Part shown: positions 1 to 64,000 of the stretch, piece after piece
Layout: each line of letters begins with the position of its first letter
How positions within the stretch are numbered: position 1 is the first letter of the stretch
Source: Alphaproteobacteria bacterium
Lineage (GTDB): Bacteria > Pseudomonadota > Alphaproteobacteria > CAAGCB01 > CAG-977
Direction: 5' to 3'
Assembly (NCBI GenBank): GCA_017616015.1
Contig: JAFZYY010000001.1
Span: forward strand, 124,001 to 188,000
Length of the DNA: 64,000 nucleotides
Notes under the pieces: generated by a model
Told to the model about the DNA's origin: nothing
Database searches by the model: none
What the model saw: the letters and a program-made list of their open reading frames with translations, nothing else
Made by a program: the position numbers and the translations under genes

Positions 1-1
1 G

Positions 2-589
2 CGTGAAGACAAATACGAAATCCCCGTTTCCGCCGTGCGTGAAATGATCATCAACGCCGTCTGCCATCGGAACTATATGAACGATTCCGCGATACAGGTT
101 TCCGTGTTTGACGACCGGATCGAAGTGACTTCCCCCGGAACGATTTGCAGAGGCTTGACGTTGAAAGACGCTTTGGAGGGATATTCCAAAACGCGCAACA
201 AAGTGATCGCGAAAGTCTTTCATCATATGGGCTTGATCGAAGAATGGGGAACCGGTTTGGGACGCATCTTGCGCCAAGCCGAAAGCTATCACTTGAAAAC
301 GCCCGAATTCATAGAGATGGACACGGCTTTCCGCGTCAATTTATACCGCACGGAAAAGGCAAAAAGTTCGGAGAAAAGTTCGGAGAAAAGTTCGGAGAAA
401 AGTTCGGAGAAAAGTTCGGAGAAAATCATCAAGGCCATACAGAAAAATCCGGCTGTAACGATTGAGGAACTGGCTAAAATCACACGAACGACGACGCGTT
501 CCGTTGAAAAGAATCTGACCAAACTGAAAAACGAAGGCCGGATTGTCCGCATCGGCGCGGATAAGGGCGGAAAATGGGAAGTTTTATAA
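2..589 (+). CDS. ATPase-fold transcriptional regulator (AlbA/HATPase_c_4 type), 5' partial
   Basis: The frame is open to the left edge of the window, so the true start lies outside. The visible part contains the GHKL-like ATP-binding segment seen in RecG-like/AlbA_2 regulators (INAVCHRNY, then an EEWGTGLGRI glycine-rich stretch) followed by a C-terminal winged helix (roughly residues 140-190, IEELAKITRTTTRSVEKNLTKL). Proteins of this family are usually DNA-binding regulators found in mobile and defence-related loci. Between the two domains is a low-complexity linker of about five tandem SSEK repeats encoded by a 12-bp DNA repeat. It converges with the AT-rich helicase island to its right. Function beyond a regulator is not clear. 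Confidence 0.75.
   Translation, partial: REDKYEIPVSAVREMIINAVCHRNYMNDSAIQVSVFDDRIEVTSPGTICRGLTLKDALEGYSKTRNKVIAKVFHHMGLIEEWGTGLGRILRQAESYHLKTPEFIEMDTAFRVNLYRTEKAKSSEKSSEKSSEKSSEKSSEKIIKAIQKNPAVTIEELAKITRTTTRSVEKNLTKLKNEGRIVRIGADKGGKWEVL
360..425 (+). repeat. 12-bp tandem repeat encoding SSEK units
   Basis: The unit aaaagttcggag is repeated about five times without interruption. Because the period is a multiple of three, copy-number change would lengthen or shorten the linker between the ATPase-like and winged-helix domains without changing the reading frame. Confidence 0.9.
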
Positions 590-683
590 AATGAGCAGCT
601 TTGAAAATGTAATATATAGCATATTGAAAAAATATGAATGATTGAATAATAGACTCTGCCGTCACTGATTGCCTAAAAAGGGT

Positions 684-1214
684 TTACATTTTTAATTTCC
701 CATATAAATCAAATAAGAATTCATAAGAAATATCATACTGTTCAGTTATATTTAAATCAGAATATTGTATTTCATCGCCAATATTTTTATCTTTTTTAAT
801 TTTGATGATTTTGTTTGTATATAAGCCCCCGTTGTGCTTATAAGCATTACAATACAACCTTAATAAATTTACATTTTTTATGTTTCTTATTTGCTTTGCA
901 TTGATGTGCTTTTCTTTCAAAAAAACAGAAAAATTTTTATAGTTATAATCTTTTGATCCCATTAAACGGCATAAATCATATTCTAATGCTGAATATATTG
1001 TTAATAGGAAATGGGCATAAAGATGATTATACTCTTTTGTTAAAAAGTATTCATCAACATAAGATTGAACATTCTTATAATATGCAATTTGTTGAAAATC
1101 ATATTCCTTTTTATTCTTGAGAAGGAGGTTCCATTCAGAAACAAATTTGTAAATATCTTCCATTTGAGAAAATTCGTGATACGTCAGCCAAATTGAAGAT
1201 TGATAAATATTCAT
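684..1214 (-). CDS. Small HEPN-like protein, function unknown
   Basis: This 176-residue protein is not confidently recognised. Its middle is predicted helical and it carries R-L-Y-C-N-A-Y-K-H-N (R119, N123, H127), which resembles the basic/His motif of HEPN ribonuclease-type domains, although R-X7-H is longer than the usual R-X4-6-H. A start at 1214 is supported by an AGGGA ribosome-binding site about 8 nt upstream. It lies 115 bp downstream of, and on the same strand as, a PcrA/UvrD-like helicase, and both genes are far more AT-rich than the surrounding DNA. The pairing suggests accessory cargo, perhaps defence. HEPN membership is an inference, and a MAE_28990-like or other helical protein is an alternative. 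Confidence 0.55.
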   Translation of the reverse strand: MNIYQSSIWLTYHEFSQMEDIYKFVSEWNLLLKNKKEYDFQQIAYYKNVQSYVDEYFLTKEYNHLYAHFLLTIYSALEYDLCRLMGSKDYNYKNFSVFLKEKHINAKQIRNIKNVNLLRLYCNAYKHNGGLYTNKIIKIKKDKNIGDEIQYSDLNITEQYDISYEFLFDLYGKLKM

Positions 1215-1329
1215 TATTCGTTCCCTTCTATGTTTCGTTCAATAGGTTACGAAAATCTGTTGATTTATCGTATCCCCTTATTGCTTTGGAGTGCTTAAGA
1301 TGGGTTCAAATACCATTGATGCATATGAC

Positions 1330-3462
1330 TTATTCTCGAAAAAATAATGAATCAATGTTCATTGTTCGTTGTGTTTCAAAATCATCAAATTGGATGGTGG
1401 CTGTGTTTTCTATAATGTTTATAGATAAAACAGTGCCATCTCCGAATATTCTATGATTAACGTGCATTCCTTTCTTTATCTTGTTTTGTTGATTTTCGTT
1501 TATTTTGCTGTTTTGTGTTTTATAAATATATTGTTTATCGTTTGATGTTGTTGTTTTGATAAAAGTTTTTCCTTTTAAATCTTTTAAATATTTTGAGCCG
1601 ATATCATATAAAAATCGAGAGGTTCTGTCTTCAGAACAATAGATACTTGACATACAATTATCCGATAAAAATAAGTATTTTTTTGCCCTTGTTATCGCGA
1701 CAAACATAACCCTTCTTTCTTCCTCCATATCTTCATCTGTTGAAATTTGAGATGAGGGAAATATTCCCTCCATTAAATGACAGATGAAAACACAAGGGAA
1801 CTCAAGTCCTTTTGCAGAATGGACTGTCATTAAGTATACGCATTTTTTTTCTTTATCTTCTTTATCTAAATCCGATAATAAAGCTACATCTTGAATGAAA
1901 TTTTGAATAGAAAGATCGTCTTCTTCGCATTGAATAAGGATTCGCTTAAACTCTGCCACATTGTCCAAGCGTTCTTGATCGCCATCAAGACGAAGATTTT
2001 CTTCAACACCAATTTCATTTAGGAAGGCATCAAATATATCACTGAACTTTGTATGCGTATAGTTTGAATACTGTTCAATAATTGAAACATAATCTTTTGC
2101 GGGTTTAGATACAATCTCACCAGAGAGTAAGCATTTCTTTAAAGAAGAAAATAAAGATATTTTATCATGTTCGGCCCGTTTTTTTATAATGTCTAATCGT
2201 TTAGCCCCTATTCCTCTGTGTGGGAAATTAATTGTCCGAAGAAAATGAATATCCGCTTTATCGAACAGCATATGTATATATGAAAGTAAGTCTTTTATTT
2301 CTTTTCTGCTATAAAAATTTATTCCGCTACATACTTTATAAGGAATTTTGTTGGAAACCAGTTTATCCTCTATAAATCGTTGGCATGCTGTTGATCTATA
2401 TAATATTGCAATATCTTTATAATTAATTTTTTCATTTTTTATAAGATTTTTTATTTGTCTTACAATCCAGTCAGCTTCAATATTGTCGTCTTTTAGTAAG
2501 GCATATTGAACAGATCCTTTGCTGCTAATTTCCGTAGTTAAATCTTTTTTTATTCTTTTCTTGTTCTTTTTAATCAAAGAGTTTGCTACGGCTATTATTT
2601 CTTTTGAAGATCGATAATTTGTTTTTAACGTAATATCATTGCATGGCGAATGCGTTCTATGGAAGTCTAATATATTATTAATATTCGCTCCTTTGAAACT
2701 ATAAATCGTTTGATCCGGATCACCAACTATAAATAAATTTTTATGATAGTCTGATAAAATAGAAGCTAATGCATATTCAGATGAATTTACATCTTGAAAT
2801 TCATCAACCATTAAATATTCAATCTTTTTTTGCCATTTATCCCTTATATCTTTTTTTGTGTTCAATATATACAATGTAACTTGTATTAAATCTGTAAAAT
2901 CGAAAATAAAGTTTTGCCTCTGTTGCTCAACATATATGTGAAAAATTTTTTCAAGGATCGTTTGATAGTGGAAATCTTTTCTTTTATTTTTAATAATAAG
3001 GTGATCGCGAATGTAATCGGAAGATTGCTTTCTCTGTATTATATAATTTATTACTTCTTTGAATGTCGTGTTGGATGATGTGATTTTGTTTTCATTAAAA
3101 ATTCTTCTGAGAATATCTTTTTTATCATGTTCGTCGATTATCTGGAAATTTTGAGGGTAATTTAAGAAATGAACTTCCTCTCTTAAGAATTTAACACAAA
3201 AAGAATGAAATGTGCACACATATGGCAAGGCCTCTAAACCTGTCATATTATATATTCTATGTTTCATTTCATTTGCAGCTTTGTTTGTAAAGGTAACGCA
3301 AAGGATATTATTTTTTGAAATTCCCATTTCCTTTACAAGATAGATATATCTGGACGTAAGCGTTTTTGTTTTTCCTGTTCCAGCTCCAGCTATGACACGG
3401 ATATATCCTTCTGTTGTTGTTATCGCTTTTTTCTGCTCACAGTTAAAATCTGTAAGGTCCAT
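1330..3462 (-). CDS. PcrA/UvrD/Rep-type superfamily 1A DNA helicase
   Basis: At 710 residues this is a full-length 3'-5' SF1 helicase. Walker A is AGAGTGKTK at residues 25-33. Motif II is MVDEFQDVN, followed by GDPDQTIYSFKGA (motif III), TVHSAKGLEF (motif V) and VAITRAKKYL (motif VI). The last 50 residues (KGMHVNHRIFGDGTVLSI) resemble the Tudor-like C-terminal domain of PcrA, which binds RNA polymerase. The start has an AAAGGA site 6-7 nt upstream. The gene is very AT-rich, unlike the flanking relaxase and the rest of the window, so it looks recently acquired. It is followed by the HEPN-like gene. An OLD-type nuclease partner (as in Gabija) is not present. It may be a second, mobile copy of a housekeeping helicase or a defence effector. 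Confidence 0.9.
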   Translation of the reverse strand: MDLTDFNCEQKKAITTTEGYIRVIAGAGTGKTKTLTSRYIYLVKEMGISKNNILCVTFTNKAANEMKHRIYNMTGLEALPYVCTFHSFCVKFLREEVHFLNYPQNFQIIDEHDKKDILRRIFNENKITSSNTTFKEVINYIIQRKQSSDYIRDHLIIKNKRKDFHYQTILEKIFHIYVEQQRQNFIFDFTDLIQVTLYILNTKKDIRDKWQKKIEYLMVDEFQDVNSSEYALASILSDYHKNLFIVGDPDQTIYSFKGANINNILDFHRTHSPCNDITLKTNYRSSKEIIAVANSLIKKNKKRIKKDLTTEISSKGSVQYALLKDDNIEADWIVRQIKNLIKNEKINYKDIAILYRSTACQRFIEDKLVSNKIPYKVCSGINFYSRKEIKDLLSYIHMLFDKADIHFLRTINFPHRGIGAKRLDIIKKRAEHDKISLFSSLKKCLLSGEIVSKPAKDYVSIIEQYSNYTHTKFSDIFDAFLNEIGVEENLRLDGDQERLDNVAEFKRILIQCEEDDLSIQNFIQDVALLSDLDKEDKEKKCVYLMTVHSAKGLEFPCVFICHLMEGIFPSSQISTDEDMEEERRVMFVAITRAKKYLFLSDNCMSSIYCSEDRTSRFLYDIGSKYLKDLKGKTFIKTTTSNDKQYIYKTQNSKINENQQNKIKKGMHVNHRIFGDGTVLSINIIENTATIQFDDFETQRTMNIDSLFFRE

Positions 3463-3571
3463 TATTATTCCTTTCAGATACGCTTATAATAGCGGTTTAA
3501 ATCTATCATCGTTCCGTATATTTTTCAATTTTTTCCTTTATATTGCGTGCGTCCTTGTCTCCGAAAAACCG

Positions 3572-4615
3572 TCATCGTTCAATGCTCCTTTCTTGTCCTT
3601 GTCGGATAGTGATCGATTTTTCGGGGCGGATACGGGCGATTTCGGCGGCGGTCAATTTGAAAGTTTTGCTTGTCGGGAAAGAGGGCGGGCGGGGCGTCGC
3701 CGTTTCGCCGAACACTCTGGCGTTGTTCTTTGCATACCAGAACGCCGTGCGGCTGTTTTCGGCGAACATTTCGATAAAAAGCTGCTTCGCCCGTTCCGGT
3801 TCCGTGAAGTGTCTTGCCCATTCGTCAAGCGTTCGTTGTGCCGTTTCGTTGATGTCGTATCGTTTCGGTTCGGGCGTGATGCCGAACGGCCAATGCCGCG
3901 AAGCTTCGGTTTTGCGGCGTTTCGACCATTCGGGGACTTGACGTTCCAAAAGCGTTTTCCGTTTTGGCTTCGCTTTCGTGCCGATAATGTCGATCTCGCG
4001 CTCGTTGCAGTAGCTCGCCCGCATGTTCAAGCCGAACGCTTTACCGACTTCGACCTGATGTTGCCGCATCATCATCAGTTCTTTTTTGCCGAAGCGCAGA
4101 CGCTCCCGCCCGTTCGTTTCGCAAAGCAAAACGTGTCCGTGAACGGCGGATTGATGAACGTGGGAACAATAAACGTATTTGAAGCCCCGTTCGGCGAACG
4201 GTTCCAGATACTTTTCCATAAAGCGTTCCGTCTTTTCCGCCGTCATTCGCGCCGCTTTCGGAAAGGACACGACGATGTGCGCCATCTGCCTGCCGTCCTT
4301 CCGGTCGGGCTTCGGCATTTCGGAAAGCTTCCGTTCAAAATCCTCCGGTCTTAAAAGCGTTCCTTCCTCGTCGTATAAAGGGCGGACTTCCTCCAATCCC
4401 GCCGAGTTCTCGGCAAGATAGGTCATCGCTCTCAACGGGCCGCGTCCCGCTTGGATGTGCGAAACGATCTTAACGACGGCTTCAAACGGTCTGTTTTGGA
4501 AAGCCGACCGGGAAAGCGACATTTGAACCGGCTCGGGCTTGCCGTAATGAAGCGGAAAGTAAATCCCGCGGATATGTTCTTTGAGGAAATCGTAGGGGCT
4601 TTTACTTCTTGCCAT
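3572..4615 (-). CDS. Relaxase / mobilisation nuclease
   Basis: This 347-residue protein has the relaxase three-histidine signature, with H152, H154, H159 and H161 in SHVHQSAVHGHVLL preceded by a hydrophobic strand (MAHIVVSFP). The N-terminal part has the VKIVSHIQAGRGPLRAMTYL segment typical of VirD2/MobP-like nickases, where the catalytic Tyr would be expected nearby. Relaxases nick oriT and pilot the DNA strand during conjugative transfer. Its start overlaps the end of the upstream mobC-like gene by 14 bp, the usual relaxosome operon arrangement. Together with MobC it marks this region as mobilisable. No type IV coupling protein or secretion genes are in the window, so transfer probably needs a helper. 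Confidence 0.85.
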   Translation of the reverse strand: MARSKSPYDFLKEHIRGIYFPLHYGKPEPVQMSLSRSAFQNRPFEAVVKIVSHIQAGRGPLRAMTYLAENSAGLEEVRPLYDEEGTLLRPEDFERKLSEMPKPDRKDGRQMAHIVVSFPKAARMTAEKTERFMEKYLEPFAERGFKYVYCSHVHQSAVHGHVLLCETNGRERLRFGKKELMMMRQHQVEVGKAFGLNMRASYCNEREIDIIGTKAKPKRKTLLERQVPEWSKRRKTEASRHWPFGITPEPKRYDINETAQRTLDEWARHFTEPERAKQLFIEMFAENSRTAFWYAKNNARVFGETATPRPPSFPTSKTFKLTAAEIARIRPEKSITIRQGQERSIER

Positions 4616-4949
4616 AGTAAGCCTCCAGTAAAGCGTCGATTTTCAGCCGCGTTTGATGGAACGCCGCCTTTTCTCCGGCGATTTTTTGAAGCAACTCCGG
4701 CGGAACGGGTTCTCCGTTCGCCCGACAAGCGTTCAACGCCCGGACGCTTTGGTTGAAGTTGACGGCGATCTTCCGCAGTTCGCCGTTCAGGGCGATCAGG
4801 GCGTCGATTTCTTCCTGACGGGGGATCTTCAAGCCCCTTAACGCCGCGACGATCGACAGGCAAATGAAGCGGGAGGCGTTCGTCGATACCTCGTTCACTT
4901 CGTCCGAAAGGCTTTGTTCGATCCTGAATGTTTTGATGATTTTTGCCAT
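4602..4949 (-). CDS. MobC-like relaxosome accessory protein
   Basis: The protein has 115 residues with an N-terminal ribbon-helix-helix-like segment (FRIEQSLSDEVNEVSTNASRF) and a central LNGELRKIAVNFNQSVRALN-type motif that matches the MobC family, followed by a helical tail. MobC proteins bind oriT and help the relaxase melt and nick DNA. The gene lies directly upstream of and overlaps the relaxase. A GAGG sequence about 9 nt before the ATG supports the start. The non-coding stretch just upstream is the natural place for oriT. Confidence 0.8.
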   Translation of the reverse strand: MAKIIKTFRIEQSLSDEVNEVSTNASRFICLSIVAALRGLKIPRQEEIDALIALNGELRKIAVNFNQSVRALNACRANGEPVPPELLQKIAGEKAAFHQTRLKIDALLEAYYGKK

Positions 4950-5047
4950 AGCAAATGCCTCGCAGAGCCGACAAGCGTTCCGCCGTATTACGAAACGCGT
5001 ATCCGGCTAATCCTTAATTCGTTGCTGTTGAGTGACTCCCGCCGCGG
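4950..5047. other. Candidate oriT region
   Basis: This short non-coding gap lies immediately upstream of the mobC-relaxase pair, the usual location of the transfer origin. It contains short GC-rich inverted elements such as gcgg...ccgc around 5043-5059, but no convincing long inverted repeat or nic-site consensus can be named. The call rests on position only. Confidence 0.25.
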
Positions 5048-5590
5048 CTACGGTATCCGCTTGAGAACGCGGGACGCGATGCCGGCGATCCGTTCCGCCT
5101 TTTCGCTTTTCGGTTCGGGAAGTCTTTTGGGTTCGGTCAAAGGTTCGTTTCCGAACGCGTCCCTTAACGCTTTCAGTTTGAAGTCGAACCGGTCGGGGTT
5201 GAAAATGCCGTTCGGGTGGCACACCGACCATAAAGTCGATATGCCCCCGAACGCGTAAAGCGCGCGCTTTTCCCTGTCCGTCAGTTCTTCGACGAACGCC
5301 TCCCGCGTCGCGGCGGAAACATAGTCCCGCCGCAGATAGTCCGCGCACTTGGCGATAAAGTCGTTTTCGGCGGCGGACGCTTTCACATACTTGGCGAATA
5401 TCGCGGGATCGGGCGGGCGTCCGTAAAAGTTCTCGTTCTTTAAGACTGCCATACAGACGGCGGCGAATTCCTCGTTGGTAAAGTCGTCCCGATACGCCTG
5501 ATACGTCAGCTCCGCCGCGTCCGTATCGATCAGGACGCTTTTCGCGCTCAATAAAATCCCGTAATGGCGCAAGAAAAACATCTTATCCAT
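5048..5590 (-). CDS. Phage/plasmid replication-associated protein, putative
   Basis: This is an uncharacterised protein of about 180 residues. The segment at roughly 30-70 (sequence around TNEEFAAVCMAVLKNENFYG and the PP-D-P-A-I-F-A-K-Y that follows) resembles the helical N-terminal domain of phage helicase-loader/G39P-like or DUF6475-type proteins, in which a short helix bundle ends in an F-[FY]-P/G-x-P motif. I chose the ATG at 5590, which has GGAGGT 7 nt upstream, over an ATG at 5596 that directly abuts the ribosome-binding site. It overlaps the end of the preceding phage-like replication gene, so the two are probably translated together. A role in replication of the element is inferred from context. 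Confidence 0.5.
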   Translation of the reverse strand: MDKMFFLRHYGILLSAKSVLIDTDAAELTYQAYRDDFTNEEFAAVCMAVLKNENFYGRPPDPAIFAKYVKASAAENDFIAKCADYLRRDYVSAATREAFVEELTDREKRALYAFGGISTLWSVCHPNGIFNPDRFDFKLKALRDAFGNEPLTEPKRLPEPKSEKAERIAGIASRVLKRIP

Positions 5591-5844
5591 CGCCATACCT
5601 CCGGTTCAAAATCCGCGCGTTGCGTTCGGCGACCGTTCCGCTCGGCTTTTCCCTCGACAGCCAATTCCGCCACGCCGAAATCCAGTCCGCTTTCTTCGTT
5701 CCTTTTTGGAGCCAGTAGTCCCGAAAACGAAGATAGACAGCCGCCGCATCGCCCTGAAAGTTCAAAGCCTCCGCCACTTGGCGCAGTTCTTCGGGCATCG
5801 TTTCCGAACAGTAGGGGGAAAACTTAAAGAAAAGAGGGTTAATA

Positions 5845-5890
5845 TCTCTTTCTCTCCCTCTATCTCTGTCACTTTCTCTATCTCTATCGG
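5845..5890. repeat. Imperfect hexamer-like (tctcta) low-complexity tract
   Basis: This pyrimidine-rich stretch has repeated tctct/ctatct units on the plus strand, encoding an Arg/Asp/Glu-rich linker on the minus strand. It lies just 3' of the 10-bp repeat within the same gene. Units of six would not alter the frame. Confidence 0.65.
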
Positions 5891-5914
5891 TAGAGTCCGT
5901 ATTCGGTCGTTTAC

Positions 5915-5946
5915 ATTCGTATTCGTCCGTATTCGTCCGTATTCGA
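5915..5946. repeat. 10-bp tandem repeat (attcgtccgt) at the frameshift point
   Basis: Two complete copies occupy 5921-5940, with partial copies on both sides and a degenerate copy near 5896-5910. The period of ten is not a multiple of three, so every gain or loss of a unit changes the downstream reading frame of the overlapping replication gene. Confidence 0.9.
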
Positions 5947-6197
5947 CTGTTGCTGTTCGTAGCGTTTCAATACGCTCGCACGGTTCTTTTCGCATCTGGC
6001 TGCATACCGTTCGTTGTCGCGTTCGAATTGCGCTTGGAAGATTCTGAACAAAGGGCGCGCGACTTCCGTCAGTTCGATCGGCAGATCGCGATGATAGTGA
6101 TTGATCGCCCGGCAAAGACTTAATTCGTCCGCGTCGTTCAGCTCGTCAAACAGCGGAAGCGTGTCGATGTAGATCAAAAAACTCTTGCGCTGTTTAC

Positions 6198-6434
6198 TCA
6201 TAACGCACCCGCCTTGTCCGAGGTGGACTTAAAAGCGGGGGACAGCCGTTCCGCCGCCCACGCGTCCAGATCTTCGATCGCGTAAAGAACGCTTTTTGTG
6301 CCGAACTTGTGGAACTTCGGACCGCCGCCGATCGTGGCTAACTTGCCCAACGTCTTATATGTCGTGTGAAAGCCGATTTCCGTCAGGTAAGCCGAAGCTT
6401 CCTTGCGGGAAAGATATTTTTTCATTGGTAACAT
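6198..6434 (-). CDS. AlpA/excisionase-like helix-turn-helix protein
   Basis: The product is a 78-residue basic protein with the N-terminal MerR-type helix-turn-helix pattern (KKYLSRKEASAYLTEIGF) followed by the wing region and VLYAIEDLDAWAAERL, the usual ending of AlpA/Xis-type DNA-binding proteins (HTH_17). Such proteins regulate or direct excision of integrated elements. The start at 6434 has AAGGAGG five nt upstream. The stop overlaps the start of the DUF6291-like gene. The leader contains a complementary segment that could pair with the ribosome-binding site (see the separate entry). Confidence 0.8.
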   Translation of the reverse strand: MLPMKKYLSRKEASAYLTEIGFHTTYKTLGKLATIGGGPKFHKFGTKSVLYAIEDLDAWAAERLSPAFKSTSDKAGAL

Positions 6435-6435
6435 G

Positions 6436-6480
6436 ATGACCTCCTTGTTACTCGTGTTGATTGGACAACGACAAGGTCAT
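6436..6480 (-). promoter_or_regulatory. Inverted repeat able to sequester the ribosome-binding site of the AlpA-like gene
   Basis: On the minus-strand transcript, atgaccttgt (6480-6471) is complementary to acaag...gtcat, which carries the AAGGAGG of the downstream gene (6449-6436), apart from a three-base bulge within the ribosome-binding site. The same dyad could instead be an operator. Confidence 0.4.
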
Positions 6481-6525
6481 CAGGTTTTTACCGCGCTCTC
6501 AACGGGCGCACGGTGCGGGGGAGAA

Positions 6526-6617
6526 GGGCGCACCCTTTCGCGCAAGGTCGAAAATCAGAGGAAATCCGCCGGAAACAAAGAACTCACTTTTTTGTTTCAG
6601 ACAGCTTGGGTGCGCCC
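6526..6617. repeat. 10-bp inverted repeat flanking the 3' end of the unknown element gene
   Basis: GGGCGCACCC at 6526-6535 pairs perfectly with GGGTGCGCCC at 6608-6617, a span of about 92 bp with a 72-base loop. The right arm is inside the last codons of the 339-residue protein. It may act as an mRNA 3' structure or as a protein-binding site. No T-run follows, so a simple intrinsic terminator is unlikely. Confidence 0.5.
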
Positions 6618-7603
6618 CCTTTTTGGGCTTCCGGCAACCGGATCGCCTGCGCGATGTATTCGGCGAATCTTTGGGAGATTTCGATGTTTCTTTTGTTCCC
6701 GCTTTCAATGACGGCGTGTTCGACGATCTTTTTGACGGGCTGATTCGTCTTCGAGATTTTCAATTCCCCGATCACGTCTTTCATCACAAGCATATACGGG
6801 GAAACGTAATCCAATTCCTTAAGCGTTTCCGAAAAGGATTTGTTCTCCGTCTGCGTCAACGCCAAAGGAAATAATACTTGCAGTTGATCCGTCGGGATTT
6901 CGATACGGCTTAAACCGTTGAGGAAAACGCTGCAAGTCGAAAACGTCAGCGCGTTCCATTTCGGATGCAGGGCGGAAACGTGTTCGTTCTCCCTTATCAT
7001 ACGGCGATTCGATTGACGCTCCGGCAAAGGAAGATTCATTCGTTGCGCAAAACGCTTCGCCCGGAACGCGCTTTCAAATTCTTTATCGCGAAGTTCGATC
7101 CGTCGTTTCGCCCGTTCACTTTCGGGAACTTCCGCCGCCCAGGCGTCCAATTCGGGACAAAACGGCAAACCGGAAAACGTGTATTTGAAAAACCGCTCAA
7201 TCGGCACATACAGACGGGGGATTTTCGGGGAGGGCTTCTCTCCCGTGAAATAAGTCAGCGCGGTGACGGGGTGATGAAACAGTTTCGCCAGAAAACAGAG
7301 GGGCTTAATAAGGACGATTTCCAACAGAAACGCTAAACAATAAAAAGCGCAAACAAACGGCAGGCAAACGATCGAACAGCGTTCGCAGGGAATACCCGTG
7401 ATTTCGATGTTTCTGTTTTCAATAGCTTGCTTTAACTGATCTTCGGCGAAACGAAAAGTCTTCCCGTCAAAGCGTTGCTTTCGTTCAAAAGGGATTCTGT
7501 CGGCTCGGTTTTCAAACGCGGGCCACCCGAACGCGATCCACTCCAAAGCCTCGTTTATGTCGCAATACGGTTTGATCTGATTGTGCGCCGTGTCGTCCGT
7601 CAT
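6584..7603 (-). CDS. Conserved-looking mobile-element protein of unknown function
   Basis: This 339-residue protein is not recognised. The N-terminal part begins with an INEALEWIAFGWPAFE segment seen in uncharacterised alphaproteobacterial element proteins. A hydrophobic Cys-rich stretch at about 80-115 (CSIVCLPFVCAFYCLAFLLE) may be one or two membrane segments. The C-terminal third is amphipathic and helical (KISKTNQPVKKIVEHAV). It is the gene closest to tRNA-Val, where an integrase is often found, but no tyrosine-recombinase motifs (R...HxxR...Y) are visible. The end overlaps a GGGCGCACCC/GGGTGCGCCC inverted repeat (6526-6535 and 6608-6617). Confidence 0.6.
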   Translation of the reverse strand: MTDDTAHNQIKPYCDINEALEWIAFGWPAFENRADRIPFERKQRFDGKTFRFAEDQLKQAIENRNIEITGIPCERCSIVCLPFVCAFYCLAFLLEIVLIKPLCFLAKLFHHPVTALTYFTGEKPSPKIPRLYVPIERFFKYTFSGLPFCPELDAWAAEVPESERAKRRIELRDKEFESAFRAKRFAQRMNLPLPERQSNRRMIRENEHVSALHPKWNALTFSTCSVFLNGLSRIEIPTDQLQVLFPLALTQTENKSFSETLKELDYVSPYMLVMKDVIGELKISKTNQPVKKIVEHAVIESGNKRNIEISQRFAEYIAQAIRLPEAQKGGAPKLSETKK

Positions 7604-7930
7604 CGAAAAGCCCTTTCTTCAAAGTTCTGTTCTCATTGTCCGACGGAATGAAACGGCTTGCAAGTGTTTGTATTTTCGACGTTTGCCGTTAATTGCGTTT
7701 AATTGCTTTTTATTGCTTTTGATTAACATTTTTCCCGATTCAAAAACCGGAATCGTGAACCGGAAGGGATTTTTTATCCGACTTTACCGATTCGTTTCCG
7801 GAGGGGGAGGAAAAAACAGGGGGTGTTTCTGATGGTTATTCGTATTTTTCCGAAGGAGCTTATTTCGACCGAAAAGCCCGAAAAAGCGGAACCCCGGTGG
7901 AACCCTGATAAAAAGAATACTTGTTCCAGA
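7604..7930. other. Non-coding interval between the mobile element and tRNA-Val
   Basis: No credible gene is seen here. The interval carries the upstream region of the 339-residue protein and, at about 7688-7725, three successive direct repeats of the form attgctttt with an approximately 11-bp period. Such helically phased AT-rich repeats can be replication iterons or regulator sites. The proximal boundary of the integrated element should lie between here and the tRNA. Confidence 0.5.
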
Positions 7931-7970
7931 AAAATTTTAACCCCCGAAAACCTCAATGTTTTCAGGGGTT
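7931..7970 (-). terminator. Intrinsic terminator of tRNA-Val
   Basis: The stem aaccccXgaaaac/gttttcXggggtt has one mismatch and a 6-nt loop. On the minus strand it lies just after the tRNA CCA end and is followed by a T-rich stretch. Confidence 0.75.
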
Positions 7971-7974
7971 TAAA

Positions 7975-8049
<75 letters not shown>

Positions 8050-8139
8050 GCTGTTGTTGCGTATTGCAACAAGATGATTTATGCTTTTATAGTCTTCTTT
8101 TAAGGAATGCAACAAAAAAACGCACGCGGAGCAAAAAAA

Positions 8140-9003
8140 ATGACGGCTGTTAAAAATTATCCGCCGTTTTTGTTGGAAAAGTCCGGAAAACCGCCTTTTC
8201 CCGTCGTACTGTCGTCTCCGCACAGCGGGACTTTTTATCCCGAACGTTTATTTCATTTAACCGATTTAAAGCTGTCTGATTTTCAACGTTACGAAGACGC
8301 CGCCGTCGACCGCCTGTTTTCTTTCGCGCCCGCGATGGGATTGCCTTTACTGTCCGCCGTTTACGGTCGGGCGTGGGTGGATTTGAACAGATACCCGCTG
8401 GAATTGGATCCGACGATGTTTTCGGATTCTTTGCCGCCTCAGACGATGAGTGATTCCGTTCGCGTTAAATACGGTTTCGGCGTCATCGCGCGCCAGCTGA
8501 ACGCCAATAAACTGATATATCGCGAAAAACTGCGCTTTTCCGTAGAACAATCAAGGCTGACGGATATTCATTTTCCGTATCATGCCGCACTGAAAGATCA
8601 GATTGAAAAAAATCTGGCGAATTACGGAAAGTCTTTGCTGTTGGATTTGCATTCCATGCCCGTATTGCCCGCTTCTTTTCTGATGAAGGATAAAATGCCG
8701 GATTTTGTTCTGGGAACGGCGAACGGAGCGGCCTGCGCGCCGGAATTAGCGGAAGTCGCCGCAAATATTTTGCAGGAAATGGGGTTCGTTGTGACGATTA
8801 ATTTGCCGTATAGCGGCGCTTATACGACGGTTAATTACGGGCGTCCCGCAATACACAGTCATGCGATGCAGATTGAAATCGGTCGGCATCTTTATTGGAA
8901 CGAAGAGCAATATATGCCGTCAGAAAATTTTAACGCTTTATGGCGTAAACTATCCATATTTACGGATCGGTTTTTACGGGTTTTGCCAGACTTAAAATTG
9001 TAG
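8140..9003 (+). CDS. N-formylglutamate amidohydrolase family protein
   Basis: This family hydrolyses N-formyl-L-glutamate to glutamate and formate, the last step of one histidine degradation route, and includes related zinc amidohydrolases. Family motifs are visible: SSPHSG near residues 25-30, GRAWVDLNRYPLELDP near 76-91, DLHSMP near 169-174 and HSHAMQIEIGRHLYW towards the end. I chose the ATG at 8140, which is preceded by GGAG, over an ATG at 8107 placed directly on its putative ribosome-binding site. The length of 287 residues is normal. No hut genes lie nearby, so the exact substrate is uncertain. Four bases separate it from the next gene, suggesting co-transcription. Confidence 0.85.
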   Translation: MTAVKNYPPFLLEKSGKPPFPVVLSSPHSGTFYPERLFHLTDLKLSDFQRYEDAAVDRLFSFAPAMGLPLLSAVYGRAWVDLNRYPLELDPTMFSDSLPPQTMSDSVRVKYGFGVIARQLNANKLIYREKLRFSVEQSRLTDIHFPYHAALKDQIEKNLANYGKSLLLDLHSMPVLPASFLMKDKMPDFVLGTANGAACAPELAEVAANILQEMGFVVTINLPYSGAYTTVNYGRPAIHSHAMQIEIGRHLYWNEEQYMPSENFNALWRKLSIFTDRFLRVLPDLKL

Positions 9004-9007
9004 GAAC

Positions 9008-9814
9008 ATGAAGCGTTTTTTACCGGTTATGCTCTTTTTATCGCTTCTTTTTCCGTTTCGGGGAAAGGCGGACGATTCTCTTTTATGCCTGAAAGAGGCC
9101 GTGCGTTTGGAAAAAAGGGAACGAATTCAGAAAAATCTTTTAAGCGCGATTGCTTTGGTGGAAAGTGGGCGGTATTCCAAGCAGTATCCGACGGGTGTGT
9201 CGTGGCCGTGGACGGTGACCGCGGAAGGAAAGGGGCAGTTTTATCCGTCTAAAGAGGAAGCTTTGGCAGCGGTGCGTGATCTTCAAAGCAACGGCATCGA
9301 AAATATAGACGTTGGCTGCATGCAGATTAATCTGAAGTATCACCCGAACGCTTTCGACAGTTTGGAGGACGCTTTCAATCCGGCAAAAAACGTGGCGTAT
9401 GCGGCGGATTTTTTGAAAAAGAACTATCAGGAAACAAAATCCTGGGGGGAAGCCGCGACACGCTATCATTCCAAAAACGTCCGCAAAGCCTTCAAATACG
9501 AAGACAAGCTTCTGGAAACATGGAACCGCCTGGCTAAATACGGCAATCCGGCCGATCCAACGCAAGTCGCTCAAATCAAAGACATTTCCAAAGAAACCGT
9601 TGAAAAAATAAATAGAAAAATCCGGCAGATAAAACAAAAAAACTCAATAAAGCCCGTTACGACAATCAAACCGGGATCTGAGGAAGGGCGGAAAATGGCC
9701 GCTCAATGGCGCAAAGAAAAACTGGAAGAATATATGGCCAGGAAAAAAGCCAAGCCGGTCAGCGAACCTATTTTTGAAGATGCGGAACCAAAAGTGGAAA
9801 AAGCAGAAAATTGA
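9008..9814 (+). CDS. Secreted lytic transglycosylase (SLT domain)
   Basis: A signal peptide (KRFLPVMLFLSLLFPFRGKA) precedes a VirB1/SLT-type domain. The putative catalytic glutamate is E49 in AIALVESGR, and the VGCMQINLKYHP segment (about 101-112) and the ATRYHSKNVRKAF segment fit the family. Such enzymes cleave the glycan strands of peptidoglycan, producing 1,6-anhydromuramic ends, and can open passages for secretion machines. The tail after about residue 185 is Lys-rich and low complexity. It is probably co-transcribed with the preceding amidohydrolase (4-bp gap). An 88-bp gap with a promoter separates it from the RNase J-like module. Confidence 0.85.
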   Translation: MKRFLPVMLFLSLLFPFRGKADDSLLCLKEAVRLEKRERIQKNLLSAIALVESGRYSKQYPTGVSWPWTVTAEGKGQFYPSKEEALAAVRDLQSNGIENIDVGCMQINLKYHPNAFDSLEDAFNPAKNVAYAADFLKKNYQETKSWGEAATRYHSKNVRKAFKYEDKLLETWNRLAKYGNPADPTQVAQIKDISKETVEKINRKIRQIKQKNSIKPVTTIKPGSEEGRKMAAQWRKEKLEEYMARKKAKPVSEPIFEDAEPKVEKAEN

Positions 9815-9832
9815 CAAACTTAGACAAAAAGC

Positions 9833-9861
9833 TTGATTAATTTCTAAAGTTTCCGTATTCT
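9833..9861 (+). promoter_or_regulatory. Sigma-70-like promoter of the first RNase J-like/IscX-like module
   Basis: TTGATT at 9833-9838 and TATTCT at 9856-9861 are separated by 17 bp, about 40 bp before the start codon at 9903. A TTGACA at 9811-9816 lies upstream but has no good -10 at the right distance. Confidence 0.45.
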
Positions 9862-9902
9862 GATATAAATATATTTGTATTTCTAACGCTGGGGAAAAAG
9901 AA

Positions 9903-11597
9903 ATGGCTTCGACAAAAAATTCTGAACCGGGGTTGTATTGGACACCTAAAGGCGGCAATAACCATGAGGCAATGTTCGCCAGTTGTCATAATTATACTTC
10001 CGTAACAAAGGATAAAGAAACCGGAAAAGTCAGCAAGACGACAATCCTGATTGACATGGGGCAAAATGAAGATCCAAAAGATTTTGCCGATGGCGTATAC
10101 CAAAAGGTCGTTCCCGCGTTAACGGATTGTCTGGCCATACCGGGACAGCCCGAGCCGGAGGAGCCGGCGGCGGCTATTTTCCTGACGCACAGTCATTCGG
10201 ATCATATTGACGCTATTTTCGAATATGTCCAAATGGGGGTGGAGTTACCGCCGATTTACGGGACGGAATATACAATTAACGCCTTAAGAGCCGAATTCAT
10301 AAAACGTCAGATTCCGGTTCCCGAAGGTCTTGAAATGAAAACCGTTGAAGCCGGAGATACGATTGAAATCGGAAATATGAAGGTAGAGGCTTTGGCCGCT
10401 TCTCACAGCATTCCCGGGTGCTTGAGTTTCAAGCTGTCCAATGAAGAAGTATCCGCTTTTCATTCAGGCGATACAAAATCCGATCAGACCTCTTCTTTAG
10501 GGGACGGACGCGGTGTCAGTCTGGACGCGTATCGCGCCATGGAAGGCGTCGATTTCGCCGTTTGGGACGGCGCTATGGCAAACAGAAGCGGTCATTCAAC
10601 CAGCGAGGCCGGCGCAAAGGAAGAATATAAAAAAATATTCGAAGATAAAGCTAATGAAGGCAAGCAAATTATCGTTGCAATGCCGGCGGCTCATTCGCAG
10701 AGACTGGCTTCCGTCATAGCGGCGGCGGCTGAAGCGGGAAAGCACGTTATTATTAACGGCGGCGCCACAATGGAAATAAACTATGTGGCGTTAGGGGATA
10801 ACGGCTATGATTTGCAGGAAAAATATCCCGATATTACAATCGCTACAGCAGGATCTGATGAGGCGCAAAAGATTAAGCCGGAAGATTGCATAACCATTAC
10901 TACCGGCATTTACGGCGAAAAAAATTCTCCGTTTGTTAAAAAGTTACAGGGACTTGATGACAGTTTTGTTCTACGGGACGATGCTGTTATCGTTTCCCCC
11001 GCCGTCGGCAAGGCTGTCAGCGAACGTGAAAAAATCGAAGACCTTTTGGACGGGTATATAGAGAAAGACCCCGACCATCGTTCCGGAATGAAAATTATTA
11101 CTGCTGAAACTGTCAAAGGAATCGGTTCAAGCGGTCATGCCCAGCACGATGATTTTTTCCAGGATCTTTTGCCGGCTTTGAAGGCGAAAGTGAATGTGCC
11201 TACACATGTCGGGTCCGCCAAAAAGGCTGAGCGATTCATGCAGGAGCTGCGAGACGCAGGATACGGAACTCTGTCCGAATATCCGCGCAACGGATATACG
11301 GTTCAGGTGACAAAACAAGGGTGTCAGATCGTCGCTAAAGAAGAAGTCAAATGGATCGGAGCAAAGTACTCCAAGAAAAAAGATAAAGACGGAAACGACG
11401 TGTTGGATAAACAACTCAGTTGGAGTGTTGAAGACGATCACGGATTTTCTACGGGAGATTTCCGTCAGGATAACGCCAGAAAAAAAATTAAAGAATGGCA
11501 GCAGAAAAACAGTCAGGGAAATAATCAGGATAAGGGAAATAATCAGAACAACGTGAATTCGTCGATAATAAAGGATATAAAGAGAGATGGTCGATAA
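9903..11597 (+). CDS. RNase J-like metallo-beta-lactamase/beta-CASP protein, copy 1
   Basis: This 564-residue protein has the metal-binding HSHSDH at residues 96-101. That is followed by LPPIYGTEYTINAL, HSIPG around 168 and HSGDTKSDQT around 186, each of which resembles RNase J at the corresponding positions. Later beta-CASP-like motifs are GHAQHDD (from 411) and VPTHVGS (around 433). RNase J enzymes are RNA exo/endonucleases. This protein is highly divergent, so RNA cleavage is an inference. The N-terminus starts GGNNHEAMFASCH, which is also present in the second copy at 12032. The tail is Asn/Gln/Lys-rich. Its stop overlaps the start of the following IscX-like gene by 11 bp, indicating translational coupling. 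Confidence 0.75.
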   Translation: MASTKNSEPGLYWTPKGGNNHEAMFASCHNYTSVTKDKETGKVSKTTILIDMGQNEDPKDFADGVYQKVVPALTDCLAIPGQPEPEEPAAAIFLTHSHSDHIDAIFEYVQMGVELPPIYGTEYTINALRAEFIKRQIPVPEGLEMKTVEAGDTIEIGNMKVEALAASHSIPGCLSFKLSNEEVSAFHSGDTKSDQTSSLGDGRGVSLDAYRAMEGVDFAVWDGAMANRSGHSTSEAGAKEEYKKIFEDKANEGKQIIVAMPAAHSQRLASVIAAAAEAGKHVIINGGATMEINYVALGDNGYDLQEKYPDITIATAGSDEAQKIKPEDCITITTGIYGEKNSPFVKKLQGLDDSFVLRDDAVIVSPAVGKAVSEREKIEDLLDGYIEKDPDHRSGMKIITAETVKGIGSSGHAQHDDFFQDLLPALKAKVNVPTHVGSAKKAERFMQELRDAGYGTLSEYPRNGYTVQVTKQGCQIVAKEEVKWIGAKYSKKKDKDGNDVLDKQLSWSVEDDHGFSTGDFRQDNARKKIKEWQQKNSQGNNQDKGNNQNNVNSSIIKDIKRDGR

Positions 11598-11838
11598 TCA
11601 GGATTGGAATAACGTTCAGTTTTGGGCCGCGGAGCTTGATAAAAAATATCCCCGGACGAATTTGATTTCTTTGTCGAATCAAAAATTGACGGAAATGATT
11701 CTTTCTCTGGAATCCGCAAAAGGTATGCCGGCATTGCCGCAGGATAAGGTTTACTATTTCGCTCTTAAATCGGCGTGGGTAATCGTTCAGCACGGCGGCG
11801 TTGACGATTCGGGCGATGTGCCGGACGCTTATATTTAG
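11587..11838 (+). CDS. IscX-like small protein, copy 1
   Basis: This is an 83-residue acidic protein. The pattern W-x5-W-x3-L-x3-YP...L...A-x-W, with about 42 residues from YP to the last Trp, closely parallels IscX (YfhJ), a frataxin-competing regulator of Fe-S cluster assembly. It ends in a distinctive DVPDAYI. The ribosome-binding site and start lie inside the end of the RNase J-like gene. By hand alignment about two thirds of positions are identical to the second copy at 14132, far more than between the two partner hydrolases. IscX relatedness is a motif-level inference. No isc or suf genes are present nearby. Confidence 0.65.
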   Translation: MVDNQDWNNVQFWAAELDKKYPRTNLISLSNQKLTEMILSLESAKGMPALPQDKVYYFALKSAWVIVQHGGVDDSGDVPDAYI

Positions 11839-11960
11839 AGGATTGATTTTGTTTTTGTCATTACAGGAGCTTGTTGTAATCAAAGAGGATAATGAGAACG
11901 TCGGAACTTAGCAAATTCTTGTTGAAATGCAAAAACGGAAACAGCAAAAGAACGGATAAA

Positions 11961-11988
11961 TTGTAATTTTTTATGTTACGGATTATAA
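11961..11988 (+). promoter_or_regulatory. Promoter of the second module
   Basis: TTGTAA (11961-11966) and TTATAA (11983-11988) are separated by 16 bp. A 15-bp perfect palindrome follows immediately (next entry). Confidence 0.5.
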
Positions 11989-11994
11989 CCAGAG

Positions 11995-12009
11995 GATATT
12001 CAGAATATC
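11995..12009. promoter_or_regulatory. 15-bp palindrome, candidate operator
   Basis: GATATTC-A-GAATATC is perfectly symmetric and would lie at about the transcription start of the second RNase J-like gene, 22 bp before its ATG. No matching palindrome was seen upstream of copy 1. Confidence 0.4.
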
Positions 12010-12031
12010 TTTAGCAAAAGAGGGAACGAAT

Positions 12032-14059
12032 ATGACAACGGAAAAATATTTGGAATATATGTCTTTCGGCGGTAACAATCACGATGCGATGTTCGGCAGT
12101 TGCCATAGAATTACGGCCGGAGCGATAGATAAGGAAACGGGCGAAGAAAAGAAAACCGTTGTCATTTTCGACTGGGGAAAGAATGAAGCTCCGGAAAAAT
12201 TTGCAGGCGGTCAATACGATGTGGTCGTGCCGGATTTGTCCAAACATGTTCCCATGCCCGGTCAAGAAAAACCTGAAGAATTAGCCGAAGCTATAGTTTT
12301 ATCGCACAGCCATTCGGATCATATCGGCGGTTTTGAAGAATATTTGGAAATATTATATGTCGAGCACAGAAGAATAGAAGATCTTAAACGCTCCGGAGAT
12401 CCGTCTTATGATGCGGAAGCACGTAAATTTCAGGAACTGATAAAAAGTGTTCCCCCTATATACGCTACGCAAGATACCATAAACGCTATTGAAAAGGATA
12501 TGGTTGGCCGGCGCAAAAAATATTATGATCCGAAAGGCAGAGGGGATATCGTTACCGAGCTTCAGGCGTTGGGACTTCGTTTCGGTACGAAAGAACAGAC
12601 GATAGAACCCGGAACCGAACTTTCATTTGGTTCAAACGGAGAATTGAAAGCGAAAATTACAACCGCGGCACATTCCGTGGAATCTGTCGGTATGGCATTC
12701 CACAACGGTGAATCTTTCGGTTTGATTACAGGTGATACCAAAGTGGTGGTTCAATCCGAACTTGATGATTTCGGTAAAGGACTGCCCCGGCAGATTCTCG
12801 TAACTGATGCGGCGCATCGGCATAAAAAAGGCAAGCCGACAACCGACCAACAAATGGTCGACCGCACGATGCAATTTGCTGAAGAGCATGATGGCCAACC
12901 GCTTCTTTTCGTCTTGCCTGCCTATCATGCGGCCGCGCAAAAGCTGATTATCGACGCGCTGATTAAAAGCGGCAAAAAAATAATAGTCGACGGCGGTCCC
13001 GGTATGCAACAGTCTGTTATGTCTTTCGTGGAGAATAATCCTGAATACGGCAAGTATGTTTTTCCCGCCGGCAGCGAAGAAGCCAAACGTCAGGAAGCGG
13101 AAGATGAACGTCAGGGAAAATTCGGCGATACGGTTTATTTTACCACGGGTCTTTATAATTCTGATGCAGAAAACTCTTTGCTTGTAGCCGCAATGAGAGG
13201 GGAAAGAGATTTAAGACCGGGCACTGTTGTTTTTGCTTCCGCTTTTGGTAAAGAAGACGATGTATGGGAAACCTTTACCGATTTCGTTCGCGAAGGAGAA
13301 AAAAACGGAAAATGTAAGGGAATGGAGTTTTATACGGCTCAAGAAATAAAAATCTCGCCGACAATAGAAACAGAAGCTATACCTGAAATGGCCTCCAGAG
13401 GACACGCCAATGGTGAAGAATTCGATCTGATATGCGAGAATAACGCGGAAAAAGGAAAGACCATCGTTGTTTGTACTCATGCCGAAATTGTTCCTGAAGT
13501 AAAAGATAAAAAAGGAAATGTAATTCAGGCCGGGCACGATTACTATCAGGAAGCCAGAGAACATGCGGAAAGCCTTGGTTATTGCGCTCCGGCTATCCAC
13601 AACGGAACAGTGATTCGGGCAACAAAAGACGGTGTCGCTGTTGACGGAAAACGAACGGAAAAAGTCGGTTGGTTGGCTGTTGAGCATCTGTGCCACTATG
13701 ATGTGCAGCGAGATAAAAAAGGCCGCCTTAAAAAAGATGAAAAAGGTTATTTCCGTTATAGCAAAGGGATCGGGAAAATAAAAAGAATCACACATGAAAC
13801 GGATCATGGTTTCTCTTCAGAGGGTAAATCGGTCGATGAAGAAAAAAGCGATGAAATCAATAAAGAAGAAGTCAAGAAAAAAACCAAAAAAGCTAAGAGA
13901 GATGCCGCGGTGAGAGCTACGGGAGGAAAACAGGAACCTGTGTCGAATAAAGGGGCGCGGGCTACGATGAAAAAGCTGTTCGGTTTTATGAAAAAGGACA
14001 GTTCTTTCGATAAAGCCTATAAAGAAAAGCTGAAAGATGCTAAAGGCAAGAAAAAATAA
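12032..14059 (+). CDS. RNase J-like metallo-beta-lactamase/beta-CASP protein, copy 2
   Basis: This 675-residue paralogue of the 9903 gene shares the GGNNHDAMFGSCHRIT start, then DKETGEEKKTVVIFDWGKNE. The metal motif HSHSDHIGG begins at residue 92. HSVES, ITGDTK and GHANGEE (from 457) correspond to RNase J-like positions, and VVCTHAE probably serves as the later His motif. It is about 110 residues longer than copy 1, with an insertion after the metal motif (VEHRRIEDLKRSGDPSY) and a Lys-rich tail from about 590 (KEEVKKKTKKAKRDAAVRA). Such basic tails often contact RNA or DNA. It has its own promoter and is followed by its own IscX-like gene 72 bp downstream. Substrate is unknown. Confidence 0.75.
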   Translation: MTTEKYLEYMSFGGNNHDAMFGSCHRITAGAIDKETGEEKKTVVIFDWGKNEAPEKFAGGQYDVVVPDLSKHVPMPGQEKPEELAEAIVLSHSHSDHIGGFEEYLEILYVEHRRIEDLKRSGDPSYDAEARKFQELIKSVPPIYATQDTINAIEKDMVGRRKKYYDPKGRGDIVTELQALGLRFGTKEQTIEPGTELSFGSNGELKAKITTAAHSVESVGMAFHNGESFGLITGDTKVVVQSELDDFGKGLPRQILVTDAAHRHKKGKPTTDQQMVDRTMQFAEEHDGQPLLFVLPAYHAAAQKLIIDALIKSGKKIIVDGGPGMQQSVMSFVENNPEYGKYVFPAGSEEAKRQEAEDERQGKFGDTVYFTTGLYNSDAENSLLVAAMRGERDLRPGTVVFASAFGKEDDVWETFTDFVREGEKNGKCKGMEFYTAQEIKISPTIETEAIPEMASRGHANGEEFDLICENNAEKGKTIVVCTHAEIVPEVKDKKGNVIQAGHDYYQEAREHAESLGYCAPAIHNGTVIRATKDGVAVDGKRTEKVGWLAVEHLCHYDVQRDKKGRLKKDEKGYFRYSKGIGKIKRITHETDHGFSSEGKSVDEEKSDEINKEEVKKKTKKAKRDAAVRATGGKQEPVSNKGARATMKKLFGFMKKDSSFDKAYKEKLKDAKGKKK

Positions 14060-14131
14060 AAAACTGTTGATCCGAAGCAGAAAATTCGAAGTTAAAAGGC
14101 AGGCTTTTATTAGTCTTGGGAGGAAAAGTTT

Positions 14132-14380
14132 ATGGCTGATGAATATGATTGGTTTTCTCTTGATTTTTGGGCGGAAGAATTAGAGAAAAAATATCCGTCG
14201 ACGAACTTATTTTCTTTATCCGATCAAAAGCTTTCAGAAATGCTTCTTTCTTTAGAAGCCGCAAAGGGTATGTCTGCGTTGCCGACAAAGAAGTCTTATT
14301 TTTCCGCGTTGCGTTCAGCCTGGACCGTTGTTCAATACGGGGGAGATGACTCTAAAGACATTCCTGACGCGTATATCTGA
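14132..14380 (+). CDS. IscX-like small protein, copy 2
   Basis: This 82-residue acidic protein is very similar to the 11587 protein. The shared core includes FWA-E-L-KKYP-TNL-SLS-QKL-EM-LSLE-AKGM and the same DIPDAYI ending. A strong GGAGG lies 8 nt before the ATG. It follows the second RNase J-like gene. The IscX-like spacing of Trp, Tyr-Pro and the final Trp is retained. The conserved C-terminal PDAYI extends beyond the usual IscX length of about 66 residues and may be a docking tail. Confidence 0.65.
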   Translation: MADEYDWFSLDFWAEELEKKYPSTNLFSLSDQKLSEMLLSLEAAKGMSALPTKKSYFSALRSAWTVVQYGGDDSKDIPDAYI

Positions 14381-14407
14381 TTTATTTGTATTTACTTTTT
14401 GATGCTT

Positions 14408-14454
14408 TGTGGCATTCTTTTCCCTGAATGAAAAAATGAGGGAAAAATGCCACA
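14408..14454 (+). promoter_or_regulatory. Hairpin occluding the glucokinase ribosome-binding site and start codon
   Basis: The left arm at 14408-14425 (TGTGGCATTCTTTTCCCT) pairs with the right arm at 14439-14454 (AGGGAAAAATGCCACA), forming about 16 pairs with a two-base bulge. The right arm contains both the GAGGGA ribosome-binding site and the ATG at 14447. Confidence 0.65.
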
Positions 14455-15424
14455 TCGTTTTATGGGATTGATTGCAGATATCGGCGGAACGAATGCTCGC
14501 TTTGCTTTATGTTCCGATGAAGGAGAAATTCTTTCTCCTCTGACTTTGTTATGTCGGGATTTTCCGTCTTTGGAATTGGCCGTAAAAGCCTATCTGGAAA
14601 AGATTGAATATCGCGGGCCGGCGATTAAACGGGCGGCGTTTGCCGTGGCTTGTCCCGTTTTGGGAGACCGGATTTCGATGACGAACAGCGATTGGAGCTT
14701 TTCCGTATCGGAAGTAAAAAGCGTCCTCGACCTGGACAGTCTGGACGTCGTAAACGATTTCGTCGCGCAGGCGCTGGCGGTTCCGCTGCTTAAAGAAAGC
14801 GAAAAATTAAAAATCGGGCAGGGCGAAGCGACGAAAGGCTTCCCGATTGTCGTCGTCGGGCCGGGTACGGGACTGGGCGTGTCGATTCTGGTGCCGCAGC
14901 CGGACGGACAGTGGATCGCCGTGGCCAGTGAAGGCGGGCACGCGACGATGCCGGCGCCGTACCCCGAAGAAGAACGGGTCATCGCGGCTTTGCGTCAGGA
15001 ATACGGTCACGTTTCCGCGGAGCGCGTCGTTTCCGGCATGGGGCTGACGAATTTATATAAGACATTGCTTGTTTTGCACGGACGGGAAGGACTTTCTTTG
15101 GAACCGCAGGACATTTCGCGCCGCGCGTTGGAAGGCGATGATTTATGCCGCGAAGCCGTACAGATGATGTTCGGTTTGCTCGGCACTTTGGCGGGCAATC
15201 TGGCGTTGACGGCGGGGGCGTTGGGCGGCGTTTATATTGCCGGCGGCATTATTCCGCGCGACGGATTGTTGGAAATGTTCATGGAATCTTCCTTCAGAGT
15301 CCGGTTTGAAGCGAAGGGACGTTTCGCGTCTTACCTGTCGAGGATTCCGACGTATGTGATGATTTCGGATTATCCGGCTTTTCTGGGGCTGTCGGGTTTG
15401 GTTCGAAAAAACGTCAATAAATAA
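14447..15424 (+). CDS. glk: Glucokinase
   Basis: Glucokinase phosphorylates glucose to glucose-6-phosphate using ATP. The N-terminus carries the phosphate-binding IADIGGTNARFAL, then VNDFVAQALAVP with the catalytic Asp environment, VVGPGTGLGVSIL and the HATMPAP-containing segment characteristic of the bacterial Glk family. The length of 325 residues is normal. The start at 14447 follows GAGGGAAAA. A second in-frame ATG at 14462 would also give a typical Glk start but lacks a ribosome-binding site. The initiation region is buried in a long hairpin, suggesting post-transcriptional control. The gene is flanked by tRNA-Asp downstream. Confidence 0.93.
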   Translation: MPHRFMGLIADIGGTNARFALCSDEGEILSPLTLLCRDFPSLELAVKAYLEKIEYRGPAIKRAAFAVACPVLGDRISMTNSDWSFSVSEVKSVLDLDSLDVVNDFVAQALAVPLLKESEKLKIGQGEATKGFPIVVVGPGTGLGVSILVPQPDGQWIAVASEGGHATMPAPYPEEERVIAALRQEYGHVSAERVVSGMGLTNLYKTLLVLHGREGLSLEPQDISRRALEGDDLCREAVQMMFGLLGTLAGNLALTAGALGGVYIAGGIIPRDGLLEMFMESSFRVRFEAKGRFASYLSRIPTYVMISDYPAFLGLSGLVRKNVNK

Positions 15425-15433
15425 AAAAAAGTC

Positions 15434-15462
15434 TTGCAAAGGACGAAGGATATCTATATAAA
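15434..15462 (+). promoter_or_regulatory. tRNA-Asp promoter
   Basis: TTGCAA (15434-15439) and TATAAA (15457-15462) are separated by 17 bp, ending 13 bp before the mature tRNA 5' end. Confidence 0.7.
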
Positions 15463-15475
15463 CATTTCTTGTTGC

Positions 15476-15553
15476 GGGGGTGTAGCTCAGTTTGGTTAGA
15501 GCGACGGCCTGTCACGCCGTAGGTCGCGGGTTCGAGCCCCGTCACTCCCGCCA
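15476..15553 (+). tRNA. tRNA-Asp(GTC)
   Basis: The sequence forms a cloverleaf with acceptor GGGGGTG/CACTCCC (one G-U), D-arm GCTC...GAGC, anticodon arm ACGGC-CTGTCAC-GCCGT with anticodon GTC, T-loop TTCGAGC, discriminator G and encoded CCA. Confidence 0.95.
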
Positions 15554-15605
15554 TAAAACAAACCGCCTTTGGGCGGTTTTTTTTATGGCGCAAGGGCTCG
15601 AACCC
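15528..15605. repeat. Extended imperfect palindrome spanning the tRNA-Asp 3' half and terminator
   Basis: Three nested arms pair in order: GGGTTCGAGCCC (15528-15539) with GGGCTCGAACCC (15594-15605), CGCCATAAAA with TTTTATGGCG, and the terminator stem. The outer arm is the tRNA T-arm, so an antisense copy of it lies downstream. Confidence 0.75.
15561..15584 (+). terminator. Terminator of tRNA-Asp
   Basis: The stem AACCGCC/GGCGGTT with a TTTG loop is followed by a run of T. The stem can be extended outward by CGCCATAAAA (15549-15558) pairing with TTTTATGGCG (15581-15590). Confidence 0.85.
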
Positions 15606-15742
15606 GAAAGGGGGCGCTAAGCAAAAACAGGCTGTGACGCCTGTTTTTGTCTGCAAGCCCAGCATAATCTTAATGAGCAAAAAACACGAAAGTGTTTTGC
15701 GGCGAATTTAGATGTTGCTGCACGAAAAGGCGTAAGCCTTGT

Positions 15743-15760
15743 CCCCGTCACTCCCGCCAT
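15743..15760 (+). repeat. Duplicate of the tRNA-Asp 3' end (att-like direct repeat)
   Basis: The 18 bases CCCCGTCACTCCCGCCAT repeat exactly those at 15537-15554. Duplication of a tRNA 3' end is the footprint left by tyrosine-recombinase integration, but only about 190 bp without genes lies between the copies. Confidence 0.8.
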
Positions 15761-15803
15761 TAAAACGAAAAGAGTTCCTGAAAAGGAACTCTTTTCGTTT
15801 TAA
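15760..15803. terminator. 20-bp perfect inverted repeat, bidirectional terminator
   Basis: A perfect 20-bp stem (15760-15779 and 15784-15803) with a GAAA loop lies between the tRNA-Asp locus and the convergent methyltransferase gene. It has A/T runs on both sides. A 13-base antisense T-arm copy follows at 15818-15830. Confidence 0.75.
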
Positions 15804-15846
15804 TGAAGAAATGAGAACTCGAACCCGCGATATGTTCCGTTAAAAA

Positions 15847-16599
15847 TCATTCTCCGATATACAGAACCGTTTTGTGCGGATAGGTTAATTTTCCGCCGTC
15901 CTGATATTGAACGAACAAATTTTTCAATTCCTGCGAAAAATTTTCATAAAGCGGATTGTCTTTTTTCGGCGCGGCAGAGGAGGACAGAGCTTTATACAGG
16001 AAGGTTTCTTCATTCAGATAAAGCGTGTTGTCAAATTCATATCGTTTGAAATCAATCAAAAAATCTTCCGCCTGTCTGAAAAAAACGCCGTAGGGATTTT
16101 CTTTTTCTTCTTCGGGAATATCGCTTACTGTCAGCCGCTTCAGAATTTCGCCGAAGTCGCGGAAGAAATCTCCGCCGAAAACTTCGATATTCCAGATTAA
16201 AACGATTTTGCCGCCGGGGACTGAAATCCGGTTACATTCCTTGCGGAAAGCCGCTTTATCGAACCAATGGAAAGCCTGCGCGGCGGAAACGAAACCGACG
16301 CTGTGATCGGGCAGGGCGGTGTTTTCAGCCGATCCGTCGATGCAACGGACATTCGGCATGTCTTTCAGGTATTCGACAGCCGCAAGCCGCATATCCTCAT
16401 TCGGCTCGACGGCAAAGACCATCGCGCCGTTTTTCGCCAGCTGTTTGGAAAAAATACCGGTTCCCGCGCCGACGTCCGCAACGCTCGCCGTTTCGTCAAT
16501 TCCCTGTTCTTTCAGAAAATCCAAAGCGGCCCGGGCGTACAAAGGGCGCCCTTTTGTATAAGCGGCGGCTTTTCCGGTGAATTGATTGGGGCTTTCCAT
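15847..16599 (-). CDS. Class I SAM-dependent methyltransferase
   Basis: This 250-residue protein has motif I VADVGAGTGIFSKQLAKNG (about 39-57), a motif II acidic residue in AVEPNEDM, then the post-motif region SAENTALPDHSVGFVSAAQ and GGKIVLIWN. This is the Methyltransf_11/25 arrangement found in UbiE/BioC-like and toxin-resistance-like enzymes. The substrate cannot be read from the sequence. It is transcribed towards tRNA-Asp and divergently from mrp. Confidence 0.85.
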   Translation of the reverse strand: MESPNQFTGKAAAYTKGRPLYARAALDFLKEQGIDETASVADVGAGTGIFSKQLAKNGAMVFAVEPNEDMRLAAVEYLKDMPNVRCIDGSAENTALPDHSVGFVSAAQAFHWFDKAAFRKECNRISVPGGKIVLIWNIEVFGGDFFRDFGEILKRLTVSDIPEEEKENPYGVFFRQAEDFLIDFKRYEFDNTLYLNEETFLYKALSSSAAPKKDNPLYENFSQELKNLFVQYQDGGKLTYPHKTVLYIGE

Positions 16600-16679
16600 G
16601 GCTTTTCCTTTGCTTTGGAATTGACGGGAACATATAAACAGGGTATATGAAAACCGGTTTCAAACAAAAGGGAAAAATC

Positions 16680-17501
16680 ATGTCCGAATGTAATCATAAC
16701 TGCGCCGAATGCAGCAAACATTGTTCCGAAAGAACGGAAATTCAGAAAGACGCTCCCAATCAGCTGAGTCATATCAAAAAAGTGATCGCCGTCGTCAGCG
16801 GCAAGGGCGGCGTCGGCAAGTCCTCCGTCACTGCGCAAATGGCTGTCGCGATGAACAGACGCGGCTTTAAGGTTGCCGTTTTGGACGCGGACATAACGGG
16901 GCCTTCAATCCCTAAGGCGTTCGGCGCGCAGGAAAAAGCGTTCGGTAACGAGCTCGGAATCATTCCGGCGACAACGGAGGGCGGCATCGAGCTGATATCC
17001 GTGAATTTGTTGTTGGAAAACGATACCGACCCCGTCATCTGGCGCGGTCCCGTGATTGCGGGGACGGTGCGGCAATTCTGGACGGAAGTCGTTTGGAACG
17101 ACGTCGATTTCATGTTTATCGACATGCCGCCGGGAACGGGCGACGTGCCGCTGACCGTGTTTCAGTCTTTGCCCGTCGACGGGATCATCATCGTGACGTC
17201 GCCGCAGGAACTGGTGTCGATGATTGTCGGCAAAGCGGTGAAAATGGCGCAGAAGATGAACATTCCCATTTTGGGACTGGTCGAGAATATGTCTTATTTC
17301 AAGTGTCCGGATTGCGGCAAGGAACTGGAGATTTTCGGCAAATCCCGCTTAAAGGAAACGGCAAAGGAATTCAGCATCGAACACATGGCGCGCCTGCCTA
17401 TTGATCCGGCGATAGCCGCGGCGTGCGACGACGGAACGATTGAAGACATCGATCCTGTCAACTTGGCTCCGTTGGCGGATATGCTGGCTAAAACGGTTTA
17501 A
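16680..17501 (+). CDS. mrp: Mrp/NBP35-family Fe-S cluster carrier ATPase
   Basis: These P-loop ATPases bind and transfer [4Fe-4S] clusters. The deviant Walker A is VSGKGGVGKSS, followed by a switch I-like DADITGPSIP and FIDMPPGTGD. The C-terminal CPDC pair (in FKCPDCGKEL) is the bridging cluster site. An additional N-terminal CX3CX2CX3C cluster (CNHNCAECSKHC) resembles the Nbp35/NUBP1-type ferredoxin-like extension and is worth noting in a bacterial Mrp. The start at 16680 follows AAGGGA. The preceding in-frame ATG at 16647 lacks a site. A terminator follows. Confidence 0.9.
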   Translation: MSECNHNCAECSKHCSERTEIQKDAPNQLSHIKKVIAVVSGKGGVGKSSVTAQMAVAMNRRGFKVAVLDADITGPSIPKAFGAQEKAFGNELGIIPATTEGGIELISVNLLLENDTDPVIWRGPVIAGTVRQFWTEVVWNDVDFMFIDMPPGTGDVPLTVFQSLPVDGIIIVTSPQELVSMIVGKAVKMAQKMNIPILGLVENMSYFKCPDCGKELEIFGKSRLKETAKEFSIEHMARLPIDPAIAAACDDGTIEDIDPVNLAPLADMLAKTV

Positions 17502-17505
17502 TAAG

Positions 17506-17532
17506 AAAGCCTCCGTTTCGGAGGCTTTTTTA
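17506..17532. terminator. Bidirectional terminator between mrp and the convergent methyltransferase
   Basis: The stem AAAGCCTCCG/CGGAGGCTTT with a TTT loop is perfect, followed by a T run on the plus strand and an AT-rich tract on the other. Confidence 0.9.
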
Positions 17533-18726
17533 CTAGTCAAGCTGGCAAACAAGCATTTTCAGATACGCCGTTTCGGGCAGGTGAGGGTGGATCGGGTGAT
17601 CCGGGCCGGCTCCGGACTGTAAAATGACCCGTCCCGTTTTGCCCGCTTCGGTGATGCCGCGCATGCACTCGGTGAAAAATTCGTCCGGCTTGACGTGATG
17701 CGAACACGAGCCTAACGCCAGAAAACCGTCCTTTTCGACCAGTCCGGCGGCCAGTCTGGCCATCTTGCGATAGCCGCGCAGTCCGGTGGCGATGTCTTTT
17801 TTGACTTTGGCGAAGGCGGGCGGGTCGCAAACGACGATGCCGAATTTTTCCTTGTCTTTGTTCATGTTTTCCAGAACGTCAAAAGCGTTGTCCTTAATCC
17901 AACTGCATTTGTCCGACAGTTCGTTCTTTTCGGCGGCTTTCCGTGCCAGAGCCAAAGCGGATTCCGAACGGTCGACGCCGATGATTTCCTTCGCGTGCCC
18001 GATGCCCATGTGCAAAGCGAACCCGCCGGCGTAGGTGTAAAAGTCGATGCACCGCTTGTTCGGGGCAAGACGGCCGACGAAAGAACGGTTGTCGCGTTGG
18101 TCGTAGAACCAGCCCGTCTTTTGCCCTTCTTTCAAGTCGGCAAAGAAGTAAATCCCGTTTTCGCGCACGGAAACGACGTCGGGCAGAGTGCCTTTCGCGA
18201 CTTCATAGAGCGGCGGCATTCCTTCCAATTCTCTGGCGGAGGATTCGGCGCGCAAAACGATGCAGGACGGTTTCAAAACCTCGTCTATCGCGTCGACGAT
18301 TTCCTGTTTCAGTCCGTCCATGCCGGCCGTGTTCAGCTGACAGGCGACGATGTCGTCAAACCGGTCGATAATCAGACCCGGCAGACCGTCGCCTTCCGAA
18401 TGAACCAAGCGGTAAAACGGCGAATTAATCAAAGCGTCGCGCAACGTGACGCACCGGCGCAGGCGCTTGGCAAAAAAGGCGGCGTCTATCGCCGTCTGCG
18501 GATCGCCGGCCATTTTGCGAAAAGAAATCAGAGAATGAGGGTTGAACGAACCGACTCCGATGAACGTGTCGTTGGACTCATATAGTCTGACCAATGTTCC
18601 GGCGGGCAGATTCTTTGTTTCGGGCGTCATGTCGATTTCGTTTGAAAACACCCACGGACTGCCGGCTTTCACGCGTTTTGCACAGCCTTGTTTCATTTTT
18701 ACGGCGGGATAATTTGTCTTTTTCAT
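17533..18726 (-). CDS. RlmI-like 23S rRNA cytosine-C5 methyltransferase
   Basis: The protein has about 397 residues with an N-terminal PUA domain (KQGCAKRVKAGSPWVFSNEI), a central EEHD-like region (YRLVHSEGDGLPGLIIDRFD) and a Rossmann methyltransferase domain with DFYTYAGGFALHMG and the catalytic VVCDPPAFAK. This matches YccW/RlmI, which makes m5C in 23S rRNA helix 70, or the related RlmK-type domain. I use the ATG at 18726. The frame also permits a TTG at 18741. The exact rRNA position in this organism is inferred. Confidence 0.85.
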   Translation of the reverse strand: MKKTNYPAVKMKQGCAKRVKAGSPWVFSNEIDMTPETKNLPAGTLVRLYESNDTFIGVGSFNPHSLISFRKMAGDPQTAIDAAFFAKRLRRCVTLRDALINSPFYRLVHSEGDGLPGLIIDRFDDIVACQLNTAGMDGLKQEIVDAIDEVLKPSCIVLRAESSARELEGMPPLYEVAKGTLPDVVSVRENGIYFFADLKEGQKTGWFYDQRDNRSFVGRLAPNKRCIDFYTYAGGFALHMGIGHAKEIIGVDRSESALALARKAAEKNELSDKCSWIKDNAFDVLENMNKDKEKFGIVVCDPPAFAKVKKDIATGLRGYRKMARLAAGLVEKDGFLALGSCSHHVKPDEFFTECMRGITEAGKTGRVILQSGAGPDHPIHPHLPETAYLKMLVCQLD

Positions 18727-18787
18727 GGCGTTTCTTTTCAACCTCTCTTAAACTGCATAAAACGGTTTTAGCATGACAGAGGCGCAA

Positions 18788-20809
18788 ATGCCAAAAAAAG
18801 AAAAAACTTTTTCAGCGGGCGAAGTCATTTTCAAACAGGAGGAGCCTTGCCAGACGGTTTACACCATTCTGGACGGCAAGGCGGAGCTGTACTATGAAGT
18901 CAACGGCAGACCCCGCGTTTTGGGACGCAAAGGCGAGGACGATCAACTTGGCGCGGACGCCGTGCTGGAAGGGGCTTATGCCACGTCGGCCAGAGCGGTG
19001 ACGGCTTTGACCGTTTCGATGCAAACCGCCGACGAATATATCGCGCAGTTGCAACGGTCGGGGGAACTTTCTCCGGCGGCGAAGCCGAAAGCCAAAGTGT
19101 CCGATTCTTTCGACACCGACGATGACGACGATGACGGCTTTAATTTTTCATTCGGCGATGATGACGAAGAAGAGGAAGAAAAGCCGAAATTGCCCGTCAG
19201 AGCGGGAAGAAGAAAAAGCGTTATTTCTTCGCCGCGGCGCGGAAACGTGCGGGAAGATGAAGAAACGGAAGAAAAAACGGAAGGAAAAAACGCTTCCGCT
19301 TTGGTGAAAGTGGAGAAGCCCCTGCCGATTGTTGCCGCTGTTCAGAAACCCGTCGTCCTGCCGGCCGAAATCAAAAAATTCCCGATTAAGGAATGGCTGC
19401 GGGAAGGAACCGAGGAAAGCGTCGCTTTCGGTCCCGTCGTGCTGTTGGCGTCCGTGGACAGGGACTCGTCGGGGGATATTCGCGACGTTCTTTATCAGAC
19501 TCTGCGCCAAATTCCAAATTTGCAGGTCAAAGCTGTCGATAAGTCGATTACGGATTCCAATATCCGCCGCGGCGCGATGCAGATACAGTCGTGGATGGAG
19601 CAGCATAACGCGGACGTCGGGCTGTACGCCGTTTTGGACAACGCGGGGCGGATTTTGGAATTTCATACGGTCAGACCGGCGAATCAGACGGATATGTCTT
19701 TGTTTTCCGCCGGCTCAAGATTCTTTCTGCCCGTGCAGATGTCGGACGAGCAAAAAACGCTTCTGAAGATTTTCACGATTTGCGCGATGACGCCGACGCG
19801 CCTGGAACACGAGCAGCTGCTAAGGCTTTTCCTGCCGTCTTTGTTAAACGGAATCATCGCTTACGCTTCCGAGCCGATGACCGGACTGACGGGCGAAGAG
19901 CAGGCCGTCAATCTGACCGCTTTCGCAAATGTCCTTTCGTGGACAAGCCTGATTTTATCGGACGCGAATCGCCAGCATCAGGCAATGGAACTGTATGATA
20001 AGGCTTTGAAAACATTGCCGTCTTACGCGCCGGAATACGTTTTCGTCAACCGGCAGGTCGGACTTTTGCGCCAGATGGAGGCGGAAAAAAACGATAACGT
20101 CGAAACATTCAGGGCGGCGGAGGAAATATTCAAAAAAGGCTTGGAAGCCGTTTCCGAAAAGCATCAGCCGGAAGCCTACAGCGACCTGAAGCAAAGAATC
20201 GGCAGCGTGCGCCAGAAAATCGCTTTGCAGACGGGCGAAGGCGAGGATTTCGCTCAGGCGATGAGCGCTTATCGCGACGCTTTAAAGTCGCTTTCTCCCT
20301 ATCAGCATACGGAACGCTGGGCGGACGCAATCAGCGGACTGGCGCGCACGATGCAGCTGTTTTCGTCTTACAGCACGAAAACGACTCTTTTGAAAAAAGC
20401 CGTCGAGCTGTACGAAAAAGAACTGGACGTTTTGGACAAGGACGAACAGCCGATGCTGTGGGGCAGGGCGTGTAACAATCTGGCGTCGGCATTGTTCTTA
20501 TTGTCGGACAGGGAAGGCGGAAAGCCGGATTTGTTGCGCCGCGCGGTCGAAGTCTTTTCCGACGCTTTGCAAATTTATGATCGGGCGGGAGCGAAAGAAA
20601 TGGCCGTCGTCGCGGACAACAACCTGAAACGTGCCGAAAAAATCCTGAAAAAAACGGAACAGGAACTGGAAAAGAATGAAAACTGGCTGAACGACATCTT
20701 GAAAAATTCTTCCGAAAAACAGGAGGAAAACGCGTCCGTTTCCGATGATCAGCCGCTGACGTTCGAACGCATCGCCGTTTTTGAGGAACTTGACGACGAG
20801 GACGATTAA
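18788..20809 (+). CDS. Cyclic-nucleotide-binding-domain protein with C-terminal TPR-like region
   Basis: The N-terminal about 95 residues form a cNMP-binding jelly roll (FSAGEVIFKQEEPCQTVYTI, then VLGRKGEDDQLGADAVLEG). The canonical phosphate-binding cassette arginine is not obvious, so ligand binding is uncertain. A strongly acidic low-complexity linker (DTDDDDDDGFNFSFGDDDEE) follows, then a middle alpha/beta domain and a helical TPR-like C-terminus (residues about 400-620) with the AMELYDKALKTLPSYAPEYV pattern. I prefer the ATG at 18788, which is preceded by GAGGCG. An ATG at 18773 is also in frame. Its role may be scaffolding or signalling in the cytoplasm; it has no membrane segment. Confidence 0.7.
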   Translation: MPKKEKTFSAGEVIFKQEEPCQTVYTILDGKAELYYEVNGRPRVLGRKGEDDQLGADAVLEGAYATSARAVTALTVSMQTADEYIAQLQRSGELSPAAKPKAKVSDSFDTDDDDDDGFNFSFGDDDEEEEEKPKLPVRAGRRKSVISSPRRGNVREDEETEEKTEGKNASALVKVEKPLPIVAAVQKPVVLPAEIKKFPIKEWLREGTEESVAFGPVVLLASVDRDSSGDIRDVLYQTLRQIPNLQVKAVDKSITDSNIRRGAMQIQSWMEQHNADVGLYAVLDNAGRILEFHTVRPANQTDMSLFSAGSRFFLPVQMSDEQKTLLKIFTICAMTPTRLEHEQLLRLFLPSLLNGIIAYASEPMTGLTGEEQAVNLTAFANVLSWTSLILSDANRQHQAMELYDKALKTLPSYAPEYVFVNRQVGLLRQMEAEKNDNVETFRAAEEIFKKGLEAVSEKHQPEAYSDLKQRIGSVRQKIALQTGEGEDFAQAMSAYRDALKSLSPYQHTERWADAISGLARTMQLFSSYSTKTTLLKKAVELYEKELDVLDKDEQPMLWGRACNNLASALFLLSDREGGKPDLLRRAVEVFSDALQIYDRAGAKEMAVVADNNLKRAEKILKKTEQELEKNENWLNDILKNSSEKQEENASVSDDQPLTFERIAVFEELDDEDD

Positions 20810-21531
20810 GGAAAAGACAGCATCAATTCGCTGACGGCGGGAACATTATTCAGCGCTATGACCGTCATTGTCGCCAGAAACAACGACAGACCGTAAGGTC
20901 CTTCGCGGCGTTTGCAGATAATCGCGATGGCGACGAAATAAAAGGTCGAAACCAGAATGACGACGGCTATGCCGAACACGCCGAGCCAGGCTCCGATCGC
21001 ACATAACAGCTTGAAATCGCCGAAGCCCATCGCGCGGGGGCGAAACGGCGTCATAATAAAAGCTGTCAAAGTCGGCACAATAAAGCCGAACAAAGCTCCG
21101 CCGGCGGAGGAAATCGGCAAAATCGAGCCTTCCAGCGGATTAACTGAAAAATAAAATCCCAGTATCAGCAACGGAATCGTCAGAATATCGGGCAGAACGC
21201 GCAGTTTTTCGTCGATGCACGCCATTAAAGCCGTCATGTAAAACAGGATAAAGTAAACGGGAGAGTAACCGCTGAATATAATCAAAAACAGCGCCGCGAT
21301 GCCGCAAATTCCCCAGAACAGTCCCGTCAAAATCAGTTTAGTCCATAATTTTTTGCGCAGTTTGCGGCGATTTTCGTCTTTTTTCGTCTTGGCAAAGCGG
21401 GGAAAATGAACAACTCTGGCCAAAGCCGTCCCCGCGTCCGCCGGAAAGAATTTGCAAAACCGTCTGGCAATGAAAGGAATGAAAAACGACACGCCGAATA
21501 CAAGCAGGCAGACAATCAAAACAGGCGACAT
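20806..21531 (-). CDS. Type IV prepilin peptidase (A24 family)
   Basis: This polytopic 241-residue protein carries both aspartates of the A24 active site: the first in MACIDEKLRVLPDILTIP and the second in the GxGD motif GFGDFKLLCAIGAWLG. Such enzymes cleave prepilin leader peptides. It lacks the long N-terminal methyltransferase domain with zinc-binding cysteines of bifunctional PilD, so it is peptidase only (CpaA/TadV-like in character). It converges with the cNMP-binding gene and overlaps it by 4 bp. No pilus genes are present nearby. Confidence 0.85.
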   Translation of the reverse strand: MSPVLIVCLLVFGVSFFIPFIARRFCKFFPADAGTALARVVHFPRFAKTKKDENRRKLRKKLWTKLILTGLFWGICGIAALFLIIFSGYSPVYFILFYMTALMACIDEKLRVLPDILTIPLLILGFYFSVNPLEGSILPISSAGGALFGFIVPTLTAFIMTPFRPRAMGFGDFKLLCAIGAWLGVFGIAVVILVSTFYFVAIAIICKRREGPYGLSLFLATMTVIALNNVPAVSELMLSFP

Positions 21532-21598
21532 AAACAGACTCCGGAACAGTTTTTTCTTATTCTAGCGTAAAAAGTTATTTCAGAAAGCATAATTCTTA

Positions 21599-21604
21599 TA
21601 TAAT
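21599..21604 (+). promoter_or_regulatory. Consensus -10 box before tyrA
   Basis: TATAAT lies 24 bp upstream of the start codon. The matching -35 is weak (TTATTT 18 bp upstream). Confidence 0.45.
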
Positions 21605-21627
21605 AGGAAAACTTTTTAGGAGTCGGT

Positions 21628-22548
21628 ATGTCAGTTCATTTTCATCAGGCGGCTGTTGTCGGAATCGGATTAATCGGTTCGTCTTTGGCGCGCGTCCTGC
21701 GTCAGAAAGGGTTGGCCGACAGAATCACTGGCGCGGCGCGTTCCGAAAAAAACAGAAAAACGGCGTTGGATTTGGGCGTCGTTGACGAAGCCTTTGAAAA
21801 ACCGTCGGACGCCGTTAAAGGGGCGGACATCGTTTTCGTTTGCACGCCGGTCGGCTCGATTGCCGAAACGGTGGCCGGCTTTGTTTCCGCTTTGAAAACA
21901 GGCGCGATCGTTTCCGACGTCGGTTCGGTCAAAGCGGAAATCATCAGACAGGTGAAGCCTTTTTTGACGGACTCTTTTTTCTTTGTGCCGGGGCACCCCG
22001 TGGCGGGGACGGAAAAGTCCGGTCCCGAAAACGGCTTTGCGGAATTGTTTGAAGGCCGGTGGTGCATTCTGACGCCCGAAGCCGGAACAAACGCCGCGGC
22101 GGTGGCGGCCGTGCGCGAAGTTTGGGAGCTGGCGGGAATGAAAGTCGAGGAAATGTCCGCCGAACGCCACGACAAAGTGATGGCGCTGATGTCGCATCTG
22201 CCGCATCTGATTGCGTACACGATTGTCGGCACGGCGGCGGATCTGGAAACGGAAACCCGCGAAGATATTCTGAAATACGCGGCGGGCGGTTTTCGCGATT
22301 TTACGCGCATTGCCGGTTCGGATCCCGTGATGTGGCGCGATATTTTCCTGAACAATACGGGCGCGGTGTTGGATTGTCTGCAACGGTTTTCGGAGGATCT
22401 GACCGTTTTGCAGAAAGCTATCCGGCAAAAAGACGGTGCGGTTTTGCAGGACTGGTTTTCCCGGACGCGCAAAATCCGTCGCGAAGTCATTGACATGCGG
22501 CAGGCTCAGCCGGAAAATGAAAAATTGCTGATAAAAAACAAAGGATAA
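21628..22548 (+). CDS. tyrA: Prephenate/arogenate dehydrogenase
   Basis: This is the NAD(P)-dependent oxidative decarboxylation step of tyrosine synthesis. The Rossmann motif is VVGIGLIGSSLARVLR at the N-terminus, followed by DVGSVKAEI, VPGHPVAGTEKSGP (substrate loop) and the HDKVMALMSHLPHLIAYT segment. The length of 306 residues is typical of monofunctional TyrA. It is directly upstream of prephenate dehydratase (4-bp gap) and apt, forming a tyrA-pheA-apt operon. The ribosome-binding site is TTAGGAG. Confidence 0.93.
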   Translation: MSVHFHQAAVVGIGLIGSSLARVLRQKGLADRITGAARSEKNRKTALDLGVVDEAFEKPSDAVKGADIVFVCTPVGSIAETVAGFVSALKTGAIVSDVGSVKAEIIRQVKPFLTDSFFFVPGHPVAGTEKSGPENGFAELFEGRWCILTPEAGTNAAAVAAVREVWELAGMKVEEMSAERHDKVMALMSHLPHLIAYTIVGTAADLETETREDILKYAAGGFRDFTRIAGSDPVMWRDIFLNNTGAVLDCLQRFSEDLTVLQKAIRQKDGAVLQDWFSRTRKIRREVIDMRQAQPENEKLLIKNKG

Positions 22549-22552
22549 GAAT

Positions 22553-23494
22553 ATGACAAAGGTGACGTATCAGGGGGTTATCGGGTGCTTTTCGTCAATG
22601 ACGTGCGATCAGTGCTTTCCGGACGCGGTGTCCCGCAGCTGCTTGTCATTCGGTGACGCAATCCAGTCCGTCGTCGGCGGCGAGGCGGATATCGCGATCA
22701 TTCCCGTTGAAAACTCGACGGCCGGTCGTGTGACGGAAGTCTACGGCCTGTTGCCCGAATCGTCTTTGTCGATTATCGGGGAACACTTTCTGCCGATTCA
22801 CTATTGTCTGATGATGCCGACAAGGTTCGTGCGCGGTCTGCCGCCTCAGAACGTGACAGAAGAGGAGTTGCTGCAATGGAAGCGCTCCGCTCCGAGTCAG
22901 GAAGAGATCAGCCGCGCCGTCACAACGATTTCGGAAGTGCGCTCTCACCCGCAGGGATTGGCCCAATGCCAGAAGTTTCTGATGCGCACCATGCCGAACG
23001 CCCGTCAGCGCGAGTCCTGGGACACGGCAGGGGCGGCCAGAGATTTGGCGCAGGAAATGACGCCGAATGTCGCGGTGATTGCTCCGGCGGGGGCGACGCG
23101 TTACGGCATGACGATCTTAAAAGAAAACATCGAGGACGAATCCGGCAATACGACGCGGTTTTTATTCCTGCGCAAAACGCCGTTGAAATCCGAAGAAATT
23201 CACGCGCACCCGATTACGACGCTTGTTTTCAGAACGCAGCATGTCGCCGGCGCTTTGGTCGAAGCGTTAAAGGTGTTTCAGGCTCATAACATCAACATGA
23301 CGAAGCTGGAAACATATATGACGGGCGTTCATCATTCCGAACCGGTTTTTTATGTCGATCTGGCGATGAATCAGTACGACGAAACGGGGCAAAAGACGCT
23401 GGCGGAATTGCGTCGGGCGACGTTAAGCGTTCAGGTGCTTGGGACATACGAAGCGTCTCCGGCGCGTTCGGAACAGTTTGGTTTTATTAAATAG
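22553..23494 (+). CDS. pheA: Prephenate dehydratase with ACT domain
   Basis: This enzyme converts prephenate to phenylpyruvate in phenylalanine synthesis. Recognisable parts are AIIPVENSTAGRVTEVYGLL, SHPQGLAQCQKFL, the catalytic TRFLFL and a C-terminal ACT domain with VEALKVFQAHNINMTKLETY (the GALV and ESRP-like allosteric regions are modified). Compared with the family it carries an insertion of about 35 residues before EVRSHPQ, and its N-terminal G-x-x-G-[AS]-[FY]-S region reads IGCFSSMTCDQCF with extra cysteines. It lies 4 bp downstream of tyrA. Confidence 0.9.
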   Translation: MTKVTYQGVIGCFSSMTCDQCFPDAVSRSCLSFGDAIQSVVGGEADIAIIPVENSTAGRVTEVYGLLPESSLSIIGEHFLPIHYCLMMPTRFVRGLPPQNVTEEELLQWKRSAPSQEEISRAVTTISEVRSHPQGLAQCQKFLMRTMPNARQRESWDTAGAARDLAQEMTPNVAVIAPAGATRYGMTILKENIEDESGNTTRFLFLRKTPLKSEEIHAHPITTLVFRTQHVAGALVEALKVFQAHNINMTKLETYMTGVHHSEPVFYVDLAMNQYDETGQKTLAELRRATLSVQVLGTYEASPARSEQFGFIK

Positions 23495-23505
23495 AGGATA
23501 ACAAA

Positions 23506-24027
23506 ATGGATTTTGATTTAAAGGCTTGTGTGCCGACTTTCCCCGGTTTCCCCAAAGAGGGCGTGAACTTTTACGATATTACGGGACTGTTCAAAACGCC
23601 CGAAGCGTTCGCAATGACGGTTCAGAAGATGACCCGTCTGGTTGCGCAGTATCAGCCGGACAGACTGTTCGCGATTGACTCGAAAGGCTTTATTTTCGCC
23701 GCGCCGGTTGCCGCCAATTTGGGCATAGGGCTGTCCCTGTTGCGCAAGGCGTCCAAGTTGCCCGGTCACGTTGTCAGATACACGTATCAACTGGAATACG
23801 GCACGGACGAAATGGAAGCCAGATCGGAAGATTTCGACCCGTCGGAACGGTTGGTCGTTATTGACGACGTTCTGGCAACGGGCGGCACGTTGGCCGCGGG
23901 TGTCGCTTTATTGCGCCAGCTCGGCGGAAACGTCGTCGGCGCGGTCACGTCGATGGAAATCGGCAATCTGAACGGACGCAAAAAACTCGACGTTCCGTTT
24001 TCCGCAATGCTTTATTTCCCGGAATAA
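23506..24027 (+). CDS. apt: Adenine phosphoribosyltransferase
   Basis: This enzyme salvages adenine to AMP using PRPP. The PRPP-binding motif is LVVIDDVLATGGTLAAG, and the N-terminal FPGFPKEGVNFYDIT is the family hallmark. 173 residues is the normal length. It follows pheA by 11 bp with a GAGGA ribosome-binding site and is convergent with the MarR gene. Its link to the aromatic amino acid genes is probably just operon neighbourhood. Confidence 0.95.
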   Translation: MDFDLKACVPTFPGFPKEGVNFYDITGLFKTPEAFAMTVQKMTRLVAQYQPDRLFAIDSKGFIFAAPVAANLGIGLSLLRKASKLPGHVVRYTYQLEYGTDEMEARSEDFDPSERLVVIDDVLATGGTLAAGVALLRQLGGNVVGAVTSMEIGNLNGRKKLDVPFSAMLYFPE

Positions 24028-24030
24028 GAA

Positions 24031-24390
24031 TTATTTTTTCGGCTGTAGCAGTTTTTGTGCCTTTTCGGCAATAGTGTCGCCCAGTTTCATTACATATTGA
24101 GCGCCCTTGATTGTTCTGGACAGATTGACGGAACGACGGTCTTTTTCATCGGTTTGCCGTAGGATAAAGCCGAGAACGCTTAACTTGTCGACCGCGCGGG
24201 AAACGGCCGGTTTTGATATGTTCAGATCAGCCGCTAAGGCACGCACCGTATGCGGCGGTTCCGTCAGATAAACGTTCAGCAGGACAGCCATCTGACGGGA
24301 AGACAAATCTTCGTCGTTTTCCATCTGCCGGACGATTTCGAAAACCGTCTGCCGCCAAAGTTCCAATCCTGCGAAGTTATCCAGTTTCAT
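24031..24390 (-). CDS. MarR-like winged-helix regulator
   Basis: This roughly 119-residue protein has a central winged helix, with recognition helices in VRALAADLNISKPAVSRAVDKLSVLGFI and the wing at RQTDEKDRRSVNLS, as in MarR regulators. The start at 24390 has an AGGA site. The gene lies 2 bp after the pmbA stop on the same strand, so it is likely co-transcribed with pmbA. The ligand is unknown. Confidence 0.85.
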   Translation of the reverse strand: MKLDNFAGLELWRQTVFEIVRQMENDEDLSSRQMAVLLNVYLTEPPHTVRALAADLNISKPAVSRAVDKLSVLGFILRQTDEKDRRSVNLSRTIKGAQYVMKLGDTIAEKAQKLLQPKK

Positions 24391-24392
24391 GC

Positions 24393-25739
24393 TTATTTTC
24401 CTGCTACGGACATTTGCGGCAGACATAATGTCGGAACATTGAAAGCATAGCGTTCGTCCAGATCGTTTGTCGCGATCATGTTTTTAAACATATCTTTCAG
24501 ACTGCCCGCGACGGTAATTTCGCTGACGGGGACGGTGATTTTTCCGTTTTCGATCAGGAATCCCGTAGCGCCGCGGCTGTAATCGCCGGTAATCATATTT
24601 ATTCCCTGACCGAACAATTGCGTGACATAAATGCCGTTTTTAATGCCTTTAATCAATTCTTCGGGCGATATTTTTCCGCCCGTTAAGGTCAGGTTGGAAG
24701 CCGAAGGACGCGGAGAGCCGCCCAAACCTCTGGTAGCATGTCCCGTCGGAGCCATATTTAATTTTCCGGCGGAATGCAAATCCAACAGCCAGGTTGTTAA
24801 AACGCCTTTTTCCACCAAAGCTTTCGGTTGACAAGGCAGGCCTTCCGCATCGCAGGGACGGGAACGAAGGCCGCGCTTTTTGAAGGGATCTTCAAGCAAA
24901 GTCAATTCTTCGGGCAGGATTTGCGTATGCAGGCAGTCTTTCAGGAAAGAAGTTCCTCTGGCGATTGCGGCGCCGTTGATTGCGCTTGTCAGCGTGCCGA
25001 TCAGCTCGCGCGCCAGTCGGGGTTCAAAGACGACGTCCATTGTCTGAGACGCTATTTTTTGCGGATTTAATCGTTTGACGGCGCGTTCGCCCGCGCTTTT
25101 GCCTATCTTTTCTGGACTTTCCAAATCTGAAAAATAAACGGCGGAAGAATAGTCGTAATCCATTTCCTTGTTGCCGTCGTCGTCCGCCGCGATCACCGAT
25201 ACGGAAAACGAAGCGGAGGAGCGATTGTATTCGCGCTTAAATCCCGTTGTCGAAGCCATGATGATATGCGATTTGTCAACACTTGTCCCCGCGCCGTCGG
25301 ATTGAAAAACGCCTTTGACGGACATGGCGGCGTTTTCGGTTTCCAAGGCCAGATCCAGCAACTGTTGAGCGCTTTTTTCCTCGGCGTCATACATATCTAA
25401 ATCGGGCAAAGTCCGAGCCTGCGAATCGGGATCCGCCAGACCGCAGTACGGGTCTTCGGGGACGACTTTCGCCATTTGAACGGCGCGTTCCGCCAATTCC
25501 TTCAAAGCTTCTTTTTCTAAAACGGAGGAGGAAACGGTGGCCGGCCGATGTCCGCAAAATACGCGTAAATCTACGGCGGCGGTCTGTGCGTATTCAAGCG
25601 TTTCCGTCTTTTGCTGACGGCATTCCGCGCTTGTCGTCGTGCTGTCGACACCGAAAGATTCCGCAGCATCGGCTCCGTTCTTTTTTGCTTGTTCTATTAG
25701 AAACTCAATCGCGTCTGAAAGAAGAAGAGGTGTCGGCAT
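24393..25739 (-). CDS. pmbA: TldD/PmbA-family metalloprotease subunit
   Basis: The protein has 448 residues. PmbA (TldE) with TldD forms a protease that processes modified peptides and CcdA-like antitoxins. Visible landmarks are VDLRVFCGHRPATVSSS, the LPDLDMYD region, the middle AIARGTSFLKDCLHTQILPE segment and the C-terminal GDYSRGATGFLIENGKI. PmbA lacks the HExxxH zinc motif of TldD, as here. No tldD is in the window. Confidence 0.9.
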   Translation of the reverse strand: MPTPLLLSDAIEFLIEQAKKNGADAAESFGVDSTTTSAECRQQKTETLEYAQTAAVDLRVFCGHRPATVSSSVLEKEALKELAERAVQMAKVVPEDPYCGLADPDSQARTLPDLDMYDAEEKSAQQLLDLALETENAAMSVKGVFQSDGAGTSVDKSHIIMASTTGFKREYNRSSASFSVSVIAADDDGNKEMDYDYSSAVYFSDLESPEKIGKSAGERAVKRLNPQKIASQTMDVVFEPRLARELIGTLTSAINGAAIARGTSFLKDCLHTQILPEELTLLEDPFKKRGLRSRPCDAEGLPCQPKALVEKGVLTTWLLDLHSAGKLNMAPTGHATRGLGGSPRPSASNLTLTGGKISPEELIKGIKNGIYVTQLFGQGINMITGDYSRGATGFLIENGKITVPVSEITVAGSLKDMFKNMIATNDLDERYAFNVPTLCLPQMSVAGK

Positions 25740-25742
25740 AAT

Positions 25743-26495
25743 TTATCTCTGTATTTTTGTCGGTAAAAAAGGCGTTTGTTCCAATAAAGTGTTTTGAAGC
25801 GGGACAAGGATTATTTTCCCGTTCGGCTTGTCCGTTCTGGTATCCAGACCGACCAAAATATAATTTTGTTTTTGCTGACGGACTAACACAAACGGCTCTC
25901 CGTTGACAAAGCCCATTTTCCTGTTTTCGATTTTAGCGGAAGCAATGCCGCTGTAAAAAGCCGTTACGATTAAAATCAAAACGAATGCCGCCGAAGTAAA
26001 CATGTGTGCCAGAGAACTCTTTCTGGCTTTGAAATGACAGGCTAAAACACAGGCGTATAAAAAGACCAGATACCAGCATTCGGACAACAGTTGTTTCGTT
26101 TTTAGAAAGTAAACCAAAACGGCGCAGCAATAAGCGGTAAAGCACAATGTCGTCAGCAAAGAAAAAAAGTAACTGATTTTTTGCGATCTGCTTAAAACGC
26201 TTTTCGCGGAACCGTCGGCATTTAAAGATCTTTGCAAAGCCAATCCGGCCAAGACTGCCAAAAATAAAAGACAAGCCATGCCTAAAATCATACTGCCGGA
26301 AGATTCCATTAAAAACAGCGGAATTCTGTATTCGATAAACCGTCCCGCTATAATCGCCGCCGATAACAGATAAGACAGACATAAACCGAAAATACAAATC
26401 AACGAAACGATTTGAGGAAAAGAAAATTGGATAACTTGTCCGGTTCCGGAGCGATTATCTGCGGAAGAGTTTTTTTTGTCGCTGAATAGAACCAT
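25743..26495 (-). CDS. Polytopic membrane protein of unknown function
   Basis: This is a protein of about 250 residues with around six hydrophobic segments (IVSLICIFGLCLSYLLSAAI, MILGMACLLFLAVLAGLAL, YFFSLLTTLCFTAYCCAVLV and others). It then has a soluble C-terminal tail (KMGFVNGEPFVLVRQQKQN). I use the ATG at 26495, preceded by AAGGA, rather than the earlier frame start at 26525. It lies just upstream of pmbA and is probably in the same operon. No family is recognised. Confidence 0.65.
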   Translation of the reverse strand: MVLFSDKKNSSADNRSGTGQVIQFSFPQIVSLICIFGLCLSYLLSAAIIAGRFIEYRIPLFLMESSGSMILGMACLLFLAVLAGLALQRSLNADGSAKSVLSRSQKISYFFSLLTTLCFTAYCCAVLVYFLKTKQLLSECWYLVFLYACVLACHFKARKSSLAHMFTSAAFVLILIVTAFYSGIASAKIENRKMGFVNGEPFVLVRQQKQNYILVGLDTRTDKPNGKIILVPLQNTLLEQTPFLPTKIQR

Positions 26496-26615
26496 GGAGT
26501 CATTCCTTTTATAATAAAAAAACAATATATTTTACACTACATTGAAAAGGTTTATCTTCTGTTAATCAAATGCGTCTAACAGTTTGTTTTATCGTTGAAA
26601 ATAAAACGGAAGCTT

Positions 26616-26644
26616 TTGACAAGATTGGGAAGAAATGAGATAAT
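26616..26644 (+). promoter_or_regulatory. Strong sigma-70 promoter of the HD-GYP gene
   Basis: TTGACA (26616-26621) and GATAAT (26639-26644) are separated by 17 bp, 28 bp before the ATG at 26672. Confidence 0.75.
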
Positions 26645-26671
26645 GCCCCGGAAAAGTATTCAGGAGGGAAT

Positions 26672-28423
26672 ATGGTCAGCGATAACGGAGAGGAGGAATC
26701 CGTTTCTTTGACGGCGGAAGAATTAAACCGTCTGTTTAACATCGGGATAGCCCTTTCGTCGGAACAAGATATGGACGTGCTGTTGGAAAGCATTCTGACA
26801 GCGGCGCAGGAATTCTGCAATGCCGAAGGCGGAACGCTTTATCTGATGGATCATGAGCATAATCAGCTGACTTTTTCCATTTTGCGCAATGATAAGCTGA
26901 ATATAAAAATCGGCGGTACTTCGGAAAAAAAAGCGACGCCTTTCCCGCCGCTGTATTTATATAATCCCGAAACAAACGAACCGAATTATTCCAATATTTC
27001 CACGTATGCCGCTCTGACAGAACAAATCGTGAATGTAAAAGACGCTTATGATTCGACGCAGTTTGATTTTTCGGGAACGCATACGTTTGACGAAAAGTCC
27101 GGCTACCGTTCAAAATCGTTTTTAACGGTGCCTTTGAAAACCAGAACGGGGCAGGTCGTTGCCGTTTTGCAACTGATTAACGCCCGCGCGCCTTCCGGCG
27201 AAACGATTCCTTTTTCCAAATCGATGCAGCGGTTGGTAGAGGCTTTGTCCTCTCATGCGGCTGTGGCGATTGACAATCAGTTGCTGTTGTCGTCGCAAAG
27301 AAATTTGTTGGAATCTTTTTTGGAAGTGATTGCGCGCGCGATCGACGACAAGTCTCTTTATACGGGCGCGCATTGCCAACGCGTCCCTGTCATTGCGCGT
27401 ATGGTAGCTATGGCTGCCGTTTTGGATCAGGAAGGTCCGTTCAAAGATTTCGAATTGTCGGACAATGAATGGTATGCTTTTCATCTGGCCAGCTGGATGC
27501 ACGACTGCGGCAAAATGAAAATTCCGGAATATATTCTGGATAAAGCGACAAAGCTGGAAACGGTCAATAACCGTATTCATGAAATCCGCGCCAGATTCGA
27601 AATACTGTATCGCGACGCGCATATCGACTATCTGAAAAAAAGACTTGCGGCGACGGCTTCCAAAGAAATTCTGTTGGCGGAATTTAACGCCCGCGTAAAA
27701 AAACTGGAGGAGGATTTTGCTTTTCTGGCAAAATCGAATGTCGGGTATGATTTGCTGTCCGATGAAGATATTCAGCGGATTTACGAAATAGGCCGCCAGA
27801 CATACTATCGTCATTTTGACAAGACTCTCGGATTGTCTTGGGACGAAATGGATCGCATCAAGGGAGAGATGCCGCCTAAAACAAATCCGAAAGAACCGTT
27901 GCTGGAAGATCGCGCGGATCACGTTTTCGGCGGCTGCAATCGGGGAGAAGTGCATAATCTGACCATAGCGCGCGGCACATTGACGTCGGAGGAAGCTAAA
28001 AAAATCAATTCGCATATTGACGCGACGATAGAAATGCTTAAGGAAATACCTTTCCCGCCGTATGTTAAAAATGTGGTTGAATATGCGGCGGCTCACCATG
28101 AGCATATGGACGGAACGGGATTCCCCAATCATTTGAAACGGGAGCAGATGTCCATTCCCGCCAGAATATTGGGATTGGCCGACGTGTTTGAAGCTCTGTC
28201 CAACAGCGACAGGCCGTATAAAAAGGTGAAAACGCTGTCTGAAATCATCACAATCATGTCCGATATGGCTAAAGGAGGCCATTTGGATCCCGATGTGTTT
28301 AATTTATTCCTGACTTCCGGCGTTTATCGGGAATATGCCGAACAGTATATGAAAGAAAACCAGATAGACGATGTCAATATAGAAGCATATCTGGCTCCGT
28401 CAACGGAAGATCTAGAGGGATAA
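26672..28423 (+). CDS. GAF-HD-GYP phosphodiesterase
   Basis: This 583-residue signalling protein has an N-terminal GAF domain (about 15-210; FNIGIALSSEQDMDVLLESI, then FLTVPLKTRTGQVVAVLQLI) and a C-terminal HD-GYP domain. HD-GYP proteins hydrolyse cyclic di-GMP. The HD pair is HDCGK at 277-281 and the second motif is HHEHMDGTGFP at 475-485, with F in place of the Tyr of GYP. An unusually long helical insertion (about 300-400) lies between them. It starts an operon with rsmE. Loss of the GYP tyrosine may affect activity or substrate preference. Confidence 0.85.
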   Translation: MVSDNGEEESVSLTAEELNRLFNIGIALSSEQDMDVLLESILTAAQEFCNAEGGTLYLMDHEHNQLTFSILRNDKLNIKIGGTSEKKATPFPPLYLYNPETNEPNYSNISTYAALTEQIVNVKDAYDSTQFDFSGTHTFDEKSGYRSKSFLTVPLKTRTGQVVAVLQLINARAPSGETIPFSKSMQRLVEALSSHAAVAIDNQLLLSSQRNLLESFLEVIARAIDDKSLYTGAHCQRVPVIARMVAMAAVLDQEGPFKDFELSDNEWYAFHLASWMHDCGKMKIPEYILDKATKLETVNNRIHEIRARFEILYRDAHIDYLKKRLAATASKEILLAEFNARVKKLEEDFAFLAKSNVGYDLLSDEDIQRIYEIGRQTYYRHFDKTLGLSWDEMDRIKGEMPPKTNPKEPLLEDRADHVFGGCNRGEVHNLTIARGTLTSEEAKKINSHIDATIEMLKEIPFPPYVKNVVEYAAAHHEHMDGTGFPNHLKREQMSIPARILGLADVFEALSNSDRPYKKVKTLSEIITIMSDMAKGGHLDPDVFNLFLTSGVYREYAEQYMKENQIDDVNIEAYLAPSTEDLEG

Positions 28424-29128
28424 ATGCAAATCCGGCTTTTTATCGACAGGGATTTGACTGTCGGGGCGACTGTTCCTCTGACAGAATCTCAGGCGCATTA
28501 TCTGCGCAATGTATTGCGGGCGGAATTAGGAGCGGAGCTGTTCGTCTTTAACGGTAAAGACGGGGAGTTTGCCGCAGTTTTATCCTCTTTGAACAAAAAA
28601 GACGGAGAAATCCAAATCTGCCGTTTGTTGCGGGAACAACCGGAAAAACGGGACGTGCGTTTGTACTTTTCTCCGTTAAAACGGGACTGCACGGAATGGG
28701 TCGTCGAAAAAGCGACCGAATTAGGCGTAACGCGGATCGTTCCGGTTATAACGGAATACACGTCCGTTAAGCATGTGAACACAGAGCGTTTGCGCCTGAT
28801 TGCGATAGAAGCCTGCGAACAGTGCCGTCGTCTGGACGTGCCGGAAATTTCGGAACCGGTCGCGCTGAAGGAATTACTAATCGCGCAAAACGATGCCGAG
28901 CCGCTGTTGATTCATTTGGACGAAACGGGACGGGGACAAAAAGCCTCTGTCGTTTTTAGCGGGATAGAGTCCGCCGCTTTTCTGGTCGGGCCCGAAGGCG
29001 GTTTTTCCGAAACGGAGCGGGCTTTAATCGCCGAAACGCCGCATACGGCGGGAATGGATTTGGGCGAACGGATTTTACGGGCGGAAACGGCGGCCGTTTC
29101 CGCGCTGGCTTTATTTATGTGCCGATAA
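28424..29128 (+). CDS. rsmE: 16S rRNA m3U1498 methyltransferase
   Basis: This SPOUT-fold enzyme methylates U1498 of 16S rRNA. The N-terminal PUA-like part (SQAHYLRNVLRAELGAELFV) and SPOUT knot region (LVGPEGGFSETE, then DLGERILRAETAAVSAL) are classic RsmE motifs. 234 residues is normal length. The start codon abuts the upstream stop, and GAGGGA precedes it, so it is translationally linked to the HD-GYP gene. Confidence 0.93.
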   Translation: MQIRLFIDRDLTVGATVPLTESQAHYLRNVLRAELGAELFVFNGKDGEFAAVLSSLNKKDGEIQICRLLREQPEKRDVRLYFSPLKRDCTEWVVEKATELGVTRIVPVITEYTSVKHVNTERLRLIAIEACEQCRRLDVPEISEPVALKELLIAQNDAEPLLIHLDETGRGQKASVVFSGIESAAFLVGPEGGFSETERALIAETPHTAGMDLGERILRAETAAVSALALFMCR

Positions 29129-29143
29129 CGCAGCGAGGGGAAA

Positions 29144-29491
29144 ATGAAAAAAGAGCATCATTGTCATTGCAAACACGGACATGAACACGGGGAAGAATGC
29201 CGTTGCGGGCATCATCATGATCATTGTGAATGCGAACATGAAGATGAAAACGAAAATTATTCCGCTGTCAGCGCCATGTTCGGATTGGATACGGACGTGC
29301 CGGAAGACGCGCTTTCGTTGCTTCAGACGGAAATGGACGAATGCGACGAACTCAGCGAGCTCTTAGGGTTGGGCGACAATCCCGATGTGGACGAGATTTT
29401 GCAGGACGCGATTGAAGACCTGACGCCTAAGAAGAAGAAAACGTTAATGAATCTGGCTGTTATTCTGCACGATTATCTGCCGGAAGAATAA
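29144..29491 (+). CDS. Small protein with His/Cys-rich metal-binding N-terminus
   Basis: This 115-residue protein has 11 His and 6 Cys among the first 33 residues, followed by Asp/Glu-rich sequence. The C-terminal half is a soluble acidic helical domain (EMDECDELSELLGLGDNPDV). The composition suggests binding of nickel, zinc or copper, in storage or chaperone style, but no known metallochaperone family is recognised. A GAGGGGAAA site precedes the ATG. It is third in the HD-GYP-rsmE operon and followed by a strong terminator. Confidence 0.7.
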   Translation: MKKEHHCHCKHGHEHGEECRCGHHHDHCECEHEDENENYSAVSAMFGLDTDVPEDALSLLQTEMDECDELSELLGLGDNPDVDEILQDAIEDLTPKKKKTLMNLAVILHDYLPEE

Positions 29492-29519
29492 AAAAAGCCT
29501 TCGGAAACGAAGGCTTTTT
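29492..29519. terminator. Bidirectional terminator
   Basis: A 12-bp perfect stem (AAAAAGCCTTCG/CGAAGGCTTTTT) with a GAAA loop lies between two convergent genes. Confidence 0.92.
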
Positions 29520-29524
29520 CCATT

Positions 29525-30277
29525 TTAATCCAACACCTTGTCCAGGAAATAAGGCATTTGAACGTACCACCAATCCCAATCGTGATTGACGTCATAGCCC
29601 CAAAAGTCAACAAAAGCGGGAATGTGCTTTTCTTCCAGAATCTGTTTTAAACGCGCGGTTTCTTCAATCATCGGATCTTCCCAGTCGCCTTGTCCGACGC
29701 AGAAAACCAAACGGGCGCGACGCATCTGATCCAGATAATCTTCGTCGTAAATATCCGGCAGAAAATACAGCGGACTGTTTTTATAGACATTCTCGTCCAC
29801 ATAATCGCCCAGAAAATATTTAGGACCGTATAAACCGCTCAGCGCGATAACGGAATCAATCAGATCCGGACGGCGGAAAAACGTGTTGGCGCTGTGAGTG
29901 GCTCCCATCGAACAACCGGTCGCCATAATGCCGATTTCTTCGCCGCCGTTGGCGTCGCGGCTGATTTCTTTGATGCGGGGTATGAATTCTTCGACTGTGT
30001 AGTTGAAGTATCTTTCCTGCATCTGCATATTGTCGTACGGATTGCCGTCTTTCTTTTCCCAAGATTCCCAGTCGATGCCGTCAATGCAGAACAGCTGTAT
30101 CCGTCCGTCCTCAATATAGGGCGCGCAAATGTTCACCATGCCGTGAAATTCATAATGCCAGAAGCGGCCGCAACCCGGTGGGAAAACCAGAACGGGTTTG
30201 CCCGTGTGACCGTAGACTTTGAATTCCATGTCCCGATCCAGACAGGACGACCATTCTTTGAAATATTCCTCTTTCAT
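29525..30277 (-). CDS. Esterase-family alpha/beta hydrolase
   Basis: The 250-residue protein has the PF00756-type arrangement. It has an N-terminal strand with VFPPGCGRFWHYEF, a nucleophile elbow GCSMG, an acid region around VGQGDWEDP and a His near the end (NHDWDWW). Substrates of the family include S-formylglutathione and siderophore or mycolyl esters. It directly follows an ATP-grasp gene on the same strand (12-bp gap), so the pair may act on one product. No signal peptide is visible. Confidence 0.8.
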   Translation of the reverse strand: MKEEYFKEWSSCLDRDMEFKVYGHTGKPVLVFPPGCGRFWHYEFHGMVNICAPYIEDGRIQLFCIDGIDWESWEKKDGNPYDNMQMQERYFNYTVEEFIPRIKEISRDANGGEEIGIMATGCSMGATHSANTFFRRPDLIDSVIALSGLYGPKYFLGDYVDENVYKNSPLYFLPDIYDEDYLDQMRRARLVFCVGQGDWEDPMIEETARLKQILEEKHIPAFVDFWGYDVNHDWDWWYVQMPYFLDKVLD

Positions 30278-30289
30278 TCGTCTGTTTCC

Positions 30290-31465
30290 TTAAACACGTT
30301 CGTCGATGACATCGATGATTTCATTGATTTTTTCAAGCGTATCCGCATAAATCAGGTAAATGTAATCCCCCATCGCGCGGGCGGTGATGCCCTCAACCGG
30401 CATGTGCTCCATAATGTGATCGCCGTATTTCGCCATAATGGCTTCGTGCGTATACACATAGTTGAAGCGGAATTTCCGGCTGGCGAAAGCGGCGAAGCGT
30501 TTCTGGCTCATGTCGCCTTCGGGACGTCCTTTGATTAACGTATCCGCCCACGCTTTATAAATATTGACGTCGTGGGAGGCTTCGTAAATTTCCGTGATCA
30601 TGCCGCCGGGCGGACGCATATTGACTTCCAGAGCCATGACTTTGGTTTTGCCGGTTTTTTTATCGGTCGTGCGGAAAAACTCAAAGTGGAAAAAGATGTC
30701 TTTGATGCCGTAGGCTTTAACGATTGCCGTGCCGGCTTTGCGGATATCCGCCGCCATTTCTTTGTCCGTGTGATACATGATGCAGTCGTCGTTGACGACG
30801 GTATCCATCAAAGACTGGTGATAAACCTGACTGGCGCAGAAAACGATTTCGCCGTCGCGGTTGGTCAGGCCGTCGAATGTTTCGACATGGCCGTCGATGA
30901 AGGTTTCCATGATGTACTGCACGTCGGGCTTTTGCGCGAAGAAGTCCGCCATTTCGGATTCGGTGTGCAAAGTGTACGTGTCGCAGGCGCCGACGCCGTC
31001 ATCAGGTTTAACGACGACGGGAAAGCCGTGCTTGTCGGTAAAGGCTTTGCCGTCAGCGAAATTTTTCGGCAGACAGTAATCGGCGCAGGCAACACCGGCC
31101 TTTTTAAAGAAAGCTTTCATTCTGGATTTTTGCTTGTGATCCATAATTTCGGGGTATTTGACGCCGTCGATATTGAAGTCGTTTCTCAGTTTGGCTTCCG
31201 TAATCAGCCAGAATTCGTTGTTGGACTGAATGCGGTCGATTTTGCCGTGATGATGAATCAGGCAGGCGGTCGCGCGATAGACTTCATCATAATCCTGCAT
31301 ATTTTCGACGCGGTAATATTCGGTTAAAGCGTCTTTTAATTCCGGCTGCAATTCGTCATAGCTCTGGTCGCCGATTCCCAGTACGTTTACGCCGTTTTCC
31401 TTTAAATAGCGGCAGAATTTCCACCCGTAGGTCGGAAAATTCGGAGAAAAATATAAAAAATTCAT
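30290..31465 (-). CDS. ATP-grasp ligase of unknown substrate
   Basis: This 391-residue protein has a PreATP-like N-terminus (NFLYFSPNFPTYGWKFCRYL) and an ATP-grasp domain: FPVVVKPDDGVGACDTYTL (lysine and glycine loop) and a metal-binding MALEVNMRPPGGM. Carbamoyl-phosphate-synthase-like ATP-grasp enzymes ligate carboxylates to amines or thiols, often making dipeptides or modified natural products. It is immediately upstream of an esterase. No other biosynthetic genes are adjacent, so the product is unknown. Confidence 0.82.
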   Translation of the reverse strand: MNFLYFSPNFPTYGWKFCRYLKENGVNVLGIGDQSYDELQPELKDALTEYYRVENMQDYDEVYRATACLIHHHGKIDRIQSNNEFWLITEAKLRNDFNIDGVKYPEIMDHKQKSRMKAFFKKAGVACADYCLPKNFADGKAFTDKHGFPVVVKPDDGVGACDTYTLHTESEMADFFAQKPDVQYIMETFIDGHVETFDGLTNRDGEIVFCASQVYHQSLMDTVVNDDCIMYHTDKEMAADIRKAGTAIVKAYGIKDIFFHFEFFRTTDKKTGKTKVMALEVNMRPPGGMITEIYEASHDVNIYKAWADTLIKGRPEGDMSQKRFAAFASRKFRFNYVYTHEAIMAKYGDHIMEHMPVEGITARAMGDYIYLIYADTLEKINEIIDVIDERV

Positions 31466-31678
31466 TTTGTATGTGTCCTGTTATAAACAGACTTTAATTA
31501 TAGTGTAAGTCTTTTGAGAAGGTGGCAAGCCGAAGCTCCGATGTCAACAAAAAAACATGAGAGGCTCTAAATTTTTACGCTTTTTTTTTATTTCGATATT
31601 AATTTCTTTTACGGACTTTCTTTTTTCGGGAAAGATGCTAATAATACGAAGAATTCTAACCGTTTGACGAGAATATAA

Positions 31679-32311
31679 ATGTTGGCCTGGATTGTTGATT
31701 TTCTGCATTTTACACTGGCGATGCTGGCGGTCTGCGCGCCGCAGGCGGCCATTCCCGTGTTTCTCAATCTGACAGACGGCATGGGTCAGCGCGAAAAGGC
31801 GGGAATCGCCCGTCAGACGGGAATAGCGGTCGCGTGCGTTTTATGCTCTTCGGCGTTTTTCGGCAGCACTTTGCTGGAAATGTTCGGAGTCAGTCTGAAC
31901 TCTTTCAGAATCGCCGGCGGCATTTTGCTGATGTCGATCGCTTTCGGCATGATGAAAGCGTCGGAAAAACGCCATACGAAAGAAGAACAGGCGGAAGCCG
32001 AAAACCGCGATGCGGTCGGCGTTATCCCGTTGGCCATTCCGGTTATTTCCGGACCGGGGTCCATTTCCGCCATGGTGATCGCAATGCAGATGGACAAATC
32101 AATGTCGCATATGATCGCGGTTGTTTGTTCCGGATTGGCCGTGGCAACCGTCGCATGGCTGTTGTTGCGTATGGCGGACAAGCTGGCCGCCGTTTTGGGG
32201 CAGACGGGATTGAACATCATCGGGCGTATATGCGGTATGTTATTGGCGGCTTTGGCGGTCGAGTTTATTTACACGTCTTTGAAAAACATGTTTCCGGCCT
32301 GGATCGGATAA
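31679..32311 (+). CDS. MarC-family integral membrane protein
   Basis: This 210-residue six-TM protein has family features: an early FLHFTLAMLAVCAPQAAIPV, a GISLNSFRIAGGILL-like segment and the conserved IPLAIPVISGPGSISAMVI. MarC (UPF0056) was once linked to multiple antibiotic resistance but its function remains unclear. It converges with the four-gene membrane-protein array, with 2 bp between stops. Confidence 0.9.
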   Translation: MLAWIVDFLHFTLAMLAVCAPQAAIPVFLNLTDGMGQREKAGIARQTGIAVACVLCSSAFFGSTLLEMFGVSLNSFRIAGGILLMSIAFGMMKASEKRHTKEEQAEAENRDAVGVIPLAIPVISGPGSISAMVIAMQMDKSMSHMIAVVCSGLAVATVAWLLLRMADKLAAVLGQTGLNIIGRICGMLLAALAVEFIYTSLKNMFPAWIG

Positions 32312-32313
32312 AA

Positions 32314-32994
32314 TCAACGGTTTCGTTGAATAATATCGTCTGACGGCGGGGCTTTTTTCTTTTGCGGTCGCCGGTTTGCTTTTTTGCGCATTTTAAATGC
32401 GGCGCAAAGTAAATCCCAAAGGAAGCCGATTGACAGAAAGAAACCGAATAACCCGGCGATGAATCCTATAACCGTGCCCAATGAATCCGGAAGCGGTTCT
32501 TTTCTGAAAATATAAAGTTTTCCCGTGCCGCTTAAGAAGCGATTAAAGCGCTGAGCCTCTCTTGCCGCAGCGTTTGTATCTCTGTATTCCGGATCCAGGC
32601 TGAAGCTGTCGTTTTTTTCAACCAGTTCCACCGTGTAATAATGACGGGCATGCCGTCCGAAACGCACGTTCTTTTTAACGCGGGCATAGAGGACGCGGGA
32701 AATATCGTATGTTTCGACCAATCTCATTTCTTTATTGAAATAAGTGGTGCGGGAATAAGAGCACGTCATGGCGTCTTTTTGGCATTCCAAATATACGGAT
32801 CTGTCTTCAAAAAAGAAAAAATAAACGAAAAAAATCAAAACGATACTCAGATAAGAAACAAAGTATTCCCTGATTTTTTTCTTCAGCCATTTCGTCGATC
32901 CGTTCTGCTTTTTTTTGATATACAGATACAGCGTCGCGTCGATGGTGAAAAAAGCGGAAAAAACATAAAAGACGATGTGCAGATATTCTTTCAT
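32314..32994 (-). CDS. CX6C-motif membrane protein, paralogue 4 of the array
   Basis: This 226-residue protein has two N-terminal hydrophobic segments (about 5-25 and 46-62), a soluble middle domain and a hydrophobic segment near 178-203. The middle domain starts with ECQKDAMTCSY (C71 and C78, CX6C) and continues to RLVETYDISR, matching the three neighbours. The domain contains FSLDPEYRDTNAAAREAQRF, also shared in pattern. No known family is recognised. The array order and spacing indicate one operon. Confidence 0.7.
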   Translation of the reverse strand: MKEYLHIVFYVFSAFFTIDATLYLYIKKKQNGSTKWLKKKIREYFVSYLSIVLIFFVYFFFFEDRSVYLECQKDAMTCSYSRTTYFNKEMRLVETYDISRVLYARVKKNVRFGRHARHYYTVELVEKNDSFSLDPEYRDTNAAAREAQRFNRFLSGTGKLYIFRKEPLPDSLGTVIGFIAGLFGFFLSIGFLWDLLCAAFKMRKKANRRPQKKKAPPSDDIIQRNR

Positions 32995-33002
32995 AAAAAG
33001 CC

Positions 33003-33794
33003 TTAAATTTTTCGGGTGCGCTGAATGACGTCATCGCTTTCGGCAAGGTGAATTGTTTTTACGCGATTATCCGCGTCTTTGTTTATTTCTTTCAGAAAAG
33101 CGTCGATTTCTTCGTCGGACAAGCCGTCTTCCTTTAAATCTTTTTTGATTTCCTCATCTATATCCGCCGGCAGTTGTACAAAGCCGTCAAAGTCTCTTGG
33201 AATGATTTTTAGGAAATACAGTATCTGAGAGCTTAAGATAAAGAAGATTAAAATCAGGCAGAGAATAAAAAAGCTCTTATCCGGAGATATTCCGTCCGGC
33301 ATATTAACGAAAACATATTTTTTTTGATGGGAGGATAAAAAGCGGTTGATTTTTCGCACTTCTTCCCGCGCTTCAAGCTCTCTTGAAAAATCGTGAGGCA
33401 TCTTGAAAGCGGTCCTGCCTTTTTTTTCGATAAAATCCGCCGTGTAGTAAGTTCCGCTTTTGCGTCGATGATGACTTGTGACTTTTGCGCGTTTGATGTT
33501 CGAAAAGTCGTGTGTTCTCACCGGCCGTATCGTTTGATCGTATTCCGTGGAATGGCTGTAAGTGCAGGTCATTGTTTCTTTTAAACACTCGAACTGCATG
33601 GAGCTGTCGTTGAAAAAATATATGTAGCCGCAGATGAAAAACAAAATGGAAAGGTATATGAAGCCTTTGTTCAGGTCATCTTTTTTCTTTGCCGGAATTT
33701 GTTCCGAAGCGCTTTTTTTGCAAATAATAAAAAAGGCAATGTCAATGAATAAAAGAATAACGGCGCTGACGATGAAATATGTTAAAACGGACAT
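33003..33794 (-). CDS. CX6C-motif membrane protein, paralogue 3 of the array
   Basis: This 263-residue protein has two N-terminal hydrophobic segments followed by FECLKETMTCTYSHST (C70/C77), then RPVRTHDFSN and FKMPHDFSRELEAREEVRKI. A further hydrophobic segment (FFILCLILIFFILSSQILYF) is followed by a charged acidic tail of about 60 residues absent from the others (sequence around KKDLKEDGLSDEEIDAFLKE). The start has GGGAG upstream. Function is unknown. Confidence 0.7.
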   Translation of the reverse strand: MSVLTYFIVSAVILLFIDIAFFIICKKSASEQIPAKKKDDLNKGFIYLSILFFICGYIYFFNDSSMQFECLKETMTCTYSHSTEYDQTIRPVRTHDFSNIKRAKVTSHHRRKSGTYYTADFIEKKGRTAFKMPHDFSRELEAREEVRKINRFLSSHQKKYVFVNMPDGISPDKSFFILCLILIFFILSSQILYFLKIIPRDFDGFVQLPADIDEEIKKDLKEDGLSDEEIDAFLKEINKDADNRVKTIHLAESDDVIQRTRKI

Positions 33795-33845
33795 GTTTTC
33801 TCCCTTGATTAATGAAAATATTATATGAAGAAAAACGACTGAAAG

Positions 33846-34739
33846 TCAGATGTTTTTTTTATCGGGCGGCTTGCGTGAAGAATGAGGCTTGCGACGGCGG
33901 GAGAGTTTGGGAAAGAGGGTTCGTTTTTTTCCTTCCCCTATTTTTTCTCTTTCCCGTTCTTTTTTTCTTCCGTACAGGATAAGCCCATAAATAAATAAGA
34001 CAGGCGTGATGATGACGTGAAAAACAGTCTCGCTTGTCGGTCTTGACGCTTCATAGTGGTAGGACGCTTCCTTTTTTGTTAAAACGGCATCGATTTTTAC
34101 CGCTTCGTTTGCCGCGTCGTTGAAGGACGAAAATTTCTGAGGCATTGAAAAGGAAGAGTCGAGAGAAAAAAACGTAATGCCATAGGGGTGGTTATCGTAA
34201 AAACGCCGCTTTTGACTCGTTCTTTTGACTTCTGTTCGTATGATTTCGGAAATATCATACGTTTTGGTCGGTCTCAGTTTCCGGTTTATCAGCGTTGAAG
34301 AATGATATTCGCATTTTTGCGTATCGCTTCGACAATCAAAAGTAGAATACATGTCTCCGAAAAACAAAGAATATCCGAAAAGCAGAGCGGCGGCAAAGCA
34401 AAGGTACGGATTCTTATGATAGCGAGGGGGATCTGACAAAGGCTCCGTTTTTTCCGTTTTCTTTTTCCTTTTTTTATACAGATGAACACCGTAAAGAACG
34501 ATTCCTTCACAGGCAAGGATTATGGCAAGCATGGCAAGGAGATACGGACGCGTTGAGGAGTCTTCTACAAAGAAGAGGACTATTCCGGGAATCAGGGGAA
34601 ACAAAAGAAGCTCCAAATGCCAGTATTTTTCGTGAATATATCTCCAAAATTCTCTTCCCTGATCCGATCTTGATATGATCGTAAGGACAGCTACGGCGAG
34701 AAAAAACAAAAGAAAAATCAGTTGGATCAGACAATCCAT
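33846..34739 (-). CDS. CX6C-motif membrane protein, paralogue 2 of the array
   Basis: This 297-residue member is the longest. It has about three extra N-terminal hydrophobic segments before the shared part, which is FDCRSDTQKCEYHSST (C136/C143), RPTKTYDISE, FSMPQKFSSFNDAANEAVKI and a C-terminal hydrophobic segment with a basic tail. The CX6C pattern and spacing are identical to the neighbours. AAGGAG lies upstream of the ATG. Confidence 0.7.
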   Translation of the reverse strand: MDCLIQLIFLLFFLAVAVLTIISRSDQGREFWRYIHEKYWHLELLLFPLIPGIVLFFVEDSSTRPYLLAMLAIILACEGIVLYGVHLYKKRKKKTEKTEPLSDPPRYHKNPYLCFAAALLFGYSLFFGDMYSTFDCRSDTQKCEYHSSTLINRKLRPTKTYDISEIIRTEVKRTSQKRRFYDNHPYGITFFSLDSSFSMPQKFSSFNDAANEAVKIDAVLTKKEASYHYEASRPTSETVFHVIITPVLFIYGLILYGRKKEREREKIGEGKKRTLFPKLSRRRKPHSSRKPPDKKNI

Positions 34740-34751
34740 TAAATAGACTCC

Positions 34752-35363
34752 TTATTTCTTGCGCGCTTGATACAATCCGGCGCCGAACAGAATTGATCCG
34801 GCTACAGAGATGATTTCGGCAAATATTTCAAGCATGATATACAGTAGAAGGTTGCCATTGTCCGATCTTATCAATTCATAATGATAGGCATCTTGATTTT
34901 TATCCAGAAATAAGCTGATCTTTGCGGCCTCGTCCTTCGCGTTGTCGCGGAATGAAAAATCATAGGGCATTTCGAATCCGCCGTCGGCGGAAACGAACGC
35001 AATTTTATAATAATGCTTCTTATATCCCGGTTTCCGCCAGTAATAGTGTTCCCTGATTTCTACGTTTTTGACGCCGGATATGTCATACGTTCCGGCCGAC
35101 CTCAGTTTCTTGTTTGCCATTGTCGAACGGTAATATTGGCATTTTTGCGTGTCGTGCCGGCAATCGAAAATAAAGTCCTGATCTTTGAAAAAAAAGAAAA
35201 ATCCGAAAACCAGAACAACGGCGCAAAGCAATCCTTTGAAATTAAAGCTTTGTTTTTCGTTCAGGCGCAATCCTTTCCGTTTGAACAAGACGTACAGCGT
35301 GATGAAAAGAATCCATGAAAGAATCAAAGGAACGGTGAATATCGTTAAAACGAAAGAAGACAT
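34752..35363 (-). CDS. CX6C-motif membrane protein, paralogue 1 of the array
   Basis: This 203-residue protein is first in the array. Two N-terminal hydrophobic segments are followed by FDCRHDTQKCQYYRST (C68/C75), RSAGTYDISG, FEMPYDFSFRDNAKDEAAKI and a C-terminal hydrophobic segment. It is closest in sequence to paralogue 2. AAGGAG precedes the ATG. It lies 12 bp downstream of xerC, possibly in the same transcript. Confidence 0.7.
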   Translation of the reverse strand: MSSFVLTIFTVPLILSWILFITLYVLFKRKGLRLNEKQSFNFKGLLCAVVLVFGFFFFFKDQDFIFDCRHDTQKCQYYRSTMANKKLRSAGTYDISGVKNVEIREHYYWRKPGYKKHYYKIAFVSADGGFEMPYDFSFRDNAKDEAAKISLFLDKNQDAYHYELIRSDNGNLLLYIMLEIFAEIISVAGSILFGAGLYQARKK

Positions 35364-35375
35364 AAGGAATGCTCC

Positions 35376-36338
35376 TTATTTCTTTGCCCGCGGGTGGGCG
35401 TTTGCGTATACGTCCATCATACGCTCGGCGTCGACGCCCGTGTATTTCTGCGTTGTCGATAATGAGGCGTGTCCCAGTAATTCCTGTATCGTGCGCAGAT
35501 CGCTACCGCCCGATAATAAATGCGTGGCAAAACTGTGGCGCAAAGCGTGCGGCGTCGCCGTTTCCGGCAGTCCGAGCATATCCCTGATTCTGCGCATTTG
35601 CCGTTGCATGACGCCCGGATTGACGCGTTCGCCCCGCGCGCCGATAAACAAAGGCGAGGCGGCCGGCGCGCCGTCGGGACGTTCTTTTAAATAGTCTTCT
35701 ATCGCCGTGCGAACAAAGGGCAGTACGGGGACGACGCGTTCCTTTTTGCCTTTGCCGTAAATCGTCATCATATCGGACTTCGGGCGGTCTTTTACGTCAA
35801 GGGAAAGCGCTTCGCCGATACGCAGACCGCAACCGTACAGCAGAACGACGAAAGCCATGTCCCGTTTTTTCAGCCATAAATCTTCCTGTAATTCCGCCGC
35901 CGTTTTAATGACGTTGAACGCCTGTTCCCGCGTCAGAGGTTTCGGCAGGGTTTTCGGCGCGGCAGGGGAGTGAATGACGCTGATTGCCGGATTCGACAAC
36001 AGCGCGTTGCGTTCCAGAAACTTAAAGAAATTGCGCAGCGTGGACATGTTGCGCGCCAAAGACGACCGGCCGATTCCCTCCTGCGTTCTGGCGGCCAGAT
36101 AAGCGCGGAAATCGGTGACTTCCATTTTTTGCAGAATGGCAAACGAAGGCGTTTTGCCGACATAGTTCTGTATAAAATCCAGAAAAGCGGCCAAATCCCG
36201 CCCGTAAGCCGCCGCCGTATGACCGGAGCAACGGCGTTCGAATTTCAGCCAGCGTTGCCATTCTTCAATTGCCGTCATCAAACGGTCGTCCGCCGCGTAA
36301 TGAATGTCGACGTTTTCTGGTTCGTACAGTTTTGCCAT
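35376..36338 (-). CDS. xerC: Tyrosine recombinase XerC
   Basis: This 320-residue recombinase has the SAM-like N-terminal domain and catalytic domain with the conserved residues: Arg in YGCGLRIGEAL, Lys in the beta-hairpin YGKGKKERVVPV, HALRHSFATHLL, the second His in LLGHASLSTTQKY and the Tyr nucleophile in TQKYTGVD. XerC with XerD resolves chromosome dimers at dif. Position away from any element border supports the housekeeping assignment. Confidence 0.9.
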   Translation of the reverse strand: MAKLYEPENVDIHYAADDRLMTAIEEWQRWLKFERRCSGHTAAAYGRDLAAFLDFIQNYVGKTPSFAILQKMEVTDFRAYLAARTQEGIGRSSLARNMSTLRNFFKFLERNALLSNPAISVIHSPAAPKTLPKPLTREQAFNVIKTAAELQEDLWLKKRDMAFVVLLYGCGLRIGEALSLDVKDRPKSDMMTIYGKGKKERVVPVLPFVRTAIEDYLKERPDGAPAASPLFIGARGERVNPGVMQRQMRRIRDMLGLPETATPHALRHSFATHLLSGGSDLRTIQELLGHASLSTTQKYTGVDAERMMDVYANAHPRAKK

Positions 36339-36414
36339 AATAAAAGCCTGAAAAAAATCCGGAGAATTTCTTCTCCGGATTTTAAAGGATTGCTTAGGAA
36401 CAATCTATCTTTTT

Positions 36415-37071
36415 TTACAGAATGGACTGACCCGTTTTGGCCCAGTCTTCCGCAAACGTCTTCAGACCGGAATCCGTCAGCGGGTGATGATAAAGCTGAC
36501 GAATCACTTTCGGAGGAGCCGTCACCACGTCGGCGCCGATTCTGCCGGCGTTGATGATGTGTTCCGGACTGCGGACGGAAGCGACCAAAATCTGCGTCTT
36601 GAAAGAATCGTAGTTGTCATAGACCATGCGAATGTCTTCAATCAGCTGCATGCCGTTGACGCCCAAGTCGTCCAAACGGCCGACGAACGGAGAAACAAAC
36701 GTCGCGCCGGCTTTGGCCGCCAAAATCGCCTGACCGCAGGTGAAGCACAGCGTCACGTTGACCATCGTTCCTTCGGAAGACAGAGCGCGGCAGACTTTCA
36801 GGCCGTCCTGTGTCAGAGGAACTTTAATCGTGATGTTGCGCGCGATTTTGCGCAGAACATCGGCTTCCTTCATCATCGTTTCGTAATCCAAAGCGGTGAC
36901 TTCGGCGGAAACGGGACCGGAAACGACTTTGCAGACTTCCGCGATCAATTCCTTAAAGTTCATGCCCTGTTTGGCTGCCAAAGACGGGTTTGTCGTAACG
37001 CCGTCCACCATGCCGGTGGCCGCCAGGTCTTTGATTTCGTTTAAATCAGCTGTATCAACAAAAAATTTCAT
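36415..37071 (-). CDS. Transaldolase / fructose-6-phosphate aldolase family
   Basis: This 218-residue short-form transaldolase contains the [17 protein letters not shown] start, [12 protein letters not shown], the Schiff-base lysine in [16 protein letters not shown], and [14 protein letters not shown]. TalC/FSA-type enzymes act in the pentose phosphate pathway or as fructose-6-phosphate aldolase. The sequence type (TNPSL-A) is common for transaldolase in alphaproteobacteria. Confidence 0.9.
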
Positions 37072-37126
37072 TTGAGTATCTCACCCTAAAGTTAGTAAAT
37101 TGAAACTGATGTAAGAGTGTAAGGAA

Positions 37127-39319
37127 ATGTCGTCCAAGAATCAATCAAATAAAGAACGTCTGAACGTTTTATTGCCGTTGCCGTTGGCGGGAACGTTTGA
37201 TTACGCTGTTCCGGAAGGCATTGAAAAACCTTGCGCCGGCGCTTTTGTGCGCGTGCCGTTCGGTTCTCGCGTGATGACGGGAGTCGTTTGGGATAAAGGG
37301 GAAAACGGCGGCATCGACGATTCGAAAATCAAAAACATTTTTTCCGTTTATGATATGCCGCCGTTGTCGGCGGAAAACAGACGCCTGATCGACTGGGTGG
37401 CGGACTATACGCTTTTCTCTTCCGGCGCCGTTCTGAAAATGGCGATGAGCGTTGACGACGTTTTTCAGGGCGTCGGGGAAACTTTCGGATTCGTCAAAGC
37501 CGAAATCCCGGCGGATTTAAAAATGACTCCGGCACGTAAAAAAGTTTTGGACTATGTTTCCGATACGCCCGAAACGGCGGCGGAAATCGCCCGACAGGCG
37601 GGAGTTTCTTCGGGCGTCGTGACGGGACTGGCGGAAGCGGGGGCTTTGGCGCGTCAAAAAATCAAGCCGCTGAAATTCGCCGCGCCGCGCACGGATATAA
37701 CGGGCGTTTCTTTGTCGGACGAACAGAAAAAAGCCGCCGACGCTTTAGCCGGAATGGTCGGCAAAGGATTTGACGTCTGCGTGTTGAACGGCGTGACCGG
37801 TTCGGGAAAAACGGAAGTCTATTTCGATATGATCGCGCAAGCGTTAAATCGGGGAAAGCAGGCGCTTATTTTATTACCGGAAATCGGACTGACGGGACAG
37901 TGGCTGGAACGGTTTGAGCGTCGGTTCGGCGTAAAGCCGGCGTTGTGGCATTCGGGTTTAAGCCAGCGGGTGCGCCGCGAAACATGGAAAGCTGTTCTGA
38001 CGGGCGAAGCGCGCGTTTTGGCCGGCGCAAGGTCGGCTCTGTTTCTGCCGTTTTCCGAACTGGGCGCGATTATCGTCGACGAAGAACACGACGCTTCTTA
38101 CAAGCAGGAGGACGGAGTCGTCTATCAGGCGCGCGATATGGCGGTCGTACGGGCGAAGCTGGAGAACATTCCGATCGTTTTGTCATCGGCGACGCCGTCT
38201 TTGGAAACCAGAATCAACGTTCAGTCCGGCAAATATAAAGAGGTTGTCCTGCCTAATCGTTTCGGTCAGGCCGTCCTGCCGGATATTCATCTGATAGACA
38301 TGCGTCGCGATCCGCCCGAAAAAATCGCGGAATCGAAAAGCTTTCTGTCTCCCGTCCTGATAAACGAAATGAAAACGACGCTGGATAACGGCGAGCAAAC
38401 TCTGCTGTTTTTAAACAGGCGGGGGTACGCGCCGTTGGTTTTATGCCGCAAGTGCGGCTACCGTTTCCAATGTCCGCATTGTTCGGCATGGCTTGTAGAG
38501 CACAGGAACGGGCGGCGGCTTGAGTGCCATCATTGCGGTTATTCTCTGCCCGTTCCGGACGTTTGTCCTGTTTGCGGAGAATCGGAACTGACTTCCTGCG
38601 GTCCCGGAGTCGAACGAATCAGCGAGGAAGTCTCCGTTCGTTTTCCCGATGCCCGGCAACTGGTCATTACCAGCGATTTAAACGCGACCGCGGCCGAGAT
38701 GGCGGAGCTGATGCGCCGCATTCACGATCACGAAGCCGATATTGTTATCGGGACGCAGATTTTAACCAAAGGGCATCATTTCCCGGATTTGACTTTGGTC
38801 GGCGTTGTCGATGCGGATTTGGGCTTGAGCGGCGGCGATTTAAGAGCGGGGGAGCGGACGTTCCAGATGCTGCATCAGGTAGCGGGTCGCGCCGGCCGCG
38901 CCGAAAAGAAAGGGCAGGTTTTCCTTCAGACGTTTGATCCCGAAAACCAAATTATGCGGGCGATGAAGACCGGCAGCGCGGAACAGTTTCTGTTGGCCGA
39001 AGCGCAAAGCCGGCAAATGTTGAAAATGCCTCCGTTCGGACGTTTGGCCGCTTTGATTGTCAGCGGAACTTCGCAGGAACAAACGCAACGCGCGGCGGCG
39101 TTATTGGGAAAAGTCGCACCGGTCGGAAACGGCGTGCGGGTGTTGGGGCCGGCTTCCGCTCCGCTGGCGCTGTTGAGAGGAAAATATCGCTACAGGTTGC
39201 TTTTGCAGACGGAAAAACAAATTAAAATCCAGGAAGTTCTGCGTCGTTGGCTTTCTTCAGTTTCCCTGCCGTCTTCCGTACGGATACAGACAGACATTGA
39301 TCCGTACAGCTTTTTTTAA
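37127..39319 (+). CDS. priA: Primosomal protein N' (PriA helicase)
   Basis: This 730-residue replication restart helicase has the N-terminal DNA-binding domain, Walker A LNGVTGSGKTEVY, DEEHD box, and a zinc-binding insertion with eight cysteines (CRKCGYRFQCPHC, CHHCG, CPVCGE). It carries motifs IV-VI such as GTQILTKGHHFPDLTLVGVV and GRAGRAEKKGQV. PriA reloads DnaB at stalled forks. The ribosome-binding site is AAGGAA. It is divergent from transaldolase. Confidence 0.95.
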   Translation: MSSKNQSNKERLNVLLPLPLAGTFDYAVPEGIEKPCAGAFVRVPFGSRVMTGVVWDKGENGGIDDSKIKNIFSVYDMPPLSAENRRLIDWVADYTLFSSGAVLKMAMSVDDVFQGVGETFGFVKAEIPADLKMTPARKKVLDYVSDTPETAAEIARQAGVSSGVVTGLAEAGALARQKIKPLKFAAPRTDITGVSLSDEQKKAADALAGMVGKGFDVCVLNGVTGSGKTEVYFDMIAQALNRGKQALILLPEIGLTGQWLERFERRFGVKPALWHSGLSQRVRRETWKAVLTGEARVLAGARSALFLPFSELGAIIVDEEHDASYKQEDGVVYQARDMAVVRAKLENIPIVLSSATPSLETRINVQSGKYKEVVLPNRFGQAVLPDIHLIDMRRDPPEKIAESKSFLSPVLINEMKTTLDNGEQTLLFLNRRGYAPLVLCRKCGYRFQCPHCSAWLVEHRNGRRLECHHCGYSLPVPDVCPVCGESELTSCGPGVERISEEVSVRFPDARQLVITSDLNATAAEMAELMRRIHDHEADIVIGTQILTKGHHFPDLTLVGVVDADLGLSGGDLRAGERTFQMLHQVAGRAGRAEKKGQVFLQTFDPENQIMRAMKTGSAEQFLLAEAQSRQMLKMPPFGRLAALIVSGTSQEQTQRAAALLGKVAPVGNGVRVLGPASAPLALLRGKYRYRLLLQTEKQIKIQEVLRRWLSSVSLPSSVRIQTDIDPYSFF

Positions 39320-39382
39320 AAAAAGACTATACAGGAAGCTTGAAAATCTCTACATTAAAGTGTTCTTTAATGGGGGGAGAAC

Positions 39383-40423
39383 GTGGATAAAAAAAAGGCA
39401 AAATATCATGGCAATCATCATTCGCCCTTGTTTAAAACGGCAAAATACACTCAGCCCGTTTTTGCCGCGATTGATTTGGGGACGACGAATTGCCGTTTGT
39501 TGATTGCGACACCGACGCCGACCGGTTTTGCGGTTAAAGAAACTTTTTCCAGAATTACCCGATTGGGGGAAGGATTGGTCAGCGACGGCGTTTTGTCCGA
39601 ACGCGCCATCAAAAGAACGATTTATGCTCTGAAATTATGCGTTAAAAAACTGAAAAAATATAAAACCGTCGAAACGCGGTTCGTCGCGACGGAGGCTTGT
39701 CGCCGCGCAAAAAACGGAGCCGATTTTATCGCCCGCGTCAAAAAAGAAACGGGATTGGAGCTGGAAATCATTTCGTTTGAAGAAGAATGCCGTCTGGGTG
39801 TTTCGGGGTGCGTTCCTTTGATTAACCGTAATATCCGTTATGCCGTTGTGTTTGACATAGGCGGCGGTTCGACCGAAGTGTCTTTGGCGAAAATCAATCA
39901 GAATAATCAGGTTAAAATCGAGGGCTTCTTATCGTTTCCTTTGGGCGTGATTACCGTTTCGGAAGCTTTTACGGGCAAAGATTTGTCTTCGGCGGCTTAT
40001 CGCGCCGTTGCCAAAAAGGTCGTTTCCTATTTACAACCGTTTGAAAATAAATACGGAATTCTGCGCCTGATAAAACAAGGCGACGTGCAGATGATTGCCA
40101 TGTCGGGAACGGTGACGACAATCGGGGCATTTCATTTGGAACTGCCGGCGTATAACCGCGCGGTGGTGGACGGTATGGCTTTAAGCTATGACGATTTGAT
40201 CAAAGCGAAAAGAAAACTTGAAAAAATGACCTATGCGGAAAAAGAGGCTCACCCCTGTATCGGAACGCAACGGGCGGATTTGTCTTTGCCGGGGTGCGCG
40301 ATTTTGCAGGGAATATGCGAAATGTGGCCGATCGGAGAAATCACAATCGCCGACCGCGGCCTGCGCGAAGGAATTTTATTGGATTTGATTCGCCGGAATA
40401 ATATGCATTCGGGGAAAAAATGA
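39383..40423 (+). CDS. Ppx/GppA phosphatase family (exopolyphosphatase)
   Basis: The 346-residue protein has ASKHA-fold phosphate loops: FAAIDLGTTNCRLLI, the catalytic Glu region FVATEACRRAKNG, and VFDIGGGSTEVSLA. Ppx/GppA enzymes hydrolyse polyphosphate or pppGpp. Start is GTG at 39383 with a GGGGAGA site. It overlaps the next gene by an ATGA. Lacks the C-terminal HD domain of long Ppx. Confidence 0.88.
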   Translation: MDKKKAKYHGNHHSPLFKTAKYTQPVFAAIDLGTTNCRLLIATPTPTGFAVKETFSRITRLGEGLVSDGVLSERAIKRTIYALKLCVKKLKKYKTVETRFVATEACRRAKNGADFIARVKKETGLELEIISFEEECRLGVSGCVPLINRNIRYAVVFDIGGGSTEVSLAKINQNNQVKIEGFLSFPLGVITVSEAFTGKDLSSAAYRAVAKKVVSYLQPFENKYGILRLIKQGDVQMIAMSGTVTTIGAFHLELPAYNRAVVDGMALSYDDLIKAKRKLEKMTYAEKEAHPCIGTQRADLSLPGCAILQGICEMWPIGEITIADRGLREGILLDLIRRNNMHSGKK

Positions 40424-41103
40424 AAAAGCCTTCCGCTCATATGCTGGCAACGCGGGTCAAAACCGCTAAAAAAAGATCGTCCGCTTCGACTCAGTGGTTG
40501 CAGCGCCAGTTGAACGATCCGTACGTCGCTATGGCAAAGCAGGAGGGGTATCGCGCCCGCTCCGCGTTTAAACTGATAGAGCTGGACGACAAGTTTCATT
40601 TTCTGTCGGCCGGAAAGCGGGTTGTCGATTTGGGCGCCGCGCCGGGCGGTTGGACGCAAATCGCGGTGAAAAGGGTTAAATCCACACCGGAAAATCCGTT
40701 GGTCGTGGGACTGGATTTGCTGGAAATGGCTCCGATTGCCGGAGCAAAAACGACGCAACTGGACTTTTTGGACGATTCCGCGCCCGACGTGTTAAAGGAA
40801 ATGCTCGGCGGGCATAAGGCCGACGTCGTGTTGAGCGATATGGCGCCGAACACGACGGGCATGAAAGACATCGACCATTTGCGGATTATGGGATTATTGG
40901 AAACGGCGTACGCGTTTGCGTGCGAAATCCTTAATCCGGGCGGGGCTTTTGTCGCCAAGATTTTTCAGGGTGGGACAGAACAAAACCTTTTAAATGAAAT
41001 GAAAAAACGCTTCAAAGTCGTCAAGCACGCCAAGCCGCCCGCCAGCCGCAAGGAATCTTCCGAATTTTACGTTGTCGCGACAGGATTTAAAGGCGAAGAA
41101 TGA
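40420..41103 (+). CDS. rlmE: 23S rRNA 2'-O-methyltransferase RlmE (FtsJ)
   Basis: This 227-residue RrmJ fold enzyme methylates U2552 of 23S rRNA. It has YRARSAFKLIELDDKF, VVDLGAAPGGWTQIA (SAM site), VVLSDMAPNTTGMKDIDH and AFVAKIFQGG, containing the K-D-K-E tetrad. It is translationally coupled to both neighbours (ATGA overlaps) in a ppx-rlmE-rsmB-like operon. Confidence 0.94.
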   Translation: MKKPSAHMLATRVKTAKKRSSASTQWLQRQLNDPYVAMAKQEGYRARSAFKLIELDDKFHFLSAGKRVVDLGAAPGGWTQIAVKRVKSTPENPLVVGLDLLEMAPIAGAKTTQLDFLDDSAPDVLKEMLGGHKADVVLSDMAPNTTGMKDIDHLRIMGLLETAYAFACEILNPGGAFVAKIFQGGTEQNLLNEMKKRFKVVKHAKPPASRKESSEFYVVATGFKGEE

Positions 41104-42308
41104 AAGACGAAGCCCGACTTCAAACGGTGATAGAGCTGGCGGACGCTCTGTTTTCTTTTGAACAGCCGGCGGACAACACGCTTAACGCTTATTTCAGGGC
41201 ACACCGCTATATCGGCAGTCGGGACAGACGTTTTATCGCCGATTTGGTCTGGCTGGTATTGCGTCATTACGGGCGGCTTTCCTCTCTGACTTCGGAAAAG
41301 CCGACGGGAAGAATGGCGGTCGCGGCCTTGTCGTTTTATCTCAATAAAGAGCTTTTGCCGTTATTCAACGGGGAAAAATACGCGCCCGTGCCGCTGTCCG
41401 AAAAGGAAAAGGCGTGGCTTGCCTCTTTGCCCTCAGAAATGCCGCCGGCCTGTCTGGAATGTCCGGATTGGCTGAAAGACGGATTGGATAAAGCCGATAT
41501 CGAAGCGATGACTTTTCCCGCTTCGACGGATTTGCGCGTTAATACGCTGAAAACGGAGAGGGATACCGTTTTGAAACTGTTGGAAAAAGACGGAATCAAA
41601 GCGGAAAAAACGCCGTTTTCCCCGTGGGGGATCCGGTTGGCCGAACGGATAAACATCACCGCTCATTCGCTGTTTCGGGACGGTCTTGTCGAAGTGCAGG
41701 ACGAAGGCTCTCAACTGGTTTCCCTGTTGTCGCGGGCTCAACCCGGCGAAACGGTCATCGACTGGTGCGCCGGCGCGGGCGGCAAGACATTGGCTCTGTC
41801 CGCGATGATGCAGGCAAAAGGAACGCTGTACGCCGCGGACGCTTTTACAAAACGGCTGAAAGATTTACCGGAGCGGGCAAACAGGGCGGGGGCGGCGAAT
41901 ATCATTTTATTGAATGATTATAAAGACTTGAAATCCTATGATTTAGTGTTGGTCGACGCGCCGTGCACGGGGACGGGAACATGGAGAAGGGCGCCTGACG
42001 CCCGTTGGCGCGTTACGGCGGAACAGTCGGCGACAATCGTGAAAACGCAGGCGGAAATTCTGGATAAAGCCGCTTCTCACGTTAAAAAAGGCGGACGGCT
42101 GTTTTATATCACGTGTTCTTTGGAGAAAGCGGAAAACGAAAATCAGGCGGGGGCTTTTCTGAAACGTCATGCCGATTTTGAAATGCAAGATTTAAGCCCG
42201 GCCTTTAATCGTTTGACGGGACACGCCGCAAAAACGGAAACAATCCGCCTTCGTCCCTCGGAATTGCATACGGACGGTTTTTTCGCCGCGTCGTTTAAGC
42301 GAAAATAA
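41100..42308 (+). CDS. RsmB-like rRNA cytosine-C5 methyltransferase (NOP2/Sun family)
   Basis: This 402-residue protein has an N-terminal NusB-like helical segment and a methyltransferase domain: VQDEGSQLVSLL, VIDWCAGAGGKTLALS, and two catalytic cysteines, LVDAPCTGTGTWRR and FYITCSLEKAENE. It matches the RsmB/Fmu family that makes m5C967 in 16S rRNA, though the target nucleotide is inferred. Followed by a terminator. Confidence 0.9.
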   Translation: MKDEARLQTVIELADALFSFEQPADNTLNAYFRAHRYIGSRDRRFIADLVWLVLRHYGRLSSLTSEKPTGRMAVAALSFYLNKELLPLFNGEKYAPVPLSEKEKAWLASLPSEMPPACLECPDWLKDGLDKADIEAMTFPASTDLRVNTLKTERDTVLKLLEKDGIKAEKTPFSPWGIRLAERINITAHSLFRDGLVEVQDEGSQLVSLLSRAQPGETVIDWCAGAGGKTLALSAMMQAKGTLYAADAFTKRLKDLPERANRAGAANIILLNDYKDLKSYDLVLVDAPCTGTGTWRRAPDARWRVTAEQSATIVKTQAEILDKAASHVKKGGRLFYITCSLEKAENENQAGAFLKRHADFEMQDLSPAFNRLTGHAAKTETIRLRPSELHTDGFFAASFKRK

Positions 42309-42333
42309 AAAAGAGGGCCGAAGCCCTCTTTTT
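42309..42333. terminator. Bidirectional terminator
   Basis: A 10-bp stem AAAAGAGGGC/GCCCTCTTTT with a CGAA loop lies between convergent genes. Confidence 0.9.
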
Positions 42334-42342
42334 CAATCCGGT

Positions 42343-42639
42343 TTATTTTTTGGAATTCATCACTTCGTTTATTACGGTTGTTGCCAGCGTTTCGGTTTCT
42401 TTCGTATCCAATCCGGCGGACTGTAACGCTAACTTTTTGACGCAAGAGGTCGAGATGTTCTTCGCCGTCTTTTTGGCGTTTTTGGTTGTCAGAGTGCCCG
42501 CTTTCAGTTTTGCCGTGGCTTCCTGAACCATGCAACTGCGCAATTTGACTTTGGTTGAATCTTCTTTTGTTGCGGAATTAAAGGTTCCACAAGCGGTTAA
42601 AGCGCAAACAACGGCTAAAACGCCGATCATCTTTTTCAT
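42343..42639 (-). CDS. Small lipoprotein of unknown function
   Basis: This 98-residue protein has a lipoprotein signal with lipobox LTAC (MIGVLAVVCALTAC). The mature part contains two cysteines (RSCMVQE and STSCVKKL) about 30 residues apart, probably disulfide-bonded, in an otherwise helical Lys/Thr-rich domain. Preceded by AAGGAGAAA. The function is unknown and no family is recognised. Confidence 0.75.
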   Translation of the reverse strand: MKKMIGVLAVVCALTACGTFNSATKEDSTKVKLRSCMVQEATAKLKAGTLTTKNAKKTAKNISTSCVKKLALQSAGLDTKETETLATTVINEVMNSKK

Positions 42640-42781
42640 GATTTTCTCCTTGAATTAATTACGATGAAGTTTTTTTACCACAAAAAAACATATCGTCAAC
42701 CGTTTGTTTCGTCATTGGTTCTATTGAGAATGGAGGAAAAAAATCAATCTTTATAAAAGTACGTAGGTTTGAAGGAAAAAA

Positions 42782-43666
42782 ATGAGATCTTTGAAGCATA
42801 TTTTCAATGAAGATTCTTTGATTAAACACTGTCCGGCGGAAATGAAATCAAGATCCGCCAAAGTGATCGGTACAATCGCCAAATATTCCAGAACGGGAAA
42901 AAGGTTGTTAAAACAAGCCCGTAAGGACGGCTACAAGCTGATGATGGTTTCCGGCAGCGGTTGGGCGGGGCAAGTGGACGCCGATCGCAAACTTATCGTT
43001 TTAAACGCGTGTGAATCCGATGAAAGATTGATAGAAACGCTTGTGCACGAATGCCGTCATGTTCAGCAGTTTTCCCGCGGCGTGGAGTACGGGTGCGGCA
43101 TGTACAACATCAAAGACGCCGTTCGCCTGCATCGGTGTAAAGAAGCGGACGCCGAAGCCCTTACCGCCGCCGTCTGTCACGAAATACGCGTTTCTTCGGG
43201 CAGCGAATCCGCGTGGAAAGCATTCGCAGCCGGCAGGCCTTTTGTCGCGGCGGGATTGGAAAAAGAGGCTTTAAAGCAAAAAGATCCCGCCGTTACGCCG
43301 ATAATGCTACGGGCAGCTTTCGACGGGTGGTATGCGGACGAGAGAGTGGTCCGGTTTTATGAAGAAAACTATATCGAAAAAGGGATTTTGACAGAGTGCT
43401 TCGGGCAAAAGGAAAAACTTAAAACTTACTTCCATAAAAAAACGACGTCGCAAAGGATTGTTTCTATGGTGTGTTCTGATAACAACGGAGACTGCTATTG
43501 GAACGTTAACCCGTTCGTTTTAAACGAGAGGAGCCGGCTGCTGGTTAATCAATCGACCGTACTTCGCGCGGAAAAAGTCCTGACCGGCATTGAAAAAATG
43601 ACGGGGGTAAAACAGAATCATTCCTATCGCGATCTGCCGCTTCGTCAGGCTAGAGTTTATCAATGA
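42782..43666 (+). CDS. Putative zincin-type metallopeptidase (DUF6782-like)
   Basis: This 294-residue protein has the zinc-binding HExxH variant HECRH (in TLVHECRHVQQ), and a likely third ligand in the KEADAEALTAAVCHE helix about 40 residues later. The N-terminal segment includes ARKDGYKLMMVSGSGWAG. Similar uncharacterised proteins with ALVHE..H.QQ and EADA occur in alphaproteobacteria, which I recall as DUF6782. No signal peptide is seen. It converges with gph, overlapping it by 17 bp. Confidence 0.65.
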   Translation: MRSLKHIFNEDSLIKHCPAEMKSRSAKVIGTIAKYSRTGKRLLKQARKDGYKLMMVSGSGWAGQVDADRKLIVLNACESDERLIETLVHECRHVQQFSRGVEYGCGMYNIKDAVRLHRCKEADAEALTAAVCHEIRVSSGSESAWKAFAAGRPFVAAGLEKEALKQKDPAVTPIMLRAAFDGWYADERVVRFYEENYIEKGILTECFGQKEKLKTYFHKKTTSQRIVSMVCSDNNGDCYWNVNPFVLNERSRLLVNQSTVLRAEKVLTGIEKMTGVKQNHSYRDLPLRQARVYQ

Positions 43667-44312
43667 GAACGGGCAAATCGGCAAAGTTGTCCGTTAAAGC
43701 GTCCGGTTTGATTTCTTCATACGGAATATGTGTATAGCCGTAAGACAGTAAAATAACGGGGACTCCGGCCGCGCGGGCGGTTTCCGCGTCCGTTTCGCTG
43801 TCTCCGACCATAACGGCTTCATTGTTTTCGCCGCCCATGCGCTTCACCGCTTCCCATAAAGGCTCGGGACGGGGTTTTCGTTCGGGCAGGGCGTCCGCGT
43901 CCAAAATCACGTCGAAATGCTTTTTTAAATCAAGTTTTGTTAAAATCGCTTCGGTCGGCAAGTGCGGCTTGTTCGTGCAGATGGCCAGACGGCACCCGTT
44001 TTTTTTCAGTCTGACTAATGTTTCAACAACATGCGGATAAGGTTTCGTTTCGGCCATTTCCGCTTTGCCGTACTGATCCAACCAGGCGGCCAGTAAAGCA
44101 GGCATTTCCTTATCTTCGATCGGCTCTCCGGTTAAAGCAAAAGCTCCTTTTAACAAAACGGGCGCGCCGTTGCCGATGACGGAAACCGTTTCCTGTTCCG
44201 TCAGAGCGCGGCGGCCGTGTTTTTTTAAAAACAGGCTGATTTCGCGGCACATGTCGGGAATACTGTTGATTAAAGTTCCGTCCAAATCAAAGATAATGTA
44301 TTTTTTTGCCAT
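43650..44312 (-). CDS. gph: HAD-superfamily phosphoglycolate phosphatase
   Basis: This 220-residue HAD hydrolase has the DxDGT nucleophile IIFDLDGTLINSIPD, motif II ICTNKPHLP and motif IV VMVGDSETDAETARAAG. Gph removes 2-phosphoglycolate arising from DNA repair. The family includes pyrophosphatase-like members, so the substrate is inferred. Confidence 0.85.
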   Translation of the reverse strand: MAKKYIIFDLDGTLINSIPDMCREISLFLKKHGRRALTEQETVSVIGNGAPVLLKGAFALTGEPIEDKEMPALLAAWLDQYGKAEMAETKPYPHVVETLVRLKKNGCRLAICTNKPHLPTEAILTKLDLKKHFDVILDADALPERKPRPEPLWEAVKRMGGENNEAVMVGDSETDAETARAAGVPVILLSYGYTHIPYEEIKPDALTDNFADLPVLIDKL

Positions 44313-44411
44313 TTTTTAATCTTTCGTAACAAACTGTTGTGATAATTTATTTCAATTTTCGGATTAAGTATGTCAAATTGCTTTTAAAATTACAAAGAAA
44401 AGGATTCTTTT

Positions 44412-45764
44412 ATGTCTGAAAACAAATTAGTCGCCGTCGTTCTGGCCGCCGGACAGGGAACCAGAATGAAGTCCTCGTTGCCCAAAGTATTGCATAAGGT
44501 CGCCGGTCGTCCGATGATTAACCATTTGCTGGCGACAGTTGATTCTTTAAACGCGGACAAAGCCGTCGTGGTGATTTCCGAAGGAATGAAGGACAGCGTC
44601 GCCAAAGCCGTCGCGCCGCATTCGGTCGCCGTTCAGCATGAACAGCTTGGCACGGGGGACGCGGTTAAAGCCGCTTTGCCCGAATTTGAAGATGTTCGGG
44701 GCGATGTGTTGGTTTTGTACGGCGATACGCCTCTGATCGGTAAAGAGACGTTGGAAAGAATGCTTAAAGCCAGACGAAACGGCGCGGACGTGGTTGTTCT
44801 GGGTTTTACGCCCGACGATCCGAAGCGTTACGGTCGATTAATTATGGACGATAAAGGCGAATTAAAGGAAATCGTCGAATTTAAGGAAGCGACCGAAGAA
44901 CAAAAAGCGGTTCGTCTTTGTAATTCAGGTATCTTGTGCTTTGACGCGCAGAAACTGTGCGGGTGGCTGAAAAAGCTGAAAAAACAGCCGGGTTCCGGGG
45001 AATATTACTTAACCGAAACGATTTCTCTGGCGCGTGCGGACGGTTGCCGCGCGGTGGCGGTTGAAGGAAACGAAGAAGAAATGCTCGGCATCAATTCGCG
45101 CGAAGAACTGGCAACGATGGAAAAGATTGTTCAGCGCCGTTTGCGGACGAAGTTTCTGGATCAGGGCGTGACGATGACCGATCCCGAAACGGTTTATTTC
45201 TCGTTTGATACGGTGCTGGGCAAAGACGTGACGATCGAGCCGAACGTGATTTTCGAAACGGGCTGTGTTGTGGAAGACAACGTCGAAATCAAAGGTTTCT
45301 GTCATTTCGAGGGAACGCATATCCGTAAAAACGCCAAAGTCGGGCCTTTCGCCCGTCTGCGTCCCGGAGCCGACATCGGCGAAGACTGTCATATCGGCGA
45401 CTTTGTCGAAATTAAAAACGCAACTATTGAAACAGGCGCGAAAGTCAACCATCTTTCTTATATCGGCGACGCCCGCGTCGGCTCGAAGACAAATATCGGC
45501 GCCGGAACGATTACCTGCAATTACGACGGCTTTTTCAAGTCGAAAACGGATATTGGGGCGGGAGCTTTCATCGGCTCGGATACGGTGATTGTCGCACCCT
45601 GTACGATCGGGGACGGCGCGATGACGGCCGCCGGATCTGTTATTACAAAAGACGTCGCGGCAAACGCTATGGCAGTCGCGCGAGGCAAGCAAACGGCTTT
45701 GGACGGGTGGGCGGAAAAATTCCGCGCTCAGAAAAAAGCGCAGAAAGAACAAGCTAAAAAATAA
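44412..45764 (+). CDS. glmU: Bifunctional GlmU (GlcNAc-1-P uridyltransferase/acetyltransferase)
   Basis: The two-domain 450-residue enzyme makes UDP-GlcNAc for peptidoglycan and LPS. The N-terminal uridyltransferase has VVLAAGQGTRMKSSLPKVLH. The C-terminal left-handed beta-helix has the hexapeptide repeats and KNATIETGAKVNHLSYIGDA. GlmS follows 12 bp downstream. Confidence 0.96.
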   Translation: MSENKLVAVVLAAGQGTRMKSSLPKVLHKVAGRPMINHLLATVDSLNADKAVVVISEGMKDSVAKAVAPHSVAVQHEQLGTGDAVKAALPEFEDVRGDVLVLYGDTPLIGKETLERMLKARRNGADVVVLGFTPDDPKRYGRLIMDDKGELKEIVEFKEATEEQKAVRLCNSGILCFDAQKLCGWLKKLKKQPGSGEYYLTETISLARADGCRAVAVEGNEEEMLGINSREELATMEKIVQRRLRTKFLDQGVTMTDPETVYFSFDTVLGKDVTIEPNVIFETGCVVEDNVEIKGFCHFEGTHIRKNAKVGPFARLRPGADIGEDCHIGDFVEIKNATIETGAKVNHLSYIGDARVGSKTNIGAGTITCNYDGFFKSKTDIGAGAFIGSDTVIVAPCTIGDGAMTAAGSVITKDVAANAMAVARGKQTALDGWAEKFRAQKKAQKEQAKK

Positions 45765-45776
45765 GGAATTAAAGAT

Positions 45777-47603
45777 ATGTGCGGTATTGTCGGTATTATT
45801 TCCCACAGACAGGTAACTCCTCTTCTGATAGACGGTTTGAAGCGGTTGGAATATCGCGGATATGACTCTGCGGGTGTGGCAACGTTGATTGACGGACGGA
45901 TTGAACGGCGCAGAGCCAAAGGGAAAATTGTTAATCTGGAAGCCAAAATCGCCGAAACCCCTCTGCCGGGAACGGTCGGCATCGGGCATACCCGTTGGGC
46001 GACGCACGGCATGCCGAATGAAACGAACGCGCACCCGCACGCGACAAAGCACGTTGCCGTCGTTCATAACGGCATTATCGAAAACTACCGAGAACTGCGC
46101 GACGAATTGAAAGCTTTGGGACACGTTTTCGAGAGCGAAACGGATACGGAAGTCGTTGTTCATCTGATTTCCCAGAAAATAGAAGAAGGCGCCGATCCGC
46201 AAACCGCCGTGGCGCAGTCTTTGAAGCGGTTGAAAGGCGCGTTTGCTCTGGCGATTATCTTTGCCGGCCGCGAAGACCTGATTATCGGCGCGCGCAAAGG
46301 ATCTCCGTTGGCGGTAGGCTTCGGGGAAAACGAAATGTTTTTGGGCTCCGACGCTTTGGCTTTAGCGCCTTTGACGCAAAGGCTGATGTATCTGGAAGAG
46401 GGCGATTATGCCGTTCTGTCTCATACGGACGCAAAAGTTTTTGATGCGGACGACAAGCCGGTTCAGCGTCAAATCGTTCTGTCGGCAACTTCCGGCGCGA
46501 TGATCGGAAAAGGCGGATACCGTCACTTTATGCTTAAAGAAATTTATGAACAGCCGCAAGTAATCGGCGATACGCTGAATACGATGATCAATCAGGATAC
46601 GAACACGATCACGTTGCCGAATGTGCCGTTTGATCTGAAAGACGTGCCGCGTCTGACGATTGTTGCGTGCGGGACTTCCTACTATGCGGGCTTGGTCGGC
46701 AAGTATTGGATAGAATCCGTTGCCCGCGTGCCGGTCGATATAGACGTTGCTTCCGAATTCAGGTACCGCGCGCCCGTGATGGAAAAAGGCGGCGTCTCTT
46801 TGTTCATTTCCCAGTCGGGCGAAACGGCGGACACGCTGGCGGCTTTGCGCTACTGCAAAGATCAGGGGCAGAAGATTGTCTCAATCGTCAATGTGGCGGA
46901 AAGCACAATGGCGCGCGAATCCGACTGCGTTTTAAGAACACTGGCAGGACCTGAAATCGGCGTTGCCTCCACGAAAGCGTTTACGACACAGCTGACGCTT
47001 TTGGCATGTTTCGCGATCGCTCTGGGACGGGCAAAAGGCTCTTTGTCTAAGGAAGAAGAAGCCAGACTCTCTCATGCTTTGGTCGAAGTCCCGTCCCGCG
47101 CGGCGGAAGTTCTGAACAATGATGACGCAATTTCTAAAATCGCGCAGACGCTGTTTGTTGATTCCCGCGATGTCTTATATCTGGGACGCGGCAGCAACTT
47201 CCCGATCGCTTTGGAAGGAGCGCTTAAGCTCAAGGAAATTTCTTATATTCACGCGGAAGGCTATGCGGCGGGCGAAATGAAGCACGGCCCCATCGCTTTA
47301 ATTGACGAAACCGTGCCGGTCGTCGTTGTCGCGCCGTCCGATTCTTTGTTCGATAAGACTGTTTCCAATATGCAGGAAGTTCTGGCTCGCGGCGGTAAAG
47401 TCGTTTTCTTCGGCGACGCGGAAGGTATGGCGTCGGTAAAAGATCGTTCCGCAGCCGCAATCGTCCTGCCGAAAGTCGATCCGTTCGTCGCGCCGATTTT
47501 ATACGCGATTCCGGTACAGCTTCTGGCGTATCATACCGCTGTTGCCAAAGGGACGGACGTTGATCAGCCTCGCAATCTGGCGAAAAGCGTGACGGTGGAA
47601 TAA
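45777..47603 (+). CDS. glmS: Glutamine-fructose-6-phosphate aminotransferase
   Basis: This 608-residue enzyme makes glucosamine-6-phosphate. The N-terminal Cys2 glutaminase (MCGIVGIISHR) and C-terminal two SIS domains (TIVACGTSYYAGLVG, SQSGETADTLAAL, and LARGGKVVFFGD) are all complete, ending in the conserved DQPRNLAKSVTVE. It follows glmU in an operon. No glmS ribozyme-like structure was looked for in detail; the 12-bp gap leaves no room for one. Confidence 0.97.
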   Translation: MCGIVGIISHRQVTPLLIDGLKRLEYRGYDSAGVATLIDGRIERRRAKGKIVNLEAKIAETPLPGTVGIGHTRWATHGMPNETNAHPHATKHVAVVHNGIIENYRELRDELKALGHVFESETDTEVVVHLISQKIEEGADPQTAVAQSLKRLKGAFALAIIFAGREDLIIGARKGSPLAVGFGENEMFLGSDALALAPLTQRLMYLEEGDYAVLSHTDAKVFDADDKPVQRQIVLSATSGAMIGKGGYRHFMLKEIYEQPQVIGDTLNTMINQDTNTITLPNVPFDLKDVPRLTIVACGTSYYAGLVGKYWIESVARVPVDIDVASEFRYRAPVMEKGGVSLFISQSGETADTLAALRYCKDQGQKIVSIVNVAESTMARESDCVLRTLAGPEIGVASTKAFTTQLTLLACFAIALGRAKGSLSKEEEARLSHALVEVPSRAAEVLNNDDAISKIAQTLFVDSRDVLYLGRGSNFPIALEGALKLKEISYIHAEGYAAGEMKHGPIALIDETVPVVVVAPSDSLFDKTVSNMQEVLARGGKVVFFGDAEGMASVKDRSAAAIVLPKVDPFVAPILYAIPVQLLAYHTAVAKGTDVDQPRNLAKSVTVE

Positions 47604-48175
47604 TGATGCTCAAAGAAAAAGCGGAACGAATCTTCAGACGAATCAGGCGCAATTTGCGTCCGGCGCTTTTGCTGTGGCTGCCGGCCGGAATAGTTGTGCT
47701 GTTCATCGGAATGATTTGTTTTGCGGTCGCTTTTTCCACGGATACGTCTTTTCATGCCTGCTCTCGGCAGTTGTCCGAATGTGCCGGAGAAAACCCGGAA
47801 CTGTATCCTTTGTTAAAGTGTTCCTATAAAACGGCGTGGTGCGACGTTAATGTGGTTTGGAATAAAATGAATGGCACCGCGGTTGTTTCCGATTTGCCGG
47901 GACTGCCGCCCGTCGATGAAAAGGCCGATAAGGAACTGTTTGAAAAGCTGACTTCCGACGAATTTATGGAAAAAAGATTTCAGGAAATTGAGCAGGAGGA
48001 AAAAGAAGCGCTTTCAAAAGAAGATAACCTGTCCGAAAAAGAAGATTTAAAAGGATATATGGAAGAACTGCGCGCCAAACGGATTCAATTCGAAAAAGAA
48101 ATGGCCGAAAAAAGAGAACAGATAATTAAAGAGCAGTCTTCGGAAAATAATTTGTCTGGTCAAACGGAAAAATAA
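47603..48175 (+). CDS. Membrane-anchored protein with coiled-coil tail
   Basis: This 190-residue protein overlaps the last base of glmS (TAATG), so it is coupled to it. It has one transmembrane segment ([20 protein letters not shown]), a Cys-rich section ([20 protein letters not shown], then [10 protein letters not shown]) presumably in the periplasm, and a Glu/Lys-rich coiled coil after residue 110. No family is recognised. Its position suggests a tie to cell-envelope precursor synthesis. Confidence 0.6.
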
Positions 48176-48212
48176 AGCATATAAGAAATCGGATTTGAAA
48201 AAAGGTGCGATA

Positions 48213-49577
48213 ATGGAAGAATGGTTGCCTGATTCCTGGCGTTCGAAACCGGCGGCGCACATGCCGGAATACGCGGATAAGGAAGAATTGCAAGCGGTTG
48301 AAAGGAAATTGCGCAAATATCCGCCGTTGGTATTTGCGGAAGAGGCTCTCCGCCTGAAAAAATCTTTGGGCGATGTTGCCAACGGCAAAGCTTTCTTATT
48401 GCAGGGCGGCGATTGCGCGGAAAGCTTCGCTGATTTCGGCGCGGGCAATATCCGCGATATGTTCCGTATTTTGTTGCAAATGGCCGTCGTTTTAATGTTC
48501 GGCGCTTCCCGTCCCGTCGTCAAAGTCGGACGCATGGCCGGTCAGTTTGCCAAACCCCGCTCTTCGCCGTATGAAACGATTGACGGCGTGACCCTGCCTT
48601 CCTATAAGGGCGACAACATCAACGGCATCGAATTCACGCCGCAGTCCCGCGCCGCTCAGCCGGAGCGCATGTTGCAGGCGTATCATCACGCTTCTGCGAC
48701 GCTGAATTTGCTTCGCGCTTTTTCTCAGGGCGGTTTTGCCGATCTGAACAAAGTGCAGGAATGGAATCTGGGCTTTGTCGCCAATTCCCTGCAAGGCGAG
48801 CAGTATCGCCGTTTTGCCGACAGAATCAGCGAAACGCTTGACTTTATGGCGGCCTGCGGCATTTCCGCGGAATCCGTTCCGCTGGTGCGCGAAACGCCGT
48901 TTTATACCTCGCACGAAGCGCTCCTGTTGCCGTTTGAAGAGGCTATGACGCGCGTTGACACGTCTTCGGGCGACTGGTACGACTGTTCGGCGCATATGCT
49001 GTGGATCGGGGAAAGGACGCGTGATCCGAAAGGCGCTCACGTCGAATTCGCCAGCGGTATCTGCAACCCGATCGGCGTTAAAGTCGGACCGAAAACGACA
49101 GGCGACGATTTATTGCGTCTGTGCGATATTCTTAATCCGTTGAACGAAGCGGGGCGCCTGACGTTTATTGTCCGTATGGGCGTCGGTAACATTGAAGAAA
49201 AACTGCCGCCGTTAATTCGCTCCGTTGAAAAGGAAGGATACCGCGTCGTGTGGTCGTGCGATCCGATGCACGCGAACACGCAGGTCGCTTCCAACGGCTA
49301 TAAAACGCGCGATTTTCAGGCGATATTGCAGGAAGTGAAATCATTTTTCGCCGTTCATCAGGCGGAAGGAACGTACGCGGGCGGCCTGCATTTCGAAATG
49401 ACCGGTCAGAATGTGACGGAGTGCGTCGGCGGTTCTCAGAAAATCACTGAAGAAAATCTGGCGGAACATTACAGCACGTTATGCGATCCGCGCTTAAACG
49501 CCAATCAGTCATTGGAACTGGCTTTTCTGGTGGCTGAAATTTTAAAGAAATCAATGCCGGCCGTTTTAGCCGAGTAG
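48213..49577 (+). CDS. Class II (plant-type) DAHP synthase
   Basis: This enzyme makes the first intermediate of the shikimate pathway from PEP and erythrose-4-phosphate. The roughly 454-residue sequence has [38 protein letters not shown] and [18 protein letters not shown], all class II hallmarks. I use the ATG at 48213 preceded by AAAGGTG. It feeds tyrA and pheA located elsewhere in the window. Confidence 0.95.
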
Positions 49578-49584
49578 CCTGACT

Positions 49585-51414
49585 TTAAAGTTTCGGGAAA
49601 GGTTTTTTAAGTTTCGGCGCTTTCTTTTCGTATTGCGCTTTCCAGAAATCTTCGCAACCTTTAATCATTCCGTCGCTTAAAAAGGCTTTTCCCAGCAGAA
49701 CCGCATTTTGTTTTTCCGCGCGTATGCTCTGTCCGCCGAAACATTGAACGTATCCGTCCGGAATTTTTCGGTCATGTCCGAACAGCCGGCGATCGGGATA
49801 TTTAAAATCCGTTTTGGCGATGATTTTATTATTCTGTCCGGACAGATCAATCATGATGACTTCAGGCAAAGTCCAGCCGGGAACGCCGACAAAGTTTCCG
49901 GCAAACAGTCGGTTGTCTTTTCTTGGAATTTGAGCGCCTTTTTCCCGGGAAGGAAATGTTTTCAGCAATTCTTCCGTTAAGACTTTATGTTCCTGATGCC
50001 GCAGACAAATTCCCTGAGAAATCAGGTTCTTTTGCGCATTATCCCATTTTGTCGTGAAAAAACCGAACAGTCCCGCGTGTCCGGAAACGGGACGATATAA
50101 AAAAGCCGTTTCCTGACGCGTTTCAAGCTTTTTCGTCAAATCTCTGTGCGTCATGGGAATAGCCGTTGAAACCAATTCGTAAACCAGCAAGAGGGTTAAA
50201 ACGCTGGATACTTTTGCGACAACATTTTCCGCCAGCATTTTTACGCCGGCTACGGCGCATAAAGGAATGAAAAAGCTTAACGGGCGATATTCCAGAATAT
50301 CTCCGCCCATTAAAAACAAATAAAAGAAAATGTAAGCCGCAAAGGTCAATGTTAACAAAAGCGGTTCCATAAAATCCGAACATTTAAGAACGGCAAATTT
50401 AAAAACAACCCAGATTACAAAGATAACCGCCCAAAAATAAAGCGCGTATTCCAATATAAACGACAGAATGTAATCGATTCCGAAATCGGGGAACGGTTTA
50501 CGATAAAAAGCCAAAAAAGAATGAGGGACGGGATTGCCGTAAGTGTCGTTGATCCAAAAATAAAATTTGTTTGTCAACGCCAATAAAACAAAACCGATCA
50601 TGCAATTTAATTTATATTCTTTTTTATTTATGAACCAAATCAGGAATAACGCGGAAGCCGGAATGAAGATTATTCCTTCGGCGCGGCAAAGAGCCAATAA
50701 AACGGCGCTGACGGAAATCGAAAGAGGCTCCGGGCTTTTATTATTTGCGGCGGCAAACGTCCACCACAATACCAGAAAATTAAACAAAGCCGTTTCCGTT
50801 CCCGAAGTCATAAACGCCAGAAAAGTTCGGTTCGTGAGTAAAATCAGACAAATTGCCAGAAACAGATAAAGACTTTTCGCCTGCATTTTCGACTGAATAT
50901 CCATTCGGCGGACAAACAGGAAAATCAGCCAGATTTGTCCCATGGAAAAAACAAAAGTCAGCAGATGGGCGCTGAACGGGGGAGTTAATCCGATTGCCCA
51001 CAAAATACGCAGGAGACTTAGCCATAAAAAGCTTGTGTATCCGCTGACCGGTTCAAACGGCGGCGGATTAAACGTATATCCTAATCCGTTGACGGCATTG
51101 GCAACATATCGGAAGGAAATAAAAGCGTCGTTCGCCGTGAAAGCATAACGGGAACCGGCAATATAGAAAATCAAAGAAAGTAAAACGAAAAGCAAAACAA
51201 AACGAAGAACACCGTTTGACGTTTTTACCGTCCATTCTTTTAAATTCAGCGGCGTAAACCGGAGCAGCGGTTCAAGCTCCGGAAGAAACGCTTTAAATTT
51301 TTCCGTATCCAACGCTTTCGCGTAACGAAATGAAGCGACGAAAGCATTTTTTGCTTTTAATTTGAAATCTACGATTTTTAATTTCAGTTTGAAAAAGCGA
51401 TCCTTTAAGGCCAT
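49585..51414 (-). CDS. GT-C-type membrane glycosyltransferase, putative
   Basis: This 609-residue protein has around ten hydrophobic segments and the first-loop acidic motif ANDAFISFRYVANAVNGLGY followed by PVSGYTSFLWLSLL, similar to GT-C family enzymes such as AftB-like arabinosyltransferases. These use polyprenyl-phosphate sugar donors to glycosylate envelope polymers outside the membrane. The C-terminal 200 residues are soluble, probably periplasmic. The acceptor is unknown. Downstream of and 1 bp from the 312-residue protein gene. Confidence 0.75.
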   Translation of the reverse strand: MALKDRFFKLKLKIVDFKLKAKNAFVASFRYAKALDTEKFKAFLPELEPLLRFTPLNLKEWTVKTSNGVLRFVLLFVLLSLIFYIAGSRYAFTANDAFISFRYVANAVNGLGYTFNPPPFEPVSGYTSFLWLSLLRILWAIGLTPPFSAHLLTFVFSMGQIWLIFLFVRRMDIQSKMQAKSLYLFLAICLILLTNRTFLAFMTSGTETALFNFLVLWWTFAAANNKSPEPLSISVSAVLLALCRAEGIIFIPASALFLIWFINKKEYKLNCMIGFVLLALTNKFYFWINDTYGNPVPHSFLAFYRKPFPDFGIDYILSFILEYALYFWAVIFVIWVVFKFAVLKCSDFMEPLLLTLTFAAYIFFYLFLMGGDILEYRPLSFFIPLCAVAGVKMLAENVVAKVSSVLTLLLVYELVSTAIPMTHRDLTKKLETRQETAFLYRPVSGHAGLFGFFTTKWDNAQKNLISQGICLRHQEHKVLTEELLKTFPSREKGAQIPRKDNRLFAGNFVGVPGWTLPEVIMIDLSGQNNKIIAKTDFKYPDRRLFGHDRKIPDGYVQCFGGQSIRAEKQNAVLLGKAFLSDGMIKGCEDFWKAQYEKKAPKLKKPFPKL

Positions 51415-51415
51415 C

Positions 51416-52354
51416 TTACTTTCTCATATAAACGGTTTCGGGGGCTTTTTCCAATCTTTTGGCAAATTGTTTGACGCCTAACATATCTATCAGCAAATCC
51501 CAGGAGGCCATACATTCCGAATCGTCGCGGCAGACGTAAATCAAAAAGGAAGAAACAGGCTCGATTGTTCTGATTTGTTCCTGAACGGTCGTCTTTGTCG
51601 CCATTGCTTCTTTTAATAACGGATAAACGATAGCCATGGTTTGAATCGGAGACTGAATTAGCAGATGATCCGAAGCAACGGGCGTCAGTCCGGCGTTTTT
51701 TAAAAGCGTTTGGGCAAGCAGGGAAGCTGAAGTTTTATAAAAAAACTTCGTATAAGGCATTTGAACGATTTCGGCGATTTTTTCTTCGTCGGTTTCTTCG
51801 GCCCAATCGGCGATCATGTTTGTTACCAGTTCATGATGCGTGTTCAGCGTTTCAAAAGTGATTTTTTCCGCCGAAGTCAGATAAGAGTTTAAAGCAGGGC
51901 GTTTTTCGGCCGCTTCCGTAAAATCGGGGAGCGTTCCCGAACCGTCCAGCATAATTTCGGAAAAATGCTGAAGAGGCTGAACCTGAGGCTGCGGCGTTTC
52001 CTCTTTTTCTTTTTTGCTTAAAGGCAGAACCGGAGCTCCCGTGTCTTTTTCGACGGCAAGTATTTGCGTTATTTTTGCCCGTAAAGTGTTAAAGTCTTCC
52101 GGCCGGAAGATGTAAAAATAACAAAAAGCTATCAGACATAAAGACAAAACGATTTTGAACAGAGCGCCCACACAGCCGCCGGTTTTGGGCGGTTCCAGAT
52201 TCCGGCCGCGTTTTTTTTGAGAAGAAGGCTGCTTTATTTTTTCCGGTTTGTCCGCGAATTCGTCGTCCGGTCCCAAATCTTCATCTTCTTCGTCTTCGTA
52301 AACAGCGTTCGGATCGTGGTCGAAACGATCTTCAAAACTTTCTTGTCCCGTCAT
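51416..52354 (-). CDS. Single-pass membrane protein of unknown function
   Basis: This 312-residue protein has an acidic cytoplasmic N-terminus (NAVYEDEEDEDLGPDDEFAD), one transmembrane segment at about 63-87 (GALFKIVLSLCLIAFCYFYI) and a C-terminal helical domain with two cysteines near the end (CRDDSEC). It sits directly upstream of a GT-C glycosyltransferase and the genes are separated by one base, so the products may form a pair. No family recognised. Confidence 0.6.
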   Translation of the reverse strand: MTGQESFEDRFDHDPNAVYEDEEDEDLGPDDEFADKPEKIKQPSSQKKRGRNLEPPKTGGCVGALFKIVLSLCLIAFCYFYIFRPEDFNTLRAKITQILAVEKDTGAPVLPLSKKEKEETPQPQVQPLQHFSEIMLDGSGTLPDFTEAAEKRPALNSYLTSAEKITFETLNTHHELVTNMIADWAEETDEEKIAEIVQMPYTKFFYKTSASLLAQTLLKNAGLTPVASDHLLIQSPIQTMAIVYPLLKEAMATKTTVQEQIRTIEPVSSFLIYVCRDDSECMASWDLLIDMLGVKQFAKRLEKAPETVYMRK

Positions 52355-52487
52355 TATGGAGCCCCCGATATTCAGTTTCGGGTATAGTATCGCTTTGCCG
52401 TCTGAAATGCAAAAAAAATCCCGTCTTGTCGTTATCGGCCGAGTTTGCTATCCTTTTCGGCAAACAGGAAGAAAGGAAGTTTTGCAA

Positions 52488-53402
52488 ATGATTCTCGTGT
52501 TTGGTTCTTTGAATGCCGATTTTTTTCTGCCGTTGCAAACATTTCCTCTGCCGGGGGAAACGGTTCTGACGCCGCAGGCGTTTATTAAAGCCGGCGGAAA
52601 GGGCGCTAATCAGGCCGCCGCCGCGGCGAAAGCCGGCGGATTGGTCAAAATGATCGGCGCTGTCGGGGCGGACGAGGTCGCTAAAGTTCCCGTGACCGCA
52701 TTGAAGGCTTTGGGGGTGGACTGCGCCGGTATGCAAACCAGCGATAAAGCGACCGGCATGGCAATGATTATGGTTGACGCCGAAGGGGAAAACTCGATCG
52801 TTGTCGCCAGCGGGGCAAACACTTCTTTGTCGGCCGACGTCGTCAGTGAAACTTTGCTTGGCGACGACACGCTTTTAGTTATGCAGATGGAAGTTCCCGT
52901 CGAGGAGAACTTTAAACTGATGCGCCGGGCAAAGGCCAAAGGGGCGCGCTCGATCCTGAATACGGCGCCGGCGCAGACGGCTTCGGCGCAGGATTTGGCT
53001 TTGGCCGATTATCTGATCCTGAATGAAATCGAAGCCGATACCGTTTACAGCGCTTTGTTTGAAAAGACTTTTCTGGGAACGGAGGAAAAAGCTCTCGCCA
53101 TTTCCGAAAAAACGGGAGGAGTCTGCCTGATCACGCTTGGCTCAAAAGGCGTTGTCGTCGCGGAAAAAGGAAAGATTACAAAAGTTTCCTCTTTGTCGAT
53201 TAATCCTGTCGATACAACCGGAGCAGGCGATGCTTTCGTCGGTATTTTCGCCGCCATGATCGACAGCGGCGCCGATACCGTGCAGGCCGTCAGATACGCT
53301 TCCGCCGGCGCGGGACTGGCGTGCCTGAAAATGGGCGCGCAGGAGGCGTTGCCGTCTTTGAAAGAAATTGAAGCCCGCGTTGAAGAAATTCAGGCCGTAT
53401 AG
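52488..53402 (+). CDS. Ribokinase
   Basis: The roughly 304-residue PfkB-family kinase has an FGSLNADFFLPL start, GGKGANQAAAAAKAGG, and the anion-hole/catalytic NPVDTTGAGDAFVG. Phosphorylates ribose (or a related sugar). I start at ATG 52488 with an AGGAAG site, because 44 additional N-terminal residues possible from 52356 do not resemble the family. Confidence 0.88.
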   Translation: MILVFGSLNADFFLPLQTFPLPGETVLTPQAFIKAGGKGANQAAAAAKAGGLVKMIGAVGADEVAKVPVTALKALGVDCAGMQTSDKATGMAMIMVDAEGENSIVVASGANTSLSADVVSETLLGDDTLLVMQMEVPVEENFKLMRRAKAKGARSILNTAPAQTASAQDLALADYLILNEIEADTVYSALFEKTFLGTEEKALAISEKTGGVCLITLGSKGVVVAEKGKITKVSSLSINPVDTTGAGDAFVGIFAAMIDSGADTVQAVRYASAGAGLACLKMGAQEALPSLKEIEARVEEIQAV

Positions 53403-53473
53403 GTTTTTTTATGGCATTGCGTTTCAAACAGTTATAAACTGATGCAAATTTTTATTTATACAGAGGTTTTTCA

Positions 53474-54952
53474 ATGCTGATTGCACAACTTAATCCTGTT
53501 CCCGGGGACTTAGACGGCAATTTAAAACTGATCCATTGGGCGGCGGAGCAGTGCCCGCAATTTCCGGGAGAAACACTGATTCTACCGGCTTATGCTCTGA
53601 CAGGGTGGCCTTTGGGGGATTTGGCTTACTCTAAATCGTTTATGGCGGCAGTTCATAAGAAATTAGGGGATATTTATCATAACGGGCGTGAAATTTTAAC
53701 CGCTATTCCGGACGGCGCCGGCGGAGCGACGTCCGTATTGCTGAATGAAAAGGGCGTGCATTACGGCAACCGTTTTACAATGGACGGGCGGACGGTCGCC
53801 GTTTCCGTCGGTTTCGAGCCGGTTAACTGCGAAGGGGCGGACAGACTGATTGTTTTGGACGCCAAGCCTTTCCGCAGCGGTTCGGTGACGGAAACTTTGG
53901 AGCATTCCAGAACGTTTGCGAGTCGTATTCGTCTGCCGATCGTTTATACGAATTTGGTCGGCGGAAATGACAGCACGGTTTTCGCCGGCGGATCTTTCAT
54001 GCTGGATCAGGACGGCGGTTTTATCGAATGCCTGCCGTTGTGGGAAACGGCGGTGGCCGGTGTCGACGAAATTCATTGGCCGTGGCCTTCGGAGCCTGAA
54101 AATACATGGCGCGCGTTGGTCTTGGGACTTGGCGATTTTGTTCGCAAAAACAATTTTAAAGGCGTTATTCTGGGCTTGTCCGGCGGATTTGACAGCGCGA
54201 TGTGCGCGGCGATTGCCGTTGACGCTTTGGGCGCGGATAAGGTGCGCGCCGTGATGATGCCTTCCGAATATACGTCCCGGGACAGTCTGGCGGACGCCGA
54301 AGAAGTCGCGAAAACTTTGGGAATCCGTTACGATATTTTGCCGATTGTCGAACCTGTCGCCGGTTATAAAAAATTGTTGGCGCCGGTCTTTCAGGGACTT
54401 GAAGAGGATACGACGGAAGAAAATCTGCAGGCGCGTCTGCGCGGCGTTTTATTGATGGCTCTGTCGAACAAATTCGGCGATTTGTTGCTTTCCACCGGAA
54501 ACAAATCGGAATCTTCCGTCGGATACGCGACGTTGTACGGCGATATGTGCGGCGGGTACGCTCCGATCAACGATTTATACAAAACGGACGCCTATGCTCT
54601 GGCGCGCTGGCGCAATGCAAACCACCCCGTTTGGATTAAAAACGATATTCGCCGGATTATGCCGGATCGCGTGATTACAAAAGCGCCGACGGCGGAGCTT
54701 CGTCCGGGGCAGAAGGACGAAGATTCTCTGCCGGCTTATCCGACTTTGGACGCTATTCTGAAAATGTTGGTGGAAAACGACGCCGGCATCGAGGAAGTCG
54801 TTGCCGCCGGCTATGAAGAAGCCGTCGTGAAAAAGGTTTACACATTGCTTCATCGCTCTGAATTTAAGCGCAAGCAAGCGACTCCCGGCATCAAGTTATC
54901 TCGTCGTTCGTTTAACGGCGATTGGTCTTATCCGATTACCAAGAAGGTCTAA
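53474..54952 (+). CDS. nadE: NAD+ synthetase with degenerate glutaminase domain
   Basis: The C-terminal synthetase domain is intact: PP-loop LGLSGGFDSAMC (SGGFDS at 236-241), STGNKSESSVGYATLYGD and KAPTAELRPGQKDEDSLP. The N-terminal nitrilase-like domain is short (about 205 residues versus about 270). Its catalytic Glu, expected as PE-x3-TGY, reads LPAYALTGW (A39). The KHHLPNYGVFDE-type lysine segment is missing and the catalytic Cys region is shortened. The length of 492 is below the usual 540-560. Glutamine hydrolysis therefore looks lost, making the enzyme ammonia-dependent. The start has a GAGG site. Confidence 0.88.
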   Translation: MLIAQLNPVPGDLDGNLKLIHWAAEQCPQFPGETLILPAYALTGWPLGDLAYSKSFMAAVHKKLGDIYHNGREILTAIPDGAGGATSVLLNEKGVHYGNRFTMDGRTVAVSVGFEPVNCEGADRLIVLDAKPFRSGSVTETLEHSRTFASRIRLPIVYTNLVGGNDSTVFAGGSFMLDQDGGFIECLPLWETAVAGVDEIHWPWPSEPENTWRALVLGLGDFVRKNNFKGVILGLSGGFDSAMCAAIAVDALGADKVRAVMMPSEYTSRDSLADAEEVAKTLGIRYDILPIVEPVAGYKKLLAPVFQGLEEDTTEENLQARLRGVLLMALSNKFGDLLLSTGNKSESSVGYATLYGDMCGGYAPINDLYKTDAYALARWRNANHPVWIKNDIRRIMPDRVITKAPTAELRPGQKDEDSLPAYPTLDAILKMLVENDAGIEEVVAAGYEEAVVKKVYTLLHRSEFKRKQATPGIKLSRRSFNGDWSYPITKKV

Positions 54953-54956
54953 AAAC

Positions 54957-56306
54957 GTGATTACAGTTCGTTTTGCCCCCAGTCCGACGGGGTATATGCA
55001 TATCGGCAATTTGCGGACGGCTTTGTTGAATTATTTGTTCGCTTTGGGTATGAAAAAGCAAACGGGAGAGGAGTTTTCTTTTCTTTTGCGTATGGACGAT
55101 ACGGACAGAGAACGTTCCAAACCCGAGTACGAACAGGCCGTTTACGAAGATATGCGGTGGCTGGGAATTCCCTGGGATCGTTTGGAACATCAGTCCAAGC
55201 GTTTGGCGCGTTATAACGAAGTGCTTGAGAATTTAAAGCAACGCGGACTGGTTTATGCGTGTTACGAAACGGCGGAAGAGCTGGAATACAAACGCCGCCG
55301 TCAGCGCGCCAGAGGTTTGCCTCCGGTTTACGACCGCGCGGGCATGAAGCTGACGGAAGAGGATAAAGCCAAATTGGAAGCGGAAGGACGCCGTCCTCAC
55401 TACCGGTTTAAACTGGAACACAAAGAAACATCGTGGGACGATTTGGTGCGCGGGCACTGCTCTTATAACGGGGCGCATTTAAGCGATCCGATTATCGTGC
55501 GCGAAGACGGGACTTTTCCGTATATGCTGCCGTCCGTTATCGACGATATGGACTTCGGCATTACGCACATTATCCGCGGGGAAGATCACGTGACAAACAC
55601 GGCCGTTCAAATTCAGATGTTCGAAGTTCTGGGCGGTAAAATCCCCGTTTTCGGTCACCCGCCTTTGCTGACGGGACGGGAAGGGAAGCTTTCCAAACGC
55701 TTGGGTTCTTTAAGCTCCCGCGAACTGCGCGAAGAAGGTATCGAACCGATGACGATTGCCAGTCTGTTGGCGCGCCTGGGAACGTCGGATCCGGTCGTTC
55801 CCTGCCAGACATGGGAAGAATTGGCCGGTCATTTTGATTTGACGCGTTTCGGGCGGGCTCAGCCGCATTTCGATACGGAAGATTTGTTTAAGCTGAATCC
55901 GCGCATCGTGCGGTCTATTCCGTTGGATAAAGTGAATGCCCGTCTGAAAGAACGCGGGGAAAAGGAAATTACCGCGGATTTTTGGACGGCGGTCAGTCCG
56001 AATATCGATAAAATCGCCGATATTGCCCAATGGGAGCAAATATGCTTTTCGGACGAAATTTTCGCTTTAAGCGAAGAGGATCGGACTTTCTGCCGTCAAA
56101 CTCTCGAATTTCTGCCGGCCGGAGAGTTTGATCAGACAACATTCGGCATCTGGACGGGAATTGTTAAAGAAAAGACGGGACGGAAGGGAAAAGATCTGTT
56201 CCACCCGATCCGTCTGGCATTGACAGGCCGCGAACAGGGGCCGGAATTGAAAATGTTATTGCCTGTTTTGGGACGGGCTAAAACAGTGTTGCGTTTGCAA
56301 GGATAA
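54957..56306 (+). CDS. gltX: Glutamyl-tRNA synthetase
   Basis: This 449-residue class I synthetase has the HIGH-like PTGYMHIGNLRTALL, RMDDTDRERS and the KMSKS-like GKLSKRLGS. It starts with GTG at 54957, four bases after nadE stop. It resembles the short alphaproteobacterial GltX type where two paralogues exist, and could be a non-discriminating or GltX2-type enzyme; this window shows only one copy. Confidence 0.93.
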   Translation: MITVRFAPSPTGYMHIGNLRTALLNYLFALGMKKQTGEEFSFLLRMDDTDRERSKPEYEQAVYEDMRWLGIPWDRLEHQSKRLARYNEVLENLKQRGLVYACYETAEELEYKRRRQRARGLPPVYDRAGMKLTEEDKAKLEAEGRRPHYRFKLEHKETSWDDLVRGHCSYNGAHLSDPIIVREDGTFPYMLPSVIDDMDFGITHIIRGEDHVTNTAVQIQMFEVLGGKIPVFGHPPLLTGREGKLSKRLGSLSSRELREEGIEPMTIASLLARLGTSDPVVPCQTWEELAGHFDLTRFGRAQPHFDTEDLFKLNPRIVRSIPLDKVNARLKERGEKEITADFWTAVSPNIDKIADIAQWEQICFSDEIFALSEEDRTFCRQTLEFLPAGEFDQTTFGIWTGIVKEKTGRKGKDLFHPIRLALTGREQGPELKMLLPVLGRAKTVLRLQG

Positions 56307-56310
56307 GAAA

Positions 56311-57690
56311 ATGACTTTAACCGTTTTTAACACGCTGACTCGCAGAAAAGAACCGTTTGTTCCGTTGGACGCAAGTCATATCCGTATGTATGTCTGCGGT
56401 CCCACGGTCTATGACCGCGCTCATATCGGCAACGCGCGTCCGATTATCGTTTTCGATACGTTGTACCGGTTGCTGAAACATCTGTATCCGAAAGTAACGT
56501 ATGTCCGCAATATTACGGACGTTGATGACAAGATTATCAAAAAATCTCAGGAAAGCGGCGAACCGATTGATGTCATTACGCAAAAGACGTCGCGCTTTTT
56601 TCACGAAGACATCGCCGAATTGAACGCTTTGCCGCCCGATATCGAGCCGAGAGCGACTCAACATATTCCCGAAATGATCGATTTGGTCAAACGTCTGGTT
56701 GATAACGGTTATGCTTACGAAGCGCAGGGACACGTCCTGTTCAGCGTTTCCAAAATGAAAAATTACGGCGCGTTGTCCGGTCGCTCGATGGACGAAATGA
56801 TCGCCGGCGCGCGCGTGGAAGTCGCTCCGTATAAAAAAGAGCCGGCGGATTTTATTTTGTGGAAGCCGTCCGACACGACACAGCCGGGGTGGGACAGTCC
56901 GTGGGGCTTCGGCCGTCCGGGGTGGCATCTGGAATGTTCCGCAATGAGCAGTAAATATTTAGGCGAAACGTTCGATATTCACGGCGGCGGTCAGGATTTG
57001 ATTTTCCCGCATCATGAAAATGAAATCGCTCAGTCGTGCTGCGCTTTCGGTCATGATTTTTATGCAAAATACTGGCTGCACAACGGCCACCTGATGGTCA
57101 ACGGCGAAAAAATGTCCAAGTCTTTAGGCAATTTCTTCACAATCCGGGAAATTCTGGATCAGGTTCCGGGCGAGGCTTTTCGTCTGTACACGCTCGGCAC
57201 GCATTACCATCAGCCGCTGAATTGGTTGCCCGACGGCCTGAAGCAGGCGAAGCAGGTGATGGACAGATTCTATACGGCGCTGCGCAATACGCCGGAAGTC
57301 GATTTAACGGGCGTCGAGCCCGACGAAGAAATCGTTTCCGCGTTGGAAGACGATTTGAATACGCCGAAAGCAATTGCCGGTTTGCATGCTCTGGCTACAG
57401 CTTTAAATAAAGCGGAGTCCGAACAGGAAAAAGCGGCGGCAAAGGCTAAATTGTTGGCTTCGGCGCATTTGCTGGGCTTGCTGTATCAGGACGCGGAAGA
57501 ATGGTTCCGCAGCGGATCGGCAACGGCGGACGGGTTAAGCGAATCGGATATTGAAGCGTTGATCCAAAAACGTGCCGATGCCCGAAAAACCAAAGATTTT
57601 GCGACGGCAGACGCGGTGCGCAAAGAACTTGCCGAGAAAGGCATTGTGATTGAAGACACGCCGTCCGGTACGCAATGGAAAAGAATGTAG
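56311..57690 (+). CDS. cysS: Cysteinyl-tRNA synthetase
   Basis: The 459-residue enzyme has zinc ligands and HIGH region in MYVCGPTVYDRAHIGNARP, LECSAMSSKYLG with the second zinc Cys, FDIHGGGQDLIFPHHENE and KMSKS as GEKMSKSLGN. It follows gltX by four bases with an AGGA site, in a probable nadE-gltX-cysS transcript. Confidence 0.95.
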   Translation: MTLTVFNTLTRRKEPFVPLDASHIRMYVCGPTVYDRAHIGNARPIIVFDTLYRLLKHLYPKVTYVRNITDVDDKIIKKSQESGEPIDVITQKTSRFFHEDIAELNALPPDIEPRATQHIPEMIDLVKRLVDNGYAYEAQGHVLFSVSKMKNYGALSGRSMDEMIAGARVEVAPYKKEPADFILWKPSDTTQPGWDSPWGFGRPGWHLECSAMSSKYLGETFDIHGGGQDLIFPHHENEIAQSCCAFGHDFYAKYWLHNGHLMVNGEKMSKSLGNFFTIREILDQVPGEAFRLYTLGTHYHQPLNWLPDGLKQAKQVMDRFYTALRNTPEVDLTGVEPDEEIVSALEDDLNTPKAIAGLHALATALNKAESEQEKAAAKAKLLASAHLLGLLYQDAEEWFRSGSATADGLSESDIEALIQKRADARKTKDFATADAVRKELAEKGIVIEDTPSGTQWKRM

Positions 57691-57829
57691 GAAATAACAT
57701 CTTGATAAAAAACGGATTTGTTTTATCTTGTGAAAAAAAAGAACGATGACACATATTTGTAACTATTCCTTTTTTTAAAAAAGGCGTATTCTATAAATAA
57801 AGGTGGAATTTTAAATCGGTGAGGGCGCA

Positions 57830-58432
57830 ATGAAAAAAACAGCATCTAGAATAATAGCATGGCGTTTGGCAACCGCGGTTTCAGTAGCGGTTTTGTTGGC
57901 AACATCTTCTGTCCGAGCTGATCCGTTGCCGACGGATCCGTGGGGAACGTCTCAGCAGTCGGGCGTGGCTCCGAATGCGGGCGTGGTGCAAAATGCGCCT
58001 TCTGCTTCTCAGCAGGTGCAGTTGGTGGGACCTGTTATTTACGGATCTCAGCCGTATCAGCCGACATATGCGGGCGGAGCGAATAATATCTGGAATACGA
58101 AAATGCCCGAATTTACCGGGGAAATGACGACATGGGGCGATTCGCCGAATGCCAAATACAATGCTCCGGAAGTGAATATGCACAATATTTTGTCGATTAC
58201 GCAGCATTTGCGCAACATGGGATATAAAATCCCGACGTCCTTTGAAGAAAAAGTGAAAAAGGCTCCGAATGCGGCACGTACGCGTATCTTTAACGCCATG
58301 AATGAAATGGCTAGAAATGACGATCCGTTCTCAAAAGGGGCGCGCATGGCGTTGCAGGCCTTTGAACATGAAACGGGCTTGTCTTATGAAAACTTAGTCG
58401 GCAATTCATTGAATTTGATGTCGTCGAAGTAG
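57830..58432 (+). CDS. Secreted protein of unknown function, paralogue A
   Basis: This 200-residue protein has a signal peptide (about 1-31, ending SSVRA). After a low-complexity segment rich in Gln/Ser/Pro/Ala, it has a conserved-looking C-terminal domain: ILSITQHLRNMGYKIPTSFE then EKVKKAPNAARTRIFNAMNE. The same pattern appears in the following gene. Preceded by GAGGG. No family is recognised; likely periplasmic. Confidence 0.65.
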   Translation: MKKTASRIIAWRLATAVSVAVLLATSSVRADPLPTDPWGTSQQSGVAPNAGVVQNAPSASQQVQLVGPVIYGSQPYQPTYAGGANNIWNTKMPEFTGEMTTWGDSPNAKYNAPEVNMHNILSITQHLRNMGYKIPTSFEEKVKKAPNAARTRIFNAMNEMARNDDPFSKGARMALQAFEHETGLSYENLVGNSLNLMSSK

Positions 58433-58450
58433 GAATAACGCAAAAGTTTA

Positions 58451-58481
58451 AAAGCACCGTTTTTTAACGGTGCTTTTTTTT
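58451..58481 (+). terminator. Intrinsic terminator after paralogue A
   Basis: An 11-bp stem AAAGCACCGTT/AACGGTGCTTT with a TTTT loop and long T-run. Confidence 0.92.
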
Positions 58482-58613
58482 ATGGACAATAAGCATCAGA
58501 AAACGCCTTTTAACACAGGAAGGTTCTTTTTTGACGAATCAGAATTTTTTATCGCCAAATCAACCGTTTTGAGGTACATTAAAAAGTATCGTTTTCCGGA
58601 CGGGAGAAATAAA

Positions 58614-59195
58614 ATGCTTGTTTTAAAAGTTTTGCTTTGTTTTGCTTTTCTGGCCGTTTTCGCGTCAAACGCGACGGCGGAAAGTATTGCCGGCACCGCT
58701 GAAAAAATTGCAAAAATGCATGATCAAAAAGCGGAATTGGAAAAGGATAAAGTCAAAACCGGTGAAAAAATTCAGGATATCGGGAATTTGACGATCGAGG
58801 ATTTCCTGGAACTGGAAGCCGTGCCGGACGGTATGAAATCCGTTTCCGCTCAGGCTTTGCACGGCACGTCGGATCGCTTTGATTTTATGACGCAGGAACA
58901 GATGTTGCAATCTATCGCCACAATGCGCAGACAAGGTATTGCCTTACCGGAAGATTTGGAAGAAAAAATCAAGAAAAATCCCGAAAAAGCATCGGAATTG
59001 ATGAGCGAAGCTTTAGATGCCGTTCCGCCGACAGAAATCAAAGATAAAAAAGATATCGCTCAGCAACGTAAAAATTTGATCAAAGATGCCGAAAACAATT
59101 TGGGCATAGATTTTAAAAATATTCTGGAACAGCAAAAACGCCTGATGACTCCCACCACTTCTAAGGGAAGAAGAAGAGGCAGAGGCAAAAAATAA
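58614..59195 (+). CDS. Secreted protein of unknown function, paralogue B
   Basis: I use the ATG at 58614, preceded by GGGAG, which gives a clean signal peptide (LVLKVLLCFAFLAVFASNAT, cleaved near ATAES); 193 residues. The C-terminal half has QSIATMRRQGIALPEDLEEK then IKKNPEKASELMSEALDAV, aligned by eye with the IPTSFEEKVKKAP region of the previous protein. The tail is very basic (SKGRRRGRGKK). Function unknown; probable paralogue of the upstream gene. Confidence 0.65.
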   Translation: MLVLKVLLCFAFLAVFASNATAESIAGTAEKIAKMHDQKAELEKDKVKTGEKIQDIGNLTIEDFLELEAVPDGMKSVSAQALHGTSDRFDFMTQEQMLQSIATMRRQGIALPEDLEEKIKKNPEKASELMSEALDAVPPTEIKDKKDIAQQRKNLIKDAENNLGIDFKNILEQQKRLMTPTTSKGRRRGRGKK

Positions 59196-59198
59196 ACA

Positions 59199-59954
59199 AT
59201 GACGCTGAATGAAAAAACGGACGGCTCCGCTCTTTTCGCACGGCCGGCTTTTATTTTGGTTCGTCCTCAGCTGGCGGAAAACGTCGGGACGGCGGCGCGC
59301 GCAATGATGAATTGTGCTTTATCCGAAATGCGTCTGGTCGATCCGGACGAAGATCCTTTATGTTCCAGAGCAATCGCCGCGTCTTCCGGGGCGGAAGAAA
59401 TTTTACATCGGGCAAAAGTTTTTAAAACGGTTGCCGAAGCTGTTGCCGATCTGCAAAAAGTTTACGCGACGACCGGCCGTCCCCGCGACATGATAAAACC
59501 TGTTTTTACCGGGCAGGGTATGGCAAAAGATATTTTAGAGCATGAGCAAAAAGGAACAAAGTGCGGCGTGTTGTTCGGCCCCGAAAGAACGGGACTGGAA
59601 AACGACGATATGATTTATGCCGACGCGATTGTGAATATTCCTTTAAATCCGGAGCATTGTTCTTTGAATTTGGCGCAGGCGGTTTTGCTGACGGGATACG
59701 AGCTGTTTCGTTTGTCCGATACGACGCGGGACAGGGTTTTATCCATGCCGAAAACGGAACCGGCGAATAAGCAGGAAACGGAACATTTGTTTGATCATCT
59801 GGAACAGGAATTGGAGTTGGCGGGATATTTTAAGTCACCGGAAAAACGGCCGCGCATGATGCGCAATCTGCGCAATATTTTTATGCGCGCGGAATTAACG
59901 TCTCAGGACGTACGCACATTGCACGGCGTTATTACGGATTTAGCGCGCCGATGA
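59199..59954 (+). CDS. TrmJ-like SPOUT RNA methyltransferase
   Basis: The 251-residue enzyme has the SpoU-type N-terminal signature FILVRPQLAENVGTAARAMM, CGVLFGPERTGLENDDM and NIPLNPEHCSLNLAQAVLL, as in TrmJ (2'-O methylation of tRNA position 32). It may instead methylate rRNA. The start follows the previous stop by 3 bases. Converges with the next gene (15-bp overlap). Confidence 0.88.
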   Translation: MTLNEKTDGSALFARPAFILVRPQLAENVGTAARAMMNCALSEMRLVDPDEDPLCSRAIAASSGAEEILHRAKVFKTVAEAVADLQKVYATTGRPRDMIKPVFTGQGMAKDILEHEQKGTKCGVLFGPERTGLENDDMIYADAIVNIPLNPEHCSLNLAQAVLLTGYELFRLSDTTRDRVLSMPKTEPANKQETEHLFDHLEQELELAGYFKSPEKRPRMMRNLRNIFMRAELTSQDVRTLHGVITDLARR

Positions 59955-60740
59955 ATTTTTCTTGTCGGCTTTTTTAGCTTTTTTGGCGGTCTTTGTTTTA
60001 ACCGGAGCTTGCTTTTTCGGCTTGGGCGGCGCTTGTGAAGCGCAAACGGGCGTTCCGTCGTCCAAAGACACCATTTCCTCTCCGTACGGGCAGTTGAAAC
60101 AGCCGCCCTGTTTGTTCTTGTAAGGGGCGTTTTTAGGGCAGGCGCGACAGGTCCATTTGCCTTCCATGTTCTTTTCGACATAAGGGCAAAGAAAGTCGTT
60201 TTGACTGGCCAGTCGTCGGCAAATATCAATTTGCTTTTGAGCCGTTTCGTCTTCGGGATACAGGGAAGGACAAACGTTTGTCAGTTTTTCTTTGTTGTTA
60301 AACGTTGAGTTTGCTTCTTTTTTTGCAACGGGCAAAACGGTTTTATAATCCGCGCTTAATTGCAAAGCCAAGCGTTCCAAATCTTCGGCAGAGACGGCTT
60401 TTTTTCCGGTTTTTTCGGCTTTTCCGTTGATGACGGGGTAAAAGCTTAAACACATGGGATAGTCGTTTCGTCTGACCAGCAGCGTTCCGGCCGGACATCT
60501 GAAACAAAACGGTTTTTCCTGAGAAATATCAATCATATAAACCGTGTTTTCGGGACAGGAAGCGCATGCGCCGATTTTCCGGGGATATTCTTTCTTTTCG
60601 CCGACGGAGCATTTTTCCCGTTTTTGGTACAGAAAGTTGTAAATGGTCGGCGCGGAGGTTTTGGGAATATAGGAATATTGGTATCCTCCCCAGGCATGAG
60701 AGGAATAAATCAACAAAAACAAAAGGAGCAGCTTTTTCAT
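59940..60740 (-). CDS. Secreted Cys-rich repeat protein
   Basis: A signal peptide (MKKLLLLFLLIYSSHAWG) precedes a protein of about 267 residues. It contains two copies of a C-x2-C-P...C-F-x-C-P-x-G pattern (CASCPENTVYMIDISQEKPF then CFRCPAGTLL; and CRACPKNAPYKNKQGG then CFNCPYGEEM), probably disulfide-stabilised modules of about 30-35 residues. The C-terminus is Lys-rich. ATG at 60740 is preceded by AGGAGG and overlaps the stop of the upstream Sel1 gene (ATGA). Function unknown. Confidence 0.65.
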   Translation of the reverse strand: MKKLLLLFLLIYSSHAWGGYQYSYIPKTSAPTIYNFLYQKREKCSVGEKKEYPRKIGACASCPENTVYMIDISQEKPFCFRCPAGTLLVRRNDYPMCLSFYPVINGKAEKTGKKAVSAEDLERLALQLSADYKTVLPVAKKEANSTFNNKEKLTNVCPSLYPEDETAQKQIDICRRLASQNDFLCPYVEKNMEGKWTCRACPKNAPYKNKQGGCFNCPYGEEMVSLDDGTPVCASQAPPKPKKQAPVKTKTAKKAKKADKKNSSAR

Positions 60741-61885
60741 AGTTCCTCCTCTTTTTCTTCTTCCCGCCAGGAAAGATTTAAATCGCATACGCCCGTCATT
60801 TCGGCGCCCAGACAAGCGTTTGCGTAACGGCTGATTTTAATCACATTCTTATTTTTCAAAGCCTTGATGACCAAGCGTTTGTATTCCGGCGTCGTGTAAA
60901 AAGTAATGCCGCAGGCTTCAAAAGTTTGATCCCCGATTCCGGCTTTTTCGATATAGCCGTCATGAACGTCAAAGCTACGATAAAAATCCGGATTGAAAAT
61001 TTTAACGGCATAGGTCGAAATTCTGGGCGGTTTGCGATCCGTGTTTTTCAGGCAGTCCTCGGGAATCAGTTGATCCCGGACGGTTTTCTTTCCGACGGAA
61101 GGCTGTGATTGGCCGTTTAAATCGTTCCAGTCGGCCAGCGTTTCTTTTAAATCTGTCTGAAGCAGAATGGTTTTGGCTTTTTCTTTATCTTTCGGAACGC
61201 CGTGACCGTAAAAGGACATAAGCGCCTGAACCAGAGGATTGTCACATAAACTCAGCCAATATTTCGTGTCTTTGATACTGCGGCGCATGCCGATGCCGAA
61301 ATACGACATTTCAACCAAAGCGCAACGGGCGGATTTGTTTGGCGCTTTTTTCGAATGAGCTGCTTTGCGCATATATTTCAACGCTTTTTCGTAATTGGCG
61401 TGAACGCCTTTGCCGTCCATGTACATTTTGCCCAGCCGGTACTGCGCGTCCGCGTCGTTTCCGTCGGACGCTTTTTTATAGTAAGTCAAGGCGTTGCCGT
61501 AATCGCCCATGCGATAATAAATGCGTCCCAGCTCTTTATGGCAGAAAAAGTTTTTTTCCTTTTCGGCGCATTTTTTATACCAGTCAATGCCGGCTTCCGT
61601 GTTTTGAGGCACGCCGTAGCGTCCGGAATAATAGGCAAATCCCAAAAGAGAGCAGGCGCGCAAGTGGCTCTTTTCACATAAGCGAGTCAGTTCCGGCAAA
61701 GCTTTTTTCGGCTTTTGCCGATATAATAAAGCTTCCGCCTCCTGAAAATCTTTTTCGTTCTTTTTCTTTTCGATTTCGGCCGCGGTCGGCTTTTTTTCGG
61801 CGGCTTTCTTTTTGGAAGCAGGGGCGGCCTGCACGCTTGCCATTGCTAAGAAAAATAACAGCAATATCAAAAAAAAGCGTTTCAT
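60737..61885 (-). CDS. Secreted Sel1-repeat protein
   Basis: With start at 61885 (GGAGG about 9 nt upstream) the 382-residue protein begins with a signal peptide (KRFFLILLLFFLAMASVQA). The middle has four to five Sel1-like repeats (CSLLGFAYYSGRYGVPQN, then DAQYRLGKMYMDGKGVHANY, and others). The C-terminal domain has paired cysteines. Sel1 repeats mediate protein-protein interaction, often in envelope assembly. It is translationally coupled to the Cys-rich protein downstream. Confidence 0.75.
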   Translation of the reverse strand: MKRFFLILLLFFLAMASVQAAPASKKKAAEKKPTAAEIEKKKNEKDFQEAEALLYRQKPKKALPELTRLCEKSHLRACSLLGFAYYSGRYGVPQNTEAGIDWYKKCAEKEKNFFCHKELGRIYYRMGDYGNALTYYKKASDGNDADAQYRLGKMYMDGKGVHANYEKALKYMRKAAHSKKAPNKSARCALVEMSYFGIGMRRSIKDTKYWLSLCDNPLVQALMSFYGHGVPKDKEKAKTILLQTDLKETLADWNDLNGQSQPSVGKKTVRDQLIPEDCLKNTDRKPPRISTYAVKIFNPDFYRSFDVHDGYIEKAGIGDQTFEACGITFYTTPEYKRLVIKALKNKNVIKISRYANACLGAEMTGVCDLNLSWREEEKEEEL

Positions 61886-61997
61886 TCCCGATGCCTCCGT
61901 GTCTGGCCGCAAGCAGTATATCTTGGACGCGCATAATTGACAAAGCATAAAAAAAGCTTTCTAATATTTTTCTTGTTTTTGAAAGGGATTTAAGAAA

Positions 61998-63323
61998 ATG
62001 ATTTCATTTTCCAATCTGTTTTTTTCCTGTCTGGCTTTGCTGTTTGCCGCCGTTGTCCTGTTGCTTGTTTTGCTGAAGAAAAACTCTCGGCTGAATGCGG
62101 AAAAAAATGATTTGCTCGCCAAATCGGGGCAGACTTTGTTTCAGCAGGAACAGTTGGAAGAACTGAAAAAGGAAAACAGTCGCTTAAATGATGAAAACGG
62201 GCGGCTGAAGGAAAAAGCGGCTGTTTTGGAAACTCAGATGAAAGAGGAAAGCCGCCATTTAAACGATAAAATCGAAGAACTGAAAAAAGCCCGCGAAGAA
62301 CTGTCCGTACAGTTTAAAGCCGTTTCCGCCGATCTTTTGAAAACGCAAACCGCCGATTTTAAAAAAGATCAGCAGGAATCTTTGGGGCAGATTTTAACGC
62401 CGCTGAAAGACCAGTTGGACGCTTTTAAAAAGCGTATGGAGGATATTCATCAGACGAATTTAGTGGACAAAGGCGAAATGAACAAACAGCTGGAAAAGTT
62501 GTTCGGAATGAATCAAAGCCTGTCCGAAGACGCCAAAAATTTGACGAATGCGTTGAAAGGCAATACGAAACATCAGGGCGACTGGGGTGAAACGCAGTTG
62601 GAACGCGTGTTCGAAGTCGCCGGTTTCGAAAAGGGAATCAACTATTCCACTCAGGAAAACTTTAAGGACGAAGACGGGAATAACAAACGTCCCGACTATA
62701 TTGTCAATCTGCCGAACAATCGTCGTCTGATTGTGGACTGCAAAGTATCTTTGAACGCCTACATGCGCTATATCAAGGCCGAAACACCCGAAGACAAAAA
62801 GAAATCTTTGGGTGAACACGTGCAGGCTTTGCGCAACCATATCAAAGAGCTTGCTTCCAAAAACTATCAGTCGGAAATCAAAGAGCAGGGCTTGGATTAT
62901 GTGTTTATGTTCATTCCCGTGGAACAGGCGTATATCGAAGCGTTAAGCGCCGATCCCGAAATTTACGAAGCGGCCTATCAGAACAATATTGCCGTGACGA
63001 CGGCGTCTTCTTTATTGCCGGTGCTACGCACGATTGAAAACCTGTGGCGGATTGAAAAGCAGAACAGAAACGTTCAGCAGATTGCCGAGATCGGCGGAAA
63101 ACTGCATGACAAGCTGGTCGGGTTTGTCGAAGATATGCAGGCAATCGACAAAGCTTTGACCAAAGCCAAATCAAGCTATGACGATGCGTTTAAAAAGTTG
63201 TCGGAAGGCAAAGGAAACGCGATCGGCTGGGCGGAAAAACTGAAACTTCAGGGCGCGCGGGTCACTAAAGAATTTCAAGTTGATTTTGACGATCAGGATC
63301 TGCCGCAAATTGAAGGAAATTAA
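61998..63323 (+). CDS. rmuC: DNA recombination protein RmuC
   Basis: This 441-residue protein has an N-terminal transmembrane segment (SCLALLFAAVVLLLVLL), a long coiled coil (residues about 40-160) and the RmuC nuclease-like domain: KHQGDWGETQLERVFE, PDYIVNLPNNRRLIVDCKVS (the DxxxxxCK/ExK-like core), and VFMFIPVEQAYIEAL. RmuC limits sequence inversions and restricts recombination. The ribosome-binding site is AAAGGGA. Confidence 0.93.
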   Translation: MISFSNLFFSCLALLFAAVVLLLVLLKKNSRLNAEKNDLLAKSGQTLFQQEQLEELKKENSRLNDENGRLKEKAAVLETQMKEESRHLNDKIEELKKAREELSVQFKAVSADLLKTQTADFKKDQQESLGQILTPLKDQLDAFKKRMEDIHQTNLVDKGEMNKQLEKLFGMNQSLSEDAKNLTNALKGNTKHQGDWGETQLERVFEVAGFEKGINYSTQENFKDEDGNNKRPDYIVNLPNNRRLIVDCKVSLNAYMRYIKAETPEDKKKSLGEHVQALRNHIKELASKNYQSEIKEQGLDYVFMFIPVEQAYIEALSADPEIYEAAYQNNIAVTTASSLLPVLRTIENLWRIEKQNRNVQQIAEIGGKLHDKLVGFVEDMQAIDKALTKAKSSYDDAFKKLSEGKGNAIGWAEKLKLQGARVTKEFQVDFDDQDLPQIEGN

Positions 63324-63859
63324 TTTTTTCTGACGGAAAACGGACAGCCGCAATAATCCTGCGCGTACATACCCGTTTCTTTGATTAATTGCTGGCGCCG
63401 CTGTTCCAAACCACCTTTGCGCCAGTTCGTTTCGTCATAAGGGACGCCGGTTTCTTCCGAAGCTTTCTTTGCCGCGCGATTGACCTGAGCCATATCTTTG
63501 TAGCGCGAAACGCCCAAAACGGAACTGACCGCGGCAAAACCGTTTTCTTTCGCGTATTCCATCGCGCGTTTCAATCTGAAATAAAAGCAAACGGAACACC
63601 GTTTGCCGCGCTCCGGCTCGTTTTCCAATCCGTTGACGGCTTGCCGCCAGTTTTCGGGATCATATTCCAAAGAAACAAAAGGCACATTTCTTTCCTGACA
63701 GAAGCGTTCATTTTCTTTGCGCCGTTTTTCATATTCTTCCGCGGGCTGAATATTCGGATTGTAAAACAGAACGGCGAAATCCTTCTTTTCCCGCGCCAAC
63801 TTTTCAATTACGGCGCAGGAGCAGGGGGCACAGCAGGAAACCAACAGGAATTCAGGCAT
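63320..63859 (-). CDS. queH: Epoxyqueuosine reductase QueH
   Basis: The 179-residue protein has the QueH (DUF208) cysteines: SCCAPCS at the N-terminus, CSVCF in the middle and DYCGCPFS at the end, together forming a [4Fe-4S]- and metal-binding site. QueH reduces epoxyqueuosine to queuosine in tRNA. It overlaps the end of rmuC by 4 bp (convergent). Confidence 0.93.
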   Translation of the reverse strand: MPEFLLVSCCAPCSCAVIEKLAREKKDFAVLFYNPNIQPAEEYEKRRKENERFCQERNVPFVSLEYDPENWRQAVNGLENEPERGKRCSVCFYFRLKRAMEYAKENGFAAVSSVLGVSRYKDMAQVNRAAKKASEETGVPYDETNWRKGGLEQRRQQLIKETGMYAQDYCGCPFSVRKN

Positions 63860-63870
63860 GATTTGACGGC

Positions 63871-63900
63871 AAAAAAAACGGCCGAAAAAACTTTCAGCCG
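63871..63900 (-). terminator. Terminator of the partial right-edge gene
   Basis: On the minus strand CGGCTGAAA pairs with TTTCGGCCG-type bases (one G-U) and is followed by eight T. Confidence 0.75.
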
Positions 63901-63922
63901 CTTTTTCAGGTGAAATACAGAA

Positions 63923-64000
63923 TTACTTTTTCGCAGCGGCTTTTTTGGCAGGCGCTTTTTTAGCAGCGGGCTTCTTTTCCGCTTTTTCAGCAGTAGCCGT
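63923..64000 (-). CDS. Lys/Ala-rich C-terminal tail of a protein cut by the window edge
   Basis: The visible 25 codons encode a KKPAAKKAPAKKAAAKK-type tail ending at 63923. Such tails occur in histone H1-like, HU-like and some ribosomal proteins of alphaproteobacteria. The protein cannot be identified from this fragment. Confidence 0.7.
   Translation of the reverse strand, partial: TATAEKAEKKPAAKKAPAKKAAAKK

Follow-up and report, generated by a model that had tools for sequence, protein, structure and literature searches.

Why should a gene resembling iscX be found next to a gene for an RNase J-like nuclease, and why twice in direct succession? Among the products of the isc operon, IscX has long been puzzling; its function is described as unknown, and the literature has held that it occurs in dependence on IscS (PMC5801593). 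The question is raised by a stretch of 64,000 nucleotides (nt) of alphaproteobacterial DNA (contig JAFZYY010000001.1, positions 124,001 to 188,000), here called the window. Its list of open reading frames (ORFs) contains two tandem pairs, each consisting of an IscX-like gene preceded by a gene that encodes an RNase J-like beta-CASP metallo-nuclease (Table 1). The ORFs and alignments confirmed the initial annotation, which had described two neighbouring large/small pairs with the motifs HSHSDH, HS[IV], GDTK and GHA in the large proteins, a PDAYI tail in the small ones and an overlap of the genes in the first pair. With ORF starts assigned mechanically, the overlap between large1 and small1 is 11 nt, and an identical overlap of this type was found in all 7 genomes of the genus (7/7), allowing for start choice in one of them (G001). 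The small proteins, said to agree at about two thirds of positions, are 67% identical and both end in PDAYI, whereas the large proteins are indeed divergent, with 28-33% identity as well as insertions and a basic C-terminal tail in large2. Scans of the module for promoters and terminators yielded no more sites than were found in shuffled sequence.

Table 1. Coordinates of the features discussed (window positions unless a locus or contig is named).
Feature	Position	Strand	Description
large1	9903-11597	+	564 aa; type A RNase J-like metallo-beta-lactamase (MBL)/beta-CASP protein
small1	11587-11838	+	83 aa; acidic, IscX-like
large2	12032-14059	+	675 aa; diverged tandem copy of large1
small2	14132-14380	+	82 aa; IscX-like
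SLT transglycosylase neighbour	9008-9814	+	
Glucokinase-like neighbour	14447-15424	+	named by reading the sequence, not by profile
Type B and f3 loci beside type IV secretion system (T4SS) genes	L295 (G004:C9:5000-24500), L298, L102/L297		
C-terminal-end examples (PDAYI, EAYT, WDAYT)	window 14132-14380; L101 5351-5614; L302 2970-3218		

The large proteins were analysed with profiles, alignments and structure prediction. In Pfam, large1 matched Lactamase_B_2 (54 bits) and RNase_J_b_CASP (29 bits, cut-off 27), while large2 matched Lactamase_B (30 bits). The sequence of large1 also matched RNase J chains in the PDB, and its AlphaFold model (mean pLDDT 88.6) had RNase J structures as top PDB matches (E 6e-30), the best being 4xwt, 4xww and 5a0t. 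This is in agreement with the proposed RNase J-type beta-CASP fold. Scores for RNase J itself stayed below the curated cut-offs, with 110 bits for large1 and 20 for large2 against TIGR00649 (cut-off 400) and 90 and 12 bits, respectively, against RnjA (cut-off 820). The zinc-ligand positions are kept in large1 (HSHSDH 96-101, H168, D190, H435), and pairwise alignment showed that large2 keeps HxHxDH, the motif-3 His, the motif-4 Asp and the motif-C His. More generally, the module proteins keep residues that align with the zinc-binding residues reported in M. tuberculosis RNase J (PMC10119312). Within the first-phosphate pocket, SGH (positions 410-412 in large1) is kept in nearly all module proteins aligned. 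The serine of the SSR motif, which contacts the first phosphate, is replaced in all of them, so that 5'-end recognition by the module nucleases may differ from that of RNase J. Further, the C-terminal domain profile PF17770 (RNase_J_C) matched none of ten module nucleases (large1, large2 and eight others; 0/10) and was found in a canonical paralogue (L063) with 44 bits.

In case of the small proteins, small1 gave a weak match to the Pfam IscX profile (19 bits, cut-off 25) and small2 gave no Pfam match. Close relatives from modules of types B and C, introduced below, exceeded the cut-off of this profile (PF04384) with 32-51 bits. The model of small1 (mean pLDDT 81) had convincing PDB matches only to the E. 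coli IscX structures 1uj8 (prob 0.99) and 2bzt (prob 0.96), with Foldseek E-values that are modest because the protein is short. The IscX identity suggested earlier is secured by these above-cut-off relatives, by the fold and by alignment to E. coli IscX, for which the reference sequence is possibly inexact. Profile, alignment and fold together rule out a likeness to IscX by spacing alone. With pI values of 4.1-5.0, the small proteins are acidic without exception. Alignment showed that the acidic FDD loop of IscX is mostly lost in type A, while a DFDD-like acidic loop is kept in type B and most type C proteins. Their C-terminal tails read DAYI in type A and mostly ID in type C, and in the tree the module small proteins form a single clade separate from canonical IscX (99/95).

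A search of the window genome with the IscX profile returned two better-scoring IscX genes on other contigs, each separated by 16 nt from another RNase J-like gene downstream, so that this genome carries two additional pairs. The survey was extended to the family of the window (f1; 12 genomes), which contains 43 RNase J-like genes or fragments. An IscX-like gene adjoins 31 of the 43, on the same strand and at a distance of -47 to +72 nt. The remaining 12 comprise 11 canonical RNase J genes (one a fragment) and one gene that ends at a contig end (G008:C73); no paralogue without an IscX-like partner was found among the 43. Viewed from the other side, every IscX-like gene in the examined loci (33/33, two of them in G013) adjoins an RNase J paralogue. 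The pairing was seen in 12/12 genomes of the family and is therefore not due to chance; a chance or single-genome feature was likewise ruled out by its presence throughout f1 and in further families. The models and this survey thereby exclude all three findings that the initial annotation had named as fatal to its proposal, namely a missing beta-CASP domain, a missing IscX-like fold and confinement to a single genome. In the tree of large proteins, canonical RNase J forms one clade (100), type A a second (99), and types B and C group together (98). Gene order follows these types, with large then small in type A and small then large in types B and C. One genome that is 98% complete (G002) yielded no canonical RNase J in our search and three IscX-paired paralogues only.

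Beyond the family, we surveyed 385 evenly sampled alphaproteobacterial genomes, 77 of which have an IscX-like gene. Pairing with RNase J was observed in six families, f1 and those represented by G013 (f3), G061 (f51, with two module loci), G080 (f70), G110 (f100) and G227 (f151). At least two of these five genomes belong to other orders, and G013 and G227 are each the sole genome of their order in the collection. Recurrent adjacency in other lineages, which had been put forward as support for a module, was thus observed. None of the other inspected IscX loci has an RNase J-like neighbour, and these look like ISC operons: an ISC-type ferredoxin ORF lies near 89/95 canonical IscX loci (a total that also covers loci of the phylum-wide sample and counts a few genomes twice) compared with 0/27 module loci. 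In the phylum-wide sample, the window genome aside, an RNase J-like neighbour was seen at 0/28 inspected IscX loci, some of them alphaproteobacterial. When contigs of named genomes were searched, small2 gave no match, and the alignment of large proteins gave at least one module locus among the matches listed. Viral contigs were rejected as carriers of the module, a scan having given three weak partial matches only. No paper on an RNase J/IscX pairing was found in the open-access literature searched, in line with the earlier statement that no such system had been described; a description elsewhere is possible. Extra RNase J-like paralogues that have no IscX-like neighbour were noted at L105 (G058), L107 (G049) and L230 (G176); the genomes concerned gave neither an IscX nor an IscU match.

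Orthologues were compared within each type. Median identities for large/small proteins were 47/37% for type A, 83/78% for type B and 58/38% for type C, and the small protein was the more conserved one in 10/55, 16/45 and 0/28 comparisons, respectively. Among orthologues, the large protein is thus usually better conserved than the small one. The idea that the small partner is the more constrained part is therefore true for the window duplicates only, where the contrast arises because large2 diverged fast after a tandem duplication found in the window genome alone.

Since the small proteins resemble a component of the isc operon, we analysed the Fe-S assembly genes of the same genomes. In the canonical-IscX genomes compared, IscU is encoded about 3.6-3.9 kb upstream. 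In f1, NifU_N/IscU was found above cut-off in 0/12 genomes, the NifU_N profile matching at a uniform level of about 20 bits over only part of its length, in a longer ORF, and IscS was also found above cut-off in 0/12. SufBD is encoded in all f1 genomes and a SufS-type desulfurase is present. G000 and G003 additionally encode a desulfurase of the NifS type (about 355 bits; IscS cut-off 643). With SUF present and neither IscU nor IscS above cut-off, the small proteins are therefore probably detached from ISC, and the f1 IscX-like proteins probably do not serve ISC Fe-S assembly. Outside f1, no IscU match was found in G013, G061 and G080, although completeness is only about 80% for G013 and G080. 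In G110, a genome with 10% contamination, a NifU_N protein exceeds the cut-off with 68 bits. Because all assemblies are drafts, such calls of absence depend on completeness.

These results do not support the control by iron that had been derived from the Fe-S role of IscX. In a rival explanation, the IscX-like protein would still bind Fe(II) by its acidic face, or would bind a cysteine desulfurase, and switch the nuclease by iron supply. E. coli IscX binds iron weakly via the same acidic face that binds IscS (PMC5801593), and both the acidic loop of type B and most type C proteins and the presence of SUF with a SufS-type desulfurase would fit such a switch. However, the lack of IscU and IscS above cut-off in f1 and the loss of most of the acidic loop in type A speak against it, and the operons hold nothing indicating iron. 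We thus consider a switch responding to iron or Fe-S status unlikely.

The neighbourhoods of the modules were compared across genomes. Type A loci in most of f1 share the order N-formylglutamate-amidohydrolase-like gene, SLT transglycosylase gene, module and glucokinase-like gene, where the first and last names come from reading the sequences; the glucokinase-like gene is the kept downstream neighbour of most type A loci. The SLT gene adjoins the type A module in f1, in G013 and, judged by gene order, in G061. In G013, it is followed by the small and then the large gene, and the order has therefore been flipped at an otherwise matching locus. In G061, a diverged small ORF follows the nuclease at the type A locus, and the type B locus has the three upstream genes of f1 type B. 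With type A synteny common to f1, f3 and f51 and type B synteny common to f1 and f51, the paralogous modules are shown to be vertically inherited with conserved synteny.

Type B modules stand at the end of a series of conserved genes of unknown function, next to genes that encode a TrbL-like protein and a T4SS coupling protein, and one f3 module adjoins CagX/VirB9- and VirB10-like genes. This could indicate a secretion pair in which the small acidic protein chaperones a nuclease exported by the T4SS, all the more as chaperone and cargo commonly come as a large protein with a small acidic neighbour. Yet the T4SS association is limited to type B and the single f3 module, and the wider T4SS run is known from one genome only (G004). 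A partial profile search recognised no T4SS genes near types A and C, and paralogues are present at conserved loci in every genome. Export of the nuclease thus appears improbable. Mere operon company, meaning co-transcription of genes whose proteins do not interact, would be compatible with adjacency as the sole functional link observed. We judge it very improbable, given that the link is kept in each of the three lineages of paralogues, with either gene arrangement, at loci that are unrelated and in more than one taxonomic order, while the small gene never accompanies the canonical RNase J encoded by these genomes. Least probable of all is a toxin-antitoxin or phage-defence pair: the closeness or overlap of two genes, of which one encodes a predicted nuclease, and a marginal PADLOC match to LmuA for large1 only (E 0.0011) would suit it, but inheritance is vertical with conserved synteny, the pairing is fixed in 12/12 genomes with several diverged copies in each, phage and plasmid records gave only distant RNase J-like matches (about 25% identity) and thus no module, and neither a patchy or mobile distribution nor defence neighbours were found.

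The explanation that we favour, and regard as somewhat probable, is that of a specialised RNase J paralogue combined with a dedicated acidic IscX-fold subunit or regulator, with the IscX-like protein no longer on ISC duty. The module nuclease would be a zinc-dependent beta-CASP ribonuclease that lacks the usual C-terminal oligomerisation domain. The two proteins would be made side by side, their genes being closely spaced or overlapping. The IscX-like protein would then bind the nuclease and set its oligomeric state, substrate access or activity in the role of a modulator or accessory subunit, whereas bulk RNA turnover would be left to the one canonical RNase J that each genome encodes. The operon-like pairing was observed and the folds are predicted; beyond these, we infer a physical complex, a direction of regulation and RNA as the substrate. 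The last 60 residues are net basic in most module nucleases, which, together with the acidic small proteins, may be compatible with binding and is no proof of it.

Several points count against an adaptor role of the small protein. Adjacency can reflect co-regulation without contact, and gene order flips between types. The above-cut-off NifU_N protein of G110 is a further such point, as is the NifS-type desulfurase of G000 and G003, which IscX could in principle still bind. In addition, although the C-terminal domain affects how several RNase J homologues oligomerise (PMC7864078), M. tuberculosis RNase J lacking this domain is still dimeric and active (PMC10119312), so that loss of the domain need not create the need for a partner. 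An extension of the subunit reading, which we advance tentatively and as falling short of probable, is a class of two-subunit beta-CASP ribonucleases. After ISC loss, RNase J paralogues that had lost their oligomerisation domain would have captured IscX as an obligate regulatory subunit, and duplications of the pair would then have given the three conserved modules, which would act on different RNA targets.

The module can be set against several known systems. With RNase J (RnjA/RnjB; PF22505 and PF17770; TIGR00649), the module nucleases have in common the MBL and beta-CASP fold, the zinc-ligand positions and SGH. They differ in scoring far below the cut-offs, in the absent RNase_J_C match and lost SSR serine, in always being accompanied by an IscX-like gene and in being additional to the canonical RNase J. 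The small proteins share fold, length, the W...YP...W pattern and acidity with IscX/YfhJ (PF04384, TIGR03412), whereas their genes lie outside the isc operon and they have their own C-terminal tails and a separate clade. Firmicute RNase J1/J2 are similar in that several paralogues per genome have divided roles and different oligomeric states (PMC7864078). There, J2 associates with J1, while the module paralogues are each paired with an unrelated small protein instead. RraA and RraB are protein regulators of RNase E. RapZ is another protein that tunes this enzyme (PMC7430671). By analogy, these three would resemble the module in logic only, a separate protein tuning a ribonuclease; the nuclease and the folds are different.

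IscX-fold proteins thus persist in this lineage without IscU or above-cut-off IscS, each tied to an RNase J paralogue, which allows the role of this fold in binding to be examined separately from ISC assembly. The constant pairing where most of the ISC machine was not found suggests a new control of RNA processing and makes the IscX-like proteins a candidate new mode of control for RNase J-type enzymes.

Three minor observations concern the ends of the small proteins and the surroundings of the modules. A C-terminal end of the form D/E-A-Y-[IT], which E. coli IscX does not have, is common to small proteins of distant families. In the window, tRNA-Val (7975-8049) and tRNA-Asp (15476-15553) flank a 7.4 kb segment containing the module and its syntenic neighbours. 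In G227, an AAA_30 helicase-like gene (L302, 243-2045) lies upstream of the module and, by reading of its sequence, resembles the helicase part of conjugative relaxases.
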